Shown piece by piece: positions 1 to 64,000 of a stretch of 64,000 bases of DNA (its first letter is position 1; every line of letters begins with the position of its first letter). Below the pieces are notes generated by a model. The model saw nothing but the letters and a program-made list of their open reading frames with translations, was not told the origin of the DNA and made no database searches. Source of the DNA: Gemmatimonadota bacterium (GTDB lineage Bacteria > JAAXHH01); assembly GCA_009837395.1 (NCBI GenBank), contig VXTP01000043.1:310001-374000 (forward strand). The letters run 5' to 3'. A program made the translations under genes and the position numbers.

Positions 1-192
1 GCGGCTGACATCCCGTCCGATGAGCCTCGGGGCCAGCATGGACTCGACGGCCTCGATAACGGCGCGCTGGTGGTAGTGATCGCTTGCGGACCCGATGCCG
101 TACAATCCAGGCTGGTTCGTGGTGATCTTTACGATGCCCCAGGTGCCGTTCGAACGCGTCCGGATGCACTTCACGCCGGTGATCGTGGTCAA
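1..192 (-). CDS. Enolase-superfamily (mandelate racemase-like) enzyme, N-terminal part only
   Basis: The first 64 codons of a gene that runs off the left edge. The protein begins with Thr-Thr-Ile-Thr-Gly-Val-Lys and continues through GIVKITTNQPGLYGIGSAS to a stretch resembling the capping domain of sugar-acid dehydratases and muconate-lactonizing enzymes (xxVKITTxxGLYGxGxA). I chose a TTG start at 190-192 because a strong AAGGAG ribosome site lies about 7 bases upstream and no ATG or GTG sits at a suitable place. It starts 44 bp after the PhyH gene and probably belongs to the same minus-strand operon. The catalytic barrel is outside the window, so the substrate (a sugar acid is plausible) cannot be judged. 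Confidence 0.7.
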   Translation of the reverse strand, partial: MTTITGVKCIRTRSNGTWGIVKITTNQPGLYGIGSASDHYHQRAVIEAVESMLAPRLIGRDVSR

Positions 193-236
193 GGTCCGCT
201 CCTTTGTTTGCGGGGTCTGCTCTGTGGCCGCAGCGC

Positions 237-1007
237 TTATTCGTCCGTTACCCGCTTGCCGTCCACGAGAAAGGGTTCCGCGTTGCTCCAGTTCCGCGTG
301 CCATCTTCGGTCAGGATCGGTTCGGCGGAATACTGGGTCAGGTACACGCGGCGCCAGCCGTCGGAGGTGTTCGGACTGCTGCGATGGAAGGAGACGCTGG
401 AGAATACGGCGATGCTCCCGGCCGGCGCGACCACGGGCACGCCCGGATCGTCTCCGAAGTAGCCGATCTTGTCGTTGGTCTCGTCCACGATGCGGTGATC
501 CTGGCGGCGTCTCGTGCCCGCTCGTGAAAAGGGCAGGATGTAGACCGTGCCGTTCTCGTCGGAGACGTCGTCGAGAGCGGCCCAGCAGCTCATGTAGGGC
601 CGGTGGTCGAACCCTACGTAGCCCGAGTCCTGGTGCCAGCCGAACTTCATGCCGACTTCGGGCCCCTTGACCACGAACTGCTCGTGGAAGAGATAGGCGG
701 TATCGCCCAGAGTGCTCCTGCAGATCTCGGCCATGGTCTCGCTGAAAATGTACGGCCGCAGGCTGGGATTGTCGCGGTGCCGGTTCGAGATGAAGTAACG
801 GCTGCCCTTGTGGGTGATGCCCCGGGATTTCTCCGCTTCCCTGGCCATCTCGGCCTCCATCTCAACCCGCAACCGGTCGCACTCGCCGCGTATGTATTCC
901 AGCTGTTCATCGTCCAGGGCGGACTCGAGAATGAAGTACCCCTCCTCCTGGTATTGCTGCTTCTGCGCGTCGGTGATCTCGACGGGCTTTGCTCCAGTTA
1001 CCGACAT
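237..1007 (-). CDS. Phytanoyl-CoA dioxygenase (PhyH) family protein
   Basis: A 256-residue Fe(II)/2-oxoglutarate oxygenase of the PhyH family. The metal triad is visible: His125 and Asp127 in WHQDSGYVG and the distal His208 in VSFHRSSPNTS. Arg219 or Arg220 is positioned to bind the 2-oxoglutarate carboxylate. Length is normal for bacterial PhyH proteins. No signal peptide, so cytoplasmic. The start codon directly abuts the stop of the upstream SDR gene, so the two are almost certainly co-transcribed, and the downstream enolase-superfamily gene follows after 44 bp. The substrate is unknown; bacterial members hydroxylate many small molecules. A second PhyH paralogue lies at 58676-59488. Confidence 0.88.
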   Translation of the reverse strand: MSVTGAKPVEITDAQKQQYQEEGYFILESALDDEQLEYIRGECDRLRVEMEAEMAREAEKSRGITHKGSRYFISNRHRDNPSLRPYIFSETMAEICRSTLGDTAYLFHEQFVVKGPEVGMKFGWHQDSGYVGFDHRPYMSCWAALDDVSDENGTVYILPFSRAGTRRRQDHRIVDETNDKIGYFGDDPGVPVVAPAGSIAVFSSVSFHRSSPNTSDGWRRVYLTQYSAEPILTEDGTRNWSNAEPFLVDGKRVTDE

Positions 1008-1766
1008 TTATCCCCGTCCTATGTAGGGCATGGTGGTGGCCATGACCGTGATGAATTGTACGTTGGCGTCGAGGGGCAGTCCGGCCATAAATACCACGGC
1101 GTCGGCCACGTTCTTCACGTGCATCCGCGCCTCGGCCAGCAGATCGCCGGTGGGCTGCAGGATGCCCTCCTGCATGCGCTGGGTCATCTCCGTGGCCGCG
1201 TTGCCGATGTCGATCTGCCCGCAGGCGATGTTGTACTTCCTACCATCGAGGGAAGTCGAACGCGTCAAGCCGGTTACGGCGTGCTTGGTGGCCGTGTACG
1301 GCGCCGAGTTCGGCCGGGGCACATGGGCGGATACCGACCCGTTGTTGATGATCCGGCCGCCCTGCGGATCCTGATCCTTCATAATCCTGAATGCCTCCTT
1401 CGTGCAGAGGAAGGAACCCGTCAGGTTGACGTCCACCACCGTCTGCCACTGCTCGGCCGTCAGCTCTTCGAGGAGCACGGCGGGCGCCCCAGTTCCGGCG
1501 TTGTTGAACAGCAGGTCCAGGCGGCCGTGGGCGGCCCTTGTTTCGGCAAAGAGGCGCTCGACATGCGATGCGATCCCCACGTCCGTCGGCACGACCAGCA
1601 ACCGGTCCGCGGCATCGCCGGCATCGGCCACGGTCGACTCCAGGGCTTCCTTTCTCCGGCCCGCGAGGACCACGCTGTAGCCTGCGTCCAAAAGCGCCAG
1701 GGAACAGGCCTTGCCGATGCCGGAACCCGCGCCGGTGACGACGGCGACTTTGGTGGATTCACTCAT
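1008..1766 (-). CDS. Short-chain dehydrogenase/reductase (SDR) family oxidoreductase
   Basis: A 252-residue classical SDR that should oxidise or reduce an alcohol/ketone with NAD(P). Seen directly: the cofactor motif TGAGSGIG at residues 11-18, NNAG at 88-91, and the catalytic Ser144, Tyr157 and Lys161 in the standard S-x12-Y-x3-K spacing. Cytoplasmic, with no signal peptide. It is followed without a gap by the PhyH oxygenase and preceded by 132 bp after the ABC permease gene, suggesting that the importer's cargo is processed by these enzymes. The substrate cannot be named from sequence. Confidence 0.92.
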
Positions 1767-1898
1767 GCTGTGCTCCTATCTCGATTGTAGATACTTTGTA
1801 TATACGCCATTCGATTACAGGTCCTATGGAGGTCGATTCGTCTCCTGTCGATACGACACTGCAACTAACCATACCTGGATGGACTCTGCAATCCTTTT

Positions 1899-2945
1899 TC
1901 ACGAATAAGGATCCGCGGCGTCGCGCAACGCGTCTCCCAGGAAGTTGAAGGCGATGACGACGACCAGCACCGGCGCGGCGGGGAAGAGCAACCAGGGGTG
2001 GTTCAGCAGCACCGTCACACGCTGCGCCTCTTCGAGCAGCACGCCCCAGCTGGTCATGGGCGGCCGGATGCCGAGGCCCAGGAAGCTCAGGGCCGTTTCG
2101 CCCAGGATCATCCCCGGGATGGCCAGCGTGGCCACCACGATGATATGGCTGTAGCATCCGGGCATCAGGTGGCGGGAGATGATGTACCAGTGCCCCGCGC
2201 CGGCCGACCGCGCCGCCGTGGTGTAGTCCTGTTCCCGGAACACGAGGACCTTGCCCCGGACTTCGCGGGCCAGGCCGCCCCAGCTGATGATGGACAGGAT
2301 GATCGTGATGCCCAGGTAGGTCTCGATGCTCGTCCATCCGGCCGGCAGCGCCGCCCCCAGGGCCATCCAGAGGGGGATCGGCGGAAAGGAGGCCAGGATC
2401 TCGACGACGCGTTGCAGGGCGTGGTCGATCCAGCCGCCGAAGTAGCCGGAGAGCGTGCCGAGGACGGATCCGAGGATCAGGCTGAGGAAAACGCCGATGA
2501 TCCCCACGGTCAGCGATACGCGGGCGCCGTGGATCATGCGGGAGAGCAGGTCGCGGCCCATGCGGTCCGTGCCGAGGAGGTACATGGGGCCCTCGGAATG
2601 GATCAGCCTGAAGTCTCCGCCGCCGTCCCGCGACAGGAACCGGACCGGGTACCGCAGGGACGGGTCCGTCGCGTACTCCAGTTCCAGCGTCACCGGGTTC
2701 TGCGTGGAAGTCAGGCCGTTTACGTAGAATCCGCCGGACCAGTCGAAATGCAGGTCCTGGGGCGGCAGGTACCGGACCTGGATACGGATTTCGTTGTGGT
2801 CGTAGGGGGAAAAATGGCCGGCGAACAGGGCCGCGAAGTAGAACAGCGCCAGGACCGCCGCCGCCGCGATGCCCATCCGGTTCTTCCGGAACCTGCGCCA
2901 GATCAGCGTCCGGTAGCTGAGATAACCCGAATCCTGGTTAGTCAT
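1899..2945 (-). CDS. Oligopeptide/dipeptide-type ABC transporter permease (DppC/OppC-like)
   Basis: A 348-residue inner-membrane permease with an N-terminal transmembrane segment (about residues 20-45), a periplasmic region, and five further hydrophobic segments. The hallmark pieces are LLGTDRMGRDLLSRMIHGAR before the transport domain and the EAA-like loop VFREQDYTTAARSAGAGHWY that contacts the ATPases. The start overlaps the stop of the DppB-like gene by 8 bp. It forms the translocation channel with that protein for the complete importer at 1899-7937. The periplasmic segment between TM1 and the GTD motif is longer than in DppC and contains many aromatic and charged residues. Confidence 0.92.
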   Translation of the reverse strand: MTNQDSGYLSYRTLIWRRFRKNRMGIAAAAVLALFYFAALFAGHFSPYDHNEIRIQVRYLPPQDLHFDWSGGFYVNGLTSTQNPVTLELEYATDPSLRYPVRFLSRDGGGDFRLIHSEGPMYLLGTDRMGRDLLSRMIHGARVSLTVGIIGVFLSLILGSVLGTLSGYFGGWIDHALQRVVEILASFPPIPLWMALGAALPAGWTSIETYLGITIILSIISWGGLAREVRGKVLVFREQDYTTAARSAGAGHWYIISRHLMPGCYSHIIVVATLAIPGMILGETALSFLGLGIRPPMTSWGVLLEEAQRVTVLLNHPWLLFPAAPVLVVVIAFNFLGDALRDAADPYS

Positions 2946-3924
2946 ACCGTATCCTCGGATCCGCCCAGGCCAGCGCGATGTCGGCCAGGATATTGCCGAT
3001 GATCAGGAGCAGGCTGAACATCATCAGCAGGGTGCCGGCCAGGTAGATGTCTTCGGCGACCAGGGCCCGGAGCAGCAGCGGTCCGACGGTCGGCAGGCCC
3101 AGGACGATCGCCACGATCGTGGCCCCGGAGAGGATGTTCGGCAGGCTCATGCCCAGGATCGTGATCAGCGGGTTGATGGCGATGCGCGCCGCGTGCTTGA
3201 TGACGACGACGGACTCCTTGAGGCCCTTGGCCCGGGCCGTCTGGACAAATGGCTGGCCGAGGACGTCCAGCAGGTTGCCGCGCATGATGCGCATCAGGCC
3301 GGCCGTGCCGTTGATGCCCACCACGATGACCGGGATCCAGAGGTGCTTCAGGAAGTCCACGAGCTTGTCCCAGGTCCAGGGCGCGCCTTCGTACTCGCTC
3401 GAGAAGAGTCCGAACAGGGGAATCCTGTAGATCTCGAAGACGAAGACCAGGAGGGCGAGGGCCAGCAGGAATCCCGGCATGGACATGCCGATGAAGCTGA
3501 TGAAGGACAGCACGTTGTCGGATAGGCGGTACTGGTGGGTGGCCGAGTAGATGCCGATGGGGATGGCCACGGCGTAGGTGAACAGCAGGGCGCCCAGGGC
3601 GATGAGCACCGTGAAAGCGAGCCGGTCCCAGATCAGCTGGTTGACTTCCTGCTCGTATTCGAAGGATTCGCCGAAATCCCCCACGACGAACCCCGAGATC
3701 CAGCCCACGTACTGCCGCCACATGGGCCGGTCCAGGCCGTAGCGCTCGCGCAACTCGTCGATGCGCGCGATCGAGCTGCTGTCGCCGTACATCTCCTCCA
3801 GTTCCTGGATCTTGCGGTCCAGGAAGTCGCCCTCCGGCAGCTGGATGATGACGAAGCCGATCATCGAGATGGCCAGGAGGGTCGGGATGGCCAGGAGACA
3901 GCGCTTGATAACGTAGTTGATCAT
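2938..3924 (-). CDS. Oligopeptide/dipeptide-type ABC transporter permease (DppB/OppB-like)
   Basis: A 328-residue inner-membrane permease. It opens with the typical DppB N-terminus (IKRCLLAIPTLLAISMIGF), has a periplasmic segment ending at FVVGDFGESF, then the multi-helix transport domain with EAA-type loop FVQTARAKGLKESVVVIKHA, and closes with WADPRIRYD, the usual DppB end. The start codon overlaps the stop of the binding-protein gene by 4 bp (ATGA), so translation is probably coupled. Partner of the DppC-like permease immediately downstream. Confidence 0.93.
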   Translation of the reverse strand: MINYVIKRCLLAIPTLLAISMIGFVIIQLPEGDFLDRKIQELEEMYGDSSSIARIDELRERYGLDRPMWRQYVGWISGFVVGDFGESFEYEQEVNQLIWDRLAFTVLIALGALLFTYAVAIPIGIYSATHQYRLSDNVLSFISFIGMSMPGFLLALALLVFVFEIYRIPLFGLFSSEYEGAPWTWDKLVDFLKHLWIPVIVVGINGTAGLMRIMRGNLLDVLGQPFVQTARAKGLKESVVVIKHAARIAINPLITILGMSLPNILSGATIVAIVLGLPTVGPLLLRALVAEDIYLAGTLLMMFSLLLIIGNILADIALAWADPRIRYD

Positions 3925-5885
3925 TCGATATAGAACTGCTCGGGAAAACTCGTCGCGGGACCGGCGATCGCCCAGGGGCCGAGAATGCCGCTGTCGGGTA
4001 CGTTATGGAAGTTGTTCTTCACGATGACGGGCTTGGGTGTGCGGGCCACGGTGCCCAGGTGAAAGGGCCCGTGCTCGATATGGATCCGCACGGCGTCCTG
4101 CACCAGGCGGTGCCGGGTTTCCTCGTCCTTCTCGTGCTTGATCCGGTCGTAGATGTCGAGCAGCTCGACCATGATACCGGTCGGCGCTTCGCCCCGTTCC
4201 CCGCCTGATTCGTACCACTTGCCCACCTGGGGATGCCAGTACTTCCCCATCGTCGGGAATACCCAGTCGGGGTAGGTGAACAGGTCCATTTCGGCCTCGC
4301 CGTGGAGATGGACAGTGAACTCGCCGAGGTCGCGGCGCAGCTTGAGTTCGGCTCCGGGCGGCGTGTATACGATGACCTCCAGCCCCAGTGCCCGCCAGCC
4401 CTCGGCTACGATCAGGGCCACGTCGTTTTCGTGGGCGATGTGCGCCGCGGCCGGCGCGTCCAGCACGAGGCTGAGCCGCCGGCCGTCGGGACGGAGCCGG
4501 TATCCCTCGGCGTCGCGGCGGGTGAGTCCCATCTCGTCCAGCAGCCGGTTCGCCTTCGGAATGTCGTAGTCCGCGTCGGTGGCCTTCCACAGATCGAACA
4601 GTCGCGCACCCTCCGGATCCAGGAAATGCCAGCCTTCCTCGCTCACGGTGGCGGCCTGGGGTTGCGCGAGGCCCTTGAAGGCGACGGCGTTGCATTTCTC
4701 GCGGTCGATGGCCGCCGCGAGCGCCTTGCGGAACCGCTGGTCGCGGATCAGGCCGCGGAGGACCGGGTCGTTGTCCGACCAGTTCAGGTTGATCGCCGGA
4801 TCCGCTCCGGAAGCGCTCTCCCATAGCTTGACCCGGTACTCCCCTTTATCCCGTCCTTCCATGAAAAGGGAAAAGTCCCGGAGTTCCATATCGCGGAACT
4901 GGCAGTCCACCTCGCCGGCCAGCACCCGCAGGACGCGGATCTGGGCCTCGGGGACCAGGGTCGTGACCACCTGGTCGATGTAGGGGAGCTGGCGACCGTC
5001 GTCGTCCACGACGTAGTAGTACGGGTTCCGCTCCAGGATCACCCGGAAGCCGCCCTTTTCGATGCGGGAAATGGTCCACGGCCAGAGGGAAGGCTGGTCC
5101 GGGTTGCGCTGGGGCAGCCTGCGCTTCTCGTAGAGGACGAAATCGTCCACCTCGTCGTTGTGGTCCGGGTGGAACTGCTTCATGTAGTGTTCCGGCACGT
5201 TGTACTCTTCGCTCCACCAGAACCCGGTCGCCAGCCACAGGGGCACCAGCCAGTTGGGTCCCGCGAATTTCATGACGATGGTGTAGTCGTCCGGCGTTTC
5301 GACCACCATGGGCCTGCCGTCCACGAGGCACCAGACGGGCGGCGGGTACCGGTGGCGGTCGTCGAGGCACAGGTCGTACCATGCGCGGAAGGACGCCGAG
5401 GTATAAGGATGGCCGTCGGACCACCGGACGCCCTCGCGCAGCTTGAGCGTCAGTACCGTGCCGTCCTCGTTGAACGTCCACGATTCCGCCAGACCCGGCT
5501 CGAGGCCCGTGGTCAGCCGGTTCCACCGGATCAGCGGGGCGTATCCGGCGATCATCTTCCAGGAGCCGAGATCGGTATTGTTGTGGAACTTGCGCCAGGT
5601 CCCGCCGTAGACCCCCGGACCGTCGTACCCCTCATAATCGTGATTGGCTACGAGCGGGTTGGCCGGGATCCGCTCGTGGAGGGGCGGCAGGGTGCCCGCC
5701 GCCACCCGGGCGGCCAGTTCGGGTGCTTCCAGCGACGTCCGGGCCTCCTGGGAGGCAACCGTCGGGTCCGGTGCGGTCCCGGCAACCGTCGGGTCCGGTG
5801 CAGATCCGCCGCCGGTACAGGCCGGCAGCCCGGCGAGGGCCGTCAGCAGCAGACAAATCAGCAGGTTCTTCTCAACTTTTCTCAT
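3921..5885 (-). CDS. Peptide-type ABC transporter substrate-binding lipoprotein (SBP family 5)
   Basis: A 654-residue extracytoplasmic binding protein. An N-terminal signal peptide ends in a lipobox at Cys23 (AGLPAC), predicting a lipid anchor. The mature part carries the SBP_bac_5 signature around EPGLAESWTFNEDGTVLTLK, RQGVRWSDG-like ligand motifs (REGVRWSDGHPYT) and FRKALAAAIDREK. It is longer than DppA/OppA (about 530-545 residues), as in large SBPs of uncultured phyla, with an insertion around residues 215-275. A 27-bp duplication encodes PDPTVA twice just after the lipidated cysteine. First of three overlapping minus-strand genes encoding SBP and two permeases. Ligand unknown; peptides, opines or glycosides are all possible for this family. 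Confidence 0.92.
   Translation of the reverse strand: MRKVEKNLLICLLLTALAGLPACTGGGSAPDPTVAGTAPDPTVASQEARTSLEAPELAARVAAGTLPPLHERIPANPLVANHDYEGYDGPGVYGGTWRKFHNNTDLGSWKMIAGYAPLIRWNRLTTGLEPGLAESWTFNEDGTVLTLKLREGVRWSDGHPYTSASFRAWYDLCLDDRHRYPPPVWCLVDGRPMVVETPDDYTIVMKFAGPNWLVPLWLATGFWWSEEYNVPEHYMKQFHPDHNDEVDDFVLYEKRRLPQRNPDQPSLWPWTISRIEKGGFRVILERNPYYYVVDDDGRQLPYIDQVVTTLVPEAQIRVLRVLAGEVDCQFRDMELRDFSLFMEGRDKGEYRVKLWESASGADPAINLNWSDNDPVLRGLIRDQRFRKALAAAIDREKCNAVAFKGLAQPQAATVSEEGWHFLDPEGARLFDLWKATDADYDIPKANRLLDEMGLTRRDAEGYRLRPDGRRLSLVLDAPAAAHIAHENDVALIVAEGWRALGLEVIVYTPPGAELKLRRDLGEFTVHLHGEAEMDLFTYPDWVFPTMGKYWHPQVGKWYESGGERGEAPTGIMVELLDIYDRIKHEKDEETRHRLVQDAVRIHIEHGPFHLGTVARTPKPVIVKNNFHNVPDSGILGPWAIAGPATSFPEQFYIE
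5754..5807 (-). repeat. In-frame 27-bp tandem duplication in SBP tether
   Basis: Two adjacent 27-bp copies (5754-5780 and 5781-5807) differ only in their last few bases. They encode two nine-residue units beginning PDPTVA directly after the lipidated cysteine of the binding protein, so the repeat only lengthens the flexible tether. Confidence 0.85.
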
Positions 5886-5918
5886 CCTGGACTCCGAGTT
5901 TTCTGTCCATCCGCCCGG

Positions 5919-6917
5919 TCAAATACCCTGGAGAGACAACGTGTCGCTGTAGTGGCATGCCGCCTTGACGCCCCCGGGATAGGTCTTGAGTTCCGGTTCC
6001 ACTTGCCGGCACAGGTCCGTGGCATGCCGGCACCTCGGATGAAAGTGACATCCTGTCGGCGGTGACGCGGGATCGGGCACGTCGCCGGTCAGAGCGATGC
6101 GCGTCCGTTTCTTCTGAACCGCGGGATCGGCCACGGGAACGGCGGAGATCAGCGCCTCCGTGTAGGGGTGCAGCGGATGGTGGTAGACCTGTTCGGCGGT
6201 ACCCGTTTCCACGATCCGGCCGAGGTACATGATCGCCACCCGGTCGCTGATGTGCTGCAGCACGCTCAGGTCGTGGGTGATGAAGATGTAGGACAGGCCC
6301 ATGCGGTCCTTGAGCGAGGCCAGCAGGTTCAGGATCTGGGACTGTACGGATACGTCCAGGGCCGATACGGGCTCGTCCGCGATGATCAGTTCGGGCTGAA
6401 GGGACAGGGCCCGGGCGATGCCGATGCGCTGGCGCTGGCCCCCGCTGAAGGCGTGGGGATAGCGGCGCATGTCGCTGGCGTTCAGCCCCACGTCGGCCAG
6501 CAGGCCTGCCACGCGGTCCTCCAGTTCGGACCCGCGGGCCAGTCCGTTCACCCGGAGCGGTTCGCCCACGATGTCGCTCACCGTCATCCGGGGGTTGAGG
6601 GACGAGTTCGGATCCTGGAACACCATCTGCATGCGGTGCCGGTAGGGACGCATTTCACGGCGGTCCAGGGGACTTAAGTTCACCCGCTCCGCGCCGAAGA
6701 AGATATCGCCGTCCGTCGGCGGGATCGTCTTCAGCACGCACCGTCCCAGCGTGGTCTTGCCGCAGCCGCTCTCGCCCGCCAGGCCGAGGGTCTCCCCGGC
6801 GCCGCACTGGAAATCGACGCCGTCCACCGCCCTGACGTCGCCCCGCTTGCGCCGCCAGAGTCCTTTTCGGATCGGAAAGTGCTTCTTCAGGTTCCGGACG
6901 TCGAGGATGGTTTCCAT
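5919..6917 (-). CDS. Oligopeptide-type ABC transporter ATP-binding protein (OppF/DppF-like)
   Basis: A 332-residue ATPase subunit. Walker A is GESGCGKTT at residues 48-56, the ABC signature is [15 protein letters not shown], Walker B is [12 protein letters not shown], and the switch His lies in FITHDLSVL. The C-terminal extension contains the oligopeptide-type motif with GCHFHPRC and two further cysteines, a proposed Fe-S or metal-binding tail in Opp/Dpp ATPases. It follows the OppD-like gene by 15 bp and precedes the SBP by 33 bp. It pairs with OppD to power the importer, and may also serve the ATPase-less importer at 17007-20612 (inference). Confidence 0.94.
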
Positions 6918-6932
6918 GTCAGGCTTCCCGCT

Positions 6933-7937
6933 TCAGGAATCCAGCGCGACCCGGTCCGCGTGCCAGCATCGGACCCGGTGTCCCGGTTCGGTTTCTTCCA
7001 ATGAGGGCATCGAGGTGCACTGCTCCGAGGCGTAACGGCATCGGGGCGCGAAGGCGCAGCCTTCCGGCAGGTTGAGCGGAGACGGTACCGTGCCCGGGAT
7101 CGTGGACAGCTGCGACGCCTTCTCCCGGTTGATCCGTGGCGCCGATTCCAGCAGTCCCCGGGTGTAGGGATGGGCGGGCCGGTAGAAGATCCGCTCCGGC
7201 GATCCGGTTTCGACGACCTGTCCCGCGTACATGATCATGATTTCGTCGGCCATGTCGGCAATGACGCCCAGGTCGTGGGTGATCATCACGATGGCCATGT
7301 TCAGGTTGTCTTTCAGTTCCTTGAGCAGATCGAGGATCTGCGCCTGGATGGTCACGTCCAGCGCCGTGGTGGGCTCGTCGGCGATCAGGAGTTCGGGGCC
7401 GCACGACAGGGCCATGGCGATCATGGCGCGCTGCCGCATGCCGCCGGATAGCTCGTGAGGATACTCGTCCACTCGCTGCAGGGGGCCGGGGATACCGACT
7501 TCGGATAAAGCCTCCACCGCGCGGGCCCGGGCGGCCTGCCGGTCCATGCCGTGGTGCAGCCGCAGCGCCTCGCCGATCTGGTTGCCCACGGTGTATACGG
7601 GGTTGAGGGCGGTCATGGGCTCCTGGAAGATCATGGAGATCCTGCGGCCCCGGATCCGGCGCATGGCGTCGCCCCCCGGTTCGAGTTCGTGTATGTCGAC
7701 GGTCGCCCCGTTTTCCCTTTCATGATAGGTGATCTTTCCTTCCACGTATCCGGGTTTCGGAACCAGCCGCATGAGGGAGAGGCCCATCATGCTTTTTCCG
7801 CACCCGCTTTCACCCACCACGCCAAGGGTTCTGCCCCGCCTGATCCGGAACGAGACGTCACGCACGGCCCGGACGGGACCGTCGTCTGTGGGGATCACGG
7901 CTGACAGGTGTGAAACATCAAGGAGAAGGTCTTGCAT
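6933..7937 (-). CDS. Oligopeptide-type ABC transporter ATP-binding protein (OppD/DppD-like)
   Basis: A 334-residue ATPase subunit and the first gene of the importer operon. Walker A is GESGCGKS at 42-49, the signature is [15 protein letters not shown], Walker B is [12 protein letters not shown], and the switch His is in MITHDLGV. The C-terminal oligopeptide_HPY tail ([15 protein letters not shown], then GCAFAPRC and later cysteines) is complete. The coding order OppD, OppF, SBP, DppB, DppC is compact and on one strand, making this a self-sufficient uptake system. Confidence 0.94.
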
Positions 7938-7998
7938 ACAGGGTCATTTTAACGGCCTTTTCGAAGGTCTGTCAAGGTGATACCGCTGCCTGCCGCAA

Positions 7999-8048
7999 CC
8001 GGAATATCGAAGAGAGGTGGCCGCCGGAATATTGAAGAGACGTGGCCG
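7999..8048. repeat. Tandem 25-bp direct repeat (two copies)
   Basis: Two adjacent 25-bp units (7999-8023 and 8024-8048), each starting CCGGAATAT and ending GTGGCCG, differ at only two positions. They lie in the 218-bp divergent spacer between the OppD-like gene and the Tat-signal aminotransferase. A duplicated operator or simple slippage are both possible. Confidence 0.85.
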
Positions 8049-8100
8049 ATGGATTGTAAGCAATAAAACTGTGTACACTCATTTGACGCGATCGTATTTA

Positions 8101-8149
8101 CTATAGTCGTACTTAACTATAGCTGTATTAACCCAGGTTAACCGAGGAG
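8101..8149 (+). promoter_or_regulatory. Leader of the aminotransferase gene: paired CTATAG boxes, AT-rich tract and ribosome site
   Basis: CTATAG occurs at 8101-8106 and again at 8117-8122, a 16-bp period, followed by TTAACC written twice (around 8128 and 8138). A strong GAGGAG ribosome site at 8144-8149 sits six bases before the ATG at 8156. A TTGACG hexamer at 8083-8088 could be a -35 box, but I see no convincing -10 at the standard distance. Confidence 0.4.
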
Positions 8150-8155
8150 TCGAAT

Positions 8156-9406
8156 ATGCATGCGTCAGAAACGGCCTTGAAAGGATGGTCTCGCAGGGGC
8201 TTCATGAAGGGCGCATTAGCGGCCGGAACGGCCGGCATCGCCCTGTCCATGTCGGACCGAATGGCCATGGCCACGCAGATGATCACGGGCGGAAGGCCCA
8301 GCATCGAAGCGATCAGGGGCGTAGGTGTGCAGCCGGGTCTCGTACGCATGAGCCTGAATGAGAACCCGTTGGGACCGTCGCCCAGGTCCATCGAGGCCAT
8401 GGCGAACCGGATGTTCGGCGTCAACCGCTACGGCACGGACCTGCGCGATCTGATGCAGGCCCTGTCGACCTTCGACGGGGTGGAACTGCCCGAACCGGAC
8501 GAATCCATGCGGCGCTCGTTTTTCAGGCCGCCTCCCAGTCCCTTCATGCTGACGCCGGGATCCAGTCTCATCCTGGACCTGCTTTGCCTGGCTTATCTGA
8601 GCCGCAACGGCGGCGAAGTCATCGAAGCGGAATTCGGCTACGGTTCCATTTCCCGCTCCGCCAGCGATTACAACGCCAATTTCGGCGTCGACGTCAACAT
8701 CATCCGTGCGCCGATGACGCCGGAATACAAACACGACCTCGACGGGATGGCCGCCCTGGCCTCCGACAGGACGTCGCTGGTCGTCATCACCAATCCGAAC
8801 AACCCCACGGGAACGCTGCTGCAAACAGATGAGATCGAAGCCTTCATCAACAAGCTTCCATCTTCCGCCATCGTGGTCATCGACGAGGCTTACCTGCACT
8901 TTGTGGAGCAGGATCCGATTCCCTCGGCGGTACCGCTGGCGGTCAAGTACGACAACGTGGCCGTGGTAAGGACCTTCTCGAAGGCCTATGCGCTGGCCGC
9001 CGTGAGACTGGGGTATTGCGTCGCCTCTCAGAAGATTCAGGACGAAATGCGGAAATACTACCAGGAGTCGCCGAACGCCCTGGCCACCGTGGCCGGCGCC
9101 GCCGCAGTCCGCGACCTTGAGCACCTTCAGAAGTCACGCGAGGCGGTCTGGGATTTCAAGAAGCGGTGTTACGCCGCTTTCGACGAGATGGGGATCGAAT
9201 ACCTGCCGTCCCAGGGTACCTTCGTAATGGCCGATATTAAGCGACCGGCCATGCAGGTGGTCCGGGAAATGCGCGCGAGAAACGTCTGGATCAGTTCCCG
9301 GCGGCAGCGGGAGTTCCGCGACTGGATCAGGGTCTCCGCCGGTACGGAAGCGGAAACCGAGGTATTCCTCCAGACCCTCAAGGACGTGCTGGCCAAGTCC
9401 AGCTAA
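8156..9406 (+). CDS. Tat-signal PLP-dependent aminotransferase (histidinol-phosphate aminotransferase-like, class I/II)
   Basis: A 416-residue fold-type I aminotransferase. The first 40 residues form a twin-arginine signal: SRRGFMKG at 12-19, a weakly hydrophobic Ala/Gly stretch, then AMA before the mature protein. The catalytic core follows: SLNENPLGPSP near 66, ITNPNNPTG at 211-219, Asp243 in VIDEAYLHF and the PLP lysine Lys276 in TFSKAYALAAVRLGY, all typical of HisC-like enzymes. Standard HisC is cytoplasmic and about 350 residues; export of a PLP enzyme implies folding with cofactor before Tat transport. Monocistronic, closed by a strong terminator. True function may be an extracytoplasmic amino-acid transamination rather than histidine synthesis. 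Confidence 0.85.
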   Translation: MHASETALKGWSRRGFMKGALAAGTAGIALSMSDRMAMATQMITGGRPSIEAIRGVGVQPGLVRMSLNENPLGPSPRSIEAMANRMFGVNRYGTDLRDLMQALSTFDGVELPEPDESMRRSFFRPPPSPFMLTPGSSLILDLLCLAYLSRNGGEVIEAEFGYGSISRSASDYNANFGVDVNIIRAPMTPEYKHDLDGMAALASDRTSLVVITNPNNPTGTLLQTDEIEAFINKLPSSAIVVIDEAYLHFVEQDPIPSAVPLAVKYDNVAVVRTFSKAYALAAVRLGYCVASQKIQDEMRKYYQESPNALATVAGAAAVRDLEHLQKSREAVWDFKKRCYAAFDEMGIEYLPSQGTFVMADIKRPAMQVVREMRARNVWISSRRQREFRDWIRVSAGTEAETEVFLQTLKDVLAKSS

Positions 9407-9436
9407 GTCCTTCAGGTTCCTGACCGTTAATTACAA

Positions 9437-9468
9437 AAAGCCCGGCGGGGCGATCTCCGCCGGGCTTT
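9437..9468. terminator. Rho-independent terminator (bidirectional)
   Basis: A near-perfect hairpin AAAGCCCGGCGG, short loop, CCGCCGGGCTTT, flanked by A-rich sequence on one side and a T-rich run (GTTTTA) on the other. It follows the aminotransferase stop by 30 bases and also faces the end of the minus-strand gene at 9502, so it can stop transcription from both sides. Confidence 0.9.
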
Positions 9469-9501
9469 GTTTTACTTGGATGTTCAGGTAGCCGGCTCAT
9501 C

Positions 9502-10269
9502 TCAGACCAGGTTACTGTGCTCCGTCCTTAACCAGTCTCGTTCACGCGATGTAACTTCCAGATCTCCCCGACGAAGATAAGTACACCAGGGTTCAACTCC
9601 CGCACTCCCCAACGTCGATATTCGCAAAATCTCGGTTTCCTGAAGGTCGAGGAGGGCACGGATCACGCCATTCGTGCGGAATCCTCCGTATGCCTCGCAA
9701 AGCACATTCAGTCGTTTACGATAATCAGGTGGTTCCTCGAAACCGGCTTTTGACCAGAAATCGTTCCCACGCAGTGGTACAAGATGCCAGGCGATCTGTG
9801 CAACATCCTCTATCCTCTTGCCTGGTTCTGCCAAATCCCAGTCTATAATCCCCTGCAATACATCATCAGACCAGATGGTATTCCAGGGCCCAAGATCACC
9901 GTGACGAATGATTAACCCGGGTTGCCATCGCAGATCCGGAACACACCATCCCGTGTCGTCTGTAGGGATGTAATCCTTTACTGCAACATGGTAGGATTTC
10001 AGGAATCCTGCTAACTGAATCAGGCCGCTGCCCGTCCGCAGTACTTCCGGCCACGGCCTGGTTCCGGGTTCCCCTTCAATCCAGGAAAGAGTTTCATATT
10101 CGTCGTCCGCCCCGATCAACCGGGGGACGCCCTGAAAATCCGTATCTTCAAGATACCTCAGCAGGCCGTGCACCGCGGGCGTATGTTGACTAACAGGACG
10201 GCGTACCGTATCGCCGATGCGTTCGACGACGTGCAAGGCCCCGCGATATGATTTCCTGGATGAAGCCAT
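9502..10269 (-). CDS. Aminoglycoside phosphotransferase (APH) / choline-kinase-like family protein
   Basis: A 255-residue small-molecule kinase-like protein. The catalytic loop HGDLGPWN is at residues 123-130 and the metal-binding DWD at 143-145 (IIDWDLAEPG), followed by the DVAQIAW helix typical of bacterial APH homologues that act on non-antibiotic substrates. The N-terminal lobe is short. Base composition looks less G+C-rich than the neighbouring genes, which may mean recent acquisition. It ends facing the terminator at 9437-9468 and is separated from ftsH by 97 bp. Substrate unknown; an antibiotic resistance role should not be assumed. Confidence 0.78.
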   Translation of the reverse strand: MASSRKSYRGALHVVERIGDTVRRPVSQHTPAVHGLLRYLEDTDFQGVPRLIGADDEYETLSWIEGEPGTRPWPEVLRTGSGLIQLAGFLKSYHVAVKDYIPTDDTGWCVPDLRWQPGLIIRHGDLGPWNTIWSDDVLQGIIDWDLAEPGKRIEDVAQIAWHLVPLRGNDFWSKAGFEEPPDYRKRLNVLCEAYGGFRTNGVIRALLDLQETEILRISTLGSAGVEPWCTYLRRGDLEVTSRERDWLRTEHSNLV

Positions 10270-10366
10270 TTTCGCTCAATAAGAAATCGGGGACGTGAGA
10301 TGCACCTCTCGCCCCCGAACTGCTATCTTCTTCCTGCCTGTAGTACTTCCGGCTTAACACCCTACG

Positions 10367-12553
10367 TTAACGCCCCTTCGAAGTTTCCACGGTTTCATCG
10401 AGATCGGGTGCCGTTACCGGCTCCTCGTCCGACTTTTCCGACCCGTCCGAGCCGTCTACCGCTGCGACGCCGTTGCCATCCGTGGACGGCGTTTCAGCTG
10501 TCGCTTCTTCCGCAGCTGGCTTCTCCGTATCGCCCGAGCCGTCATCTTGCGCTACTTCCTTCTGCGCCTCCTCTGCGGCGCCCGCGCCGTCCTCTTGCGC
10601 GACTTCCTTCGATCCAGCGTTGTCATCCTTCTTCGGAGGCAGGATCTTGCCTTCGATGAGCGCGGCCACCTCGTCCCGGGAGAGTGTATCCCGTTCCAGA
10701 AGGGCCTTGGCTACGACGTGTAGCTGGGGTTCGTACTCCTTAAGCAGCTTTTCCACACGTTCTCCCGCCTCGGTCACGAAACGCTGGATCTCCTGGTCGA
10801 TACGATGGGCGGTGGTCTCGCTGTAGTTGGGCTGGTGGGCGATATCCCGGCCGAGGAAGACCTCGTGCTCCTTCTCGCCCAGCGCCGTGGCGCCGAGTTC
10901 TTCGCTCATCCCCCAATCGCAGACCATGTGACGGCTGATGCGGGTGACCTGTTCGATGTCGCTCTGCGCGCCGGAGGTCACTTCGCCGAAGACGATCTGC
11001 TCGGCCGCCCGGCCGCCCAGAGCCGCGGCCATCGTGCCCAGGCAGTACGAGCGGGACTGGAGGTAGCGTTCCTCCGGCAGGGGAATGGTCACGCCAAGGC
11101 CCCTGCCCTGCGGCAGGATCGTCACCTTGTGCAGGGGATCGATTTCGGGGATGAGTTCGAAGGCGAGGGCGTGGCCGGCCTCGTGGTAGGCCACGATCTC
11201 CCGCTCCTTGTCGCTGATGACGAGCTGGCGCTTCGATCCCATCATGATCTTTTCTTTGGCTTCTTCGAAGTCTTCGCTGGTTACGGAAGCGCGATCGTAC
11301 CGCGCCGCGATGAGCGCCGCCTCGTTCACCATGTTGGCCAGGTCCGCGCCGACCATGCCGGGCACGCCCTTGGCAAGTACATCCAGCCTGACCGAATCGT
11401 CGAGGGGGATTTTACGGCTCTTTACGTGGATCTCCAGGATCTTCTCCCGTCCCACCACGTCGGGCCGGTCGACGACGATGTGCCGGTCGAAGCGGCCGGG
11501 GCGGAGCAGCGCGGGATCGAGCACGTCCGGACGGTTCGTCGCGCCGATCACGATGATGGAGTCCGTTTTCTCGAACCCGTCCAGCCCCACCAGCAACTGG
11601 TTCAGGGTCTGTTCCCGCTCGTCGTGCCCGCCGCCGAGTCCGGCGCCCCGGTGCCGTCCGATGGCGTCGATTTCGTCGATGAAGATGATACACGGAGCGT
11701 TCTGACGGGCCTGGTCGAAGAGGTCGCGCACGCGGGAGGCGCCCACGCCGACGAACATCTCCACGAAGTCCGATCCGCTCATGCTGAAGAAGGGCACGCC
11801 CGCCTCACCGGCGACGGCCTTGGCGAGCAGGGTCTTTCCCGTACCCGGCGGGCCCAGCAGCAAGGCGCCTTTCGGTATCCGGCCGCCCAGGGCGTGGAAC
11901 TTGTCCGGGTTCTTCAGGAACTCCACGATCTCCTGCAGGTCGCGCTTGGCCTCGAGCACGCCGGCCACGTCGGCAAAGGTGATGGAGGGCCGGTCTTCCA
12001 CGATCATCTTGGCCCGGCTCTTGCCGAAGGAGAACATGCCGCGCTGGCCCGACTGCATCTGGCGCAGGATGAAAATCCAGAACCCGATGAGCAGCAGCCA
12101 CGGCAGGGCGGCGATGAGGTAGCCCACCCAGTTGGTGGCTTCCGGTTCGGCCGTGACCATGACGTTTTTCGCCATGAGATCGGCCACCAGCTCCGGGTCG
12201 TCGAAGGGGATGTATACCTTGAACTCGCGCAGGCTCTGGTTCGCGCCTTCGACCACGGTCGACGAGTTCTGGCGCAATGTACCCGTGATCAGCTTCTCGG
12301 TGATGGTGACCTGCTCGATGTTGTCGGCTTCGAGAAACTGCTGGAACTGCGTATAGGACACGGTCACCGCGTTATCGCCCTGCCTGGGCAGGAACTGCGC
12401 GGCCATCAGGAAGAACAGGAAGAGCACGAGCCAGATCAGGATCGAGCGGTTCTTCCTCGTCTTGTCGGGCGGTGGCTGCCGGTCGTTTCTGGGGTGGGGC
12501 TGTCTTTGGTCCGGGGGCGGGTGCGGATTCCGGTCCTGCGGTGGTTGGGACAT
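10367..12553 (-). CDS. ftsH: ATP-dependent zinc metalloprotease FtsH
   Basis: A 728-residue membrane-anchored AAA+ protease that degrades unassembled or misfolded membrane proteins and short-lived regulators. In order: a proline-rich cytoplasmic tail (1-36), TM1 (38-54), periplasmic FtsH_ext domain, TM2 (144-163), AAA domain with Walker A GPPGTGKT at 234-241, Walker [12 protein letters not shown] near 289-298 and pore loop MFVGVG, then the M41 protease with zinc motif HEAGH at 457-461 and third ligand Asp532. About 100 extra residues at the C-terminus are acidic and low-complexity, with [10 protein letters not shown] and [10 protein letters not shown] as a repeated unit. Both tails are longer than in E. 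coli FtsH (644 residues). Next upstream is an ECF sigma factor gene. Confidence 0.97.
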
Positions 12554-12597
12554 GTCTTGTTGAAGACCTCGGTTCGTTCGGGGGTTGGAAGGAGACT

Positions 12598-13212
12598 TCA
12601 GAAACCGGTGCAGATCGGTGCGGCGACGATCAGGTGACGGAGATCCAGGCCGCCTTCGGACGGATACGGCGACCAGTCCCTGAACATGCTCCGCAGCTTG
12701 CTTCGCGCATCCGAAAGCCTGCGTTTCACGGTGCCCACGGGGACGTTCATCCGCGTGCTGACCTCGTCGCAGGAGTATCCGGTGAAATAGTACATGGCGA
12801 CGGTCCGGCCGAGTGCGTGCGACAGCGTCGCTACGGCTTTCCTCACGCTGCGGCGCTTTGCCCGGTCCAGGTGCTCTTCGCCCGGCCAGGGGCTTCCGAC
12901 GCCCTCCTCCGGCTGGATCTCCGACCAGGCGGTCTCCCGGTGCTTTCGGTCACCCACGTGGGCGAGGCACCGGTTACGAGCAATGGCACGCAGCCACTGC
13001 GGAAACCGCGCCGGGTCGCGCAGGGACGACAACCGCTGGTACACGGAAAGCCAGATATCCTGTACGATATCCTGCCTGTCCTGGCGGTTCCTGACCATGG
13101 ATCCCACGATACGCCTGATCTCGCGGTCATACCGCTTCACCAGCTTTTCGAAGTCGTCCGGTCTGCCGTTCAGCACGCCTTCGATGATGAGTCCGTCCGC
13201 CGTGTGCGCCAT
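12598..13212 (-). CDS. RNA polymerase ECF-type sigma factor
   Basis: A 204-residue group-4 sigma factor. Sigma region 2 is seen in FEKLVKRYDREIRRIVGSMV, QDIVQDIWLSVYQRL and the -10-recognition segment FPQWLRAIARNRCLAHV. Region 4 is seen in LSHALGRTVAMYYFTGYSCDEVSTRMNVPVGTVKRRLSDARSKLR, a clear helix-turn-helix (key segment VSTRMNVPVGTVKRRL). No anti-sigma factor is adjacent. It is 44 bp upstream of ftsH on the same strand, so it may be co-transcribed with the protease; a stress-related regulon is a reasonable guess but is not shown here. Confidence 0.9.
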   Translation of the reverse strand: MAHTADGLIIEGVLNGRPDDFEKLVKRYDREIRRIVGSMVRNRQDRQDIVQDIWLSVYQRLSSLRDPARFPQWLRAIARNRCLAHVGDRKHRETAWSEIQPEEGVGSPWPGEEHLDRAKRRSVRKAVATLSHALGRTVAMYYFTGYSCDEVSTRMNVPVGTVKRRLSDARSKLRSMFRDWSPYPSEGGLDLRHLIVAAPICTGF

Positions 13213-13264
13213 TTCGTGTATCCTGCGTCAGGTTCCAGTTGCGCGTGAAGTGCGGGAGGCAGCG

Positions 13265-13282
13265 TCTATACCGTCCACTATA
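13265..13282 (-). promoter_or_regulatory. Candidate promoter -10 region(s) upstream of the ECF sigma gene
   Basis: On the minus strand two -10-like hexamers, TATAGT (13282-13277) and TATAGA (13270-13265), lie about 55-70 bases upstream of the ATG at 13212. They are in a short AT-rich island in otherwise G+C-rich sequence. No -35 box matches well, so this is tentative. Confidence 0.3.
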
Positions 13283-13368
13283 CTAAGAGGCCCCGGAACG
13301 GAAATCGGTTCGGTTTTTTTTCGCACCGTTCCAACCCACCGGTAATATACCCGATAAACGCGTGCCCG

Positions 13369-14712
13369 TCAAGCGGCCCCGGCCGCCTGTTCGTTGCCGG
13401 ATACCACGCGTATTTCGCGGGTCAGACCGATCAATCCGACGAGATTGGGAAACATCATGCAGGCGACCATGATATCGCCAAGGTCCCAGATCAACCGGGC
13501 TTCATATACGGCCCCGAAGAAGGCGGCCGCGCACCAGGTGATCCGGATGCCCAGCACCACGCCCCGGGAGTCCGTCACAAACCGCAGACCCTGCTCGGCA
13601 TAGTAGGACCAGGTGACCATGGTCGTGAACCCGAACATCAGGGAGCAGAGCGCCACGATGGCTCCGCCGAAGGGGATGGTCGTGTTGAGCGCGGAGGCCA
13701 CGAGGGCGGTGCTGATTTCGCCGTTGTGCCACACGCCGGCGATGACCACGGTTACCGCGGTCATGGAGCAGACGACGATCGTGTCGATGAAGACGCCGAT
13801 CATGGAGATGTACCCCTGCCGCACAGGGTTGTTCGTCTGCGCCGCACTGTGGGCGATCCCCGCGCTTCCGAGGCCAGCCTCGCTGGAGATGACGCCGCGC
13901 CGGATGCCGTACTGTATCGTCCGGGCTACCGTCACGCCGGCGAAACCACCGATGGCCGCCACCGGAGTGAAGGCGCTTTCCACGATCAGCCAGAGTGTTG
14001 CCGGCAGCAAGCTGAAATGGGTGAATACGACGTAGACCACGCTGGCGGCGTAGACGAGCACCATCGTGGGCACGAGCCTTTCCGCGACCAGGCCGATGCG
14101 CTTGATCCCGCCGATGATGACGACGGCCAGGATGCCGGTCAGCAGGGCGCCGGTGATCCACTTGGCCACGTGGAACTGGGAGTCCATGACCAGGGCGATG
14201 GAGTTTGCCTGGCTGATGTTCCCGCCGCCCAGGCCGCCCAGCGTGGCGCAGAGGGCGAAGATCGCGCCGATGGTGGGCAGGTTCAGCCCCTCCTTCAGAT
14301 AGGACATGGGGCCGCCGAGCATGAGGCCGTCCCGCGTTTTTCCCCGGTACCGCAGGGCCAGCACGGTCTCCGCGTATTTCGTCGCCATGCCCAGCGGCGC
14401 CATGGCCGCCATCCAGAAGGCCGCGCCCGGGCCGCCCACCGCGATGGCCGTCGCCACCCCCGCGATGTTTCCGTTGCCGATGGTGGCCGCCATGGCCGTG
14501 GTCAGCGCCTGGAAGGGCGAGATGTCGCCCGATTCCTGTTCGCCCTTGTCCCTGCGCAGGGCGCCCCGCATGACCAGGCCGACGGCCGTGCCGAACTTAC
14601 GGAACTGGACCCCCCGGCTGGCCACGGTGAGCATGAGACCGAGGACGGCGAGCACGCCGATCGTCCAGGGTCCCCACATGAAATCGGATATCGTGCGCAG
14701 GACGGCATCCAT
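13369..14712 (-). CDS. Alanine/glycine:cation symporter (AGCS family)
   Basis: A 447-residue inner-membrane sodium-coupled amino-acid importer. About ten hydrophobic segments are visible. The AGCS signatures are present: ISPFQALTTAMAATIGNGNI near residues 65-85, and EAGLGSAGIAHSAAQTNNPV, the family's most conserved stretch. The ending around TWSYYAEQGLRF fits AGCS helix 9-10. Length is normal (440-480). It stands alone on the minus strand, 156 bp before the sigma factor gene and divergent from the operon at 14920. Alanine, glycine or a related amino acid with Na+ is the expected cargo. Confidence 0.93.
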   Translation of the reverse strand: MDAVLRTISDFMWGPWTIGVLAVLGLMLTVASRGVQFRKFGTAVGLVMRGALRRDKGEQESGDISPFQALTTAMAATIGNGNIAGVATAIAVGGPGAAFWMAAMAPLGMATKYAETVLALRYRGKTRDGLMLGGPMSYLKEGLNLPTIGAIFALCATLGGLGGGNISQANSIALVMDSQFHVAKWITGALLTGILAVVIIGGIKRIGLVAERLVPTMVLVYAASVVYVVFTHFSLLPATLWLIVESAFTPVAAIGGFAGVTVARTIQYGIRRGVISSEAGLGSAGIAHSAAQTNNPVRQGYISMIGVFIDTIVVCSMTAVTVVIAGVWHNGEISTALVASALNTTIPFGGAIVALCSLMFGFTTMVTWSYYAEQGLRFVTDSRGVVLGIRITWCAAAFFGAVYEARLIWDLGDIMVACMMFPNLVGLIGLTREIRVVSGNEQAAGAA

Positions 14713-14853
14713 GGCGTACCTCTCTCGCTGATGAGTGGTGTGGATGTATCGTTAACGGCAATGAAAAGGGATGTGGGTTAATTTACTGTGCTACGTGCGT
14801 TAAACAAGACCAAAGACCATCGGCCGGCCGCGCGATCCGAATCCCAGTTTTGG

Positions 14854-14882
14854 TTGTCACTCGTGATGGCCCGGATTATCTT
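14854..14882 (+). promoter_or_regulatory. Candidate sigma70-type promoter for the 14920 operon
   Basis: TTGTCA at 14854-14859 and TATCTT at 14877-14882 are separated by 17 bases, in the divergent spacer between the AGCS symporter and the plus-strand oxidoreductase. The -35 matches five of six consensus bases and the -10 four of six. Placement 37 bases before the start codon is plausible. Confidence 0.35.
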
Positions 14883-14919
14883 GGATGCTCGCGTACATCA
14901 CGGTTGAAATGGAGTCGCT

Positions 14920-16062
14920 ATGGCCGACCGCGTCTACGGCGTGTTGCTGGTCAGTTTCAGCAAGCACAGCCACCAGAAAAGTTTCGTCCCCGCCTTCGTG
15001 GATCATCCCCGGATCCGCATCGTCGGGGTGGCGGACGACGCGGACATCGACCCCTATCTCAAGCCGCTGAACCAGACCTGGGCCGAGCAACTGGGCGTGC
15101 CCTGTCTGGAAGGGATCGAGGCGGCCGTTCGGCGGGACGAGGTCGATGTCGTGAGCATCGGTCACGAGATCGAACGCCGCGCCGAGATCGCCAGACTGGC
15201 CGCTCGGGCGGGCAAGCATCTTTGGATCGACAAGTACATCGGCGCCAACATGCGGGAATGCCGCGACGTCGTTGAAGCCGTCGAAGGGTCAGGCGTCACA
15301 TCTATCCTTCCCAGTTACGTTTACAACGATTTCGTCAACCAGAGCAAAAAGATGATTGACGCGGGTATCCTGGGCGATTTGACGGCGATGCACGTCGACA
15401 TTCTCTTCGGCAAGGGGATCCCGCGGCCCATTACGAGTGCGCAGCGAAAACCCGGTTTCCTGCCACCGGGCAGATGGAAATTCCCGGACATCAAACGGGA
15501 ATTGCTGACGGTCGGCGCCTATGCCGTCGCCCTGGTGCAGCAGTGTTTCGACCCCATCGTCGAGGTATACGGCCAGGGCGGCGCCTACTTCTTCCCGGAA
15601 CATGCCGCCCATGGCGCGGACGACTTCGGTACGTTGACTCTCGTGGACCGGTCCGGCCGGGTGGCGACACTGTCCGCCGGACGCAACGGCATCGCCTCCC
15701 ATGGCGCCGGGGGACCGAACTTGGCCTACCTGTTCGGGTCGAAGGGAACGGGACGGATCGACGGGAAACGTCCCGGCATCGATACCCACCTGAGAAACCG
15801 CATTGTGGACGGCGACTACAGCATCGACGAAAACGATCCCATGCAGTGGCACAGCGGCCCTCCCACCTTGCTGACCTCCACGGGACCTGAGTTCACCCGC
15901 GCCGCCCTGGATGACCTGGTACACGCGCTGGTCACCGGCGCGCGTCCGCGCTTCACCGTCCGGGACGCAAGGGACCACATGGAAGTGTTGCTCGCTGGTT
16001 ACGAATCTATCGTGCGGAACCAGCCGGTACGTCTGCCCCTGTGCGGCGGGGAGGCGGCGTGA
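14920..16062 (+). CDS. Divergent Gfo/Idh/MocA-family oxidoreductase
   Basis: A 380-residue protein with the overall layout of Gfo/Idh/MocA dehydrogenases: an N-terminal Rossmann-like part (about 1-125) and a C-terminal alpha/beta part with substrate-side features (ELLTVGAYAVALVQQCF, DDFGTLTLVDRSGRVATL). It is atypical: the glycine-rich NAD loop is replaced by LLVSFSKHSHQKSF, and the usual EKP lysine motif is WIDKYIGAN, which keeps the lysine but not Glu or Pro. The gene ends in a 4-bp overlap (GTGA) with an unknown protein and precedes an ABC importer, suggesting processing of imported material. Could still be an active dehydrogenase or a repurposed binding protein. Confidence 0.75.
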   Translation: MADRVYGVLLVSFSKHSHQKSFVPAFVDHPRIRIVGVADDADIDPYLKPLNQTWAEQLGVPCLEGIEAAVRRDEVDVVSIGHEIERRAEIARLAARAGKHLWIDKYIGANMRECRDVVEAVEGSGVTSILPSYVYNDFVNQSKKMIDAGILGDLTAMHVDILFGKGIPRPITSAQRKPGFLPPGRWKFPDIKRELLTVGAYAVALVQQCFDPIVEVYGQGGAYFFPEHAAHGADDFGTLTLVDRSGRVATLSAGRNGIASHGAGGPNLAYLFGSKGTGRIDGKRPGIDTHLRNRIVDGDYSIDENDPMQWHSGPPTLLTSTGPEFTRAALDDLVHALVTGARPRFTVRDARDHMEVLLAGYESIVRNQPVRLPLCGGEAA

Positions 16063-16880
16063 GGGAAATCGATGGGCTGGTCATAGGCGGTCCGCGGGAA
16101 TTCGATTTCTACCGGGAGGATTTCGAGGCGCAGGACGGCGTGGTGTTCGCCCGGCCGAACGCGGGGCGGTCGAACGCACTCGACGCGTACCTGCCCCGGC
16201 AGGCCCTTTTCCTGTCACCCTACCGGGGCATGGCCGTGGATGCGGCACGCCTGGTAGAAAAGGGTGTCGACGTGCGAACGGCCGGTCCGCTGCCCGTCCG
16301 AGCGCGTAATCTGGATATACCCATCACGGATATCCACCGGTCCGATGCCGGATTCCGGGCGATGCTTGAAACGAGCCGCCACGCCGATTTCGGGGAACCG
16401 GTATACCTTCGTCTGATCTCCTCGCCTGGAGGGGGGAAGTGGCAGAAGTGGTGGTGTATCTTCCAGTCGTGCCGCAAGGCCGCGGCGCTGCTGGATGCTC
16501 CCCTGCGCCGCGTGTACGTAGCCGCGACGGGTTCGGCGCGAATTCTCCACGTGAGCATTACGTTGAAGACGGACCGTCATTCCACCGGTCATCTGCTGGT
16601 GTCGCCGACCGGGTTCCGGCTGCAGGACGACCTGTTCCTGGTGGGAACGGGCGGTACGCTGGCGGACGATCCCCTGCTCAATCAACCCGGCATGTACGGG
16701 AAATCGGACTACCGCATGATGTCGATGCCTGCCCGGCGGTGTCTGGCCGACCTGTGGAGGAATGAGGCCCTGATCACCCTGTCCGCCGAAGAACTGCGTT
16801 TCTACCATGACCTGCTCCGTGCGATCGGCGACTCGTCGCGGTCACGGCGCGGGATCTGCCTGGAATACCCCGCGGCCTGA
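16059..16880 (+). CDS. Unknown protein, possibly a degenerate Gfo/Idh/MocA-like partner subunit
   Basis: A 273-residue protein. I place the start at GTG 16059, which overlaps the previous stop by 4 bp and has GGGGAGG a few bases upstream; a longer reading from 16041 has no such support. The first ~100 residues read like a worn Rossmann half: QALFLSPYRGMAVDAARLVE then GVDVRTAGPLPV occupies the place where oxidoreductases have a helix ending in G(K/R)HVLxEKPL. The rest (FGEPVYLRLISSPGGGKWQKWW, RRVYVAATGSARILHVSITL) resembles their C-terminal beta-sheet domain. No intact NAD motif or catalytic Lys is visible, so a non-catalytic partner of the 14920 protein is my inference. Not assigned to a family with confidence. 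Confidence 0.6.
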   Translation: MREIDGLVIGGPREFDFYREDFEAQDGVVFARPNAGRSNALDAYLPRQALFLSPYRGMAVDAARLVEKGVDVRTAGPLPVRARNLDIPITDIHRSDAGFRAMLETSRHADFGEPVYLRLISSPGGGKWQKWWCIFQSCRKAAALLDAPLRRVYVAATGSARILHVSITLKTDRHSTGHLLVSPTGFRLQDDLFLVGTGGTLADDPLLNQPGMYGKSDYRMMSMPARRCLADLWRNEALITLSAEELRFYHDLLRAIGDSSRSRRGICLEYPAA

Positions 16881-16945
16881 CGGATTCGGACCCGTGACGG
16901 ATTCGGACCTGTGACGGATTCGGGCCCCGTGACGGATTCGGTCTT
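16877..16945. repeat. Four tandem 17-18-bp repeats
   Basis: Four consecutive copies of (G/C)TGACGGATTCGG followed by 4-5 variable bases, at 16877-16893, 16894-16910, 16911-16928 and 16929-16945. The stop codon of the preceding gene lies inside the first copy. They occupy half of the 126-bp gap between that gene and the permease at 17007. Slippage-generated minisatellite is the simplest reading; a repeated binding site is possible. Confidence 0.9.
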
Positions 16946-17006
16946 GTGGTTGTGCGGACCGACGCGTTTCAAGGATTGGGTGTGTTCCTGAGGATAGAAG
17001 GTTACC

Positions 17007-17996
17007 ATGACCGTCATTTCCCCATCTGCCGCCAGCGTCGAGTCGGAAGAAACCGGCCCGGCGTCTCTGCCCTTCCTGCGGCGCATGCTGAAGCACCGCA
17101 TGGTCTGCGCCGGCGGCGGCCTGGTCCTGTTCCTGGCTGCCCTGGCACTGGCCGCCCCGGTCCTGACAGGTCTGGGTTATCTGCAGGACCCCATGCAGCA
17201 GTTGGCCGAAGGTCTCGACGCCGACGGGTTGCCCCTCCCCCCCGGCGACCGGTTTCTCCTCGGCACGGACCAGCTCGGACGGGACGTGCTGGCCCGCCTG
17301 GTGCACGGCACCCGCATCTCCCTGCTCGTCGGCATCGTGGCCATGCTCATCGCTGTTTGCGTCGGGGTGACCGTGGGCATGCTCGCGGGGTTCCACGGCG
17401 GCTGGGTGAATACCTTGCTCATGCGCGGGACCGACGTCATGCTGGCCATACCCGGGCTGCTTCTGGCCATCGCCTTCGCCGGACTGATGGATGGACGCGT
17501 GATCCGAATCCACTTCGAGTCCCTGGACTGGCACGTACTGGATATCACGTTGAAACGGGGCCTGGTCAGCGTGTTCCTCGTCATCGGGCTCGTAAGCTGG
17601 ACCTGGATCGCCCGGACCATCCGAAGCCAGGTACTGATCCTGAAGACCCGGGAGTTCGTCACGTCATCCCGGGCCATCGGCTGTTCCGACATCCGTATCA
17701 TGGTGCGGCACCTCCTGCCCAACATCCTTCCCTTGACCATCGTGCTCGGTTCCCTGGCCACGGCGAATACCGTGTTGCTCGACGCCGGACTGAGCTATCT
17801 GGGGGTCGGCGTGCCGCCGCCCGCACCGTCGTGGGGTACCATGATCGCGGAGGGACAGCCGTACTTCATCGTCTCTCCGCACCTCACCATGGCTCCGGGC
17901 CTGTTCATCGTCACGGCCGTGGTGGGATTCAACCTGCTCGGCCAGGGCCTGCAGGAAGTACTGGATCCCTACGTGAAGGAGGGACAGGGACGATGA
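17007..17996 (+). CDS. Peptide-type ABC transporter permease (DppC/OppC-like), second system
   Basis: A 329-residue inner-membrane permease. TM1 is at about residues 33-53, followed by LPPGDRFLLGTDQLGRDVLA, the DppC hallmark, and the transport domain with EAA-type loop FVTSSRAIGCSDIRIMVRHL and LSYLGVGVPPPAPSWGTMI near the end. The stop overlaps the SBP start by 4 bp (ATGA). Gene order in this second importer is DppC, SBP, DppB, with no ATPase gene next to it. Confidence 0.92.
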   Translation: MTVISPSAASVESEETGPASLPFLRRMLKHRMVCAGGGLVLFLAALALAAPVLTGLGYLQDPMQQLAEGLDADGLPLPPGDRFLLGTDQLGRDVLARLVHGTRISLLVGIVAMLIAVCVGVTVGMLAGFHGGWVNTLLMRGTDVMLAIPGLLLAIAFAGLMDGRVIRIHFESLDWHVLDITLKRGLVSVFLVIGLVSWTWIARTIRSQVLILKTREFVTSSRAIGCSDIRIMVRHLLPNILPLTIVLGSLATANTVLLDAGLSYLGVGVPPPAPSWGTMIAEGQPYFIVSPHLTMAPGLFIVTAVVGFNLLGQGLQEVLDPYVKEGQGR

Positions 17997-19660
17997 ATGG
18001 TACACAGGCGCAGCAATCCGCGGCGCTGCATTCCACGTTCGAAGCCGCCTCTGGTCCCCTGTTGTGGGCATCGGTTTGCCTTACGGTGCTTTTCCTCGCG
18101 GTCTCCTGTTCCGGCGATGCCCCTCCCAGCCGTCTGCACCCCGAGGAGAACGTCCTGCGGATCGCCGTGCCTTCGGATCCGCGATCGCTCGATCCGGCCA
18201 TCGCCTACGACGTGGTGACCTGGCCGCTGGTGCGCGCCCTGTTCCACGGCCTGGTAGACTATGACGACGACCTGAACCTGGTTCCCTGGCACGCGCGTTC
18301 GTGGACGATCTCCGAGGATGGCCGGACCATTACCTTCAAGTTGCGCCAGGACATCCATTTCTCGAACGGCCGGCCGATCACCTCCGGGGATTTCGCCTGG
18401 TCCCTCGAACGGATTCTGGATCCCGCCACCAAGTCTCCGGGACAGGGATTCTATCGGAACATCGCCGGGGCCCGAGCGTTTCAGGACGGTTCGGCGGACC
18501 GGGTCACGGGCCTGCGCACACCCGATTCCGAGACCCTGGTGATCGAGCTGGCCCATCCGGATCTGCCCTTCCTGTACTGCATGGCCATGCCCTTCGCCTA
18601 CGCCGTTCCAAGGGAGGAGGTGGAGCGGCGCGGGGAGACGTTCGGGCGGCATCCCGTCGGCGCGGGACCCTTTGTCCTGGCCGACTGGCAGCGTGGAACG
18701 CGCATGCGGCTCGAGAAGCGTCCGTCCTACTACCGGGCGGACGAGGTCCGGCTGGAAGCCATCGAACTGATGGTCGGCGGAGACGAGACTCTGCACATGA
18801 TGATGTTCGAACGGGGCGAGCTGGACATCGCGAGCGTCACGTCGACCGGTATACCGGACGCGGACTTCATCCGGGTCATGAAAGACCCCGTCCTTAGTCA
18901 ACGGGTCGCCCATCAACCCCTGAACGCCATCCAGTATCTATCCATGAACACCGAGATGGCGCCTTTCGATCATGTGGACGTGCGCAGGGCGGTCAACCAC
19001 GCCATCGACCGGCAGCGGATCGTGAGCCTGATCAGCGACCGGGGCATCCTGGCCCGGGGCGTGCTGCCGCCCGGCATGCCGGGATACAACGAGGAGCTCG
19101 AAGGATACGATCACGACCCGGAAAAGGCCCGCAGCCTGCTTGCGAATGCCGGATACCCCGAGGGTTTCACCACCGAACTTATGATCACGGCCCAGAGCGG
19201 CATCGATACCAAGATCGGACAGGCGGTGCAGCAGGACCTCGGGGAGGTCGGCATCACCGTGGAAATCAGGCCGGTCACCGGATCGACGCGGATCGAAGCG
19301 ACGGGTCGGCGCGGCGCGGTACCCTTCTCCACCTTCGGCTGGTACCAGGACTATCCGGATCCGAGCAATTTCCTCGACGTGCTGTTGAACGGCAACCGCA
19401 TTACCGAGGTGAACAGCACCAACGTGGCCTTCTATGACAATGCATCGGTGAACGCGTTGCTGAACGAAGCGTCCACCAGCACGGACCGGGAACACCGCCT
19501 GGCGCTTTACCGTGAGGCGGAGCGTCTGGTGGTGGAGGACGCCCCCTGGGTATTCCTGTACTACCCGCAGATGTATTTGCTCCGGCAACCCTGGCTCAAG
19601 GGGCTGAAGCTCAATCCGGTCTGGCCCATACGCTACGAACTGATGTGGATCGAACCATGA
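17993..19660 (+). CDS. Peptide-type ABC transporter substrate-binding lipoprotein (SBP family 5), second system
   Basis: A 555-residue binding protein. I chose ATG 17993 because it overlaps the permease stop as ATGA and is followed by a hydrophobic signal with lipobox LAVSC (Cys39); the open frame continues about 350 codons upstream only as a shadow of the permease gene. The signal is preceded by an unusually long polar stretch (residues 1-21). SBP_bac_5 landmarks are clear: LRIAVPSDPRSLDPA, NLVPWHARSWTISEDG, DVRRAVNHAIDRQRI and PEGFTTELMI. Its size and motifs match DppA/OppA-type proteins. Ligand unknown. Confidence 0.92.
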   Translation: MNGTQAQQSAALHSTFEAASGPLLWASVCLTVLFLAVSCSGDAPPSRLHPEENVLRIAVPSDPRSLDPAIAYDVVTWPLVRALFHGLVDYDDDLNLVPWHARSWTISEDGRTITFKLRQDIHFSNGRPITSGDFAWSLERILDPATKSPGQGFYRNIAGARAFQDGSADRVTGLRTPDSETLVIELAHPDLPFLYCMAMPFAYAVPREEVERRGETFGRHPVGAGPFVLADWQRGTRMRLEKRPSYYRADEVRLEAIELMVGGDETLHMMMFERGELDIASVTSTGIPDADFIRVMKDPVLSQRVAHQPLNAIQYLSMNTEMAPFDHVDVRRAVNHAIDRQRIVSLISDRGILARGVLPPGMPGYNEELEGYDHDPEKARSLLANAGYPEGFTTELMITAQSGIDTKIGQAVQQDLGEVGITVEIRPVTGSTRIEATGRRGAVPFSTFGWYQDYPDPSNFLDVLLNGNRITEVNSTNVAFYDNASVNALLNEASTSTDREHRLALYREAERLVVEDAPWVFLYYPQMYLLRQPWLKGLKLNPVWPIRYELMWIEP

Positions 19661-19691
19661 AACGCGGACGAAACCACAAAAGGACCTCGCC

Positions 19692-20612
19692 ATGCTGAGC
19701 AGGATCCTGCGCCGCCTGGGATGGGCGGCCGTTATACTGTGGGGAACCACGGTGATCACGTTTCTGATCGTGCACGCGGTTCCGGCCGATCCGGTGCGGG
19801 TATACGCGGGGGCGAACGCCGATGCGGAGACGATCGAAAGGATCCGCGCGGAAATGGGCTTCGATGACCCGCTCATCGTGCAGTACGGCCGCTACATCGG
19901 CAACCTGCTGCGGGGCGACCTCGGCACGTCCCTGGTGACGGGGGAACGGGTGCTCGACGCCCTCCTGGCGAGGTTTCCGGTAACCCTCTCCCTGGCACTG
20001 ACGGCCGTATGCCTTTGGATGCTGATGAGCGTGCCGCTGGGCGTCCTCACGGCGAAGTACCGCGGCCGGGCCATCGACCGGACGGTGCTCATCGTATCCC
20101 TGGTCGCCATATCCCTGCCCGTATTCTGGCTGGCCCGCATGCTGCAGTACTACCTGGCCTACCAAACCGGCCTGTTTCCGGTGGGCGGATGGGCGGGCTG
20201 GACCCACATCATCCTGCCGGCGGCGACCCTCGCCCTGGTGATTACGGGATATTACGCCCGGCTGGTGCACACGAACATGGTGGAGGTGCTGAACGCCGAC
20301 TACGTGCGCGTAGCCCGCGCCAAGGGGATCCCCGAGTACGTCGTCCTGTTCAAGCACGGGCTGCGGAACGCCGTCATCCCCGTCATCACCGTCCTCGGCC
20401 TTGACATGGCTGCCCTCATGGGCGGCGTGGTGTTTACCGAGAACGTCTTCGCCCTGCCCGGCCTGGGCGTCCTGGCCCTGCAGTCGGTCTTCAATCTCGA
20501 CGTGCCCATGATCATGGGCGTCGTGCTCTTCTCGGCCGCAATGGTGGTCTGCGCCAACATCGTGGTGGATTTCTTGTATATGTGGATCGATCCCAGGGTC
20601 GAGGGGATGTAG
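19692..20612 (+). CDS. Peptide-type ABC transporter permease (DppB/OppB-like), second system
   Basis: A 306-residue inner-membrane permease with the typical N-terminal helix, GDLGTSLVTGERVLDAL before the transport domain, the EAA loop DYVRVARAKGIPEYVVLFKH, and the DppB-type C-terminus YMWIDPRVEGM. It follows the SBP by 31 bp and closes the operon. It converges on the DsbA-like gene across a G+C-rich 43-bp gap in which I see no terminator hairpin with a T run. Confidence 0.93.
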   Translation: MLSRILRRLGWAAVILWGTTVITFLIVHAVPADPVRVYAGANADAETIERIRAEMGFDDPLIVQYGRYIGNLLRGDLGTSLVTGERVLDALLARFPVTLSLALTAVCLWMLMSVPLGVLTAKYRGRAIDRTVLIVSLVAISLPVFWLARMLQYYLAYQTGLFPVGGWAGWTHIILPAATLALVITGYYARLVHTNMVEVLNADYVRVARAKGIPEYVVLFKHGLRNAVIPVITVLGLDMAALMGGVVFTENVFALPGLGVLALQSVFNLDVPMIMGVVLFSAAMVVCANIVVDFLYMWIDPRVEGM

Positions 20613-20655
20613 CGTCCGGCGGCCCGGAGCGGCCCGGCGGCGGCTCGGAACCTTT

Positions 20656-21279
20656 TCAGGACAGCAGCGACGAAGTCAGCAGGTCCACCACCAGGTCTTC
20701 TTCTTCGTACCCGTAGGCCAGCCAGAACTGGTTGTCGTCGTGTTCCAGGATCATCGTGGGGAACTTGTCGGCGTGGAGGGACCGGCGAAGCGCGAAGTCC
20801 TCGCGGAGCAGTTCGTCGGTGCGGGCCGATTCGAGGTCTTTGGAAAAGCGCGGTGCATCCAGGTTCAATTCGCCGGCAAGCTGTACGAGGGTTTCCGCGT
20901 CCGACGGGTTACGCGCTTCGAGGTAGTAGGCCCGCTGGATCGCGTGAAACATCGCACCGATACCGTCCGGCCGCTGCATCCCGGCGGCGATGACCGCCCG
21001 GCAGGCCGGGTAGGTCGATCTCCTGGGCTCGCAGTCCTTCCAGAAATCCCAGTTGAATTCCGCACCCGTCCTTTCGGCGACCAGCCGCCACTGGGACTGC
21101 ACGTAGGTCCGGGTTTCTTCAGGCATGGGATCTTCAGCATCCCGGGCCAGGCCGCCCATGACGTAGCGGATGGGGATTTCTTCCGGAAGCACGCCGGAAA
21201 CCGCCTCCAGCACCGGACTGAATCCCCAGCACCAGGAACACATGGGATCGGCGATGTAGTAGAGTACGTCGCGTTGCAT
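20656..21279 (-). CDS. DsbA-family (FrnE-like) thioredoxin-fold protein
   Basis: A 207-residue protein of the DsbA/FrnE/2-hydroxychromene-2-carboxylate isomerase fold. The redox motif CSWCWG lies at residues 14-19 in IADPMCSWCWGFSP, and a cis-proline turn is seen in KFPTMIL near the end. The helical insert between them (residues 55-150) is the DsbA insert. No signal peptide, so a cytoplasmic dithiol oxidoreductase like FrnE is more likely than a periplasmic DsbA. Alone on the minus strand, divergent from the GH172-like gene with a 124-bp spacer. Confidence 0.85.
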   Translation of the reverse strand: MQRDVLYYIADPMCSWCWGFSPVLEAVSGVLPEEIPIRYVMGGLARDAEDPMPEETRTYVQSQWRLVAERTGAEFNWDFWKDCEPRRSTYPACRAVIAAGMQRPDGIGAMFHAIQRAYYLEARNPSDAETLVQLAGELNLDAPRFSKDLESARTDELLREDFALRRSLHADKFPTMILEHDDNQFWLAYGYEEEDLVVDLLTSSLLS

Positions 21280-21329
21280 GATCTACCGTCGCATCCGCCG
21301 GTTGTGAACGTCCAAAAAGACCTGTGCGC

Positions 21330-21351
21330 GTTCCATCGCGGAACGTATTAT
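21330..21351 (+). promoter_or_regulatory. Inverted repeat next to a -10-like box upstream of the DUF2961 gene
   Basis: GTTCC-N5-GGAAC at 21330-21344 is a perfect 5-bp inverted repeat with the half-site spacing of a small dimeric repressor. It is followed immediately by TATTAT at 21346-21351, a good -10 hexamer, about 50 bases before the start codon at 21404. Operator function is inference. Confidence 0.35.
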
Positions 21352-21403
21352 AGTGAAGCCAGGATCACCTTATCAAGAAAAGATATCACGAGGAGATGCG
21401 CAT

Positions 21404-22492
21404 ATGTTCAACGGACTGGGCATGGATATGGGAAACCTGTCTCGCCTGTCGCGCGCCAAGACGCGGTCCATCTCGCCGGAAAACACGGACGGCGGCAAGG
21501 GCCGGGGCGGCATGGCTACGGAGGGCACCGGCGCCCATAACGCGCGGCACCTGGGGCAGGGTTGGAAGATCTCCCCTTCCTTCGACATCGAAGCGGGGGA
21601 AACGCTGACGATGGCCGATATCGAAGGGCCCGGGGCCATTCAGCACATCTGGCTGACGCCCACCGGCCACTGGCGCTTCGCCATCCTGCGTATCTACTGG
21701 GATGACGAAGAGCATCCCTCCGTGGAATGCCCCATGGGCGATTTCTTCGCCTGCGGGTGGAGTGAATACGCCCACGTGTCCTCGCTGGCCGTGTGCGTGA
21801 ACCCGGCCAGCGCGTTCAACTGCTACTGGGAGATGCCCTTTCGCAAGCGTTGCCGCATCACGCTGGAGAACATCGCCGACGAGAAGATGCGCGTGTACTA
21901 CCAGATCGACTACACGCTGACCGAGGTCCCCGAGGATGTCGGCTACTTCCACGCGAGCTTCCGGCGGACGAACCCCGTTCCCTACAAAGAGGTGTTCACC
22001 ATACTGGACGGCGTGAAGGGGCACGGCCATTACGTCGGCACCTACATGGCGTGGGGATCCAACAGCAACGGATGGTGGGGCGAGGGGGAGATCAAATTCT
22101 ACATCGACGGGGACGACGAGTTTCCGACGATCTGCGGGACGGGCGTCGAGGACTACTTCTGCGGTTCGTACAACTTCGACATCGACGGCCGGTACGTGGA
22201 ATACACCACCCCGTACGCGGGCATGCCCCAGGTCATCCGCCCCGACGGCATGTACAAGTCCCAGCAGCGGTTCGGCATGTACCGGTGGCACGTGTCCGAT
22301 CCGGTGCGGTTCGAGGAGGACCTGAAGGTAACCATCCAGGCATTGGGCTGGCGGCAACTGCTCGGCTTTACCCAGGGCGGCCCGTACCAGGCGCTCCAGG
22401 ACGACGTCGCTTCGGTGGCCTTCTGGTACCAGACCCTGCCGAGCGTGCCCTTCCCCGCGCTGCCGGACCGGGACCAACTGGAAGTCATCTGA
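21404..22492 (+). CDS. DUF2961 (GH172-like) protein
   Basis: A 362-residue protein of the DUF2961 family, which includes glycoside hydrolase family 172 enzymes acting on fructo- and arabinofuranosides. Family landmarks: GPGAIQHIWLTPTGHWRF near residue 75, the WDDEEHPSVECPMGDFFACG segment, MPFRKRCRITLEN and GTGVEDYFCGSYNF, whose Glu249 corresponds to a conserved acidic residue. ATG 21404 is chosen because AGGAG lies eight bases upstream; a longer reading from 21353 lacks a ribosome site. No signal peptide, so it probably acts inside the cell. It is followed by an MFS transporter gene, perhaps its uptake partner. Substrate not predictable. Confidence 0.85.
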   Translation: MFNGLGMDMGNLSRLSRAKTRSISPENTDGGKGRGGMATEGTGAHNARHLGQGWKISPSFDIEAGETLTMADIEGPGAIQHIWLTPTGHWRFAILRIYWDDEEHPSVECPMGDFFACGWSEYAHVSSLAVCVNPASAFNCYWEMPFRKRCRITLENIADEKMRVYYQIDYTLTEVPEDVGYFHASFRRTNPVPYKEVFTILDGVKGHGHYVGTYMAWGSNSNGWWGEGEIKFYIDGDDEFPTICGTGVEDYFCGSYNFDIDGRYVEYTTPYAGMPQVIRPDGMYKSQQRFGMYRWHVSDPVRFEEDLKVTIQALGWRQLLGFTQGGPYQALQDDVASVAFWYQTLPSVPFPALPDRDQLEVI

Positions 22493-22539
22493 TCGGGAGA
22501 GGAGTTGCCTGCGGCAGTACGGCGTGATCACCGGGCCGC

Positions 22540-23802
22540 GTGAACATAATGGAACCGGAACAGCTTCAGTCGGTCCGCAGCCGGATCACCCACACCCTCT
22601 TCGTTACCCAGGCCCTCTTCGGCGCTACCCAGGTCGCGGCCTTCACGGTGGTGCCCATCCTGGCGGCGCAGTTGTCCGACAGCGAGCGCATGACGGGCGT
22701 GCCCATGACCATCGCCTTTCTCGCGCGCTCGATCAGCGCCTTCCCCTTCGGCTGGATCATGGACCGCCTGGGTCGCCGGGCCGGGCTTACGGCCGGATAC
22801 TTGTCGTCCCTGATCGCCGCAGCGGCCAGTTTCTTCAGCGTGGCCGTCCATTCCTTCGCGGGATTCTGTGTCGCGTCTTTTTTCGCCGGCATGGCGCGCA
22901 GTTCAAGCGAGCAGGCCCGTTTCATCGGCGCGGAAATCTATCCCGAGACCGAACGGGCACGCATCATCGGCCGGATCGTGTCCGCCGGCACCATCAGCGC
23001 CATCGGCGGCGCCATGATGGTGGCGCCCGCGGGGATCTGGATCGCGCAATACGGTTATCCGCCCATGTCGGGCCCCTTCGTCGTCGGCGTGGGCCTGAGC
23101 CTGGCGGCGGTCCTGCTTACCCTCTTCCTGGTCCGACCCGACCCGCTCGACCTCGCCCGGCGCATCAAACCATCCGCCGAATCGGAAATCGACGCGTCGA
23201 CCACCCGTCCCGTGCGGGAGATCCTCCGCAACGTGCACGTCCGGTACGGGATCGCGGCCATGGTGATCGGTCAGTTCGTCATGACGCTGCTCATGGTGAT
23301 CACGCCCCTGCACATGAGCCACCACGACCATGGCACGTGGCTGATCTCGTGGGTCATCATGGCCCACGCCATCGGCATGTTCGGCGTTTCCGGCATCACC
23401 GGAAGGCTGATCATACGGTGGGGTCAGCACGCCATCGTGAAGTGGGGCGTGCTCATCCTCGTCGTATCCTGCGTGATCACCCCGGTTTCGCCCCGGTTCA
23501 TCCCCCTGACGATCGCCCTCTTCCTCCTCGGCCTGGGGTGGAACTTCTGCTTCATCGCCGGCTCTTCCCTGCTTTCGAACGCGCTCGCGCCCCTGGAACG
23601 GGGCCGCGTGCAGGGCGTCAACGAGATGTTCATCGCCCTGTCGGCGAGTTCGGCCAGCCTGGTGACGGGATTCCTCTTCGAATCGGGGGGCATGCTGCTG
23701 CTGGCGGTGATTGGAACGGTATGCTCCGTCGGCCTGGGGTTCTGCAGCCTGGTTTATTCAAGGAGAACAGGGCGGGGGACGCTGGCGGAAGCAGCGGGGT
23801 GA
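22540..23802 (+). CDS. Major facilitator superfamily (MFS) transporter
   Basis: A 420-residue inner-membrane transporter with twelve predicted hydrophobic segments in two halves. The loop between helices 2 and 3 reads FGWIMDRLGRRAG, the MFS motif A (GxLaDrxGrr) in slightly altered form. A central cytoplasmic loop (about residues 205-235) separates the halves. It starts at GTG 22540, or possibly ATG 22549 in the same frame; neither has a strong ribosome site close by. It follows the DUF2961 gene by 47 bp on the same strand. Cargo unknown; a sugar-related compound would fit the neighbour. Confidence 0.87.
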   Translation: MNIMEPEQLQSVRSRITHTLFVTQALFGATQVAAFTVVPILAAQLSDSERMTGVPMTIAFLARSISAFPFGWIMDRLGRRAGLTAGYLSSLIAAAASFFSVAVHSFAGFCVASFFAGMARSSSEQARFIGAEIYPETERARIIGRIVSAGTISAIGGAMMVAPAGIWIAQYGYPPMSGPFVVGVGLSLAAVLLTLFLVRPDPLDLARRIKPSAESEIDASTTRPVREILRNVHVRYGIAAMVIGQFVMTLLMVITPLHMSHHDHGTWLISWVIMAHAIGMFGVSGITGRLIIRWGQHAIVKWGVLILVVSCVITPVSPRFIPLTIALFLLGLGWNFCFIAGSSLLSNALAPLERGRVQGVNEMFIALSASSASLVTGFLFESGGMLLLAVIGTVCSVGLGFCSLVYSRRTGRGTLAEAAG

Positions 23803-23807
23803 TTGTG

Positions 23808-23886
23808 GTGAGGCGGAAGCGGTCGGCTGAGTGCGGTGAGGCGGCGGTAGCCGGCGGGGTAAGGCGGAGGCGGCCGGCTGTGTGCG
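23808..23886. repeat. Degenerate G+C-rich tandem repeat between convergent genes
   Basis: Two 28-bp units at 23808-23835 and 23859-23886, both of the form GT(G/A)AGGCGG-AGCGG-CGGCTG-GTGCG, match at 24 of 28 positions. They flank a shortened 23-bp copy (23836-23858). The array fills the whole gap between the MFS gene and the convergent oxidase gene; no terminator hairpin with a T run is visible. Confidence 0.8.
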
Positions 23887-23891
23887 GCTTG

Positions 23892-25058
23892 CTATGCGGA
23901 CTCCGGACGGACCGGAGCGGGAATCTCGTCCAACGAGGCACATCCCAGGTTGACCATGTTGACTTCGAGGTCGGCCTTCAGGATCTCGAAGGCGTGGTCG
24001 CCGCCCGTCTTGCCGAAGGCGCCTACACCGTACATGAAAGCCCTTCCCAGCATCACGAAATCAGCGCCCAGTGCGAGCGCCCGGATGATGTCCAGTCCGG
24101 TGCGCACCCCGCTGTCGAAGAGGATGCGGGCCCGTCCGTTGACCTGGCGGACGATGGGCGGCAGCGCATCGATGGCGGCGAGCGTGCCATCGAACTGCCG
24201 AGCGCCGTGGTTCGAGACCTGGATGCCGTCCACGCCGGCCTCGATCGCCCGCTCCGCGTCATCTGGGTGCATAATACCCTTCACGATCACCGGACCGTCC
24301 CACAGATCACGGGCTTCCCGAACATAGTCCCAGTCGAGCGTGCCGCCCAGTTCCTGGCCGACGTAACTCGCCACCTCGCCCATCTGCTTCGAATCGGCGT
24401 ACTTCTCGATGGCCCGGAGCCTGGGTAGCCCGGCGAGCAAGGTCTGGATCGTCCAGGTGGGGTGAGTCAGCGCTTCATACACGAAACCCGCCGTGATCCG
24501 CGGCGGCGTCTCCAGGCCCGCGCGACTGGTCCGCTCCCTGCGGCTTCCCATGGGCACGTCCGCCGTCACCACGAGCGTATGGAAGCCGGCATCCATCGCG
24601 CGCTTCAGCAGATCGTCGCGTATTTCCCGGCGACGGGGCGGATAGAGCTGAAACCAGCCCATGTCGCCCACGATGGGTCCGACCGTCTCGGGCGCCTGCG
24701 TGGCCACCGTGCTCAGGCAGTAGGGAAAGCGGTACTTCGCGGCCGAGGCGGCCAGGATGAGTTCTGCCCGGGGCCACATGAGCCCGGTGAGGCCCACGGG
24801 CGCCATGCCGAAGGGCACACTGTAGGTCCGTTCGAACAAGGTCGTGGTCAGGTCGGGTTTCAGGTCGCCCTTCATGAAAACCGGTGCGAGCGTGACCTCC
24901 GCCATGCGTTCCAGGTTCCTCGCCACGGCCCGTTCGTCGCCCGTGCCGCAGTCGAGGTACTCCCAGGCTATGTGCGGCAGCCGCTTGCGCGTCAGCCTCC
25001 GCAGGTCACTTACCGCGGGGTACCGTTGCAGTCGCCGTTTGAATCGCTTTTCCGTCAT
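23892..25058 (-). CDS. FMN-dependent alpha-hydroxy-acid oxidase/dehydrogenase (LldD-like)
   Basis: A 388-residue TIM-barrel flavoenzyme that oxidises 2-hydroxy acids such as L-lactate, glycolate or mandelate. Landmarks: PFGMAPVGLTGLMWP for FMN binding, VVTADVPMGSRRERTSR, IVKGIMHPDDAERAI with the FMN-contacting lysine, catalytic SNHGARQFDGTL (His and the following Arg), and DSGVRTGLDIIRALALGADFVM-type phosphate loop near the C-terminus. Length is normal (350-400). No signal or long membrane segment. Convergent with the MFS gene and divergent from the M3 peptidase. Which hydroxy acid it uses is open. Confidence 0.92.
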   Translation of the reverse strand: MTEKRFKRRLQRYPAVSDLRRLTRKRLPHIAWEYLDCGTGDERAVARNLERMAEVTLAPVFMKGDLKPDLTTTLFERTYSVPFGMAPVGLTGLMWPRAELILAASAAKYRFPYCLSTVATQAPETVGPIVGDMGWFQLYPPRRREIRDDLLKRAMDAGFHTLVVTADVPMGSRRERTSRAGLETPPRITAGFVYEALTHPTWTIQTLLAGLPRLRAIEKYADSKQMGEVASYVGQELGGTLDWDYVREARDLWDGPVIVKGIMHPDDAERAIEAGVDGIQVSNHGARQFDGTLAAIDALPPIVRQVNGRARILFDSGVRTGLDIIRALALGADFVMLGRAFMYGVGAFGKTGGDHAFEILKADLEVNMVNLGCASLDEIPAPVRPESA

Positions 25059-25202
25059 CCTTTTCGTTCCGGTTCTGCTGGAAATGATCGGTTGATTTAG
25101 ACCGTGGTACTTCGTAATTTGCTACGGTTCCCGCGTCTCGATTTCCGGCGTGGATCGTACCCCAAGATAAACGTACGCAACAAAAAGGCAAGGCGATCGA
25201 AA

Positions 25203-27299
25203 ATGGAAAACAACCCGCTGCTGAACTGGGAGGATCTTCCCCCCTTCGACCGGATCGAGACCCACCATATAGAACCCGGAATCCGCACCCTGATCGAGGA
25301 CTGCGAACAGGCCGTGACCCGGCTCGAGGAGACCTCGCCGCGCACCTGGCGTGAATTGATGGATCCGCTCGAGCGGATCGAAGACGACCTCGGCCGTATC
25401 TGGGGCATCGTGTCCCACCTGCACGGGGTGAAGAACTCGCCCGAGTTGCGGGAAGTGTACGATCCCCTGCTCGCCGAAGTGGTCAAGTTCGGCAACCGGC
25501 TCGGTCAGAGCAAGCCCCTGTACCAGGCCTATTGCGACCTGCGAGACAGCGAGGAAGCGAGGGGATTCGCGCCTGCCCAGCAGCGGATCCTGGAGTCGGC
25601 CATACGCGAGGCCGAGTTGAACGGCGTGGGCCTGGATGACGCGGACCGGGAACGTTACAACGAGATCAGCCAGCGGCTGGCGGAGCTGAGCACGAAGTTC
25701 TCCAACAACGTCCTCGACGCCACCAAGGCGTTCAAGATCAAGCTCACGGAAGCCGAAGAGACCGAGGGTCTTCCCGAAACCCTGCTCGAACTGGCCGCGG
25801 ATACGGCCCGGCAGGAGGGCCACGAGGAGGCCACGGCAGCGGACGGGCCCTGGGTGCTCACGCTGGATTACCCCAGTTTCATGCCGTTCATGCAGCACAG
25901 CAAGCGCAGGGACCTGCGCGAGCGCATGTACCGCGCCTTCATTTCCAAGGCGTCGGATGGCCAGTGGGATAACAAAGACGTGGCCAGGGAGATCATCGCC
26001 CTGCGGATCGACAAGTGCCGGCTGCTCGGGTTCGGCACCTTCGCGGCGTTGAGCCTCAGCCGGAAAATGGCGCCGGACGCGGGTTCGGTGCGGCGACTGC
26101 TGGACGAATTGCGCGCGGCGGGCCGCGGCGCCGCCGAGCAAGACATGGAAGCGTTGAGAGCACTGGCCGGCCTGGATGGCCGAGCTGGCCCGGACGACGA
26201 TGACGACGAACTCAAGCACTGGGACGTCCCGTTCTGGGCGGAACGGCTTCGCGAGGCGCGCTACGACCTGAAGGACGAAGAACTGAGACCTTATTTCCCG
26301 CTGCCCCGCGTGCTGAACGGATTGTTCGAACTCACGGAGCGCCTGTTCGGCGTGCGCCTGGAGGAAGCGACCGGCGAGGCGCCGGTCTGGCACGAGGACG
26401 TCCAGTTCTTCCTGGTGTTCGACGACCGGGGCGAACCCATGGCGGCCTTCTACCTGGACCCCTACAGCCGTCCTGCGGAGAAGCAGGGCGGCGCGTGGAT
26501 GGATACGCTGGTGGGCAGAAGCGCGGTCATGGCTTCAAAGGGACAGGCCGCCCGGCTGCCCGTGGCCTACATGATCTGCAACCAGGGCAAGCCCGTCGGT
26601 GGCAAGCCCTCGCTCATGACCTTCCGCGAAGTGGAAACGCTATTCCACGAGTTCGGCCATGCGCTTCAGCACATGCTGACCACCATCGACTACGGCATGG
26701 CATCCGGCATTTCCAACGTGGAGTGGGACGCGGTGGAGATCGCCAGCCAGTTCATGGAAAACTGGTGTTACGACCGGGGGACGCTGAAGGGCCTGGCCCG
26801 TCACTACGAGACGGACGAACCCCTTCCCGACGAGATCATCGACCGGCTGCTCGGTGCCAGGACTTTCCGAGAGGGTAGCAACACCTTGAGGCAGGTCAAC
26901 TTCGGCCTGCTCGACATGGAGCTGCACGAGCATTTCGATCCGGCGGGAACGGAGACGATCCTGGACGTGCAGCGCCGGATCGACGGGGAGACGCTGATTC
27001 TGCCGTCGCTGGAGGAAGACCGGTTCTTCTGCTCATTCTCCCACATCTTCGCGGGAGGCTACGCTGCGGGGTACTACAGTTACAAGTGGTCGGAAGTACT
27101 CAGCGCGGATGCCTTCTCGGCCTTTGAGGAAGCGGGGCTTGAAAACGAAACGGAGATGCGGCGACTGGGCCGGCGCTTCCGCGAAACCATCCTGGCCCTG
27201 GGGGGCAGCCGTCATCCTATGGACGTCTTCCGGGATTTCCGAGGAAGGGAGCCGACTACGGACGCGTTGCTCCGGCAGGGCGGACTGCTCCATGAATGA
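25203..27299 (+). CDS. M3-family zinc oligopeptidase (oligopeptidase A / PrlC-like)
   Basis: A 698-residue thermolysin-like metallopeptidase that cleaves short peptides in the cytoplasm. The zinc motif HEFGH is at residues 482-486 (TLFHEFGHALQHM), with the third ligand Glu in the helix beginning GISNVEWDAVEIASQ. Start ATG 25203 gives the usual M3 opening NPLLNWEDLPPFDRIETHHI; an upstream in-frame extension to 25104 is basic, non-homologous looking sequence. Length matches E. coli OpdA (680). The stop overlaps the following oxidoreductase start by 8 bp. Well placed to degrade peptides delivered by the two peptide importers in this window. Confidence 0.94.
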   Translation: MENNPLLNWEDLPPFDRIETHHIEPGIRTLIEDCEQAVTRLEETSPRTWRELMDPLERIEDDLGRIWGIVSHLHGVKNSPELREVYDPLLAEVVKFGNRLGQSKPLYQAYCDLRDSEEARGFAPAQQRILESAIREAELNGVGLDDADRERYNEISQRLAELSTKFSNNVLDATKAFKIKLTEAEETEGLPETLLELAADTARQEGHEEATAADGPWVLTLDYPSFMPFMQHSKRRDLRERMYRAFISKASDGQWDNKDVAREIIALRIDKCRLLGFGTFAALSLSRKMAPDAGSVRRLLDELRAAGRGAAEQDMEALRALAGLDGRAGPDDDDDELKHWDVPFWAERLREARYDLKDEELRPYFPLPRVLNGLFELTERLFGVRLEEATGEAPVWHEDVQFFLVFDDRGEPMAAFYLDPYSRPAEKQGGAWMDTLVGRSAVMASKGQAARLPVAYMICNQGKPVGGKPSLMTFREVETLFHEFGHALQHMLTTIDYGMASGISNVEWDAVEIASQFMENWCYDRGTLKGLARHYETDEPLPDEIIDRLLGARTFREGSNTLRQVNFGLLDMELHEHFDPAGTETILDVQRRIDGETLILPSLEEDRFFCSFSHIFAGGYAAGYYSYKWSEVLSADAFSAFEEAGLENETEMRRLGRRFRETILALGGSRHPMDVFRDFRGREPTTDALLRQGGLLHE

Positions 27300-28368
27300 C
27301 ATCGTTCGCATCGGCATGATCGGCGCCGGGCACATCGCCCATGCCCACGTGGAGGCGTGGCGAAAAGAAGCCACGCTGACCGCGGTCGCCAGCCGCCGTA
27401 TCGAAAGCGCCCTATCCCTGGCGGAACAGTATGACATTCCTCACGTTTGCGGAGACGCGAACGAGCTTTTGGATCGTGACGACATCGACGCCGTCGGCAT
27501 CGCCATGACCCATCACCTGCACCATCCCATCGCCCTCGCGGCCCTGGCCGCCGGGAAATCCGTGTTTTGTGAAAAGCCCCTTGCGCTGGACGGGAGTCAG
27601 GCCCGGGAGATGTGCGCCGCCGCGAAGGCGGGCCCCTTGAAAACAGGCGTGCAATCGGGTATCCGTCTTTTTCCGGCGCTCCGGCTCCTAGCCCGCCTGT
27701 TGCGGGAAGGCCGGGCCGGAAAGATCCATACTTTCGATGCCCACTGGTCCTTCGACTGGGCCAGGGATCCCCGCTTTCCGCTGACCTGGCGGTTCAAGCG
27801 GACCGAGGCCGGAACCGGGGCCCTGGGTGACCTCGGGGTATACATGATCGATGCGGCCCGCTGGCTGGTCGGCGAGATACGGCAGGTAAATGCGGAGTTG
27901 GCCACCTATATTCCGCGGCGTCCGGTGCTGACGTCAGATAGGCACTTCGGCGAACTGCGTCGGCAGCATCGAGAGGGTATATTGGATATTCCCAAGGAGA
28001 CCGGACCGGTGGAAAACGATGACGTTTGTCATTTGCTGCTGCGGTTCGAAAACGGCGCCCGTGGATCGATCCGAGCCAGCAGGCTCCACCAGGAACATTC
28101 CATACGGATAGATTGCGAGCGGACCTCCTACCGCTGGCAGATGACGGGCGACCGGCGCCTCACGGAACGGTCCACGGAGGCGGAATATAAGCCCGTCGAG
28201 ATGCCGGAACCGCCTGGTGACCGCACCATCGTGACGTCATTCCTTAACAATATCCGGCAGGACGAGGACGAACCGCCCACGTTCCGGGACGGCCTGGCGG
28301 CCCAGCTCGTTATAGATGCGGCGGTCGAGTCGAACGATACGGGCCGGTGGGTCGATGTCGAATGCTGA
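27292..28368 (+). CDS. Gfo/Idh/MocA-family oxidoreductase
   Basis: A 358-residue NAD(P)-dependent dehydrogenase. The nucleotide loop is IGMIGAGHIAHAHVEAW at the N-terminus and the catalytic lysine lies in FCEKPLALDG near residue 95. The C-terminal domain contains GDLGVYMIDAARWLVGEI, the family's substrate-side motif. ATG 27292 overlaps the peptidase stop by 8 bp; the longer frame from 27109 is only a shadow of the peptidase gene. The methyltransferase start overlaps its stop by 7 bp. A sugar, inositol or related polyol is the typical substrate class. Confidence 0.92.
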   Translation: MNDIVRIGMIGAGHIAHAHVEAWRKEATLTAVASRRIESALSLAEQYDIPHVCGDANELLDRDDIDAVGIAMTHHLHHPIALAALAAGKSVFCEKPLALDGSQAREMCAAAKAGPLKTGVQSGIRLFPALRLLARLLREGRAGKIHTFDAHWSFDWARDPRFPLTWRFKRTEAGTGALGDLGVYMIDAARWLVGEIRQVNAELATYIPRRPVLTSDRHFGELRRQHREGILDIPKETGPVENDDVCHLLLRFENGARGSIRASRLHQEHSIRIDCERTSYRWQMTGDRRLTERSTEAEYKPVEMPEPPGDRTIVTSFLNNIRQDEDEPPTFRDGLAAQLVIDAAVESNDTGRWVDVEC

Positions 28369-29219
28369 TGCAGGACAGCAGGAAGGACACGGATAGCACG
28401 AAGGGGGCGGACACCAGGAAGGCGGCGGACCAGGCACGGATACGCGCGCATATGCCATCCGGTACGGAAGAGATTCTGAATGAACGAACGCTTTCTTCCT
28501 CGCATCGGCGGCTTGACGAACTGCTCCAACCCCGGATGCGTGTGCTGGACGTCGGGTGCGGAACCGGGGCGATTACGCGGGGCATTGACGAGAAAAACAA
28601 TTCTGGCGTCACCGTAGGGCTTGATATCGACATAGACCTGATCCGCCAGGCCGTCGACGCAAGCCCTTGCGGCCCCGGTTTCGTCGCAGCCGATATATTC
28701 CATATGCCGTTCTATCGCACATTCGACCTGGTCAGCGCGGCCCGGGTGATCCAGTGGCATTCCGCTCCCAGGCGGGCGATTGCATCCTGTGTAAGTGCCA
28801 TTGCACCGGGCGGCCGGTTTCTTGCGCTGGACTACAACCATGAGAAGATCGTGTGGGATCCGTGTCCACCTGCGAGTATGCAGGCGTTTTACGAAGCGTT
28901 CCTGGCATGGCGTTCCGACGCCGGCATGGACAATGCGATTGCCGACAATATCGCGCCTGCATTGGAGCGGCTGGGACTCGTTGACATCCGGGAAACCGTG
29001 CAGCATGAATACGCCGATAGCCATGACGGCGACGGTAAATCCCGGCTGGGTATCTGGTCGGCGGTTGCTGCGACCCGTGGGTTTCAATTGGTTCAGGACG
29101 GGTATTTGACCGAATCGCAGCGAGCGGCCGCTGAAGCAGACTACCTGGAGTGGATTGATTCCAACGCCGTTTCACAAACCCTCTACCTGCTGGCCGTCGA
29201 GGGCCGGGTACAGAGGTGA
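28362..29219 (+). CDS. Class I SAM-dependent methyltransferase
   Basis: A 285-residue methyltransferase. Motif I is VLDVGCGTGAITRGI (about residues 60-74), motif II is VGLDIDIDLIRQA, and post-motif ARVIQWHSAPRRAIASC with IAPGGRFLALDYN completes the Rossmann-like core. The first 30 residues are a low-complexity Lys/Asp/Thr/Ala stretch from a degenerate repeat (28372-28440). Start is uncertain: ATG 28362 overlaps the previous stop, ATG 28368 is an alternative. Three bases separate its stop from mqnB, so it may be co-transcribed with the futalosine genes, but it is not a clear MenG/UbiE homologue. Confidence 0.83.
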   Translation: MLMQDSRKDTDSTKGADTRKAADQARIRAHMPSGTEEILNERTLSSSHRRLDELLQPRMRVLDVGCGTGAITRGIDEKNNSGVTVGLDIDIDLIRQAVDASPCGPGFVAADIFHMPFYRTFDLVSAARVIQWHSAPRRAIASCVSAIAPGGRFLALDYNHEKIVWDPCPPASMQAFYEAFLAWRSDAGMDNAIADNIAPALERLGLVDIRETVQHEYADSHDGDGKSRLGIWSAVAATRGFQLVQDGYLTESQRAAAEADYLEWIDSNAVSQTLYLLAVEGRVQR

Positions 29220-29222
29220 GCC

Positions 29223-30008
29223 ATGAATCTGGACTATCTACTCATCACCGCGACGAAAATGGAACAGGAACGGGTCCAGGCACGGATGGAGATTTCCGAA
29301 ACGGACGATCCCCTGGTCCGGCCCTGGCACCTGGGCTCGTTGTGCGGGAAGCCGGTGCTCCTGATCGAGGGCGGCGTGGGCCAGGTCAATACGGCCGTGG
29401 CCCTGACTCTTGCGCTGACGCGCCATGACCCCGCCGCGATCCTCCAATTCGGCGTGGGCGGCGCGTACGTGCGGTCCGGTCTCGAAGTGGGTGACCTCGC
29501 CATTGCCACGGAGGAATACTACGGCGATACCGGCGTCCTGACCCCGGAAGGCTGGATGGACCTGGAGGGAATGGGATTTCCCATGCTTCCCGCCCGGACC
29601 GGCGCCCAGGAGCAGGCCGGGCAGGCAGGGCAGACGCCCAGAAAGCCCTTGTACAACCGGATACCGCTCGACGCCGGGCTCGCCGAACACATCCGCCGAA
29701 GCCTGGAATCCGGGCCGGAAGGCCTTTCGGCGCGCCGGCTCGTATCCGGTCCCTTCGTTACCGTCCAGCAGTGCAGCGGCGTGCAGGCGGTCGGCGACAC
29801 GCTAGCCGCCCGTTTCGGCGGGATATGCGAGAACATGGAAGGGGCGGCGGCAGCCCATGTTTCCGCGGCGAGCGACATTCCCTTCGTGGAGATACGCGGA
29901 ATCAGCAACCGGGTGGTCGACCGGGACCTTTCGCAGTGGGATCTGCCCCTAGCGATCCGGCGCTGTCAGCAAGCGGTCGAAACGATCGTAGAATGCGGGG
30001 TTTGCTGA
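29223..30008 (+). CDS. mqnB: Futalosine hydrolase MqnB
   Basis: A 261-residue nucleoside hydrolase of the phosphorylase/nucleosidase fold. It should convert futalosine to dehypoxanthine futalosine plus hypoxanthine in the futalosine route to menaquinone. Seen: opening LITATKMEQERV, GVGQVNTAVALTLAL, LQFGVGGAYVRSGLEVGDLA and the substrate-binding ENMEGAAAAHVSAASDIPF followed by EIRGISNRVVDRD, which is characteristic of MqnB rather than MTA/SAH nucleosidase. A Gln/Ala/Gly-rich insertion (residues about 129-140) interrupts a loop. GAGGTGA precedes the ATG. mqnD follows after 75 bp, supporting the call. Confidence 0.9.
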   Translation: MNLDYLLITATKMEQERVQARMEISETDDPLVRPWHLGSLCGKPVLLIEGGVGQVNTAVALTLALTRHDPAAILQFGVGGAYVRSGLEVGDLAIATEEYYGDTGVLTPEGWMDLEGMGFPMLPARTGAQEQAGQAGQTPRKPLYNRIPLDAGLAEHIRRSLESGPEGLSARRLVSGPFVTVQQCSGVQAVGDTLAARFGGICENMEGAAAAHVSAASDIPFVEIRGISNRVVDRDLSQWDLPLAIRRCQQAVETIVECGVC

Positions 30009-30083
30009 TGTGCCGCCTGGTCGCGGTGCCTCCTTTTTCTGGTAGATTAAGCGACACTGAACCCGCCACAGCCAGGTAGAGTC

Positions 30084-30911
30084 ATGACCGCCCTTTCACT
30101 CGGCTACTCGCCCTGTCCCAACGACACCTTCATCTTCTGCGCCATGATCCAGGGGCGCATTCCAAATGCGCCGAGGTGCCGGGAAGTGCTGGAAGATATC
30201 GAGACCCTGAATACCCTGGCCCGGAAGCGCAGACTGGACCTGACGAAGATCTCCTTTCACGCCCTCGGACACCTGCGGGATCACTACGTCCTCCTCCGTT
30301 CCGGCGGGGCTCTGGGCACGGGTTGCGGGCCCCTGGTGGTTGCGCGGGAACCGTTGCGGCCGGAAATGCTGAAGGGCCGGAAGATCGCCCTGCCCGGCCG
30401 GCTGACCACGGCGGCATTGCTGCTGAGGCTCTTCGATCCCGGCCTGGACCGCCTCGTCTATTTGCCCTTCGACCAGATTATGCCGGCCTGCCAGCGAGGT
30501 GACGTCGACGCCGGGGTTATCATTCACGAAAGCCGGTTCACCTTCGCCGAACACGGCCTTTCCCAGGTAATCGACCTCGGTGCGTGGTGGGAGGAAGAAA
30601 CGGGGCACCCGATTCCCCTGGGCGGTATCCTCGCGCGGCGGGATCTGGGCGGCGCCATGCACGACCGGCTCAACCGGTCGATACGATCGAGCATCGAATA
30701 CGCGTACACCCATCCGGATGACGTGAAGCCTTACATACGGCGCCATGCCCAGGAAATGGATGAATCGGTCATGCAGCAGCATATCGACCTCTACGTGAAC
30801 CAGTATTCGCTGCAGTACGGAAATGACGGAGAAGCGGCGATCCGCGACCTGTTCGCACGGGCCGAACGGGCGGGTATCCTTCCGGCGTCGCAGCGATCCC
30901 TGTTCGAATAA
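30084..30911 (+). CDS. mqnD: 1,4-dihydroxy-6-naphthoate synthase MqnD
   Basis: A 275-residue enzyme of the menaquinone futalosine pathway; it converts cyclic dehypoxanthine futalosine to 1,4-dihydroxy-6-naphthoate. It has a periplasmic-binding-protein-like fold without a signal peptide. Characteristic parts: LSLGYSPCPNDTFIFCAMIQ at the N-terminus, DLTKISFHALGHL, SGGALGTGCGPLVV with the key threonine, and VIIHESRFTF with the catalytic-site His. Directly downstream of mqnB, so the organism makes menaquinone by the futalosine route; mqnA, mqnC and mqnE must lie elsewhere. Confidence 0.93.
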   Translation: MTALSLGYSPCPNDTFIFCAMIQGRIPNAPRCREVLEDIETLNTLARKRRLDLTKISFHALGHLRDHYVLLRSGGALGTGCGPLVVAREPLRPEMLKGRKIALPGRLTTAALLLRLFDPGLDRLVYLPFDQIMPACQRGDVDAGVIIHESRFTFAEHGLSQVIDLGAWWEEETGHPIPLGGILARRDLGGAMHDRLNRSIRSSIEYAYTHPDDVKPYIRRHAQEMDESVMQQHIDLYVNQYSLQYGNDGEAAIRDLFARAERAGILPASQRSLFE

Positions 30912-30941
30912 CGGCCACCCTCAGCACGGAGAAGAATTACT

Positions 30942-31754
30942 ATGCGCATATTGATCATGACGGACATGGAAGGCGTCAGCGGCATCGTGGCCTGGGACCA
31001 GGTCACGGGAGGCAAGCCCATGTACGAGGAGGGCCGGCGGCTGTACACGGAGGAGATCAACGCCGCCGTCCGGGGCGCCCGGTCCGCTGGCGCGGAGGAA
31101 ATCGTGGTGGTGGACTGCCACGGCGCGGGCGGCGACTGGACCTTCAATTCACTGGTACCCGAGCTGCTCGATACGAACTGCGAATGGGTGGCCAAGCATC
31201 CCTGGTCGCGTTACACGGAGATGTTCGAGACGGGCTGCGACGCCGCGGTGTTCGTCGGCATGCACGCCCGTGCGAACACGCCGGACGGCGTGATGTGCCA
31301 CACGATCTCGACGACGGGCTGGCGCAGTCTGCGGTTCAATGACGACGAAGTGGGCGAAGTCGGCATCAACGCCGCCCTCTGCGGACACTACGGCTGTCCC
31401 GTGCTGCTGGTCACCGGCGACGAGGCCGTATGCCGGGAGTCCCGGGAGCTGCTGGGAGAAAACCTGCCGGTCGTGGCCGTGAAACGGGGCCTGTCCAGGT
31501 ACTCGGCCCGGCAGATTCCCCCGGTCCGAGCACGGAAGATGATCGAGGAAGGCACGCGGCAGGCGCTAGAAGACTTACCTGACATCAAACCCTATGTTCC
31601 GGCAGCTCCCACGAAGATCACCATCGAACTGGACACCGTGGACAACGCGGCACATTACAAGGGCCGTCCGGGGGTCTCGTTTCCCGACGACCTGACCGTC
31701 GTCAGCGACGGCCGGGACTGGATGGAGGCCTGGAACCAGATCTGGCACTGGTAG
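30942..31754 (+). CDS. M55-family zinc D-aminopeptidase (DppA-like)
   Basis: A 270-residue peptidase of family M55, which removes N-terminal D-amino acids from short peptides such as D-Ala-D-Ala. The metal ligands of B. subtilis DppA are recognisable: Asp8 and Glu10 in MTDMEGVSG, His60 in VVVDCHGAGG, His108 in GMHARANTP, and Glu139. His120 in VMCHTIS matches the catalytic histidine. No signal peptide. A GGAGAA ribosome site precedes ATG 30942. It lies 30 bp after mqnD. With the peptide importers in this window it suggests use of peptidoglycan-derived or D-peptides. Confidence 0.92.
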   Translation: MRILIMTDMEGVSGIVAWDQVTGGKPMYEEGRRLYTEEINAAVRGARSAGAEEIVVVDCHGAGGDWTFNSLVPELLDTNCEWVAKHPWSRYTEMFETGCDAAVFVGMHARANTPDGVMCHTISTTGWRSLRFNDDEVGEVGINAALCGHYGCPVLLVTGDEAVCRESRELLGENLPVVAVKRGLSRYSARQIPPVRARKMIEEGTRQALEDLPDIKPYVPAAPTKITIELDTVDNAAHYKGRPGVSFPDDLTVVSDGRDWMEAWNQIWHW

Positions 31755-31756
31755 GC

Positions 31757-32575
31757 CTACTGCTGTTCCATCAGGTTCCGGATGAAGCGCAGGTCCGACC
31801 GGGCCAGGTCGACGACCGTATCCACGGGTTCTCCTCCGTATTCGCTGTGCATGGTGACGGGCCCGTCGAATCTCTGGGCCTTCAGCGTGGACAGCACCGT
31901 CTTCCAGTCCCCGAAGCCCGTGCCCAGCCGCACCACGTCGACCTCCCACCTCCGCTCGCCGTCATGGACCCGCTGCACCCGCGCAAGGTCCTTGAAGGAC
32001 ATGACCGACAGGTATTCCCGGACGATGTTGAGGGCCATGTCGATCGGCTCTCCGCAGATGGACAGGTGTCCCACGTCCGCGAAAACGCCGACGTGTCGGG
32101 GGTCGAATCCCTGCACGACGTGCATGACGGCGGACGAATTCAAGCCCATGGAGTGGCCCGAATGGTTGTGTACGACGGTCTTGACGCCCGTTTTTTCCGA
32201 TAGGCGCTGAAACCCCTCCAGCTCCTTCCGCGCACGGTCCAGTTCCGCCCAGTAGTCCGACCCCGGCGACCAGTGCCAGTATCCCAGCTTGATGTGCTTG
32301 ACCCCGTTCTCCCCGCAGGCCTGGTAGTATCTCTCCGCGTAGTCCAGCGTGGCCGAAGTGAAATCTCCCGGTGCGGTCACGAGCGGGATGGTCAGACCTT
32401 CATCGGAAAGGACCCGCACGGCTTCCGGCAGGGCCCGGTCTATGTTCCCGGGATTCACCGGATATCCGTCGCGCACGCACAGGTCGGCGCCGGAAACGCC
32501 CACGCTGTTAAGTTTCTCCGCAATTTCCGCCAGCGAAAGACCCTCGAGGTGCTTAGTGAACATGATGAACTGCAT
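31757..32575 (-). CDS. Sugar-phosphate isomerase/epimerase-like TIM barrel (AP endonuclease 2 family)
   Basis: A 272-residue xylose-isomerase-like TIM barrel. Metal-site style residues appear at strand ends: GADLCVRDGYPV, GVKTVVHNHSGHSMGLNS, GVFADVGHLSICGE and TMHSEYGG near the C-terminus (Glu/Asp/His ligands typical of this fold). Members include hydroxypyruvate isomerase, inosose dehydratase and keto-sugar epimerases; the sequence does not tell which. It is the last of three minus-strand genes (NhaC-like antiporter, DUF6785-like membrane protein, this one) with gaps of 7 and 17 bp. Its stop nearly touches that of the convergent M55 peptidase. Confidence 0.87.
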   Translation of the reverse strand: MQFIMFTKHLEGLSLAEIAEKLNSVGVSGADLCVRDGYPVNPGNIDRALPEAVRVLSDEGLTIPLVTAPGDFTSATLDYAERYYQACGENGVKHIKLGYWHWSPGSDYWAELDRARKELEGFQRLSEKTGVKTVVHNHSGHSMGLNSSAVMHVVQGFDPRHVGVFADVGHLSICGEPIDMALNIVREYLSVMSFKDLARVQRVHDGERRWEVDVVRLGTGFGDWKTVLSTLKAQRFDGPVTMHSEYGGEPVDTVVDLARSDLRFIRNLMEQQ

Positions 32576-32592
32576 GCGTCAAATCCCCTTTC

Positions 32593-34665
32593 TCAATAGG
32601 ACTCCCAGCGATGAGGCCGGTCCGGGAACCAGGCCAGGTCTACTCCCATGGCGATCAGCTGCCAGAAAAGATAAGCGAGCAATATGCCAATAAACAACCT
32701 GCGGACCTTCTGGTAAAGTGTCGGGCCGCCGATGCGGAACACGATGGCCTGGACCAGCCAGGCCAGGAAGATGGTCAGGAACGCGTTCCGTACCGGGGCG
32801 GACATGACGACTACCATGCCGATGGGATGGAGCGGCCACCACGGAAGGAGAACCCGCCCGGCCAGGAGCACGATCATCATCACGACCCCGCTGCTGAAAA
32901 ACAGGATTTCAAGGTCGCTGATCTGCGTGGCGTTGTTGACCCAGGTCACGATCAGGTCGTAGAACCGGATGCCCCGGTCCGTGCCCAGGTCGGTCCGCAG
33001 GTTCTGTGCGCCGAAGGTGTTCCCGGCGTAAATCACGTAGCCGATGGAGGCCACGGCACTCAGGCAGAAGGCGACGGCCACGCCGGCGAAGAGGTGCCTC
33101 GCGGAGATATCGCTCGAGGAGACTTCGCTCGCGGAAACCCGTCCGGCCGGCAGCGGATCGGCCCCGGCTTGCCGGTGCTGGCGCCACCGGGACTTGAGCC
33201 AGGCCACGTGGGACGTGCCGATCATGGTGAAAGTGCGCCAGTTGCGCGCGAACCCGTTGGCCATGCCCAGGGCCGTGAGGTCGCCACGGCCGATCTGCGC
33301 GGATCCCACGATGGCGATGGAGAACTGGTGGCTGTTGATGGGCAGGTCGAGCGTCACCACGCCCGTTTCCGCCACGACGCGGGCCAGTGCGATGTAGAAG
33401 ATGAAGAGCAGGATGATGAACAGCGCCATGATCGGAAGGGACAGGCCGGCGGCGTACAGCCAGCAGATAATGAAAAGCAGGCCCAGCAGGAAGCCGAAGA
33501 CGGCCGTGCGGTAGGAGAACAGCTCTTCCGCGTCGTCCAGCTCGCCTTTACGGCCCAGGGCGTGGCGCCATACAGCCCCTAGATGCCGGCGGGCCATCCA
33601 AAGGCCGAAGAGGACGAAGGTAACCAGGCCGGCGATGGACTGAATGCCGGCCAGGCCGCCATGGATGATAGTACCAGTGGTGGATCCGACGCCGAGCAGG
33701 TTGAGCGATCCCTCCTGGAGCACGTAGAAGACGAGAATCAGCCACATGCTGAGCAGCACGTCCCGGTTGACGAAGATCAGCAGGCAGAAGACGAACACGT
33801 TCATTCGGAAGATAAGCCCGGGAAAGGCGGGATCGAGGGAAAGTACCCTGGAGTGTTCGGCCATGATCGGGACCGGAGGCCATACGCCCCAGAAAGAAAC
33901 GATGTTCCAGATCATGACCAGAGACATGGCCGCGGCGCCGGTCTGGATCCAGCGGTTGCCGCCCGACCTGCCGCCTGCCCTGCCGGCGCCCTCCTCTCTG
34001 CCACCACCTTCCCTGCTACTGCCGTTCTCCCTGTGGCCGCCGCCCAGGGAGATCAGGTGCAGGCCTACTTCGCCCAGCGGGAACTGAAGCCGTTCGTGTT
34101 CGACCCACTGTTTGCGAAGCATGACGATAATGCACGCGCCCACGAAGAGCAGGATCAGGATGAAGGATCCCCACCAGAACAGGGGGGACAGCCACGCGCC
34201 CCAGGGAATCGACTGGCTGGATTGGAGTCCCTCGTAGAAAACCCGCGCCGCCGCGCGGTCGCTGAGGACCAGCCATTCGGGCAGATAGGGAAAGAAGATG
34301 GTCTCCCAGCTGTTTTCCGGCGAGGCGAAGTAGAAAGGCGCGGTGATCACGACGAGCAGGTATTTCGTCATGGCCTGGTCGGGCACCGTGGAAGCGATCC
34401 ATCCCATGGCGAAAACCATGATCAGTTCGTAGAACGAGAGCGCCGAGGGGGGACGGATCCTCGCGACCAGGGCATTGGGAAGCAGCACGCAGAAGAGAAA
34501 GGGAACGAGAAATACCGGGGGAAGGTGGGTCGCCGCCGGCTCGTAACCGATCTGGTTGGCGGAGTATTCCCCTGCGAAGCCGATGAATATCGAAAGCGCG
34601 GCCCCGATGAGGACCGCCCTGAAGGACCGGATGCGCTGGAGGAAGATCGATGTGATGGATGTCAT
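32593..34665 (-). CDS. DUF6785/DUF6784-type multispanning membrane protein
   Basis: A 690-residue inner-membrane protein with about 13-15 hydrophobic segments. It is clearly homologous to the protein at 60614-62596: both have LRKQWVEHERL-FPL after the fourth or fifth helix, LFGLWMARRH, LPINSHQF/LPYNSANE before the C-terminal half, and WPLHPxG then RxGGxxLYxKxxxLFIGIL at the end. I associate this layout with Pfam DUF6785 (N-terminal) and DUF6784 (C-terminal); the xEHExLxFPL motif recalls OPT-family oligopeptide transporters. Function unknown, a transporter is likely. A Gly/Arg/Glu-rich insertion (33955-34034) is absent from the paralogue. Sits in an operon with an antiporter and an isomerase-like enzyme. 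Confidence 0.75.
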   Translation of the reverse strand: MTSITSIFLQRIRSFRAVLIGAALSIFIGFAGEYSANQIGYEPAATHLPPVFLVPFLFCVLLPNALVARIRPPSALSFYELIMVFAMGWIASTVPDQAMTKYLLVVITAPFYFASPENSWETIFFPYLPEWLVLSDRAAARVFYEGLQSSQSIPWGAWLSPLFWWGSFILILLFVGACIIVMLRKQWVEHERLQFPLGEVGLHLISLGGGHRENGSSREGGGREEGAGRAGGRSGGNRWIQTGAAAMSLVMIWNIVSFWGVWPPVPIMAEHSRVLSLDPAFPGLIFRMNVFVFCLLIFVNRDVLLSMWLILVFYVLQEGSLNLLGVGSTTGTIIHGGLAGIQSIAGLVTFVLFGLWMARRHLGAVWRHALGRKGELDDAEELFSYRTAVFGFLLGLLFIICWLYAAGLSLPIMALFIILLFIFYIALARVVAETGVVTLDLPINSHQFSIAIVGSAQIGRGDLTALGMANGFARNWRTFTMIGTSHVAWLKSRWRQHRQAGADPLPAGRVSASEVSSSDISARHLFAGVAVAFCLSAVASIGYVIYAGNTFGAQNLRTDLGTDRGIRFYDLIVTWVNNATQISDLEILFFSSGVVMMIVLLAGRVLLPWWPLHPIGMVVVMSAPVRNAFLTIFLAWLVQAIVFRIGGPTLYQKVRRLFIGILLAYLFWQLIAMGVDLAWFPDRPHRWESY
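33955..34034 (-). repeat. Low-complexity in-frame insertion (Gly/Arg/Glu-rich loop)
   Basis: This stretch codes for a glycine-rich loop (SSREGGGREEGAGRAGGRS at its core) between two membrane helices. The DNA is a degenerate GGCAGG/GGGAGG repeat. The paralogue at 60614-62596 has only a short polar linker at the same place, so the segment is a lineage-specific expansion. Confidence 0.7.
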
Positions 34666-34672
34666 TAATCGG

Positions 34673-36079
34673 TCAGGACCAAACGGTCAGCCCCATGACG
34701 AGGTATACGACGCCGGTCAGCACGGCGGCGATCATCGCATAGGGGATCTGGGTCCTGACGTGATCGATATGATCCGATGCCGCGCCGGTCGAAGCGAGAA
34801 TCGAGGTGTCGGAGAGTGGAGAGCAGTGGTCGCCGAAGACCCCGCCGCCGGCCACGGCCGCGATGGTCGCGTATACGATGTCGGTCAATGCGTCCCCGGA
34901 ATAAACCAGGGCCACGGGCACCGCGATCGGCAGCATGATGGCGAAGGTACCCCAGGACGTACCGGTGGAAAAGGCCATCACGGCCGCCAGCAGGTAGGTG
35001 GCCAGGGGGAGCATGGACGGGGTAAGGAAATCCCTGGAAATAGAGACCATGTAGTCGGCCGTGCCCATGTCTCTGCTCAACTGGTTGATCGTGTAGGCGA
35101 AAACCAGGATCATGATGGCCGGCATGATCCCCTTGATGCCCGTCATCGCCGTGTCCATGATGTCGTTCAGCCGAATGCCCTGGATGCGGATCGATACGCC
35201 GAGAAAGATGACGACGGCGAGATAGGCCTCCAGCGTCTTCGCGGATCCCGTGAGCACAAAGGAACCCAGTACGATGATGATGATCAGGATGACGGGCAGG
35301 ATGAAGTTCAGGAACAGGCGGGGTTTTATGTCCGGGAACATGGGGGTTTCGGTCAGCTCCCGTCCGATGAGCGGGACCGCGCCGTCTCTCAGCACCTTGC
35401 CTTCGTCCATGGCCCGGCGTTCCGCTTTCTTCATGGGTCCGAACTCCGGGACCAGTCCGGCGGCGATCAATCCGACCAGGATGACCGCCGTTATGGCGTA
35501 GATATTGTAAGGAATGGAATGAATGAACGCGTTCAGCGCATCGCCGGCATCGGCGATGGGTCCCATGCCGATGGTGAGCCCCGAAATGTAGATCGCCCAG
35601 CCCGTGAAGGGCAGGAGGACGATGACCGGGGCGGAGGTGGAGTCGGCGATGTAGGCCAGCTTCTCCCTGGATATCCGCGCCTTGTCGGCCAGGCTGCGCA
35701 TCGTGGTCCCGACGAAGAGCGGGCTGAAATAGTCGCTGAAGAATACAAACATGCCCAGCAGCCACGTCCAGAGCTGCACGCCTTTGCGCGACAACTTCCG
35801 GTAAGCTACGAACTGCGTGAAGGCCTGGATGGCACCGGTGCGCATGAAGAAGGCGATCATGATCCCGATGCAGATTTCAAGCATGAATACCCAGGAGAAA
35901 CTGGTATTCCCGATCGCGTCGATCATCAGCTGTGAAAACCCCAGGGGCCCCTGGCCCGCGATCAGGACGCCCACCAGGCAAGCCACCGCCAGGGAATACA
36001 CGGCATTCCTGGTCAGGAAGGCCAGTACGATGGCAAGGGCCGGCGGCACGATGGATAGGATGCCGAGATCGGTTTCCAC
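34673..36079 (-). CDS. NhaC-family Na+/H+ antiporter-like transporter
   Basis: A 468-residue inner-membrane protein with about 11-12 hydrophobic segments. Signature pieces of the NhaC/ArsB-like ion transporter group are LFVGTTMRSLADKARISREKLAYIADSTSAPV (key segment AYIADSTSAPV) and SDYFSPLF in the first half, and STGTSWGTFAIMLPIAVPV with FGDHCSPLSDTSILAS in the second half, forming the two inverted repeats around the ion site. Length fits NhaC (450-500). First gene of a three-gene minus-strand operon with a DUF6785-like protein 7 bp downstream. Could instead exchange an organic acid for protons, as some NhaC relatives (malate/lactate) do. Confidence 0.88.
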   Translation of the reverse strand: METDLGILSIVPPALAIVLAFLTRNAVYSLAVACLVGVLIAGQGPLGFSQLMIDAIGNTSFSWVFMLEICIGIMIAFFMRTGAIQAFTQFVAYRKLSRKGVQLWTWLLGMFVFFSDYFSPLFVGTTMRSLADKARISREKLAYIADSTSAPVIVLLPFTGWAIYISGLTIGMGPIADAGDALNAFIHSIPYNIYAITAVILVGLIAAGLVPEFGPMKKAERRAMDEGKVLRDGAVPLIGRELTETPMFPDIKPRLFLNFILPVILIIIIVLGSFVLTGSAKTLEAYLAVVIFLGVSIRIQGIRLNDIMDTAMTGIKGIMPAIMILVFAYTINQLSRDMGTADYMVSISRDFLTPSMLPLATYLLAAVMAFSTGTSWGTFAIMLPIAVPVALVYSGDALTDIVYATIAAVAGGGVFGDHCSPLSDTSILASTGAASDHIDHVRTQIPYAMIAAVLTGVVYLVMGLTVWS

Positions 36080-36165
36080 TGGAGGTCCCCTGATTTGAGT
36101 TTGGATCGGATCTCAACTAAGAAACATCTATCAGGCGCTTCGGGCAACAACCTATATTGTGATGC

Positions 36166-36981
36166 ATGAATCATCTCGGTTACATGCTGATCGATCCGCC
36201 GTCCCGATGGGGCGGGAGTATAGACGACACCTTCCGTTTCATACGTTCCATCGGATATGACGGCGTGGAACTGAATCTTACCCCGGAACTGGCCGGCCTG
36301 CTGGATCAGGTCGAGGACGCCGCCCTTGCGAATGATCTGCCGGTCGTTTCGCTGCTCACCGGTGCGGCGTACGGGGAGGGACTCTGTCTCTGCGCCCCGG
36401 ACGCGTCCATCCGCGACCGAACGGTCGAGCGCCTGGTGGAGAACATGGAGGCCGCAAATCGGTTCGGCGCCATCCTGGTGGTGGGCCTGTTGCAGGGCCT
36501 GCGCTCCGACGAACCGGATCCGGCGGCCGCCCAGGCGCGGATCGTATCCTGTCTGCAACAGGTAGGGCGGGAAGCCGAGGCCAGGGGGGTTGATATCGTA
36601 ATTGAACCGGTAAACCACCTCCAGGTGGGGTTCAACAACAGCGTCGGGGAAGTCCTGCGCCTGATCAGGGACATCGGATCTACCGCTTTCCATCCCATGG
36701 TAGACACCATCCACATGAATATCGAGGAGACCTCCCTCGTACAGCCCATCCACGCCTGCGGCGCCCGTCTAAGGCACGTTCATCTCTGCGAAAGCCACGG
36801 CGGATTGCCGGGTACCGGCCGCATCGACTTCGCGGCCGTCCTCGATGCCCTGGGAGGCGCCGGGTATTCCCATTTCGCTTCGGTGAAGGTCTACAGGAAG
36901 GCCGGGTTGCGCGAAGCGGTGGAGCAAAGCATGGCCTTCTTCAGTGGGCTGAAGTCGGGCCAGAACCTGAAGACGGACTAG
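36166..36981 (+). CDS. Sugar-phosphate isomerase/epimerase-like TIM barrel
   Basis: A 271-residue xylose-isomerase-like barrel related to hydroxypyruvate isomerase and D-psicose/tagatose 3-epimerases. Visible strand-end motifs: GYDGVELNLTPE, RGVDIVIEPVNHLQVGFNNS with the metal-binding Glu, AFHPMVDTIHMNIEE with Asp and His, LRHVHLCESHGGLPGTGRID, the family's conserved HxCExxxxxPGxGxID, and a final Lys/Glu region. Divergently transcribed from the NhaC operon with an 86-bp spacer, so both may share regulation. Start is ATG 36166 with no strong ribosome site. Confidence 0.88.
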   Translation: MNHLGYMLIDPPSRWGGSIDDTFRFIRSIGYDGVELNLTPELAGLLDQVEDAALANDLPVVSLLTGAAYGEGLCLCAPDASIRDRTVERLVENMEAANRFGAILVVGLLQGLRSDEPDPAAAQARIVSCLQQVGREAEARGVDIVIEPVNHLQVGFNNSVGEVLRLIRDIGSTAFHPMVDTIHMNIEETSLVQPIHACGARLRHVHLCESHGGLPGTGRIDFAAVLDALGGAGYSHFASVKVYRKAGLREAVEQSMAFFSGLKSGQNLKTD

Positions 36982-37003
36982 TTCGCCGCGCCGGTGGGAC
37001 GGC

Positions 37004-38020
37004 TCACGGCCAGTCCGGCGTTTGCGGCCGGCCGGTGCGGACGGATTCGAGCCCGGCCTCGCAGACGGCCACGACGCGGGCGCCCATGCGGGCGGGAATC
37101 GGGTTTTCGATGCGCCCGTCGAGCGTGTCCAGGAAATCGATAACGGAACGGCCCCAGCCGTGACCGCCCACGGCGGCCTCGTCGGAGACGTTGGGCAGCG
37201 TCACGGGTTCCTCCCCCCTGCGGTACAGCTTCCCGTTCCAGAGCGTCCCTTCGGTGCCGTATACGGCCAGCATGCCGCCTCCCATGCCGTGTCCGGAACA
37301 GCCGCTGGACACAAAGACTTTGCCCAGCACCCCGTTCTCGAACTTCAGCATGACGATATAGCAGTCGTCCGAGGGAAATTCGGGCACGCTCATCTTGCTG
37401 CTGTAGGCGAAGACCTCCACGACGGGCGAGTCGACCGTGGACAGGATGTTATCGATGGGATGGCAGCCGCCGCCCAGCAGGATGTTCTGCGGGTGCTGCC
37501 GGTCGATCCGCCACGGCGTGTGCCTGCGCTCGCCGGGCTGGTAGATCGACCACATGTCGTGGATGTAGTCGCCCTGTACGAAGAAAATGTCGCCGATTTC
37601 GCCCGACTTGGCCGCGCGGGACATCTCTCGCCAGGGATACATGTACCGGATGGTGTGATCCGTCATCACGGTCAGGTCCGTACGGTCGGCGGCGTCCATG
37701 ATGCGCCGGGCGTCGGCCACGGTCGTGGCCAGGGGTTTTTCCACCAGGGCATGGGCGCCGAGCTCCAGGGCCAGGACGGCCTGATCGGCGTGGAGGTGGT
37801 CCGGTCCGGCCACGGCGACGATGTCCGGCCGCGTATCCTCGATAAGCGATCCGAGATCGTCGCCGGTAACCGCATCGGGGTAGTGCGACCGGGCCGCCGC
37901 GAGCTGCTCCCCGGATGGGTCGAATAGGGCGGTCACCCGGGCGCGGGCGCTTTGCTCGGCCACCTGGGCCACGAATTTCCCCGCGCTGCCGCAACCGCTG
38001 AGGAGTATGGAATAGGGCAT
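37004..38020 (-). CDS. Gfo/Idh/MocA-family oxidoreductase
   Basis: A 338-residue NAD(P)-dependent dehydrogenase. The nucleotide loop is ILLSGCGSAGKFVAQVA, the catalytic lysine lies in LVEKPLATTVADAR (about residue 94), and the C-terminal domain begins DHTIRYMYPWREMSRAAKSG with the usual GGCHPIDNILSTVD motif at its substrate side. Third member of this family in the window and the only one on the minus strand. It is the last gene of the long minus-strand run 37004-52676, 29 bp after the amidohydrolase. Substrate unknown. Confidence 0.92.
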   Translation of the reverse strand: MPYSILLSGCGSAGKFVAQVAEQSARARVTALFDPSGEQLAAARSHYPDAVTGDDLGSLIEDTRPDIVAVAGPDHLHADQAVLALELGAHALVEKPLATTVADARRIMDAADRTDLTVMTDHTIRYMYPWREMSRAAKSGEIGDIFFVQGDYIHDMWSIYQPGERRHTPWRIDRQHPQNILLGGGCHPIDNILSTVDSPVVEVFAYSSKMSVPEFPSDDCYIVMLKFENGVLGKVFVSSGCSGHGMGGGMLAVYGTEGTLWNGKLYRRGEEPVTLPNVSDEAAVGGHGWGRSVIDFLDTLDGRIENPIPARMGARVVAVCEAGLESVRTGRPQTPDWP

Positions 38021-38049
38021 GTCGTGGTGCTGGATTCAGCGACCGGACC

Positions 38050-39447
38050 TCACTTCACCTGCTCCAGCCGGGTCCGGTACTTGTCGTAAAGATCGGTATG
38101 TTTGCTGCTGATATCGACCGGACGGCCCTGGATGAAGGCATGTTCCACCTGCGTCATGATTTCGAGCGGGTCTCCATTGGTCACGATCAGCGTGGCGTCC
38201 ATGCCCGTCTCCAGGGAACCGAGCCGGTCCTCCACCCCCAGAATCCTCGCGGGATAAAGGGTCACGGACTTGAGCGCTTCTTCCTTCGGGAGGCCGTAGG
38301 CCGCCGCGGTGGCCGCGTGATAGGGGAGGTTCCTGACGTTTGAGGCGCCTCCGCCCTCGCCGATACAGAAGGCCAGGCCGGCCTCATGCAGCTTCAAGGC
38401 GTTGGTAAACGGTGCGTCGTAGGCCTCCCAACGACGGGAAGGCAGGTAATGCACGGCCCCGATGATCACGGGGATATCGTTCTCCTTCAAACGGTCCGCC
38501 ACCCGCCAGACGTCGGCGCCGCCGACCAGGACGATCCTGAGGTCCTCGGCAAGGGCCCAGTCGATCGCGGCGTGGATCTGCTTCTCTTCAGTGGCGTGTA
38601 TAAAGACGGGCATTTCCTTTTTGAGCACCGGGATCATGGACTCCCAGCCGAGGTCCGAGGGATGAAAAGGCCCGCCGGTGCTTTCCGCCTCTTTCGCGAT
38701 CATGTACGCCCTGGCATCCCGGAAGGCGTCGCGAAGCCGGGTAAGGGCCGCTCTGCGATCCTTGATCTGGTCTTCCCGGCTGCCCAGGCCGGGAATGTCG
38801 CGAACGCGGTAGGATGGCCATCGAACGTGTAGCCCCACCGTAGCGACTAGGGTCATTTCCTCGGTGGTCCAGCCATCCATCGCGATCAGCCCGGAAAGAC
38901 CGGAGATCAGTCCCCCGCCGGGCATGGTCAGGGCGGTCAGGATCCCGTTGGCCCGGGCGACCGGGAAGTATTCACTGTCGGGATTCACGGCGGTCACCGC
39001 GCGGACGCTGGGCGTCACATTCCCGGTTTCGATATTGTCATGGGTCGCCCACACCGAGCCGATCTCGGTAAGGCCTAGGGTCGTCGGTGCGGCGATCAGG
39101 CCGGGATACACATGTTTTCCCGTAATGTCGATCGTCCGGGTGTTTTCGGGCAGGGCCAGGTCGGTCCCGATACCGGTAATGACGCCGGACTCGAAAAGCA
39201 CCGTGGCGCCCTCGATGACGCCGCCGCTTACCGTATGGACCGTTCCGCCGGTCAGCGCGATGGGCTGTACCTGCGGTCCGGCCGGTTTCTGCTTGGACGC
39301 CGCCGCTTCGTGGACCAGGGGTCCGTAGGCGCATACCGCTATAAGCAAAAGAAACATCAGCGGAACCGCGGTTCGTATCCGCCACCCACCGGCAGCGGCT
39401 TTCGCCGAAGGATCAGGCCCCAGTGATACACGGGGTAATGCCACCAT
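38050..39447 (-). CDS. Exported amidohydrolase-family protein lacking the HxH motif
   Basis: A 465-residue protein with a signal-anchor (hydrophobic residues about 28-44) followed by the amidohydrolase fold: the beta-sandwich start PIALTGGTVHTVSGGVIEGA, then GKHVYPGLIAAPTTLGLTEI where active members have PGLIDxHxH. The first-strand metal histidines are therefore replaced by Pro and Thr. Later strand ends retain MPVFIHATEEKQI and NLPYHAAT, and the closing ARILGVEDRLGSLETGMDA with LIVTNGDPLE is typical. Non-catalytic partner or changed chemistry are both possible. Next to a larger two-domain homologue; the pair is probably co-expressed and periplasmic. Confidence 0.82.
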   Translation of the reverse strand: MVALPRVSLGPDPSAKAAAGGWRIRTAVPLMFLLLIAVCAYGPLVHEAAASKQKPAGPQVQPIALTGGTVHTVSGGVIEGATVLFESGVITGIGTDLALPENTRTIDITGKHVYPGLIAAPTTLGLTEIGSVWATHDNIETGNVTPSVRAVTAVNPDSEYFPVARANGILTALTMPGGGLISGLSGLIAMDGWTTEEMTLVATVGLHVRWPSYRVRDIPGLGSREDQIKDRRAALTRLRDAFRDARAYMIAKEAESTGGPFHPSDLGWESMIPVLKKEMPVFIHATEEKQIHAAIDWALAEDLRIVLVGGADVWRVADRLKENDIPVIIGAVHYLPSRRWEAYDAPFTNALKLHEAGLAFCIGEGGGASNVRNLPYHAATAAAYGLPKEEALKSVTLYPARILGVEDRLGSLETGMDATLIVTNGDPLEIMTQVEHAFIQGRPVDISSKHTDLYDKYRTRLEQVK

Positions 39448-39486
39448 TTCTCGCCTCCATTCGCCGGGATACCGGCTTGTACGGGC

Positions 39487-42471
39487 CTACGCCTCCGGCG
39501 CTCGTTCTTCGGTCTCGGACTCTTCTGCTTCCGGTGTTCTGAGCAGTTTCTGAATCAGCCGGGTCCGTTCTTTTTCGACTTCGATCCGCATCTGCCGGTC
39601 CTCTTCGATATCGAAGTACTTCCTTCCGTCAATCCACGTCTGTTCGCACTTCGTATAAGTGGACAGGGGATGGCCGTTCCAGATCACGAAGTCGGCGTCC
39701 TTGCCCGGTTCGAGCGATCCGACCCAGGGATCGACGGCCAGTTGGATCGCCGCGTTCAATGTGACGAACTTCAGGGCTTCCACCTCGTCCACCCCGCCGT
39801 ACTTCACCGCCTTGGCGGCTTCCGTGTTCAAACGCCGGGCGAGTTCGTTGCTGTCGGAGTTGAAGGTGACCAGCACGCCCGCGTCGTGCATCAACGCCCC
39901 GTTATGGGGAATGGCGTCGTAGGCTTCCACCTTGAAGGCCCACCAGTCGCTGAAAGCGGATGCGCCCGCGCCGTGGGCGGCCAGCTCCGGAGCGACCTTG
40001 TATCCCTCCAGCACGTGCTGGAAGGTGCCGATCGTGAACCCGAAGTCGTCGGCCACCCGGAGGAGCATCAGGATCTCGTCCTGCCGGTAGGAGTGGCAGT
40101 GGACGAGGCGCTCGCCGGTGAGGACTTCCTGCAGCGTTTCCAGTTCGAGATCGCGGCGGGGCGGCACGACGCCGGACTTGTCCGCCAGCGCCTCGTATCT
40201 GTCCCATGCCTGCTGGTATTCCCGGGCCGCCCGGAACCGGTCGCGGATGATCTGCTCGACCCCCATGCGGCTCTGCGGATAGCGGTCGCTGAGGATGCGC
40301 CAGTTGCTACGCTTGACGTTCTCGCCCAGGGCGAACTTGATCCCCGCCTTGGCCTCCGTGAACTTGAGCACCTCGGGACCGGTGCCCCACCTCAGCTTGA
40401 TGATCTGGTTCTTCCCTCCGATGGGGTTGGCCGAACCGTGCAGTATATTGGCTACCGTGAGTCCTCCGGCCAGTTCCCGGTACATGGCGATATCGTGGCT
40501 GTCGATGACGTCGCCGATGCCCACCTCGGCGGTCACGGCCTGCGTTCCTTCGTTAATGCCCTCCAGGATAGCCGTGTGCGAATGGGCGTCGATGATGCCG
40601 GGCGTGACGTGCTTGCCGGTCCCGTCGATCTCCACGGCGTTTTCCGGCGCAGTGATGCCCGAACCCACTTCCGCGATCTTTCCATCGCGGATCAACACAT
40701 CGGCGTTCTCGAGCCTGCCCCGCTCGTCCAGCGTCCACACCGTGGCGTTCCGGACGATAAGATGTTCCGGTTGTGCCGGCACGCTATCCCTGCCGAAGGC
40801 GCCCGGCGGGTACAGCACCGGAGCTTCGGCCACATCGGCCGGCGCGGGTACGTCCTTCGTTTCCGCTTCCCGCGGGGCGGTGCGTTCGGCCGACCAGACC
40901 ACGCTTTCTCCGCCGGGGCGGATCCCCCGGCCGGTTATCCGGTCTCCCTGGATCGAACCCGAGAAACGCCATACGCCGGCTTCTCCCAGTGTCTCGTCCT
41001 CCACGCTGAATGCTAGACGCGCGTCTTCCAACGCCATGCTTATCGCCCCCATGGAGTGCCCGTCCTTGTCCAGGGTCCCTTTGGGCGCCCCCGGTGTGCC
41101 TCCGATGGACAGCGACAGACTGTCACCCTCCAGGACGACCACCCACGTGCCCCGGGGATCGGTGACCGGCCGGGGGGTGACCACGTGGCGGTTGCCCGCG
41201 ACCCAGACGTCCTGCACGTTCACGTTCTCCGCGAAGAGGGGGCCGTCGGTAATGGTCATGTTGGCCAGCTTGCCGGGATCCAGGGTTCCGAGGCGGCTGC
41301 CCAGTCCGAGCATGGACGCGGGCGTCGTGGTCAACGCGGCCAGCGCCGCTTCATATGCCAACCCGTGCTCGATCGCCTCACGCACCCTTTCGTGGAATTC
41401 GGCGCTCTTGTCCAACCTCGTACTGCTCAGCGCGATGGGGATCCCGGCCCGGTGCAGCCTTCCGGGATTCCCGGGCGCCAGTTCCCAGTGCCGCAGTGCG
41501 GCCAGGGTGACGTCCAGGGCGTCTTCCGGCGTGGAGACGGAGAGATCGTCCGACCGGGGAAAATCGAGGGGCAGTATGACGGGCGCACCCACTTCGCGGA
41601 CCGCGTCCAGCATGCGGTATTCATGGCCGCTGCCCCGCACGAGGAGCCGCAATCCGAATTCATCGGCCAGTCGGGCGGCGCGCAGGAAGGCGTGGTCGTC
41701 ATCGACACTCACGAGCACGGCCTGGTCCCGGGCGGCCACCCTGTCCAGCGCTGTCAGCGCGTCATTGTCCTCCGGACGGTCCTGGCGGGGATTCGCGGCG
41801 TAGGCCGCGTGGGCGTCCCGGTGCCACTGCGCGTCGAGGATCGTCTGCCGCATGAGGGCCACGACGCCCATCATGGAGGCCGGATAGGTGCGGTTCCGGT
41901 TCCGTTCCATACGCAAGTGCTGAAAGACGTCGCGCTTCAGTATGTTTTCATTGGGGGATCCGGATCCCAGGTTGACGACCGCGCTGCTGCCCGCGAACAC
42001 GCCTCGATCCGCCACAACCATGGCCGCCGCGAATCCGGTTTTCCTCAACCGTTCGATCTCAGTCTCGCTGACGCGGTACGCTTCGGCGGCGGAACGCTCC
42101 GGGCGGACGGCGGGGTTCCAGTGGGTAGACCCCGACGACGGGTCCCTTTCGGCTTCCGGCAGTCCGGCCTGCGTGAACATCTCGATCAAACCGGGATAAA
42201 TCGTCTGGCCGGAGTAGTCCCACCGCTGGGCATCCGGCGGGATGTCGACGGAGGCCCCCGCCTCGACAATCAACCCGTCCCGGATGACCACGACGCCCTT
42301 TTCAATCACGAGATCGGGGCGGACGTATATCCGGGCATTTTCAAGGGCGTGTACACGTGAACGGTTTTCCCGCAATCCCGCCTGCGGTGCCGTCTGCTGG
42401 GCTTCCACGGCGAAGTTGACGATCCCGGACAGCAGCGCGGCCGGAACCAGTTTCCAAAAGGTTTTAAACAT
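39487..42471 (-). CDS. Exported tandem amidohydrolase-family protein (two amidohydrolase domains)
   Basis: A 994-residue protein with an N-terminal signal peptide (FKTFWKLVPAALLSGIVNFA). Domain 1 (about 35-430) has TIYPGLIEMFTQAGLPEA in place of PGLIDxHxH, so it lacks the HxH metal site. A beta-rich linker follows (about 445-555). Domain 2 (about 565-960) is intact: HVTPGIIDAHSHTAILEG, LVHCHSYRQDEI, GTFQHVLEGYK and VTFNSDSNELARRLN supply the His/His/His/Asp ligands. This arrangement, a dead and a live amidohydrolase fused in one exported chain, is known from Bacteroidetes and related groups as large imidazolonepropionase/dihydroorotase-like proteins. Substrate unknown; cyclic amides or peptides are plausible. 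Confidence 0.85.
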   Translation of the reverse strand: MFKTFWKLVPAALLSGIVNFAVEAQQTAPQAGLRENRSRVHALENARIYVRPDLVIEKGVVVIRDGLIVEAGASVDIPPDAQRWDYSGQTIYPGLIEMFTQAGLPEAERDPSSGSTHWNPAVRPERSAAEAYRVSETEIERLRKTGFAAAMVVADRGVFAGSSAVVNLGSGSPNENILKRDVFQHLRMERNRNRTYPASMMGVVALMRQTILDAQWHRDAHAAYAANPRQDRPEDNDALTALDRVAARDQAVLVSVDDDHAFLRAARLADEFGLRLLVRGSGHEYRMLDAVREVGAPVILPLDFPRSDDLSVSTPEDALDVTLAALRHWELAPGNPGRLHRAGIPIALSSTRLDKSAEFHERVREAIEHGLAYEAALAALTTTPASMLGLGSRLGTLDPGKLANMTITDGPLFAENVNVQDVWVAGNRHVVTPRPVTDPRGTWVVVLEGDSLSLSIGGTPGAPKGTLDKDGHSMGAISMALEDARLAFSVEDETLGEAGVWRFSGSIQGDRITGRGIRPGGESVVWSAERTAPREAETKDVPAPADVAEAPVLYPPGAFGRDSVPAQPEHLIVRNATVWTLDERGRLENADVLIRDGKIAEVGSGITAPENAVEIDGTGKHVTPGIIDAHSHTAILEGINEGTQAVTAEVGIGDVIDSHDIAMYRELAGGLTVANILHGSANPIGGKNQIIKLRWGTGPEVLKFTEAKAGIKFALGENVKRSNWRILSDRYPQSRMGVEQIIRDRFRAAREYQQAWDRYEALADKSGVVPPRRDLELETLQEVLTGERLVHCHSYRQDEILMLLRVADDFGFTIGTFQHVLEGYKVAPELAAHGAGASAFSDWWAFKVEAYDAIPHNGALMHDAGVLVTFNSDSNELARRLNTEAAKAVKYGGVDEVEALKFVTLNAAIQLAVDPWVGSLEPGKDADFVIWNGHPLSTYTKCEQTWIDGRKYFDIEEDRQMRIEVEKERTRLIQKLLRTPEAEESETEERAPEA

Positions 42472-42519
42472 GGTTAACCTCCTGAAACAGATTGTTACAC
42501 CGGCACTTACATGAATTTC

Positions 42520-43044
42520 CTACATCAACAGTTCAACAGCTTTGTCCACCGCCTGGCTGACCCGGTCGGCGAGTCCGCTGTCATCGAGCCGGCCGATGGG
42601 ATGATCGATTTCGACGATCGGATAGCCACCGCGTCCGAGTTGCTCCGCCAGTACCCGGGCGGTGTGCGTGAAGTTGGTCGTACACAGCAATACGGACGGT
42701 AGTTCGAGATTCTCCAGGATGAGGGCATCGTGCATGCTGCACGCGCTGCAGGAGCCTCAGTCGCCGACGCCAACGAGGGCGAAATGGCAGCGCCGCGCGA
42801 TGAGACCGGTCATCTCGTCGGACAGCACGCGGCTGGCGCTTTCCTTGGTGAATTCGAGCGATTCCACGGGATGGTCCAGGCGTTTGCTCAATTGCTCGAA
42901 TACGCCGCGCAGGATGACATCGGAATTGGGCTTTCCGTTGCTCACCAGTGCGGCTACGATGTGTCCGGGACCGAGCGGACGACGGGCCGGCCGAAGGACC
43001 GCTTCGGCAGCGGAGGCCGTGGGATCGACGAGGGATATGGCCAT
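42520..43044 (-). CDS. UGSC-family selenoprotein with in-frame TGA (Sec) codon
   Basis: One 174-residue gene read through an in-frame TGA at 42759-42757 (Sec96). The part before the TGA (95 residues) ends in FALVGVGD; the part after continues GSCSACSMHDALILENLELP, giving the motif U-G-S-C at residues 96-99 that names the UGSC family. Both halves are in one frame and both look like coding sequence, with no shift needed. A hairpin begins 13 nt after the TGA, as in bacterial SECIS elements. Cysteines 99 and 102 flank the Sec, which suggests a redox or nucleophilic centre. Start ATG 43044 has GGAG upstream. Standard callers would report two fragments. Biochemical function is not established to my knowledge. 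Downstream of an unknown partner gene by 80 bp. Confidence 0.85.
42722..42759 (-). promoter_or_regulatory. Candidate bacterial SECIS element including the Sec TGA
   Basis: The TGA is at 42759-42757 (minus strand). After 13 nt comes CGTGCA-GCA-TGCACG (42743-42729), a 6-bp perfect stem whose apical loop is about 20 nt from the TGA. An outer GGC next to the TGA can pair with GCC at 42724-42722. Position matches the E. coli fdhF SECIS hairpin, whose loop lies about 18 nt past its TGA. Confidence 0.6.
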
Positions 43045-43124
43045 ATTCCATGCTCCGGGAGCCTGTGGAGTGACGACGGATCGGCGGTTTGAATTACGGT
43101 AGTTATTCGATCGTTATTTAATCG

Positions 43125-44132
43125 TTACGATTGGGAAACCAGGCACGTCACCGGCCGCGATCCGACTCCCCTGCCCGCGCCCAGCCAGGAGGGGATGATG
43201 GCGGAGTGTCCGCCCGCCGAACCTCCCGCGAAGACGATCCAAATGCCGCCCCGGTCCGGCGTCAGCGTAATGCGTTCGTCGGGTTCCAGGTCGTCGTGCC
43301 GGCCCGTTGCGTGGATTTCGCGCCCCGTGGCCGCGGTACGTTCGAACAGCGCGTCCCGGATCGTATCGCGCGTCCACCCGGCCCTGGTGAAAACCGACCG
43401 GTGTTCCGGGCAGATGACGAAAACGATGGCGGCGCCGGCGTAGTTGGTCGTGCGGGCGACGCGCGCGAACGAGTCGATCAGGCCGTCAGGTTCGTCGTTC
43501 ACGTGGTCGGCCACGGAATGGGGGGCTTCAGCGGCAAATACTGTTACGGCGCTGCGGTCCCCGGGAACACCCAATTCTTCGCCCTGGGTCGGCCAGCCTG
43601 CGCAACGCGCTTCGGGCAGGCAGTACGCGATGCGCCCGGCATGGGCTACCGTCGCTCGGTCCAGGTCTCCGGGCACGCTGCCGACTCCGTTTCGGATCAC
43701 CAGGTTCAGGGCCCTGCCCAGCGTCAGATTGGACCGGTTGCCCGCGCCGAGTACCGCCGTTTCCGCATTGAAACCCAGCGTTGCCACGACAGGGCCGTGC
43801 ACGATGACCAGCGGCGCGGCGCCCCCCGTGCTGGCCGAGGGGCCGACGATGTTGAATGCCGGGTCCAGGACGGCTTCCACCGCGGCCAGGACCAGGGGGA
43901 AAAGCGCGTCTGTACAACCGGCCATCACCGCGTTGGCCGCGGCCAGTTCCGCGGTGACGGTTCGCTTTCGTTCGGGCACCCGCCCGATTTCCCGGCCGGG
44001 CTCGACTCCGTGCGCGGCCAGCATCCGGTCGATGCGATCGCGGGTGGGCGGCACGACGGGCAGGCCATCGGACCAGCCCCGGTCATAGGCGTACCCGATG
44101 GCATCGATTTCTGACTCGACCTGGTGGGCCAT
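43125..44132 (-). CDS. Unknown protein encoded with the UGSC selenoprotein
   Basis: A 335-residue protein without signal peptide. It opens with GWSDGLPVVPPT at residues 19-30, a conserved-looking segment, then AANAVMAGCTDALFPLVLAA, VGPSASTGGAAPLVIVHGP and GFNAETAVLGAGNRSNLTLGRAL, a glycine-rich core. Later parts include CLPEARCAGWPT with two cysteines, and IWIVFAGGSAGGHSAIIPSWLG at the C-terminus. I do not recognise a characterised family, but its position 8 bp after the cytochrome gene and 80 bp before the selenoprotein argues for a functional unit. Because both the selenoprotein and this protein are small and soluble, a two-subunit enzyme is conceivable (inference). Confidence 0.8.
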   Translation of the reverse strand: MAHQVESEIDAIGYAYDRGWSDGLPVVPPTRDRIDRMLAAHGVEPGREIGRVPERKRTVTAELAAANAVMAGCTDALFPLVLAAVEAVLDPAFNIVGPSASTGGAAPLVIVHGPVVATLGFNAETAVLGAGNRSNLTLGRALNLVIRNGVGSVPGDLDRATVAHAGRIAYCLPEARCAGWPTQGEELGVPGDRSAVTVFAAEAPHSVADHVNDEPDGLIDSFARVARTTNYAGAAIVFVICPEHRSVFTRAGWTRDTIRDALFERTAATGREIHATGRHDDLEPDERITLTPDRGGIWIVFAGGSAGGHSAIIPSWLGAGRGVGSRPVTCLVSQS

Positions 44133-44140
44133 CGCAACCG

Positions 44141-44533
44141 TTACTTGCCGTAGTAGTTTTCGAGATAGGTCAGGATGGTATCTTCGGTCTTGCTGTCAAA
44201 TGTCTTCAGGCCCTTCTCCTCCTGCATCCACCGGATGGCGTCCAGCCACTCCTCGCGGTTCGCCCGGTACGAGCGGATGATCTGGGTCGGATGGCACTGC
44301 GCGCATTCCTTTTCCACGACAGGGTAGCCGTCGCCCATGATCAGCCGGGTCCGGTGATTCAGTTCCAGTCCGGTCCGGGGATCGAACATGGCTACGGGCT
44401 TGGCCGCCTCTGCCCGGGCATTGGCCAGTGCGACCTTTGCTCGTTCCGCTTCGTAGTAGATTACGCCGATCACGAGGGCATCGAGGACGATCACGAAAGC
44501 AATCTGGCCCAGGACGCGCATAAACCTATTCAT
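44141..44533 (-). CDS. Membrane-anchored monohaem cytochrome c-like protein
   Basis: A 130-residue protein. Residues about 8-27 form an N-terminal membrane anchor, followed by a charged stretch, and a single haem c site CAQCH at residues 77-81 (KECAQCHPTQI). Met66 upstream, or a later Met in WMQEEKGL, could serve as the distal ligand. The segment REEWLDAIRWMQEEKGL and the end TYLENYYGK resemble small cytochrome domains linked to quinoproteins. It lies between the TonB receptor and the UGSC partner gene (8 bp), so it is likely the electron carrier for a periplasmic enzyme of this cluster; the quinoprotein at 47484-49490 is the best candidate donor (inference). Confidence 0.87.
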   Translation of the reverse strand: MNRFMRVLGQIAFVIVLDALVIGVIYYEAERAKVALANARAEAAKPVAMFDPRTGLELNHRTRLIMGDGYPVVEKECAQCHPTQIIRSYRANREEWLDAIRWMQEEKGLKTFDSKTEDTILTYLENYYGK

Positions 44534-44584
44534 GTGCGACTCCTGTATATTCGATGGGAACGGCTCATCCGGGCTGGCGTGATG

Positions 44585-46798
44585 TCATCTCGAACCCGCA
44601 CCGATGGGAAGGCCGAATCCCACGTACCACGTCCGGCCGGAGGCCGGCTCGAAGAAACGGTCCCCGAAGGCGTTGGGGACGATGGAACCATTGTAACGCG
44701 TATCGAACAGGTTGTTGACTCCGGCGAACAGGACGCCGTCGACCATTGCGCCCTGGTAGGTAATACCCGCGCGCAAGTCAACGAGGCCGTAACCGTCGTT
44801 GACGAAGTCGGATTCGGGTTTTCCGCTCCCCGGAGCGGGCCCGTTGAAGTCGTTGGCAAAGTACTCCGCCGTCCACTGCGCGTTCAACTCCAGGAACGCG
44901 CCGTTGCCCGGATGGGTGTAGGTGAATCCGGCGAACAGGTGGTGGGGCGGCACGCCGGGTACTTCGTTGTCCGACAGCTGGAAGCGCGAGGTGCTTCCAT
45001 CGACCTCCCGCTCGACTTCGAAGTCGTCGAACCTGAACTGCATGCCGGTGTAGGCCATCGACAGGTTGACCGGGGGCAGGGGAGACCAGGTAAGCTTCAG
45101 TTCGATGCCCCGGTTCCGCGTTTTGCCCGCGTTGCGGAAAAAGACCTCGTCCGTCTCCGGATTGTCGATCTGGAAGGGCAGGAGCATATTGCGTATGCCG
45201 AAGGTGAAGAGGGCCGCGTCATAGGCTAATCCGGCATCGGGCAGGAATCCCTTTACGCCTGCCTCGAAGCCCCGGATTCGTTCAGGCTCGAGATCGGGGT
45301 TGAAACCGCCGGCCTGCGTGGGCTGGTTGCTCAATTCCGTGGTGGTAGGCGTCTGGAAGGCGGTGGAGAAATTGCCGTACACCGCCGTGAGCGGGGCAGG
45401 ACGGAAGGCCACGCCCAGGTGGGGACTGAACTGCGCCATGTTCCGAGTTCCCGAATCGTCGGTCTGGTCATTCAGGAACCGATCCGTCGCTTCGTACCGG
45501 AACCGGTCGTACCGCCCGCCGGCGGTGACGGAGACATCGGAAACGGGTGACCATTCCAGCTCTACGAAGGGGCCGAGGCCGTCGACGCCTTCCTTCTGAT
45601 CCAGCCGTCTGTCGCCGCGCGAGATTTCGTCGAAGACGCGGGCGTCGTCCAGCGTGCCCGCGAGGTCTCCCGGAATGCCGCCATTGCCGTATTCGCGCCG
45701 TTCGTCGCGCTGTATCTCCAGGTCTAATCCGACCGTCATCCGGTATCCGCCGTTTCCGATCCTGCCCTCGCGGCTGAACACCCCCCGGATGCCCCCGGCC
45801 ATGCGGTCCAGGTCGATGATCCGGCCCGGAATGGGGTTGAACAGCGTGCGTCCCATGCCGAAGACCGTGATCTCACCCTCGGATCCAGGCGTCTGGTAAC
45901 GAAGGGACAGGCCGCCCTGGAACTGTCTGACTTTCTTGGACGCGCCCTGCCGCTGGACGAAGGCCCTCGCGCTGGCGGGGTCCGACTCGGCCGTGGCCTT
46001 GTCGAGAGAGCTCGGGTTGTACTGGTAGGGGGCGTTATAGTAATTGGCGACGGCTGTCACGGTCCAGGTATCATCGATCATCCGTTTACCGACCGCATTG
46101 ATGCCGGTCGACCGCGCGAAGGCATGGTCACGGAACCCATCGAACCAGAGCGAATTGAAATTGACGAGAAACCGGTTGCCGCCCGCGGTGCCGGCCGCCT
46201 TGCCCTGCATGCGCCGCAGGCCATGGGAACCGATGATGAAACGGGGGGTGACTTCGAACGGCCGGTCAGGGGCCTCTTCGGTGCGGATCTGGATGACGCC
46301 GCCCGCCGCGTTGCCGTAAAGCGACGAACTGGGACCCCGCAGTACTTCGATCTGCCCCGCCGAGGTGAGATCGAGGTTGTTGAGCTGGGACTGTCCGTCG
46401 GCCATGGTCAGCGGAATGCCGTCCAGCACCAGCTTCACGCCGCGCACGCCGAAGGACGCCCGGCTGCCCAGGCCGCGGATACTGATCCGGTCGCCCTGGG
46501 AAACATTGTTCCGGTTGTTTACGATGATGCCCGGGAGTCCACGTACGCTTTCCTCCAGGGACAGCCCGGGTTCGGCGCGCTGGATCTCGTCCCGGTCCAC
46601 CCGGTCCACGGCATAGGGTATGTCGAGGATTTCCCGGATATAGCGGGTAGCGGTTACTTCAATGGGTTGAAGGACGTGGTCAACGGCAACGTCGGTGGTG
46701 TCCGGAGTGGACTGCGGCCAGGCATGGGCGGGGAACGGATGCAGCAACAGCAACAGATGCAGAATCAGGACGCCGCAGGCTGGGAGAATCGTTTTCAT
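44585..46798 (-). CDS. TonB-dependent outer-membrane receptor
   Basis: A 737-residue outer-membrane barrel with a signal peptide (MKTILPACGVLILHLLLLL, cleavage after AHA). The plug domain is clear: VTATRYIREILDIPYAVD, the SLEESVRGLPGIIVNNRN segment, ISIRGLGSRASFGVRGVKLV, and EVLRGPSSSLYGNAAGGVIQI. Barrel segments follow, including NFSTAFQTPTTTELSNQPTQ and the closing NNLFDTRYNGSIVPN and RTWYVGFGLPIG. Iron-siderophore or nutrient uptake powered by TonB is the general role; the ligand is not readable. It sits between DUF1080 and cytochrome genes, pointing to import of an organic substrate processed in the periplasm (inference). Confidence 0.94.
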   Translation of the reverse strand: MKTILPACGVLILHLLLLLHPFPAHAWPQSTPDTTDVAVDHVLQPIEVTATRYIREILDIPYAVDRVDRDEIQRAEPGLSLEESVRGLPGIIVNNRNNVSQGDRISIRGLGSRASFGVRGVKLVLDGIPLTMADGQSQLNNLDLTSAGQIEVLRGPSSSLYGNAAGGVIQIRTEEAPDRPFEVTPRFIIGSHGLRRMQGKAAGTAGGNRFLVNFNSLWFDGFRDHAFARSTGINAVGKRMIDDTWTVTAVANYYNAPYQYNPSSLDKATAESDPASARAFVQRQGASKKVRQFQGGLSLRYQTPGSEGEITVFGMGRTLFNPIPGRIIDLDRMAGGIRGVFSREGRIGNGGYRMTVGLDLEIQRDERREYGNGGIPGDLAGTLDDARVFDEISRGDRRLDQKEGVDGLGPFVELEWSPVSDVSVTAGGRYDRFRYEATDRFLNDQTDDSGTRNMAQFSPHLGVAFRPAPLTAVYGNFSTAFQTPTTTELSNQPTQAGGFNPDLEPERIRGFEAGVKGFLPDAGLAYDAALFTFGIRNMLLPFQIDNPETDEVFFRNAGKTRNRGIELKLTWSPLPPVNLSMAYTGMQFRFDDFEVEREVDGSTSRFQLSDNEVPGVPPHHLFAGFTYTHPGNGAFLELNAQWTAEYFANDFNGPAPGSGKPESDFVNDGYGLVDLRAGITYQGAMVDGVLFAGVNNLFDTRYNGSIVPNAFGDRFFEPASGRTWYVGFGLPIGAGSR

Positions 46799-46852
46799 CG
46801 AGTACCGAATCGATGCGGCGGGGCGGACGACAGGCCCGCCCCGCGGTGTTCA

Positions 46853-47482
46853 CTATTCCAATGAACGGATCTTGACGTTCTTGAACCGGATTTTGCCCTG
46901 GCCGAAGGCCTGCAGTACGACGACGCCGCTGTAATGGGAAGCATTCTGGATATTGACGGCTTCTTCCCCGTTCAGCGTAACCGTGATGTCACGTCCGTCG
47001 GCGGTGATGACCATGGTATTCCACTGGCCTTCGGTCTTCGGCGGCGGTTCGTACTTGGCCAGCGCCACGATGCTGCCGGTGGTGTAGCCCGATCCGTGGG
47101 TATCCGCAATATTGATCTCGTAGAAGGAGTACTGGTTCACCCCCGCCCCGGTATCGCGCGGTCCGCGTACGAAGACACCACTGTTGTGGCCGGCGTCCTG
47201 GTTGAACTGCACGCTCAACTCGAAGTTCGTGAATTCGTCGTAGGTGCCGATGTAACCGGGACCCCGGCCCGTCACCTCGCCGGTGAGCATGCCGTCTTCG
47301 ACTGCCCAGGTGGCGTTGCCGCCGCGGTGGGTCCAGCCCAGGAGGGTCTGGCCGTCGAACAGCAGTTTCCAGCCCGCCTCCTGCTCCGCTTCGGTCAGCA
47401 TATTGTCCTGCGCGGCGGCCGTGCCCTGCATAAAGGCTGCGACCAGGGCTGCGGCGGCCACGCTCCAGATGTAGCGTTTCAT
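46853..47482 (-). CDS. DUF1080 (3-keto-disaccharide hydrolase-like) exported protein
   Basis: A 209-residue protein with a cleavable signal peptide (AAALVAAFMQGTAAAQ). The mature part is the DUF1080 jelly-roll of the concanavalin A/glucanase-like fold: GWKLLFDGQTLLGWTHRGG, WAVEDGMLTGEVTGRGPGY, the NSGVFVRGP motif, YSFYEINIADTHGSGY, GQWNTMVITADGRDITVTLN and IRFKNVKIRSL at the end. DUF1080 proteins include enzymes that cleave 3-keto-glycosides. Starts right after the quinoprotein stop (1 base apart), so the two are in one operon. Confidence 0.9.
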   Translation of the reverse strand: MKRYIWSVAAAALVAAFMQGTAAAQDNMLTEAEQEAGWKLLFDGQTLLGWTHRGGNATWAVEDGMLTGEVTGRGPGYIGTYDEFTNFELSVQFNQDAGHNSGVFVRGPRDTGAGVNQYSFYEINIADTHGSGYTTGSIVALAKYEPPPKTEGQWNTMVITADGRDITVTLNGEEAVNIQNASHYSGVVVLQAFGQGKIRFKNVKIRSLE

Positions 47483-47483
47483 T

Positions 47484-49490
47484 TTATTCCCCTTCTTCGG
47501 GTTCGGGTTCCTCGCCCAGTTTCAATGCCACCAATTCGGCGGCATGCCCACTGGCGCCGACGGTCATGATCAGGTATTGCACGTCATTGTGCATGTAGGT
47601 CATGGGCATGCCGCTCTGGGCTGCCGGCAGTTCGATCGACGCGACGACTTCGCCCGTCGCCTTGTCGTAGGCGTGCAGATAGGGATCTCCCCCGAATCCC
47701 TCGCCGGCGAAGAGCAGCGTGCTCGTCACCAGGGAACCGATCCGGGTGGCCTTGCCGGTACGGGGCAGATCGACGCCCGCCAGCTCAGGCAAGTCCTTGA
47801 TGGCCTGTGGGGTATCTCCGTTCGGCGCCATCCAGACGTGATCGCCCGTGTTCATGTCGACCGCGGTGATCCGTCCCCAGGGCGGCCTGACTAGCGGGAT
47901 CTGGCCGAAGACCCGCGGCGCTCTCAGGCCGGCCGAGAAGTAGTCCATGTCCGACTCCTCGGGATCCGGCGCCCGCAACGCCAGCTTCGATATGCTGGTG
48001 TTGGAGGGTATGAAATTCACACCGGTGACCGGGTCGAGGCAGGTCATATTCCAGTTGACCCCGCCGTTCGCGCCCGGGATCTGGATCGTGCCGATGGTTC
48101 CGTCCGGCGCTTCCGCGAGCGAAGGCGGCTGGAAAAGCGGCCCGTACCGGTGGTTGGACATCAGGTTGATCGCCTCCTGGCGCACCGCCGGGGTGAAGTC
48201 CACCAGGTCGTCCTGGCTGATGCCCTGGTGTTCCCACGGGGCAGGCTTCACGGGAATCGGCTGCGTAGGGGAAGCCCGGTCGCCCGGTACGTCCGACGCG
48301 GGGACGTCTGTCTCGGGCATGTCCCAGATGGGTTCGCCCGTTACCCGGTCGAAGACGTAGGAATAACCTTGCTTGGTGTTCTGGATCACGATCTTGCGCG
48401 GCTCGCCGTCGATCGTCACGTCGGCCAGGATCGGCGCTGCGGGATTGTCATAATCCCAGATATCGTGATGGACGATCTGGAAGTGCCAGATCTTCTCGCC
48501 CGTCGTGTAATCCACGGCCACCAGGCTGTTCGCGTACAGGTTGTCGCCCAGGCGATGTCCGCCGTAGTAATCGTTCGTCGGTGCCTCCACAGGCAGATAG
48601 GCATAGCCCAGCTCGGTATCGGCGGATATGGAGGTCCATACGCCGGCGTTCCCGGTATAGGATCTCGAATTCTGCTCCCAGGTCTCCGCGCCTTCCTCGC
48701 CCTCGTCCGGAATGACCTTGAACTTCCAGAGGATCGCGCCGGAACGGGCGTCGTAGGCCACGACGTCTCCCGGCGAGTTGGTCATCGATCGGGGCCGGAA
48801 TCCCGCGGCGAGGGCCGGTGGAACGAGGATGATGTCCCCCACGACCGTCGCGGGAGACGTGTTGGCCAGGTTGCCGACAGGCGTGACGTTCTCCGCGTTG
48901 CGCCAACCCTCCATCATGTCGACCACGCCGTTATTGCCGAATTCGGCCACCGGGATGCCCGTCTGGGCGTCGAGGGCCACCAGGTAGAAGCCCCGGGTGA
49001 TTAGGATGACCCGGTTGTCGCCCTGCCCGTCGGTCCAGAACGAGACGCCACGGCCGGAATTCCGCCGAGGAGCCGTTGCCCAGCGTTCTTCGTCCTCCAC
49101 CGGGCGGTAGGTCCACATCGTCTCGCCGGTTTCAGGTTCGATGGCCATGGCGCTGCGCCGCGTACCCGCCGTGGAATAAAGCATGCCCCCCACGTAAATG
49201 GGCACCGGCTGGGCATAATACTCGGGACGGGGACCGAAATTGTCCTGCTTCCATCGCCAGGCTACTTCAAGGCGGTCCACGTTATCCGCGTTGATCTGGT
49301 CCAGCGGGGAATAACGCGTGTAGGCCAGGTCGCGGCCCAGCATGCGCCATTCGCTATCAGGCTGCTCCACCGGGATGATTTTGCCCGGTGCCCTTTGTGC
49401 CGCGGGTTCGCAGGATGCTAATACCGTGATCGCCATGGCCAGCGCGATCACCGGCGGCGTCCATCGAAACAAGGGGGAAAATCTACTCAT
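47484..49490 (-). CDS. PQQ-dependent quinoprotein dehydrogenase-like lipoprotein
   Basis: A 668-residue beta-propeller of the pyrroloquinoline-quinone dehydrogenase type. The start at ATG 49490 has GGAGG nine bases upstream and gives a signal peptide with lipobox VLASC (Cys27); a longer frame to 49544 is less likely. Family signs: RDLAYTRYSPLDQINADNVD, repeated tryptophan-docking motifs such as ARSGAILWKFKV and YTTGEKIWHFQIVHHDIWDYDNP, and FGGDPYLHAYDKATGEVVAS. It lacks an N-terminal membrane helix bundle or a C-terminal haem domain. A sugar or alcohol oxidised in the periplasm is the usual role, passing electrons to a cytochrome; the one at 44141 fits. Ends 1 base before the DUF1080 gene. 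Confidence 0.9.
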   Translation of the reverse strand: MSRFSPLFRWTPPVIALAMAITVLASCEPAAQRAPGKIIPVEQPDSEWRMLGRDLAYTRYSPLDQINADNVDRLEVAWRWKQDNFGPRPEYYAQPVPIYVGGMLYSTAGTRRSAMAIEPETGETMWTYRPVEDEERWATAPRRNSGRGVSFWTDGQGDNRVILITRGFYLVALDAQTGIPVAEFGNNGVVDMMEGWRNAENVTPVGNLANTSPATVVGDIILVPPALAAGFRPRSMTNSPGDVVAYDARSGAILWKFKVIPDEGEEGAETWEQNSRSYTGNAGVWTSISADTELGYAYLPVEAPTNDYYGGHRLGDNLYANSLVAVDYTTGEKIWHFQIVHHDIWDYDNPAAPILADVTIDGEPRKIVIQNTKQGYSYVFDRVTGEPIWDMPETDVPASDVPGDRASPTQPIPVKPAPWEHQGISQDDLVDFTPAVRQEAINLMSNHRYGPLFQPPSLAEAPDGTIGTIQIPGANGGVNWNMTCLDPVTGVNFIPSNTSISKLALRAPDPEESDMDYFSAGLRAPRVFGQIPLVRPPWGRITAVDMNTGDHVWMAPNGDTPQAIKDLPELAGVDLPRTGKATRIGSLVTSTLLFAGEGFGGDPYLHAYDKATGEVVASIELPAAQSGMPMTYMHNDVQYLIMTVGASGHAAELVALKLGEEPEPEEGE

Positions 49491-49767
49491 CACACGCTGC
49501 CTCCGTTGATGCAGGTTGATTGGTGCTGCGAATCGCATGTACAAAATCGATTAGACACAGAGAGATCACGGACCGGGGTAAGGGTTCTAGCCCGTATTCC
49601 CTGTATACAAAACAGGCGATCTGTTATTGAAAAGTTTTGCAAATATCTCACCAATGTATTGTCTCGATTTATTGATGTAAAGTCCTTTGTGGCAGGAGTC
49701 GCATGGTTGCACCTTCATGGGCGGCGCGACCGTCGGGTTGAGGGTGCTTCCGGAGCACATGCATGAC
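49491..49767. other. Promoter-containing intergenic region, AT-richer than surroundings
   Basis: 277 bases between the lipoprotein gene (stop at 49768) and the quinoprotein start. The middle part (49540-49690) is notably AT-rich (for example TTATTGAAAAGTTTTGCAAA and ATTGATGTAAAG). Because both flanking genes point left, this is the most likely place for a promoter of the 44141-49490 operon. I could not choose a specific -35/-10 pair. Confidence 0.35.
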
Positions 49768-51543
49768 CTAGTCCCTGCGTGGCCAGGGCGTCTCGGGTGG
49801 ACCGAGATGCGGTTCGCCCAGCACGGGGGTGGACAGGCAGTAGAAGCCGTGATTGGTAAACAGCCAGACCAGGTTGCGGTCGTATTCGACGTAAATGCCA
49901 TGGGTCAGGTTGCCCAACGCATATCCCGGCGTGCGGGACGGATCGAATCTTGGTACGAAGTAGGCGGTGATCTTCGGATCGGAAAGGTCGGAGACATCGA
50001 ATACCTGCACGCCGGCGTTGTAAAAGGCATAGAGGAGGATGTCCTCCTTCGGCGTGCCGGGCTGGGTGTAATAACCGCTTCGTTTCGGCCCGAAACTCCC
50101 GCGCCGCTGGACGAAATCCGTGAACGGCGCATCCGCGGGCGGGACTGGCCTGGGCAATGTGCCGAGCAGACGGGGATTGGACGGATCATTCACGTCGATC
50201 ATGAAGATGTCCTTGTAGGGCTCCCAGCCGTCTTCGTTCAGAGGATAACCGGAGAAGTAGACCACGCCGGTCTTTTCCACCTGCGTCACGTTGATGTAAT
50301 CCCCTTCCGTGCCCGCGACGCTGGGCGGGAAGTTGAGATGTCCCAGCGCCTTGATATTGGTCGGGTCCGAGATGTCCAGCACGTAGAACCCCAGGCCCCC
50401 CATGGCGGCATAACCGTATCTCCCGCCTTCCTCCACGGGCCTGGCCATGAAAATCGACATGCGCGCGCCGAACCAGGAGGTCCGGTTTCCCGCACGGGGA
50501 TTGGCCCGGTAGGTGGCCTCGTCGCCAGGATCGCCCAGCTTCTGGCCCGGTACGTTGAACTGGCTGATAAACCCGGGATCGGCCGGGTCGGTCATGTCCC
50601 ACGCCTGGTAGCCGGCCGAGTACAGGTCGCTCGGGTATTCGGTAAGCGCGTATTCCGCACTGGGCGCCGCGGCGACGAACATGTACCTGCCGCCGTGCCA
50701 GGCCGGGATGTCCCGCACACCGGAGCCCTGTTGCTCGCCGATCGGCGCGTCGGGGTGCTCGTAGTCGGTAGTTCGCTCGGCGATCAAGGTCCAGTCATCC
50801 GGCAGGGGCCCGTTCATTTCGTATACCTTGAACCCCTTGAGATGATTGGCGTGGCGGATCGCCTCCACCTTGTCCGGTTCCGCGCGCTTGTCGCTCAGTA
50901 CGCCGAAACGCCGGATCTCGAAGGCCTGCACCATGATGTACTTGCCTAGATCCTCGTTCCACTGGATGGACGCGGCACCGAACATGTCGCCTTCGTCGTA
51001 GGGATTGACCTCCTCGCCGGGCCCGTCTCCAGTCCACGTGCTGCCCTTCTCGTAGACGACCCGCAAGTCCTTCGGATCGGTGATATCGTAGATTTTCAAT
51101 GCGCGCCGCACGTACTGGTACATGTACCTTCGGCCGTCGAAGTCCACGATGTTCTGCCAGGTATGGAAGGGTTCGACGGTAATCGGGTAGTAGGCCTCGA
51201 CGGTCATGTCCTTCGCGTACTCGTTCGTATCCCAGTAGGCCAGCTGGCCTTCGAAGGGTTTGGACGCATGCTGATGGGGTGTGGCCGTGGGGTAGATGAA
51301 CCGCCCAGTTTCCGGGTCCATCCCGTAGCTCGCGGGATCGGGTTCGAGAGGCGTGCGATCCTCCGCCAGCGCGTCGGCGCGGAGGACGTATTCGTCCGTT
51401 ATGGGGGTCTGGGGCGGGGATTCGCTTTCTGTGGATCCGCCCGTCGGTGATCCGTTCTCCGGGGCCGGGGATTCGCCGTCCGATGCAGATCCGCAGCCAA
51501 GGGCGATCGTTCCGCTCAGAAGCGCGGCAACAAGGGTCTTCAT
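49768..51543 (-). CDS. LVIVD/beta-propeller-like exported lipoprotein of unknown function
   Basis: A 591-residue lipoprotein: signal peptide with lipobox IALGC (Cys17), then a Ser/Pro/Glu-rich tether (18-45). The body is built from repeats of the type YQAWDMTDPADPGFISQFNVP, FYVLDISDPTNIKALGHLNF, IFMIDVNDPSNPRLLGTL and VQVFDVSDLSDPKITAYFV, i.e. DxxDPxxPxx units as in LVIVD-repeat seven-bladed propellers. No catalytic signature is visible; a periplasmic scaffold or binding protein is likely. ATGA overlap with the upstream FAH gene suggests coupled translation. Confidence 0.82.
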   Translation of the reverse strand: MKTLVAALLSGTIALGCGSASDGESPAPENGSPTGGSTESESPPQTPITDEYVLRADALAEDRTPLEPDPASYGMDPETGRFIYPTATPHQHASKPFEGQLAYWDTNEYAKDMTVEAYYPITVEPFHTWQNIVDFDGRRYMYQYVRRALKIYDITDPKDLRVVYEKGSTWTGDGPGEEVNPYDEGDMFGAASIQWNEDLGKYIMVQAFEIRRFGVLSDKRAEPDKVEAIRHANHLKGFKVYEMNGPLPDDWTLIAERTTDYEHPDAPIGEQQGSGVRDIPAWHGGRYMFVAAAPSAEYALTEYPSDLYSAGYQAWDMTDPADPGFISQFNVPGQKLGDPGDEATYRANPRAGNRTSWFGARMSIFMARPVEEGGRYGYAAMGGLGFYVLDISDPTNIKALGHLNFPPSVAGTEGDYINVTQVEKTGVVYFSGYPLNEDGWEPYKDIFMIDVNDPSNPRLLGTLPRPVPPADAPFTDFVQRRGSFGPKRSGYYTQPGTPKEDILLYAFYNAGVQVFDVSDLSDPKITAYFVPRFDPSRTPGYALGNLTHGIYVEYDRNLVWLFTNHGFYCLSTPVLGEPHLGPPETPWPRRD

Positions 51544-52676
51544 GGCTTGGCTTCCATGGGCGTGACGAGCCTGCCGATGCCCTCGATCTCCATTTCCACT
51601 ACGTCGCCCGGCTGGAGGTATTCGGGCGGATTCCGGGCACGGCCCACGCCGTCCGGCGTGCCCGTGGCGATCACGTCGCCCGGATAGAGGGTCTGCACGG
51701 AAGTCAGGTACCGGATCATGTGTGCTTCATCGTAGATCATGTAGCTGGTGTTGCTGTCCTGCTTAATCACGCCGTTGACCCAGGTCTTTATTTCGAGATC
51801 GTCATGCTGGATGAACTCCTTGGGCACGATGTAGGGTCCGAAGGGGGCGGCGCGGTCGCTGCTCTTGCCGTTGAACCAGTTCGGACCGGGGAACATGCGG
51901 TTAATCGGCTTCAGTCCGGCGCCGCCCCGGCGGCTGACGTCGAACACGATGCTGTAGCCGAAGACATAGTCGTGGGCGTTCTCCAGGGTCAGGTCCAGGG
52001 CCGGCCTGCCGATGATGATGGCCAGTTCGACTTCCCAGTCGATGTTCACGTCTTTCGGCACGTAGTAGGGTTCGCCCGGATCGATGATGGTGGATCTTGG
52101 CGACTTTGCGAAGAAATAGGGTTCTTCGGCGTCCACGTCCACTTCAACGGCGGTGAAACCCGCGCCCCCGATGGCCGATTCTTCCATCTCGTCCGCGTGG
52201 GCCCGGTAGTTTGCCGCGGCCGCCAGCAGGTTGTAGGGATACTTGATCGGCGCCTTGAAGGAAACGTTCTCCGGATCGAACACGAAGGGCAGGTCCGGGT
52301 TCGACAGGCGGTTTTCCGCGCCCATGTAGTTCGCGATCGTGTACATGCGGTTGGAAACGGCGTCGTACTGCTCGATCAGCGTGCGCATTTCCTTGGGAAT
52401 GGATACCACGGGCAATCCAAGCTGCCGGGTGACGTAGGCGTTCGCCTCGCGCAGGTCCATCAGCCTTTCCTGGCCCGCCTGGTCGGTCTGGTTCGCTTGA
52501 ACCGCCTGAACCGCCATGCCGATGCGGATCGTTCCCGTGGCTTTGAAGGTGGCAAGCTTGAAGGGCGTGTCCGGCTGGTCCGAGACCTGGGACCGGGCCG
52601 TGCCCGGTGTGATCAACCATAGCGCGGCGCCTATTAGCAGGACTGCGGCCGGCAAAAAACGAATCCGGTACGGCAT
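51540..52676 (-). CDS. Exported fumarylacetoacetate hydrolase (FAH)-family protein
   Basis: A 378-residue FAH-fold protein with an N-terminal signal or anchor (FLPAAVLLIGAALWLI). The catalytic core in the second half has PYNLLAAAANYRAHADEM, KSPRSTIIDPGEPYYVPK, the metal ligands in DWEVELAIIIGR and FDVSRRGGAGL, and TLYPGDVIATGTPDGVG near the end. Usual FAH-family enzymes (hydrolases, decarboxylases or hydratases of beta-keto acids) are cytoplasmic, so export is unusual. A Gln/Ala-rich stretch (VQAVQANQTDQAGQE) at residues 57-71 comes from a degenerate short DNA repeat. First gene of the long minus-strand run; 4-bp overlap with the next. Confidence 0.87.
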   Translation of the reverse strand: MPYRIRFLPAAVLLIGAALWLITPGTARSQVSDQPDTPFKLATFKATGTIRIGMAVQAVQANQTDQAGQERLMDLREANAYVTRQLGLPVVSIPKEMRTLIEQYDAVSNRMYTIANYMGAENRLSNPDLPFVFDPENVSFKAPIKYPYNLLAAAANYRAHADEMEESAIGGAGFTAVEVDVDAEEPYFFAKSPRSTIIDPGEPYYVPKDVNIDWEVELAIIIGRPALDLTLENAHDYVFGYSIVFDVSRRGGAGLKPINRMFPGPNWFNGKSSDRAAPFGPYIVPKEFIQHDDLEIKTWVNGVIKQDSNTSYMIYDEAHMIRYLTSVQTLYPGDVIATGTPDGVGRARNPPEYLQPGDVVEMEIEGIGRLVTPMEAKP

Positions 52677-52867
52677 GGTAACATCCTCCTGGATGACCGG
52701 TCGATCAGGGCGCGTCCATATCTCCGGGACGAGACTGCGCGCCAGATCGCGGTGTTACGGAATCGGCGACCTGCCGGAGCATCCGGCCGGGAAGTCGCGG
52801 GGTAACGGGGTACGGAAGCGAAAAGGTAGGATGGCTTTGCTGAATTTCTGTTGTTTGAGAAATCGGA

Positions 52868-52942
52868 TCGGGGCGGGGAGATTTGAACTCCCGACCTCCT
52901 GCTCCCGAAGCAGGCGCGCTGACCGGGCTGCGCTACGCCCCG
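52868..52942 (-). tRNA. tRNA-Pro (anticodon CGG)
   Basis: A 75-base cloverleaf on the minus strand with 7-bp acceptor stem CGGGGCG/CGCCCCG, D-arm starting AGCGCAGCCCGGU, anticodon loop TTCGGGA (anticodon CGG) within stem CCTGC/GCAGG, and T-arm GGGAG-TTCAAAT-CTCCC. CCA is not encoded after discriminator base A at 52868. It reads as tRNA-Pro, decoding CCG codons. Confidence 0.93.
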
Positions 52943-52990
52943 ATGTATGTCCGATCAAGGGCAAGGGCCCGGTGGGCTGCCTTGCCGGAA

Positions 52991-53064
52991 TCGGGGCGAC
53001 TGGATTTGAACCAGCGACCACCAGCCCCCCATGCTGGTGCGCTACCTGACTGCGCTACGCCCCG
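52991..53064 (-). tRNA. tRNA-Pro (anticodon GGG)
   Basis: A 74-base cloverleaf on the minus strand with acceptor stem CGGGGCG/CGCCCCG identical to its neighbour's, D-arm AGCGCAGTCAGGT, anticodon loop ATGGGGG (anticodon GGG) in stem CCAGC/GCTGG, and T-arm CTGG-TTCAAAT-CCAG. Decodes CCC/CCU. Lies 48 bases upstream of the CGG isoacceptor, probably in one transcript. CCA is not encoded. Confidence 0.92.
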
Positions 53065-53111
53065 AAAACTTCGGCGTATAATGTATGCCGGGGAGGGGCT
53101 TCGGGCAAGGG

Positions 53112-54059
53112 TTATTTTGGCGGTAGATGCGATGCCCGGCACGATCCCATGCGGCTTCGGGCCTGCTCGACAAACCAGTGATGATCGGCGCGAATCAGTG
53201 ATTCGTCCCGTTCGTCCGTGGCGAGAAAGTCGAGTTTGTTCACTACGCGAAACGCCGTGTAGGCATCCCACCAGGGAAGGCAGCCGGAATCCACGGGATT
53301 CTGGGATTCGTAGTGGCGGGTGAAGGACTCCATGATTTCGGCGCCGAAGAGCATCAGGATCTCGAACCTGGCGTTCGATACGTCGAAGAGCGGGTCGCCC
53401 CGGCGGGTGTCCTCCCAGTCGATGACCGCCGTGAGAAGTCCATTCTGCCAGAGGGTATTCCCCGGCCAGTAGTCGCCGTGCAGGACGACCGGTGTATTTT
53501 TGCGGGGAAGCGGCCAGCACGGCGCGAGCATTTCGACCAGTTCGCGTTCGCCCGTGGTAACGCCGGGCGTTTCCGGGGGCCTCCCGATCGCCGAAGCGCA
53601 GTCATCCTCCACCCGCAGAAGAAAGGAAAGATCCCGGCTGGCCGTATCCATCCGGTGGATCCTGGCCAGTTCGCGGGCCATCTGCGTCACGTATTCCGCC
53701 GGGTCTGTGGGCTTCAGGTCGGTTTTACCTTCCGCATATTCCAGTACCAGGGAGGGCGTGGGAAAGAGGGGATCCGTCGCGTCCAGGTAGACCGGGGCAG
53801 GTGTGGCCAGCCCCGCGGCGTGGGTCAGTTGCAGCACGCGGAACTCATCAGCGGCCACGTTCGGGTTCTGCTGAAGGTCCACCTCGCCGTGCAGCCGGTG
53901 TATGAGCTTTCTCGACGTACCGTCTCCGGCTTCGAGTTCCAGTACGGTCACATCGGCGGAGTAACCGCCGGGCAGGCTGCGATGGCGCATCAGCCTGGCA
54001 TGCGGATCGAATCGGTGGACGAGCTTTTCAAACCGGGTGTAATCGTCGGTAGGTCTCAT
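53112..54059 (-). CDS. Aminoglycoside phosphotransferase (APH)-family kinase-like protein
   Basis: A 315-residue small-molecule kinase-like protein when started at ATG 54059. The frame continues to ATG 54128, adding 23 Gln/Arg-rich residues that overlap the upstream hydrolase gene by 28 bp; I regard these as doubtful. Seen: YSADVTVLELEAGDG-like nucleotide lobe, the hinge LVLEYAEGKTDL, the catalytic loop LHGDYWPGNTLW with HGD and Asn, and AVIDWEDTRRGDPLFDV with the metal-binding DxED. Similar proteins phosphorylate choline, homoserine or other alcohols; no antibiotic role is implied. Stop is 47 bases before the tRNA pair. Confidence 0.82.
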   Translation of the reverse strand: MRPTDDYTRFEKLVHRFDPHARLMRHRSLPGGYSADVTVLELEAGDGTSRKLIHRLHGEVDLQQNPNVAADEFRVLQLTHAAGLATPAPVYLDATDPLFPTPSLVLEYAEGKTDLKPTDPAEYVTQMARELARIHRMDTASRDLSFLLRVEDDCASAIGRPPETPGVTTGERELVEMLAPCWPLPRKNTPVVLHGDYWPGNTLWQNGLLTAVIDWEDTRRGDPLFDVSNARFEILMLFGAEIMESFTRHYESQNPVDSGCLPWWDAYTAFRVVNKLDFLATDERDESLIRADHHWFVEQARSRMGSCRASHLPPK

Positions 54060-54100
54060 GGCTTGCCGGCCCTGCGGGTTCTGCGCGTTCTGCTGGATGT

Positions 54101-55549
54101 CTATTCCCCGGGGTAGTCTATGGCCCATTTACCCTCGAGGTTCCCGCTTCCGCCCGCCTTGCTCCAGAGGGCGGTCACCTCTTCCGGAGCGTGGTGATCC
54201 GCCAGGTGAGCCAGGAACAGGTTGTGCAGGTCATCCAGGACAGCCTCGTTGCCGGTGGCGATGTTCTTCTGGGCCAGACGGTCCTTCTGCAGGTCGTAGA
54301 GCTCGGGTCGTCCGTCTGCTCCGACGGGTGCGTAGCCCCAACGGTCCGTAACGAGGAAGGGCGTCGTGGCGCGCCGGGGCAGGCCGCCCGACGGTTCCGC
54401 GATATTGCAGGCACTGACCGCGTACTCGCGATGGGTAGTCCGGCCTTCCAGCACGGCCTCGGCGCAGGAGATCCCGTCGAAGGGTTTCGGCGGGTCGACC
54501 GATACGCCGGCCAGGTCGCAGAGACTCGGGAAAAAGTCGATCGTCTGCGTAATCAGGGGGAGTTGCGCCCCGCGGGGCACGGCGCCGCCGGCCAGCATCA
54601 GCATGACGTGGCCGATCTCCGGGTAGATGGGCCAGAACCTCCCGTCGTCCTCTTCGATGTTGGACTTGCCGGTCCGGTCGTGTTCGCCGATGGATATGCC
54701 GTGGTCCGACATGACGGTCACGATGGTATCGTCCCAGAGACCCAGGTCGTCGATCTTCTGCAGGACCTGGCCGATATGGCGGTCCACCAGTTCCGTCTCC
54801 GCCGCGTAATGGGCCCACAGGTTGTGCAGTTCCTCCGGCGTGTAGGCCGACGACGGTCCGTAGTTCGGGTGCAGCATGGGCGGCCCCGTGTAGCCGGGGT
54901 CGTAACGCCGCACCATGTATTCCGGCGGGTCCCAGGGTTCGTGGGGGTCGAAGAAGTCCACCCACAGGAAGAACGGGGAGGACTCGGCGTTTTCTTCGAG
55001 CCAGCGAACGGCAGTCTGCGCGGTCTGCGCAGAGAAGACGTCGGATTCGTAACGATAATAGTGGTTGATCCAGCGGTGCTGGTTGACGAGTGTATGGCCC
55101 CGATAGCGCGGGTGCACGCGGGTTTTGTCGTCCTGGACGACGCGTTCAATGGGGTCGTTGAGGTGAAGCAGCGGCCTGTCGCCCTCCTGGCCCCGGTTCT
55201 GGTACGCCGCGTCGAAGCCATCGGTGAAACGGGCCTTGAACAGGTGGGGACAGTCGCAGATCAACTGCGTGGCGTAACCCTGTTCGCCGAGCATCCTGCC
55301 CGCATGGTTGGGCCCGCTCAAATCGATGGGTTGCCAACCGTAGTGGGGCCAGCCGGTGACCCCCGTCGCGAAATCGGTGCGATGGGGGATCGTGGGGAAA
55401 CTGCCCATGTGGGCCTTTGTGATCTCCGTCGCCCGTTCCGCGGCGAAACGGTCGAGTTCCGGCGTTCGCACGGGCCGCTCCCCCCGGTTTCCCAGGTTGT
55501 CGTGGCGGAAGGTATCCGTAATGAGTACGACGATGTTCTTCGGCATCAC
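54101..55549 (-). CDS. Sulfatase-family (alkaline phosphatase superfamily) hydrolase with Thr at the nucleophile position
   Basis: A 482-residue protein with the sulfatase fold: VLITDTFRHDNLGNRGER at the start (metal-binding Asp), and VTVMSDHGISIGEHDR, whose Asp and His are the second metal pair. The formylglycine motif C/S-x-P-x-R-x4-T-G appears as TIPHRTDFATG at residues 53-63, so the position that is converted to formylglycine in sulfatases is Thr53. Thr is the nucleophile in several phosphatase/phosphodiesterase relatives, so a phosphoester or phosphonate substrate is more likely than a sulfate ester (inference). No signal peptide. Starts 35 bases after the metallophosphoesterase stop. 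Confidence 0.85.
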   Translation of the reverse strand: MMPKNIVVLITDTFRHDNLGNRGERPVRTPELDRFAAERATEITKAHMGSFPTIPHRTDFATGVTGWPHYGWQPIDLSGPNHAGRMLGEQGYATQLICDCPHLFKARFTDGFDAAYQNRGQEGDRPLLHLNDPIERVVQDDKTRVHPRYRGHTLVNQHRWINHYYRYESDVFSAQTAQTAVRWLEENAESSPFFLWVDFFDPHEPWDPPEYMVRRYDPGYTGPPMLHPNYGPSSAYTPEELHNLWAHYAAETELVDRHIGQVLQKIDDLGLWDDTIVTVMSDHGISIGEHDRTGKSNIEEDDGRFWPIYPEIGHVMLMLAGGAVPRGAQLPLITQTIDFFPSLCDLAGVSVDPPKPFDGISCAEAVLEGRTTHREYAVSACNIAEPSGGLPRRATTPFLVTDRWGYAPVGADGRPELYDLQKDRLAQKNIATGNEAVLDDLHNLFLAHLADHHAPEEVTALWSKAGGSGNLEGKWAIDYPGE

Positions 55550-55584
55550 AGTCCTTTCATGAATGGGGATGGCGATCTACGCGT

Positions 55585-56475
55585 TCAACCGTCGATCCTG
55601 CAGTCTTCCAGGTAACGGTCCACCGACGCCTTCAGCGGTATCTCACCGCCCATCACCCGGTCTTCGTATTCGCGGTACCAACCCGGAATCAGGGACCGGG
55701 CCTCGCGGAACTCGGCGAGGATGAGTCTTGCGAAGTCTCCGCTGTCCTCCAGATAGCCGGATTCGTGAAAGCGCGCGATCGCCCGCTCGCGGTCGTAGTC
55801 GAGCCGGATGATCTCCGCCTTCCACGCACCGGCCTCAAACGTCATCTGGGCGTAGGCCGCGCGGGGATCGCGGTCGAAAGGCGCGCCCACCGCGCCCACG
55901 TTGACGACCAGGGCATCGTCCACGGTCCGGATCAGGGGCCGGTGCGTGTGTCCCACCACCAGCACCTTCGGCGCCGGAGCGATTTTCTCGCGCAGCGACG
56001 CTTCGGTATCATCGGGGAAGATCCCTTTGCGGTCTCCCAGCATGGATGCGTGCACCATGCGGAATTCATTCCCCGCCTCATCGGTCATGGACCACTGGAA
56101 GGACAGTGCTTCGAGGCGTTCGACCAGGCAGTCCGAGCGGTCCAGTCCGGCCTGCCCTGACTGACTGGCCTGACCGGCCAGTTGATCGTACGTCCACTTC
56201 GCATGCCGGATGATCTCGAATTCAGGCCCGAGGTCGGGCAGGTTTCCCCTGCCGTACTTCAACACGTACCGCTCGTGATTCCCGTAGATCAGGCCCCAGT
56301 CTTCCGCCATGGCACGGGTCACCACGCGTTCGGTGCATTCACGAGGCTTCGGCCCCCGGTTGATGATGTCGCCCGCGCACAGGACCCGGTCGGGACGCCA
56401 GCGGTCGATATGGTCCAGGACGGTTTCCAGCGCGTCCAGGTTGCTGTGTACGTCGGCGAAAACGGCGATCTTCAT
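55585..56475 (-). CDS. Calcineurin-like metallophosphoesterase
   Basis: A 296-residue binuclear metal phosphoesterase. All signature motifs are present: FADVHSN (DxH) at the start, CAGDIINRGPKP (GDxxxRG), YGNHERY (GNHE) and VVGHTHRPLI (GHTH). It resembles YfcE/Ppp-like cytoplasmic phosphoesterases. A Gln/Ser/Gly/Ala insertion (QASQSGQAGLDRS, about residues 102-114) comes from a degenerate repeat (56130-56180). The start shares 4 bp (ATGA) with the stop of the dimethylformamidase-like gene, so the two are translationally coupled. Natural substrate unknown. Confidence 0.9.
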   Translation of the reverse strand: MKIAVFADVHSNLDALETVLDHIDRWRPDRVLCAGDIINRGPKPRECTERVVTRAMAEDWGLIYGNHERYVLKYGRGNLPDLGPEFEIIRHAKWTYDQLAGQASQSGQAGLDRSDCLVERLEALSFQWSMTDEAGNEFRMVHASMLGDRKGIFPDDTEASLREKIAPAPKVLVVGHTHRPLIRTVDDALVVNVGAVGAPFDRDPRAAYAQMTFEAGAWKAEIIRLDYDRERAIARFHESGYLEDSGDFARLILAEFREARSLIPGWYREYEDRVMGGEIPLKASVDRYLEDCRIDG

Positions 56476-58676
56476 GGTTTCAGGAACCGGCGCAGCACGT
56501 TGGACACGATCCTGGAAATGTCGTTGTCGGCATCGTTGTACAGCAGGCTGCCGCAGAAAGTGATGGATCCCGTGGCGAAAAGCTGGCTGCCGGAGTCCGA
56601 CTTCTGGTAAACCATGTCCGCCCGGACCAGTTTCTCAGGTAGCTCCCCGGACCAGGTCGTGATATGGGTGAGCAGCTCTTCGGGTACGGGTATGAAGGAT
56701 TCGTGGTGGTTTTCGGAACTCGCGACGATATGGGTGTTATCGGGTGTGCCCAGCCGGTGGTCCGCCCGGTCGAGTTCGAACCCGGCGGCGCCGTTGCCGC
56801 TGAACCCGTAATCGCCCACGGTCTCGCGCTCCACGCCCTCAAAGATCCACGCGGTCTCCGGGTTGACGCGGGCGTCGGGGTCGATGCGATAGTACGATCC
56901 ATGGAAATTGCCCTGGGCCGAAAACCCCACTGCGGCAAGCTGCTGCGGGGGACGGTTGTTCCTGCGCCAGAGTCCGCCGTAACCGCCGTCAAAGGCCTGG
57001 AAGTACTCGCCCGGTTCGGCCGCCCAGGCCCGTATGCCGCCTTCGTTCCGGCGTATTTCGAGGGTCCCGTTGCCCTCCGGGTGGACGGCGATGCGCCAGT
57101 AGAACCCGTTTCCCCCCAGGTACATAAAGTGGCCGCCCAGTTCCCGGAACTGGCGCAGGGCGTCGAGCGTGCGCGGCGTATGGTATTCCGGATGGGAACC
57201 CGTGGTTACGGCGCGATAGCCTTTAATCGCCTCGATACCGTCATCGTGCAACTCCTGATCGGTGACGATGTCGAAGGGAATGCCCTGTTTCTCGAGCCAC
57301 GCGTACAGGTGAGTGTCCGCCTGCAGATGCCTCAGCCCAGAACAATCTCCTTCGGTGGCACCGAAAGTGATGTAGCCCGGGCGGAGCGTGAACAGCGGGC
57401 GCCGGTGATTGGCGTGGCAGATTCCGCTCCCGTCCCTGTGAAAGTTGTAGGTGGACAGCCCGTATTCCGGGTGAACGGCGGGATTCCAGGGGTAGGCATT
57501 CCATGCGCCAATCCGCTCGAGCCAGGAAGGATGGAAATTTGGACGGGCGTGATTGCCGTAGACGGTATAGGTGAAGGTGGACGCAAGGACGCAGAGATCC
57601 GCCGTGGGCCTGCCTCGCGGCGCGCAGACGTAAAACGGCATCATGTCCTCGTGTTCGCCGCACTGGATGCGGGCCGCGTAGAGACCCGATCGCATGCCGT
57701 CCGGGATTTTGAAGGTGAAATCGGTCTCCCAGCCGAAGTCGTAGATGTCGTCGTCGTGGAAGTGGATGGCGCCATACTGTTCCGGTGCGTGCTTCCAGGA
57801 CATTTCCTCGCCGGTCCACCGGGAACCGATCATGGCGCGGGCCGGCATGTTGACCAGGCGGCCGTGCAGTCCCTTCGGCCCTACATCCACGATCCGCGTC
57901 GAACCCGTGTCCCGGGCGAAGTCCCACTGGGCCCACGCGCCTCTATGGTCTCTGGCGTCGTATTCCTGGTTGTCGATTTCTTCTACCGGGATGTCGACGA
58001 GGGAGGGTGCTTCGATCTTGCCGTTGTAATGGCCCTGGACTGGATCGCCATCCTTTCCGCCGATGATGACCCGGGCCAGGTCTCCCATGGGAACGGGGCC
58101 GACGGCCGCGACCGTGATATTGGACGGTCCCGGTGGTGTGTGGACCGCCCGGAATCCTACGCTCACCGTCCCGCTACCCGCATCGTAGCTCGCCCACACC
58201 CTATACCATTGCCGGGCATTGACCGGTACGCTGCGACAGGCAATGCGGGTCACCCGGTCCGTCGATGAACGGACGACCGCGGTCAAGGCGCCGCGGTCCA
58301 GGCAGAGGCTGAGGACCGGCTTTCGTTCGACGGTTCCACAACTGACGATGCCCTGGTCCGCCTTCTCGGGGGTCGTGGGCCATATCGTGGCGGTGAGGGT
58401 AAGGCCGCTGGCCGGGCGGAAGCGGCCGTCAAGGGGGATGACGGCGTACGAGCCCGGGTGAAACGGCTGGGACCTGGAGGGGTATTCGCCCCCGAAGGGC
58501 AGGCCGACTTCCTCCAGTTGCAGTCCGGGACCGGCAGGATTGGGGTCAGCGCATATCACGCGAACGAGGCTGGCCCGGAAGGGTTCCGCGGCCGCGCTGC
58601 TGACCTTGAAGGCGATTTCGTCGCCGGGCCGGCCGGACAACCGGTCGGTGTAACCCAGCAGGGGAATGTCGGCCAT
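56472..58676 (-). CDS. N,N-dimethylformamidase large-subunit-like protein
   Basis: A 734-residue protein. The first half has beta-rich/LamG-like layout with segments such as DQGIVSCGTVERKPVLSLCL, typical of a concanavalin-like domain. The second half matches the large subunit of dimethylformamidase and its relatives: FTYTVYGNHARPNFHP, WNPAVHPEYGLSTYNFHRDG, PFDIVTDQELHDDG, VTTGSHPEYHTPRTLDALRQ and GGHFMYLGGNGFYWRIAVH. In studied enzymes an iron atom is held by two Tyr and a Glu; tyrosines in the right region are visible but I did not map them. No small subunit gene is adjacent. TGATG overlap with the PhyH gene upstream and 4-bp overlap downstream make a three-gene operon. Substrate is probably an amide. 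Confidence 0.85.
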   Translation of the reverse strand: MADIPLLGYTDRLSGRPGDEIAFKVSSAAAEPFRASLVRVICADPNPAGPGLQLEEVGLPFGGEYPSRSQPFHPGSYAVIPLDGRFRPASGLTLTATIWPTTPEKADQGIVSCGTVERKPVLSLCLDRGALTAVVRSSTDRVTRIACRSVPVNARQWYRVWASYDAGSGTVSVGFRAVHTPPGPSNITVAAVGPVPMGDLARVIIGGKDGDPVQGHYNGKIEAPSLVDIPVEEIDNQEYDARDHRGAWAQWDFARDTGSTRIVDVGPKGLHGRLVNMPARAMIGSRWTGEEMSWKHAPEQYGAIHFHDDDIYDFGWETDFTFKIPDGMRSGLYAARIQCGEHEDMMPFYVCAPRGRPTADLCVLASTFTYTVYGNHARPNFHPSWLERIGAWNAYPWNPAVHPEYGLSTYNFHRDGSGICHANHRRPLFTLRPGYITFGATEGDCSGLRHLQADTHLYAWLEKQGIPFDIVTDQELHDDGIEAIKGYRAVTTGSHPEYHTPRTLDALRQFRELGGHFMYLGGNGFYWRIAVHPEGNGTLEIRRNEGGIRAWAAEPGEYFQAFDGGYGGLWRRNNRPPQQLAAVGFSAQGNFHGSYYRIDPDARVNPETAWIFEGVERETVGDYGFSGNGAAGFELDRADHRLGTPDNTHIVASSENHHESFIPVPEELLTHITTWSGELPEKLVRADMVYQKSDSGSQLFATGSITFCGSLLYNDADNDISRIVSNVLRRFLKP

Positions 58677-59488
58677 CAGTTACCCGGGAGCAGTTCGTCG
58701 CCTTCTCGCCGTTCGCGGTACCCGCAGACCATGAGACCCGGCCGTCCGAAGCTCTGGCCGTACTCCTGCCGGTTGTCCGGGTTCCGGTAGCCCATGCGCA
58801 CGAGCCTGCGGGGCCGTTTCGTCTGGTTGATGTAGGATCCGTGTACGGTGTCGATGCAGAAGATGACCACGTCGCCAGCCCGGGCCGGTACCGCCACCGT
58901 GTTTTCCAGCTTGTACTCGTCGGTCGGCAGATGGGGCGCGCAGGGCCCCTCTTCCGATTCGGTGATGTGCTGCAGATGGCCAGATTTGTGGGATCCCGCC
59001 AGGAAGCGGATCTCACCGTTCTCGTGGCAGGTGTCGTCCAGGTGCACGAGGACGTCGATGTACCGGCCGTCGTGATGGCCGTAGAAGGGGTTGTCCTGGT
59101 GCAGGGGAAAGGGATGCCCGGTCTGGGGCGGCTTGATGTGCAGCGTGGTGTGGTGCAGCTCCACGTTCGGCCCCAGCAGTTGCGACAGGGCCTCCACCAG
59201 CCGCGGATTGGCGACGGCGCGCGACCATGCCTGGGAATAGAAATGGAGATCGTGCATTGCCGTCAGTTTGGATTTGGCCTCCGTATCCGGATCCATATAG
59301 GCCAGGCGCCAGGGGCCGTTCCATCCCGGGCTCGTGAACGCCCAGTCCTCGACGAGCCGGTCCATCTGATCCGACAATTCGGCCGTCTCTTCGGGTGTGA
59401 ACACCTCCGGGATGTGGAGAAACCCGTTTTCATGGTAGAACGCGACCTGCTCGTCGCTCAGCACGGTTTGTTCCATGACCATGGTCAT
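58676..59488 (-). CDS. Phytanoyl-CoA dioxygenase (PhyH) family protein
   Basis: A 270-residue Fe(II)/2-oxoglutarate oxygenase. The metal ligands are in LHQDNPFYGH (His and Asp) and in IDTVHGSYINQTKRPRR (distal His, with the following Arg for 2-oxoglutarate). The domain opening VAFYHENGFLHIPEVFTPEE is typical of PhyH proteins. No signal peptide. Its stop overlaps the start of the dimethylformamidase-like gene by one base (TGATG), so they should be expressed together. Oxidative N-demethylation or hydroxylation before amide cleavage is a possible division of labour (inference). Confidence 0.88.
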   Translation of the reverse strand: MTMVMEQTVLSDEQVAFYHENGFLHIPEVFTPEETAELSDQMDRLVEDWAFTSPGWNGPWRLAYMDPDTEAKSKLTAMHDLHFYSQAWSRAVANPRLVEALSQLLGPNVELHHTTLHIKPPQTGHPFPLHQDNPFYGHHDGRYIDVLVHLDDTCHENGEIRFLAGSHKSGHLQHITESEEGPCAPHLPTDEYKLENTVAVPARAGDVVIFCIDTVHGSYINQTKRPRRLVRMGYRNPDNRQEYGQSFGRPGLMVCGYRERREGDELLPGN

Positions 59489-59602
59489 GTCAGACGCTCC
59501 TTGTTCGGTTATCGCGGACGGGGAGTGGAGGCCATCACAATGTAGTCACTCTGATTTCTGCAGGCAATCCAATTTGAAGCGATCCACCTGCATTATAGCG
59601 AT

Positions 59603-60580
59603 CTACCTGTACACATCGGCCAGGAGCTCGTAGGACCGCAGCCGGGCTTTGAAATCGTGAGTGATCGTCACGGCCATGACCTCTTCGGCTCCGAACTGGC
59701 CGGCAAGCCGGTCGATGGTGTCCCGGACCTGGTCCGGACTGCCCACGGCCGCCAGGCGGAACTTGTCGTCCAGAAAGGCTTTCTCGGCTTCGCTGAACCG
59801 GTGTTTTTCCGCTTCCTCCACGGTAGGTACGACGTTGCTGGGCTTGCCCGAGGCGAAGCGGGCGAAGAGCAGGTCTCGGCTGAGTGCGAGGCGTTGGGCC
59901 TCCGCCTCGGTATCGGCGCAGATGACGTTGATGGCGATGCAGGCCTCGGGCTGCGGCGACTGGCCGGAGGGCTCGAAATAGTGCCGATAGTATTCGAGGA
60001 TGCGCGGGTCGATGTTGCTGTTGATGAAGAGGGCGAAATTGTAGGGCAGGCCCAACCGGGCGGCGAGCATCGCGCTTTCCGGACTGGACCCGAGCATCCA
60101 TACCGGGGGCGGAGACTGGATGGGTGGCGTGACCCGCGGCTCGAAGTCCCTGTTCTGCAGGATCTCCACCAACTGGGCGACGAGTTCGGGGAACTGCTCG
60201 AACCGGGGACCCGCCCCGGGGGCCAGCATACGGGCAGTCTTCATGTCTCCGCCGGGCGCCCGTCCGACCCCCAGGTCGACCCGGTCCGGGTAGAGATTCG
60301 TGAGCACGGCAAAGCTCTCGGCGACTTTGAAGGGGCTGTAGTAGGGCAGCATGACGCCCCCGGAACCGATCCGCATGTCCTCCGTGGCCGCCCCGATGGC
60401 GGCGAGCAGCACTTCGGGCGAACTGCCGGCCAGGCAGTGGGCGTTGTGGTGTTCGGACACCCAGAAGCGCCGGTAGCCCAGTCGTTCGGCCTCCCGGGCC
60501 ATGATAAGGGTCTCCTGGAAGGCCTGAACAGCCGTTACCCCTTCACGTATGGGAGACTGGTCGAGAATGGACAGATTCAT
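59603..60580 (-). CDS. Luciferase-like (LLM class) flavin-dependent oxidoreductase
   Basis: A 325-residue bacterial-luciferase-family TIM barrel of the MsnO8 type. It opens with LSILDQSPIREGVTAVQAFQ and includes RFWVSEHHNAHCLAGSSPEV, MRIGSGGVMLPYYSPFKVAE and RVDLGVGRAPGG, all characteristic of this subfamily. The C-terminal half has VWMLGSSPESAMLAARLGLP. Such enzymes use reduced flavin from a separate reductase. It is 33 bp downstream of the DUF6785-like gene and 114 bp before the PhyH gene; all read leftward, so a joint catabolic role is possible. Confidence 0.92.
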   Translation of the reverse strand: MNLSILDQSPIREGVTAVQAFQETLIMAREAERLGYRRFWVSEHHNAHCLAGSSPEVLLAAIGAATEDMRIGSGGVMLPYYSPFKVAESFAVLTNLYPDRVDLGVGRAPGGDMKTARMLAPGAGPRFEQFPELVAQLVEILQNRDFEPRVTPPIQSPPPVWMLGSSPESAMLAARLGLPYNFALFINSNIDPRILEYYRHYFEPSGQSPQPEACIAINVICADTEAEAQRLALSRDLLFARFASGKPSNVVPTVEEAEKHRFSEAEKAFLDDKFRLAAVGSPDQVRDTIDRLAGQFGAEEVMAVTITHDFKARLRSYELLADVYR

Positions 60581-60613
60581 GGTGGTTTAGTTGCTCCTTT
60601 TCGGGTCGCTCTA

Positions 60614-62596
60614 CTACCAGCCGTCCACGACGTGTCCGGCACCCGGGAACCAGACCGCGTCCACCAGGAACGTGAGGAATACGCCCAGGGCGTAACCTGC
60701 GAGAATGCCGATAAACAGCGGCTGGCCCTTGCGATAGAGCGCTACGCCACCGAGGCGAAGGACCGCCGTCTTGACGATCCAGACGATCAGGATGGACAGG
60801 AAGGCCATATCCGCCGCGTAGGTGGTGACGATCCCGAATCCCACGGGATGAAGGGGCCAGAAGTGTAGCCGGTGATGGGCCCAGACCAGGAATGTCGAGA
60901 TCAGGACGCCGCTCAATACCATGGTCAGCTGGGAATGCGTCATGGCCTGCGGGTTCGTAAGAAAAGTCTCCAACTGCCCCCAGTAACCCTTCGCCCCGGA
61001 TTCGAAACCGCCTGCCGTGAGCTGGGACGCCCCCATGTCGTATCCCAGGTAGAGCGTATACACCACGGCGGTCATGAAACCGATGGCCAGGGAAAGTGCG
61101 ATGGCGCCGAATACCCCCCTGCCCACGCCGCCGATTACATCGCCTACCTTTGCGGCGTGCGCCATAGAACACATGCCGAGCGTCCGCCAGTTCCTGGTGA
61201 AGGTCTGGCACAGCCACATCCCCGTGATGGTCCGGGCGTTGATGTGCTCCGATCCGACGAACCTGAAGGTGATCTCGTTGGCGCTGTTGTAGGGCAGGTC
61301 CAGCGACGCCAGGCCAGTCTCCGCCACCACGCGGGTTACGCCCATGTACAGGATCAGCAGCACGAACATCATGAGGGCCACGACCCAGAGCGTCATGCCG
61401 CTGCTCCACAGGAGGAAAACCATATAAATCGAACCGCCGGAGAAAGATAGCACGGCCGTACGGTACGAGAAAAACTCCCGCGAATCATCGATTTCAGGCG
61501 CCCTTCCCAGGGCTTTCCGGATCACGTCGCGGATATGCCTTCGCGCCATCCACAGCCCGAACAGCACGAAGACGAAAAACCCGGACAGATGCTGGAAGTG
61601 CATCATTTCCAGTGGACCCGGCACGCCGACGCGGGTCATCACCCCCTGCTGCACGATGCGGATGAGGTAGAACAGCCAGACGCTGAGCAGCACTTCCACC
61701 CGCGTGAAGTAGGCCACCCCGATCAGCAGGAAGTTCAGGCGAATCTGGATGGGATGGAAAGCTTCGTACAGGGTGAGGGGAAAGGCGTGCCCCGCGCCGA
61801 GGGGGATGACGGGCACGAGGCCAAAGAAACTGCCCACATTCCAGGTCATGATGAACAACGTAAGGCCGAAACCCCACCAGAACAGTTTCACACGGGCGAT
61901 CCTGGGGAAAAGGGCCCTGTCCTCCGCGCCGTCTACCAGCGTCAGCGGCACCTGGGCCAGGGGGAAGGCCAGGCGCTCGTGTTCGACCCACTGCTTCCGG
62001 AGCATGACCATGATCGATGCGCCGACCATGAACAGGGCGATGTAAAACGTCACCCACCAGAACATAGGCACGAACCAGATCTGCCAGCGTATGTTTCTCG
62101 TGGAATACACGCCTTCGTAGAACTGGTTCAACCCGCCCAGGTGGTTCGGGACCACCAGCCAGGACGGCAAATAGTCGAGGAACAGTTCCGCCCACCGGTT
62201 TTCAGGCGTGGCGTGGTAGAACGGGCCGCTGATGATCGATACGGCGTAATTGCTGAAGGCCCAGCCGGGTATGACGGAAGCCGTGAAGACCAGGAAGAAG
62301 ATCACGATGAGTTCCTGGCTGGTGAATGGACGGCTGAAGCCCGAGATTTTCAGGCAGGGATTGACCAGCAGGACCATCAGGAGGAAGGGCAGCAGTGCCG
62401 CCACCGGCAGATGGGTGACCGTGATGAATGACCCGCGAGTAACGAATTCGGAGGAGATAGACCAGATGGTCAACAGAATGGTGAAGACGCATCCGATCAC
62501 CACGGCCCGGAGGGTGAGGCCGGCGGAAACGGGCCGCGCTACGGGAGTTGCGGAGGACATTTCCCGGTCGGAATGTGGCAATGTGACTGTGGACAT
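60614..62596 (-). CDS. DUF6785/DUF6784-type multispanning membrane protein (paralogue)
   Basis: A 660-residue inner-membrane protein from ATG 62596; the frame is open to 62857 but the extra 87 residues overlap the upstream gene and are repeat-derived. Weak ribosome sites make the start uncertain (ATG 62560 is an alternative). About 13-15 hydrophobic segments. Matches the 32593-34665 protein along its length: MLRKQWVEHERLAFPLAQVP, FVLFGLWMARRHIRDVIRKA, SLDLPYNSANEITFRF, WPLHPVGFGIV and RLGGVALYRKGQPLFIGILA. Transporter function is inferred, perhaps OPT-like because of the EHERLxFPL motif. Next to an isomerase-like gene, as is its paralogue. Confidence 0.77.
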   Translation of the reverse strand: MSTVTLPHSDREMSSATPVARPVSAGLTLRAVVIGCVFTILLTIWSISSEFVTRGSFITVTHLPVAALLPFLLMVLLVNPCLKISGFSRPFTSQELIVIFFLVFTASVIPGWAFSNYAVSIISGPFYHATPENRWAELFLDYLPSWLVVPNHLGGLNQFYEGVYSTRNIRWQIWFVPMFWWVTFYIALFMVGASIMVMLRKQWVEHERLAFPLAQVPLTLVDGAEDRALFPRIARVKLFWWGFGLTLFIMTWNVGSFFGLVPVIPLGAGHAFPLTLYEAFHPIQIRLNFLLIGVAYFTRVEVLLSVWLFYLIRIVQQGVMTRVGVPGPLEMMHFQHLSGFFVFVLFGLWMARRHIRDVIRKALGRAPEIDDSREFFSYRTAVLSFSGGSIYMVFLLWSSGMTLWVVALMMFVLLILYMGVTRVVAETGLASLDLPYNSANEITFRFVGSEHINARTITGMWLCQTFTRNWRTLGMCSMAHAAKVGDVIGGVGRGVFGAIALSLAIGFMTAVVYTLYLGYDMGASQLTAGGFESGAKGYWGQLETFLTNPQAMTHSQLTMVLSGVLISTFLVWAHHRLHFWPLHPVGFGIVTTYAADMAFLSILIVWIVKTAVLRLGGVALYRKGQPLFIGILAGYALGVFLTFLVDAVWFPGAGHVVDGW

Positions 62597-62671
62597 GATA
62601 GCAGGGGATGTGCGGGGCTGGCTGGCTGAGGTGCTTGCCGCCCGGATTACTGGTCCGTTCCGACTCGTGCG

Positions 62672-62727
62672 TCCACGCGCGTTCACGCGCATACTGCAGT
62701 ATTCACGCGTTACTGCGCATTCACGCG
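62672..62727. repeat. Degenerate direct repeats of (T/C)CACGCG
   Basis: T(T/C)CACGCG occurs at about 62672, 62682, 62702 and 62719, spaced 10, 20 and 17 bases. The cluster lies in the 124-bp gap between the isomerase gene and the membrane-protein gene and runs into the last codons of the former. Looks like decayed tandem repeats; a regulator binding array cannot be excluded. Confidence 0.6.
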
Positions 62728-63551
62728 CTTTCCACGCACGTCCGAAGCTTTGCCAGTCCTTTTTGTGCCGTGGCCACAGGCCCTTCGGCCCAGTAGGCGG
62801 GATTGAACAGTTCGAGCGACAGCATGCCCCGGTATTCCTGCCGTACCAGGCTGGCAACGATCTCGTCCCAGGGCGCTTCGCCGTCTCCAGGATAGACTCT
62901 GTGCTCGTCTTCGATATCCGCGCGGGGCGGGTCGGCGGGATAGTCGTTCACGTGGACCAGGCCCAGGCGGCCGGGATCGAGGTAGTCCATCCCGCGCTGG
63001 TGCCCGCTTCCCTTGTACATGTGAAAGATGTCGGTCAGCAGACTGGCGTCACGCACCCCGCTCTCGGCTGCCACGAGCAGGGCTTCTCCGACCGTTCCCA
63101 GCGTCCGGGACACGCCCCAGAACTCCAGCAGGGGTTTCGGGGAGAAATCCGAAACCGCCTCCGTCAGTTCGGCGAATCTCCGGGCGACGGGAAAAAGGTC
63201 TACGTCGCGGTCGTGGATCCCCTTCGGGGCCGTGGCTACGAAGGGGCATTCCAGGACCTGCGCCATTTCGAAGCACCGTCGTGCCTCTTCCAGTCCACGG
63301 GTATGCCGGTCTTTTTCGGGAACCGCCCATTCGAAGAAGGCGATCAGGTTCACGATCCGGATGCCCCGTCCTGCAGCGTGGTTCCGCAGTTGTGTCAACG
63401 TTCCGCCCGCTTCGACCCAAGCATCGATTTCCTCCACCCAGGGTTCGATCCCGTCATATCCGGCATCGGCCGCGATATCCACGTATTCCAGCACGGAAAC
63501 ACCGGGCGATCGGATCGTACTCGTGTTGAGGCAGTAGTCAAAGCATCCCAT
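62721..63551 (-). CDS. Sugar-phosphate isomerase/epimerase-like TIM barrel
   Basis: A 276-residue xylose-isomerase-like barrel. ATG 63551 is chosen because GGAGGGAA lies nine or so bases upstream; the longer frame to 63602 has no ribosome site. Strand-end motifs: YDGIEPWVEEID, PKPLLEFWGVSRTLG with the metal-binding Glu, VRDASLLTDIFHMYKGSGH with Asp and His, LGLVHVNDYPADPPRADIED, and LSLELFNPAYW near the end. The family acts on keto-sugars, hydroxypyruvate or inosose. Together with the next membrane protein it repeats the gene pairing seen at 31757-34665. Confidence 0.87.
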   Translation of the reverse strand: MGCFDYCLNTSTIRSPGVSVLEYVDIAADAGYDGIEPWVEEIDAWVEAGGTLTQLRNHAAGRGIRIVNLIAFFEWAVPEKDRHTRGLEEARRCFEMAQVLECPFVATAPKGIHDRDVDLFPVARRFAELTEAVSDFSPKPLLEFWGVSRTLGTVGEALLVAAESGVRDASLLTDIFHMYKGSGHQRGMDYLDPGRLGLVHVNDYPADPPRADIEDEHRVYPGDGEAPWDEIVASLVRQEYRGMLSLELFNPAYWAEGPVATAQKGLAKLRTCVESA

Positions 63552-63602
63552 CGATTGCTTCCCTCCGAGAGTCCGCCGTCTCAACCGATTCGGGTCGGGC
63601 AC

Positions 63603-63742
63603 GGACGGTGCAACGGCTAAGTCTATTTGCTTGGTTCAGGCTTCGAATCAATTTAGTGTATGTTACAAAAAAAAGTACCGTTTTAACGGTTTTCTTCTAT
63701 ATTGTATACCGCTTTAAACAGAACCCCGTCCAGAACCCCGCA
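63603..63742. other. Divergent intergenic region with inverted repeat and -10-like boxes
   Basis: An AT-rich spacer between the isomerase gene and the plus-strand binding-protein gene. It contains an A8 tract followed by ACCGT-TTTA-ACGGT (63677-63690), then TATATT at 63698-63703 and TATACC just after it, plausible -10 boxes. I looked for a cobalamin riboswitch and saw none of its conserved core. Confidence 0.35.
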
Positions 63743-64000
63743 ATGATGACGTCAGGAACGAATGTGAGATACGTTTCGCGCTTCCCGAGGTTTGTTCTTC
63801 TCCTTAGTTTCCTGCTGATTTCCAGGTTTGCTGCCGGTCAGGTGACCGAAACGGATGTCATCGGTTCCGCCGTGACTCTTCAGGGTACTCCGGAACGAAT
63901 CATATCGCTCATACCGAGCAACACGGAACTGCTTTTCGCCGTGGGCGCGGGAAGTTCGGTCGTGGGGATCACGAACTACTGCGATTATCCACCGGAAGCC
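63743..64000 (+). CDS. BtuF-like ABC transporter substrate-binding protein, N-terminal part
   Basis: The first 86 codons of a gene that runs off the right edge. A signal peptide (RFVLLLSFLLISRFAAG) is followed by QGTPERIISLIPSNTELLFA and VVGITNYCDYPPEA, the characteristic start of helical-backbone (BtuF/FhuD-type) binding proteins for cobalamin, haem or iron chelates. ATG 63743 and ATG 63746 are adjacent; either could be the start. The partner permease and ATPase would be to the right. Confidence 0.85.
   Translation, partial: MMTSGTNVRYVSRFPRFVLLLSFLLISRFAAGQVTETDVIGSAVTLQGTPERIISLIPSNTELLFAVGAGSSVVGITNYCDYPPEA

Follow-up and report, generated by a model that had tools for sequence, protein, structure and literature searches.

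A UGSC-family selenoprotein gene split by an in-frame TGA, and a candidate two-part reductase in its genomic context

The locus at positions 42520-43044 is a real, intact gene, which the original prediction had rightly assigned to the UGSC family, known but as yet uncharacterised. Its internal TGA very probably codes for selenocysteine. Judged from sequence comparison, the gene product is almost certainly a selenoprotein. UGSC proteins are already known as selenoproteins; what is new is the context, namely a partner gene, here called P335, and thioredoxin reductase neighbours. These genomic partners suggest, rather than prove, that the protein is half of a two-part, thioredoxin-fed reductase.

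Base-by-base checking established that the gene occupies a single frame. We analysed a window of 64,000 nucleotides from a Gemmatimonadota contig, in which the frame runs on the minus strand from an ATG at 43044 through the TGA at 42759-42757 to a TAG ending at 42520. After the TGA it reads GSCSACS and then Met at 42735. The 174 residues need no frameshift, which confirms that the two leftward fragments noted earlier share one frame and are split only by the TGA. A gene caller had been expected to yield two truncated proteins, and table-11 calling of the window gives exactly two fragments, 43044-42757 and 42735-42520. The same happened in a public record, Paracoccus ferrooxidans CP038202 (L152), where the TGA divides the UGSC gene into two entries for small hypothetical proteins; table-11 calling thus hides or splits such genes. 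The split Paracoccus gene is followed by P335 and, about 3 kb further downstream, by selB.

Table 1. Features of the locus, in window positions.
Feature	Coordinates	Strand	Basis
UGSC-family selenoprotein gene, 174 aa, read through one TGA	42520..43044	(-)	Frame check, profile match, homologues
Proposed selenocysteine codon, TGA codon 96	42757..42759	(-)	TGA in 13/13 phylum matches and other phyla; Cys elsewhere
SECIS-like hairpin: stem 42743-42738 with 42734-42729, loop GCA 42737-42735	42729..42743	(-)	Pairing and covariation
P335, 335-aa partner, proposed second subunit	43125..44132	(-)	Neighbourhoods; fused to UGSC-type domains in L082, L083 and Vibrio L153
130-aa protein, hydrophobic N-terminal segment, CxxCH (c-type haem) motif	44141..44533	(-)	Adjoins P335-UGSC also in gammaproteobacterial L013
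TonB-dependent outer-membrane receptor	44585..46798	(-)	Same order in L013

Profile searches place the joined product in the predicted family from end to end. Residues 5-173 of the read-through protein match PF24696, the Pfam UGSC family (E=6.7e-40), at 137.4 bits where the cut-off is 25, and because the match spans these residues, conservation extends through and past the TGA. With Cys written for Sec, the protein scores 120.3 bits against the NCBIfam equivalog NF041046, narrowly under the strict cut-off of 125. The [UC]GSC redox site is present as the Sec codon followed by GSC, and its C/U, G, S and C are invariant in a 19-sequence alignment. Within D-[UC]-G-S-C, the TGA occupies the conserved U/C position.

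Homologues carry the same codon at the same site. Exactly one in-frame TGA occurs in 13/13 matches from the window's own phylum, and TGA stands at the same place in 10/10 relatives from named genomes (32-87% identity), which are Latescibacterota- or Gemmatimonadetes-labelled, Gammaproteobacteria and Acidobacteriota MAGs. When about 400 genomes per group were sampled, the family turned up in 6 Pseudomonadota and 40 Acidobacteriota genomes, mostly with TGA. Residue 96 had been expected to be U or C in most homologues. Profile mapping across all loci bore this out: among 76 distinct relatives, counted with frames broken by TAA or TAG left aside, 54 have TGA at the site and 12 have TGC/TGT (Cys), and the remaining 10, divergent paralogues, have other residues. 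Some fused relatives carry Met, Ser or Thr there, so not every member can be a selenol or thiol enzyme.

The hairpin noted earlier, 13 nt past the TGA, is present at 42743-42729, and it is conserved and covaries in relatives. It consists of 6 bp (CGTGCA/GCA/TGCACG), and its spacing and GCA loop agree with the bacterial SECIS pattern of a hairpin just downstream of the UGA with a G in the apical loop. Of 24 distinct Sec sequences, 22 pair along the whole stem, and 97.9% of stem cells pair, against 4-65% when the pairing was slid by 1-3 columns as a control. Three of the 24 show a compensatory CG to GC change: in rows where the third motif Cys (TGC) becomes Trp (TGG), the partner base turns from G to C, in L087 through a synonymous GTG to GTC substitution. 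None of 500 shuffles, a control that does not keep relatedness, matched the stem covariation score. Five of the six tabulated Cys-type relatives break at least one pair; in the sixth, L084, pairing is intact but the loop G is replaced by C. The hairpin of USSC-type paralogues differs, and by eye it can be given a GGTC loop. An Rfam search of the hairpin region returned no SECIS family match. The case for a SECIS rests on conservation and covariation, because single-sequence folding of the window's hairpin region is ordinary (z=0.04).

The genome encodes a complete selenocysteine machinery. All four components sought, SelA (431 aa), SelB, tRNA-Sec (selC) and SelD, are present, in keeping with the original prediction. 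The tRNA-Sec has a TCA anticodon and adjoins the SelB gene; SelD is of the Cys type and fused to an NADH-dehydrogenase-like domain, named by eye from sequence. Elsewhere in the same genome (C12:57711-60635; L002, L027), a distant SelA homologue of 535 aa lies close to a SelD/HypE-like protein of 340 aa, in a stretch that also holds a TIGR04282-like glycosyltransferase recognised by eye.

P335 is the gene directly upstream of the UGSC gene, a neighbour on which the original prediction had not remarked. The two adjoin in Latescibacterota-type, gammaproteobacterial, Acidobacteriota, Actinomycetota and haloarchaeal loci, and stand side by side in the window's genus and also in Arthrobacter, Halorientalis, Halalkalicoccus and Natrinema plasmids. 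In the reverse direction, a UGSC-type domain is present at 26 of the 30 loci that P335 retrieved from five Acidobacteriota genomes. P335 is absent from the retrieved DNA of 13 UGSC loci in the Acidobacteriota sample, and two of these, rechecked with about 7 kb on either side, are still without it. Co-occurrence is given per fetch direction, as a pooled count mixes both directions and duplicates; the accompanying tally of pairs in the same open frame is too high, since it also reads through ordinary TGA stops. Both parts are encoded as a single chain in L082 and L083, and as single annotated genes of 561 aa on a Vibrio europaeus plasmid (L153) and 574 aa on a Sporomusa termitida plasmid (L154). 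These two plasmid fusions have MGTS at the UGSC site and aconitase X and DUF126 genes in the vicinity, and they seem to have lost the selenol or thiol. From this pattern of adjacency and fusion, UGSC and P335 are in all likelihood a functional pair.

Some Acidobacteriota genomes carry many P335-type copies: 30 matches in G530, 28 in G691, 19 in G539, 17 in G675 and 11 in G454. Many of them also have a UGSC-type domain together with an in-frame TGA. Such an expansion of selenoprotein paralogues is unusual.

Further upstream, the order TonB receptor, CxxCH protein, P335, UGSC is kept in the window's genus and in one gammaproteobacterial contig (L013). Neither Pfam nor NCBIfam gave a match for P335, or for the 130-aa CxxCH protein at E 0.001. 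The link of the CxxCH protein to the enzyme is uncertain, and the TonB-dependent receptor could possibly import the enzyme's substrate.

Thioredoxin reductase genes recur near the pair in several unrelated lineages. The order is trxB-trxA-P335-UGSC in Arthrobacter and P335-UGSC-trxB in Roseovarius, and trxB lies near the pair in Variovorax. Thioredoxin reductase-like genes also occur near it in L052/L131, L059/L142, L134 and Haloterrigena L156, all of these being plain occurrences. The window has no trx gene beside the pair, and most other loci likewise have none nearby. Around the trx-linked pairs are genes for TRAP or TTT transport, CoA transferase, CoA-ester lyase, isocitrate lyase/PEP mutase and the like. 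Because transport, CoA transferase and lyase-type genes surround the pair, its context suggests that small organic acids are catabolised. No one pathway dominated when Pfam domains were counted in the neighbourhoods of 20 loci; redoxins, enoyl-CoA hydratases and molybdopterin dehydrogenases each turned up at a few of them.

Structure prediction gives UGSC a Rossmann-like fold. In the AF2 model (pLDDT 85.8, pTM 0.81) strands and helices alternate, and Sec96 lies at the N-terminal end of the helix that follows strand three. None of its matches in the PDB is strong; they comprise flavodoxin-like and other Rossmannoid proteins, and no thioredoxin fold appears among the top 50 matches of this predicted structure. 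This alternating α/β, flavodoxin-like model argues against the thioredoxin fold guessed for UGSC in the GOS paper (PMC2398784). P335 was modelled poorly (pLDDT 69) and its predicted model had no fold match; weak matches to class I fumarase (TM 0.24) were disregarded, the model being too uncertain. PDB sequence searches with the UGSC and P335 profiles gave chance matches only.

The P335 partner and the repeated thioredoxin reductase neighbours allow a testable enzyme hypothesis to replace "some redox protein". SelB with Sec-tRNA would insert selenocysteine at codon 96, and UGSC would pair with P335 in a two-component reductase, providing its redox subunit. Sec96 might then attack a small organic substrate that P335 binds or activates, with Cys99 resolving the intermediate as a selenenylsulfide. 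Thioredoxin and thioredoxin reductase would restore the redox site, and P335 together with the local catabolic genes could set the choice of substrate. On balance, genomic context leads us to lean modestly towards UGSC-P335 being a thioredoxin-driven two-component selenoenzyme reductase in small-acid catabolism.

Three other readings compete with parts of this account, and one of them, that the TGA is a true stop in a pseudogene or a sequencing or assembly error, is extremely improbable. Translation by table 11 is all that speaks for it, whereas the frame is open on both sides, the SECIS-like hairpin is conserved and covarying, and relatives in other phyla share the TGA. Sequencing error, which could have undone the original prediction, is very unlikely because the same TGA recurs in all 13 phylum matches. 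UGSC might instead be a stand-alone thioredoxin-like oxidoreductase or peroxidase that merely shares an operon with P335, given that UxxC is a common redox motif and that the GOS paper (PMC2398784) considered a Trx-like fold likely. We regard this as unlikely: the confident AF2 model lacks that fold, P335 is found alongside UGSC in one phylum after another, and some genomes encode the two as a fusion.

If UGSC-P335 is a reductase, a different donor could also supply its electrons. In this lineage one example would be the CxxCH (c-type cytochrome-like) neighbour, whose conserved place in the order from TonB receptor to UGSC favours such a link. However, with its N-terminal hydrophobic segment that protein would sit outside the cytoplasm, no obvious signal peptide was seen by eye on UGSC or P335, and it is thioredoxin reductase, not a cytochrome, that recurs in other lineages. 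We hold this source of electrons to be somewhat less plausible still than a stand-alone UGSC enzyme, and keep thioredoxin as the preferred donor.

UGSC was among the most abundant selenoprotein families of the GOS marine survey (PMC2398784), and a 2026 review describes UGSC-type proteins as largely uncharacterised (PMC13188914). In the open-licence literature we found UGSC only in selenoproteome surveys and reviews, with no reaction. The passages concerned in PMC2398784 and PMC13188914 name neither a reaction nor a partner gene that is constant; the only association they mention is fusion to an unknown domain. The protein described here shares with the family (PF24696; NF041046; PMC2398784; PMC13188914) the full-length profile match, the U/C-G-S-C motif and the SECIS-like hairpin; most members have Sec and some have Cys. 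It differs in falling just below the NF041046 equivalog cut-off. The fusion selenoprotein UGSC/Unknown_1, as outlined in the GOS data (PMC2398784), joins a UGSC domain to an uncharacterised conserved domain; the single chains of L082 and L083 have that kind of layout, a likeness of layout only.

A further parallel is with GrdB and PrdB (PF07355) of glycine and D-proline reductase. They share with UGSC a UxxC (UxxCxxC here) at a strand end, followed by a helix and LExxGIxT. GrdB and PrdB likewise act with partner proteins, in a layout that UGSC with P335 resembles, and glycine reductase is reduced by thioredoxin according to the review's account (PMC13188914). Unforced hhalign comparison of the UGSC and GrdB/PrdB profiles set UxxC on UxxC with a score of 30.8 and a probability of only 32%; none of 400 column shuffles reached that score (maximum 28.7). 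In contrast, the UGSC protein is half the size and not a PF07355 member, with no match to that family by hmmscan at E 10, and the profile similarity is only suggestive. A single GrdB-like sequence used for comparison gave no match to UGSC, and the window's own genome has no PF07355 match. Evolutionary kinship is a lead, not a result, and to us a rather doubtful one on this profile evidence. Elsewhere (L090; G015:C178), a GrdB/PrdB-like gene is interrupted by TGA at the UxxC position and is probably another selenoprotein missed by standard calling. Taken together, we tentatively entertain, at somewhat under even chances, that UGSC-P335 pairs are widespread two-subunit thioredoxin-dependent selenoenzyme reductases, multiplied in some Acidobacteriota to 11-30 P335-type copies per genome, each perhaps for a different small organic acid, and distant cousins of glycine and D-proline reductase.
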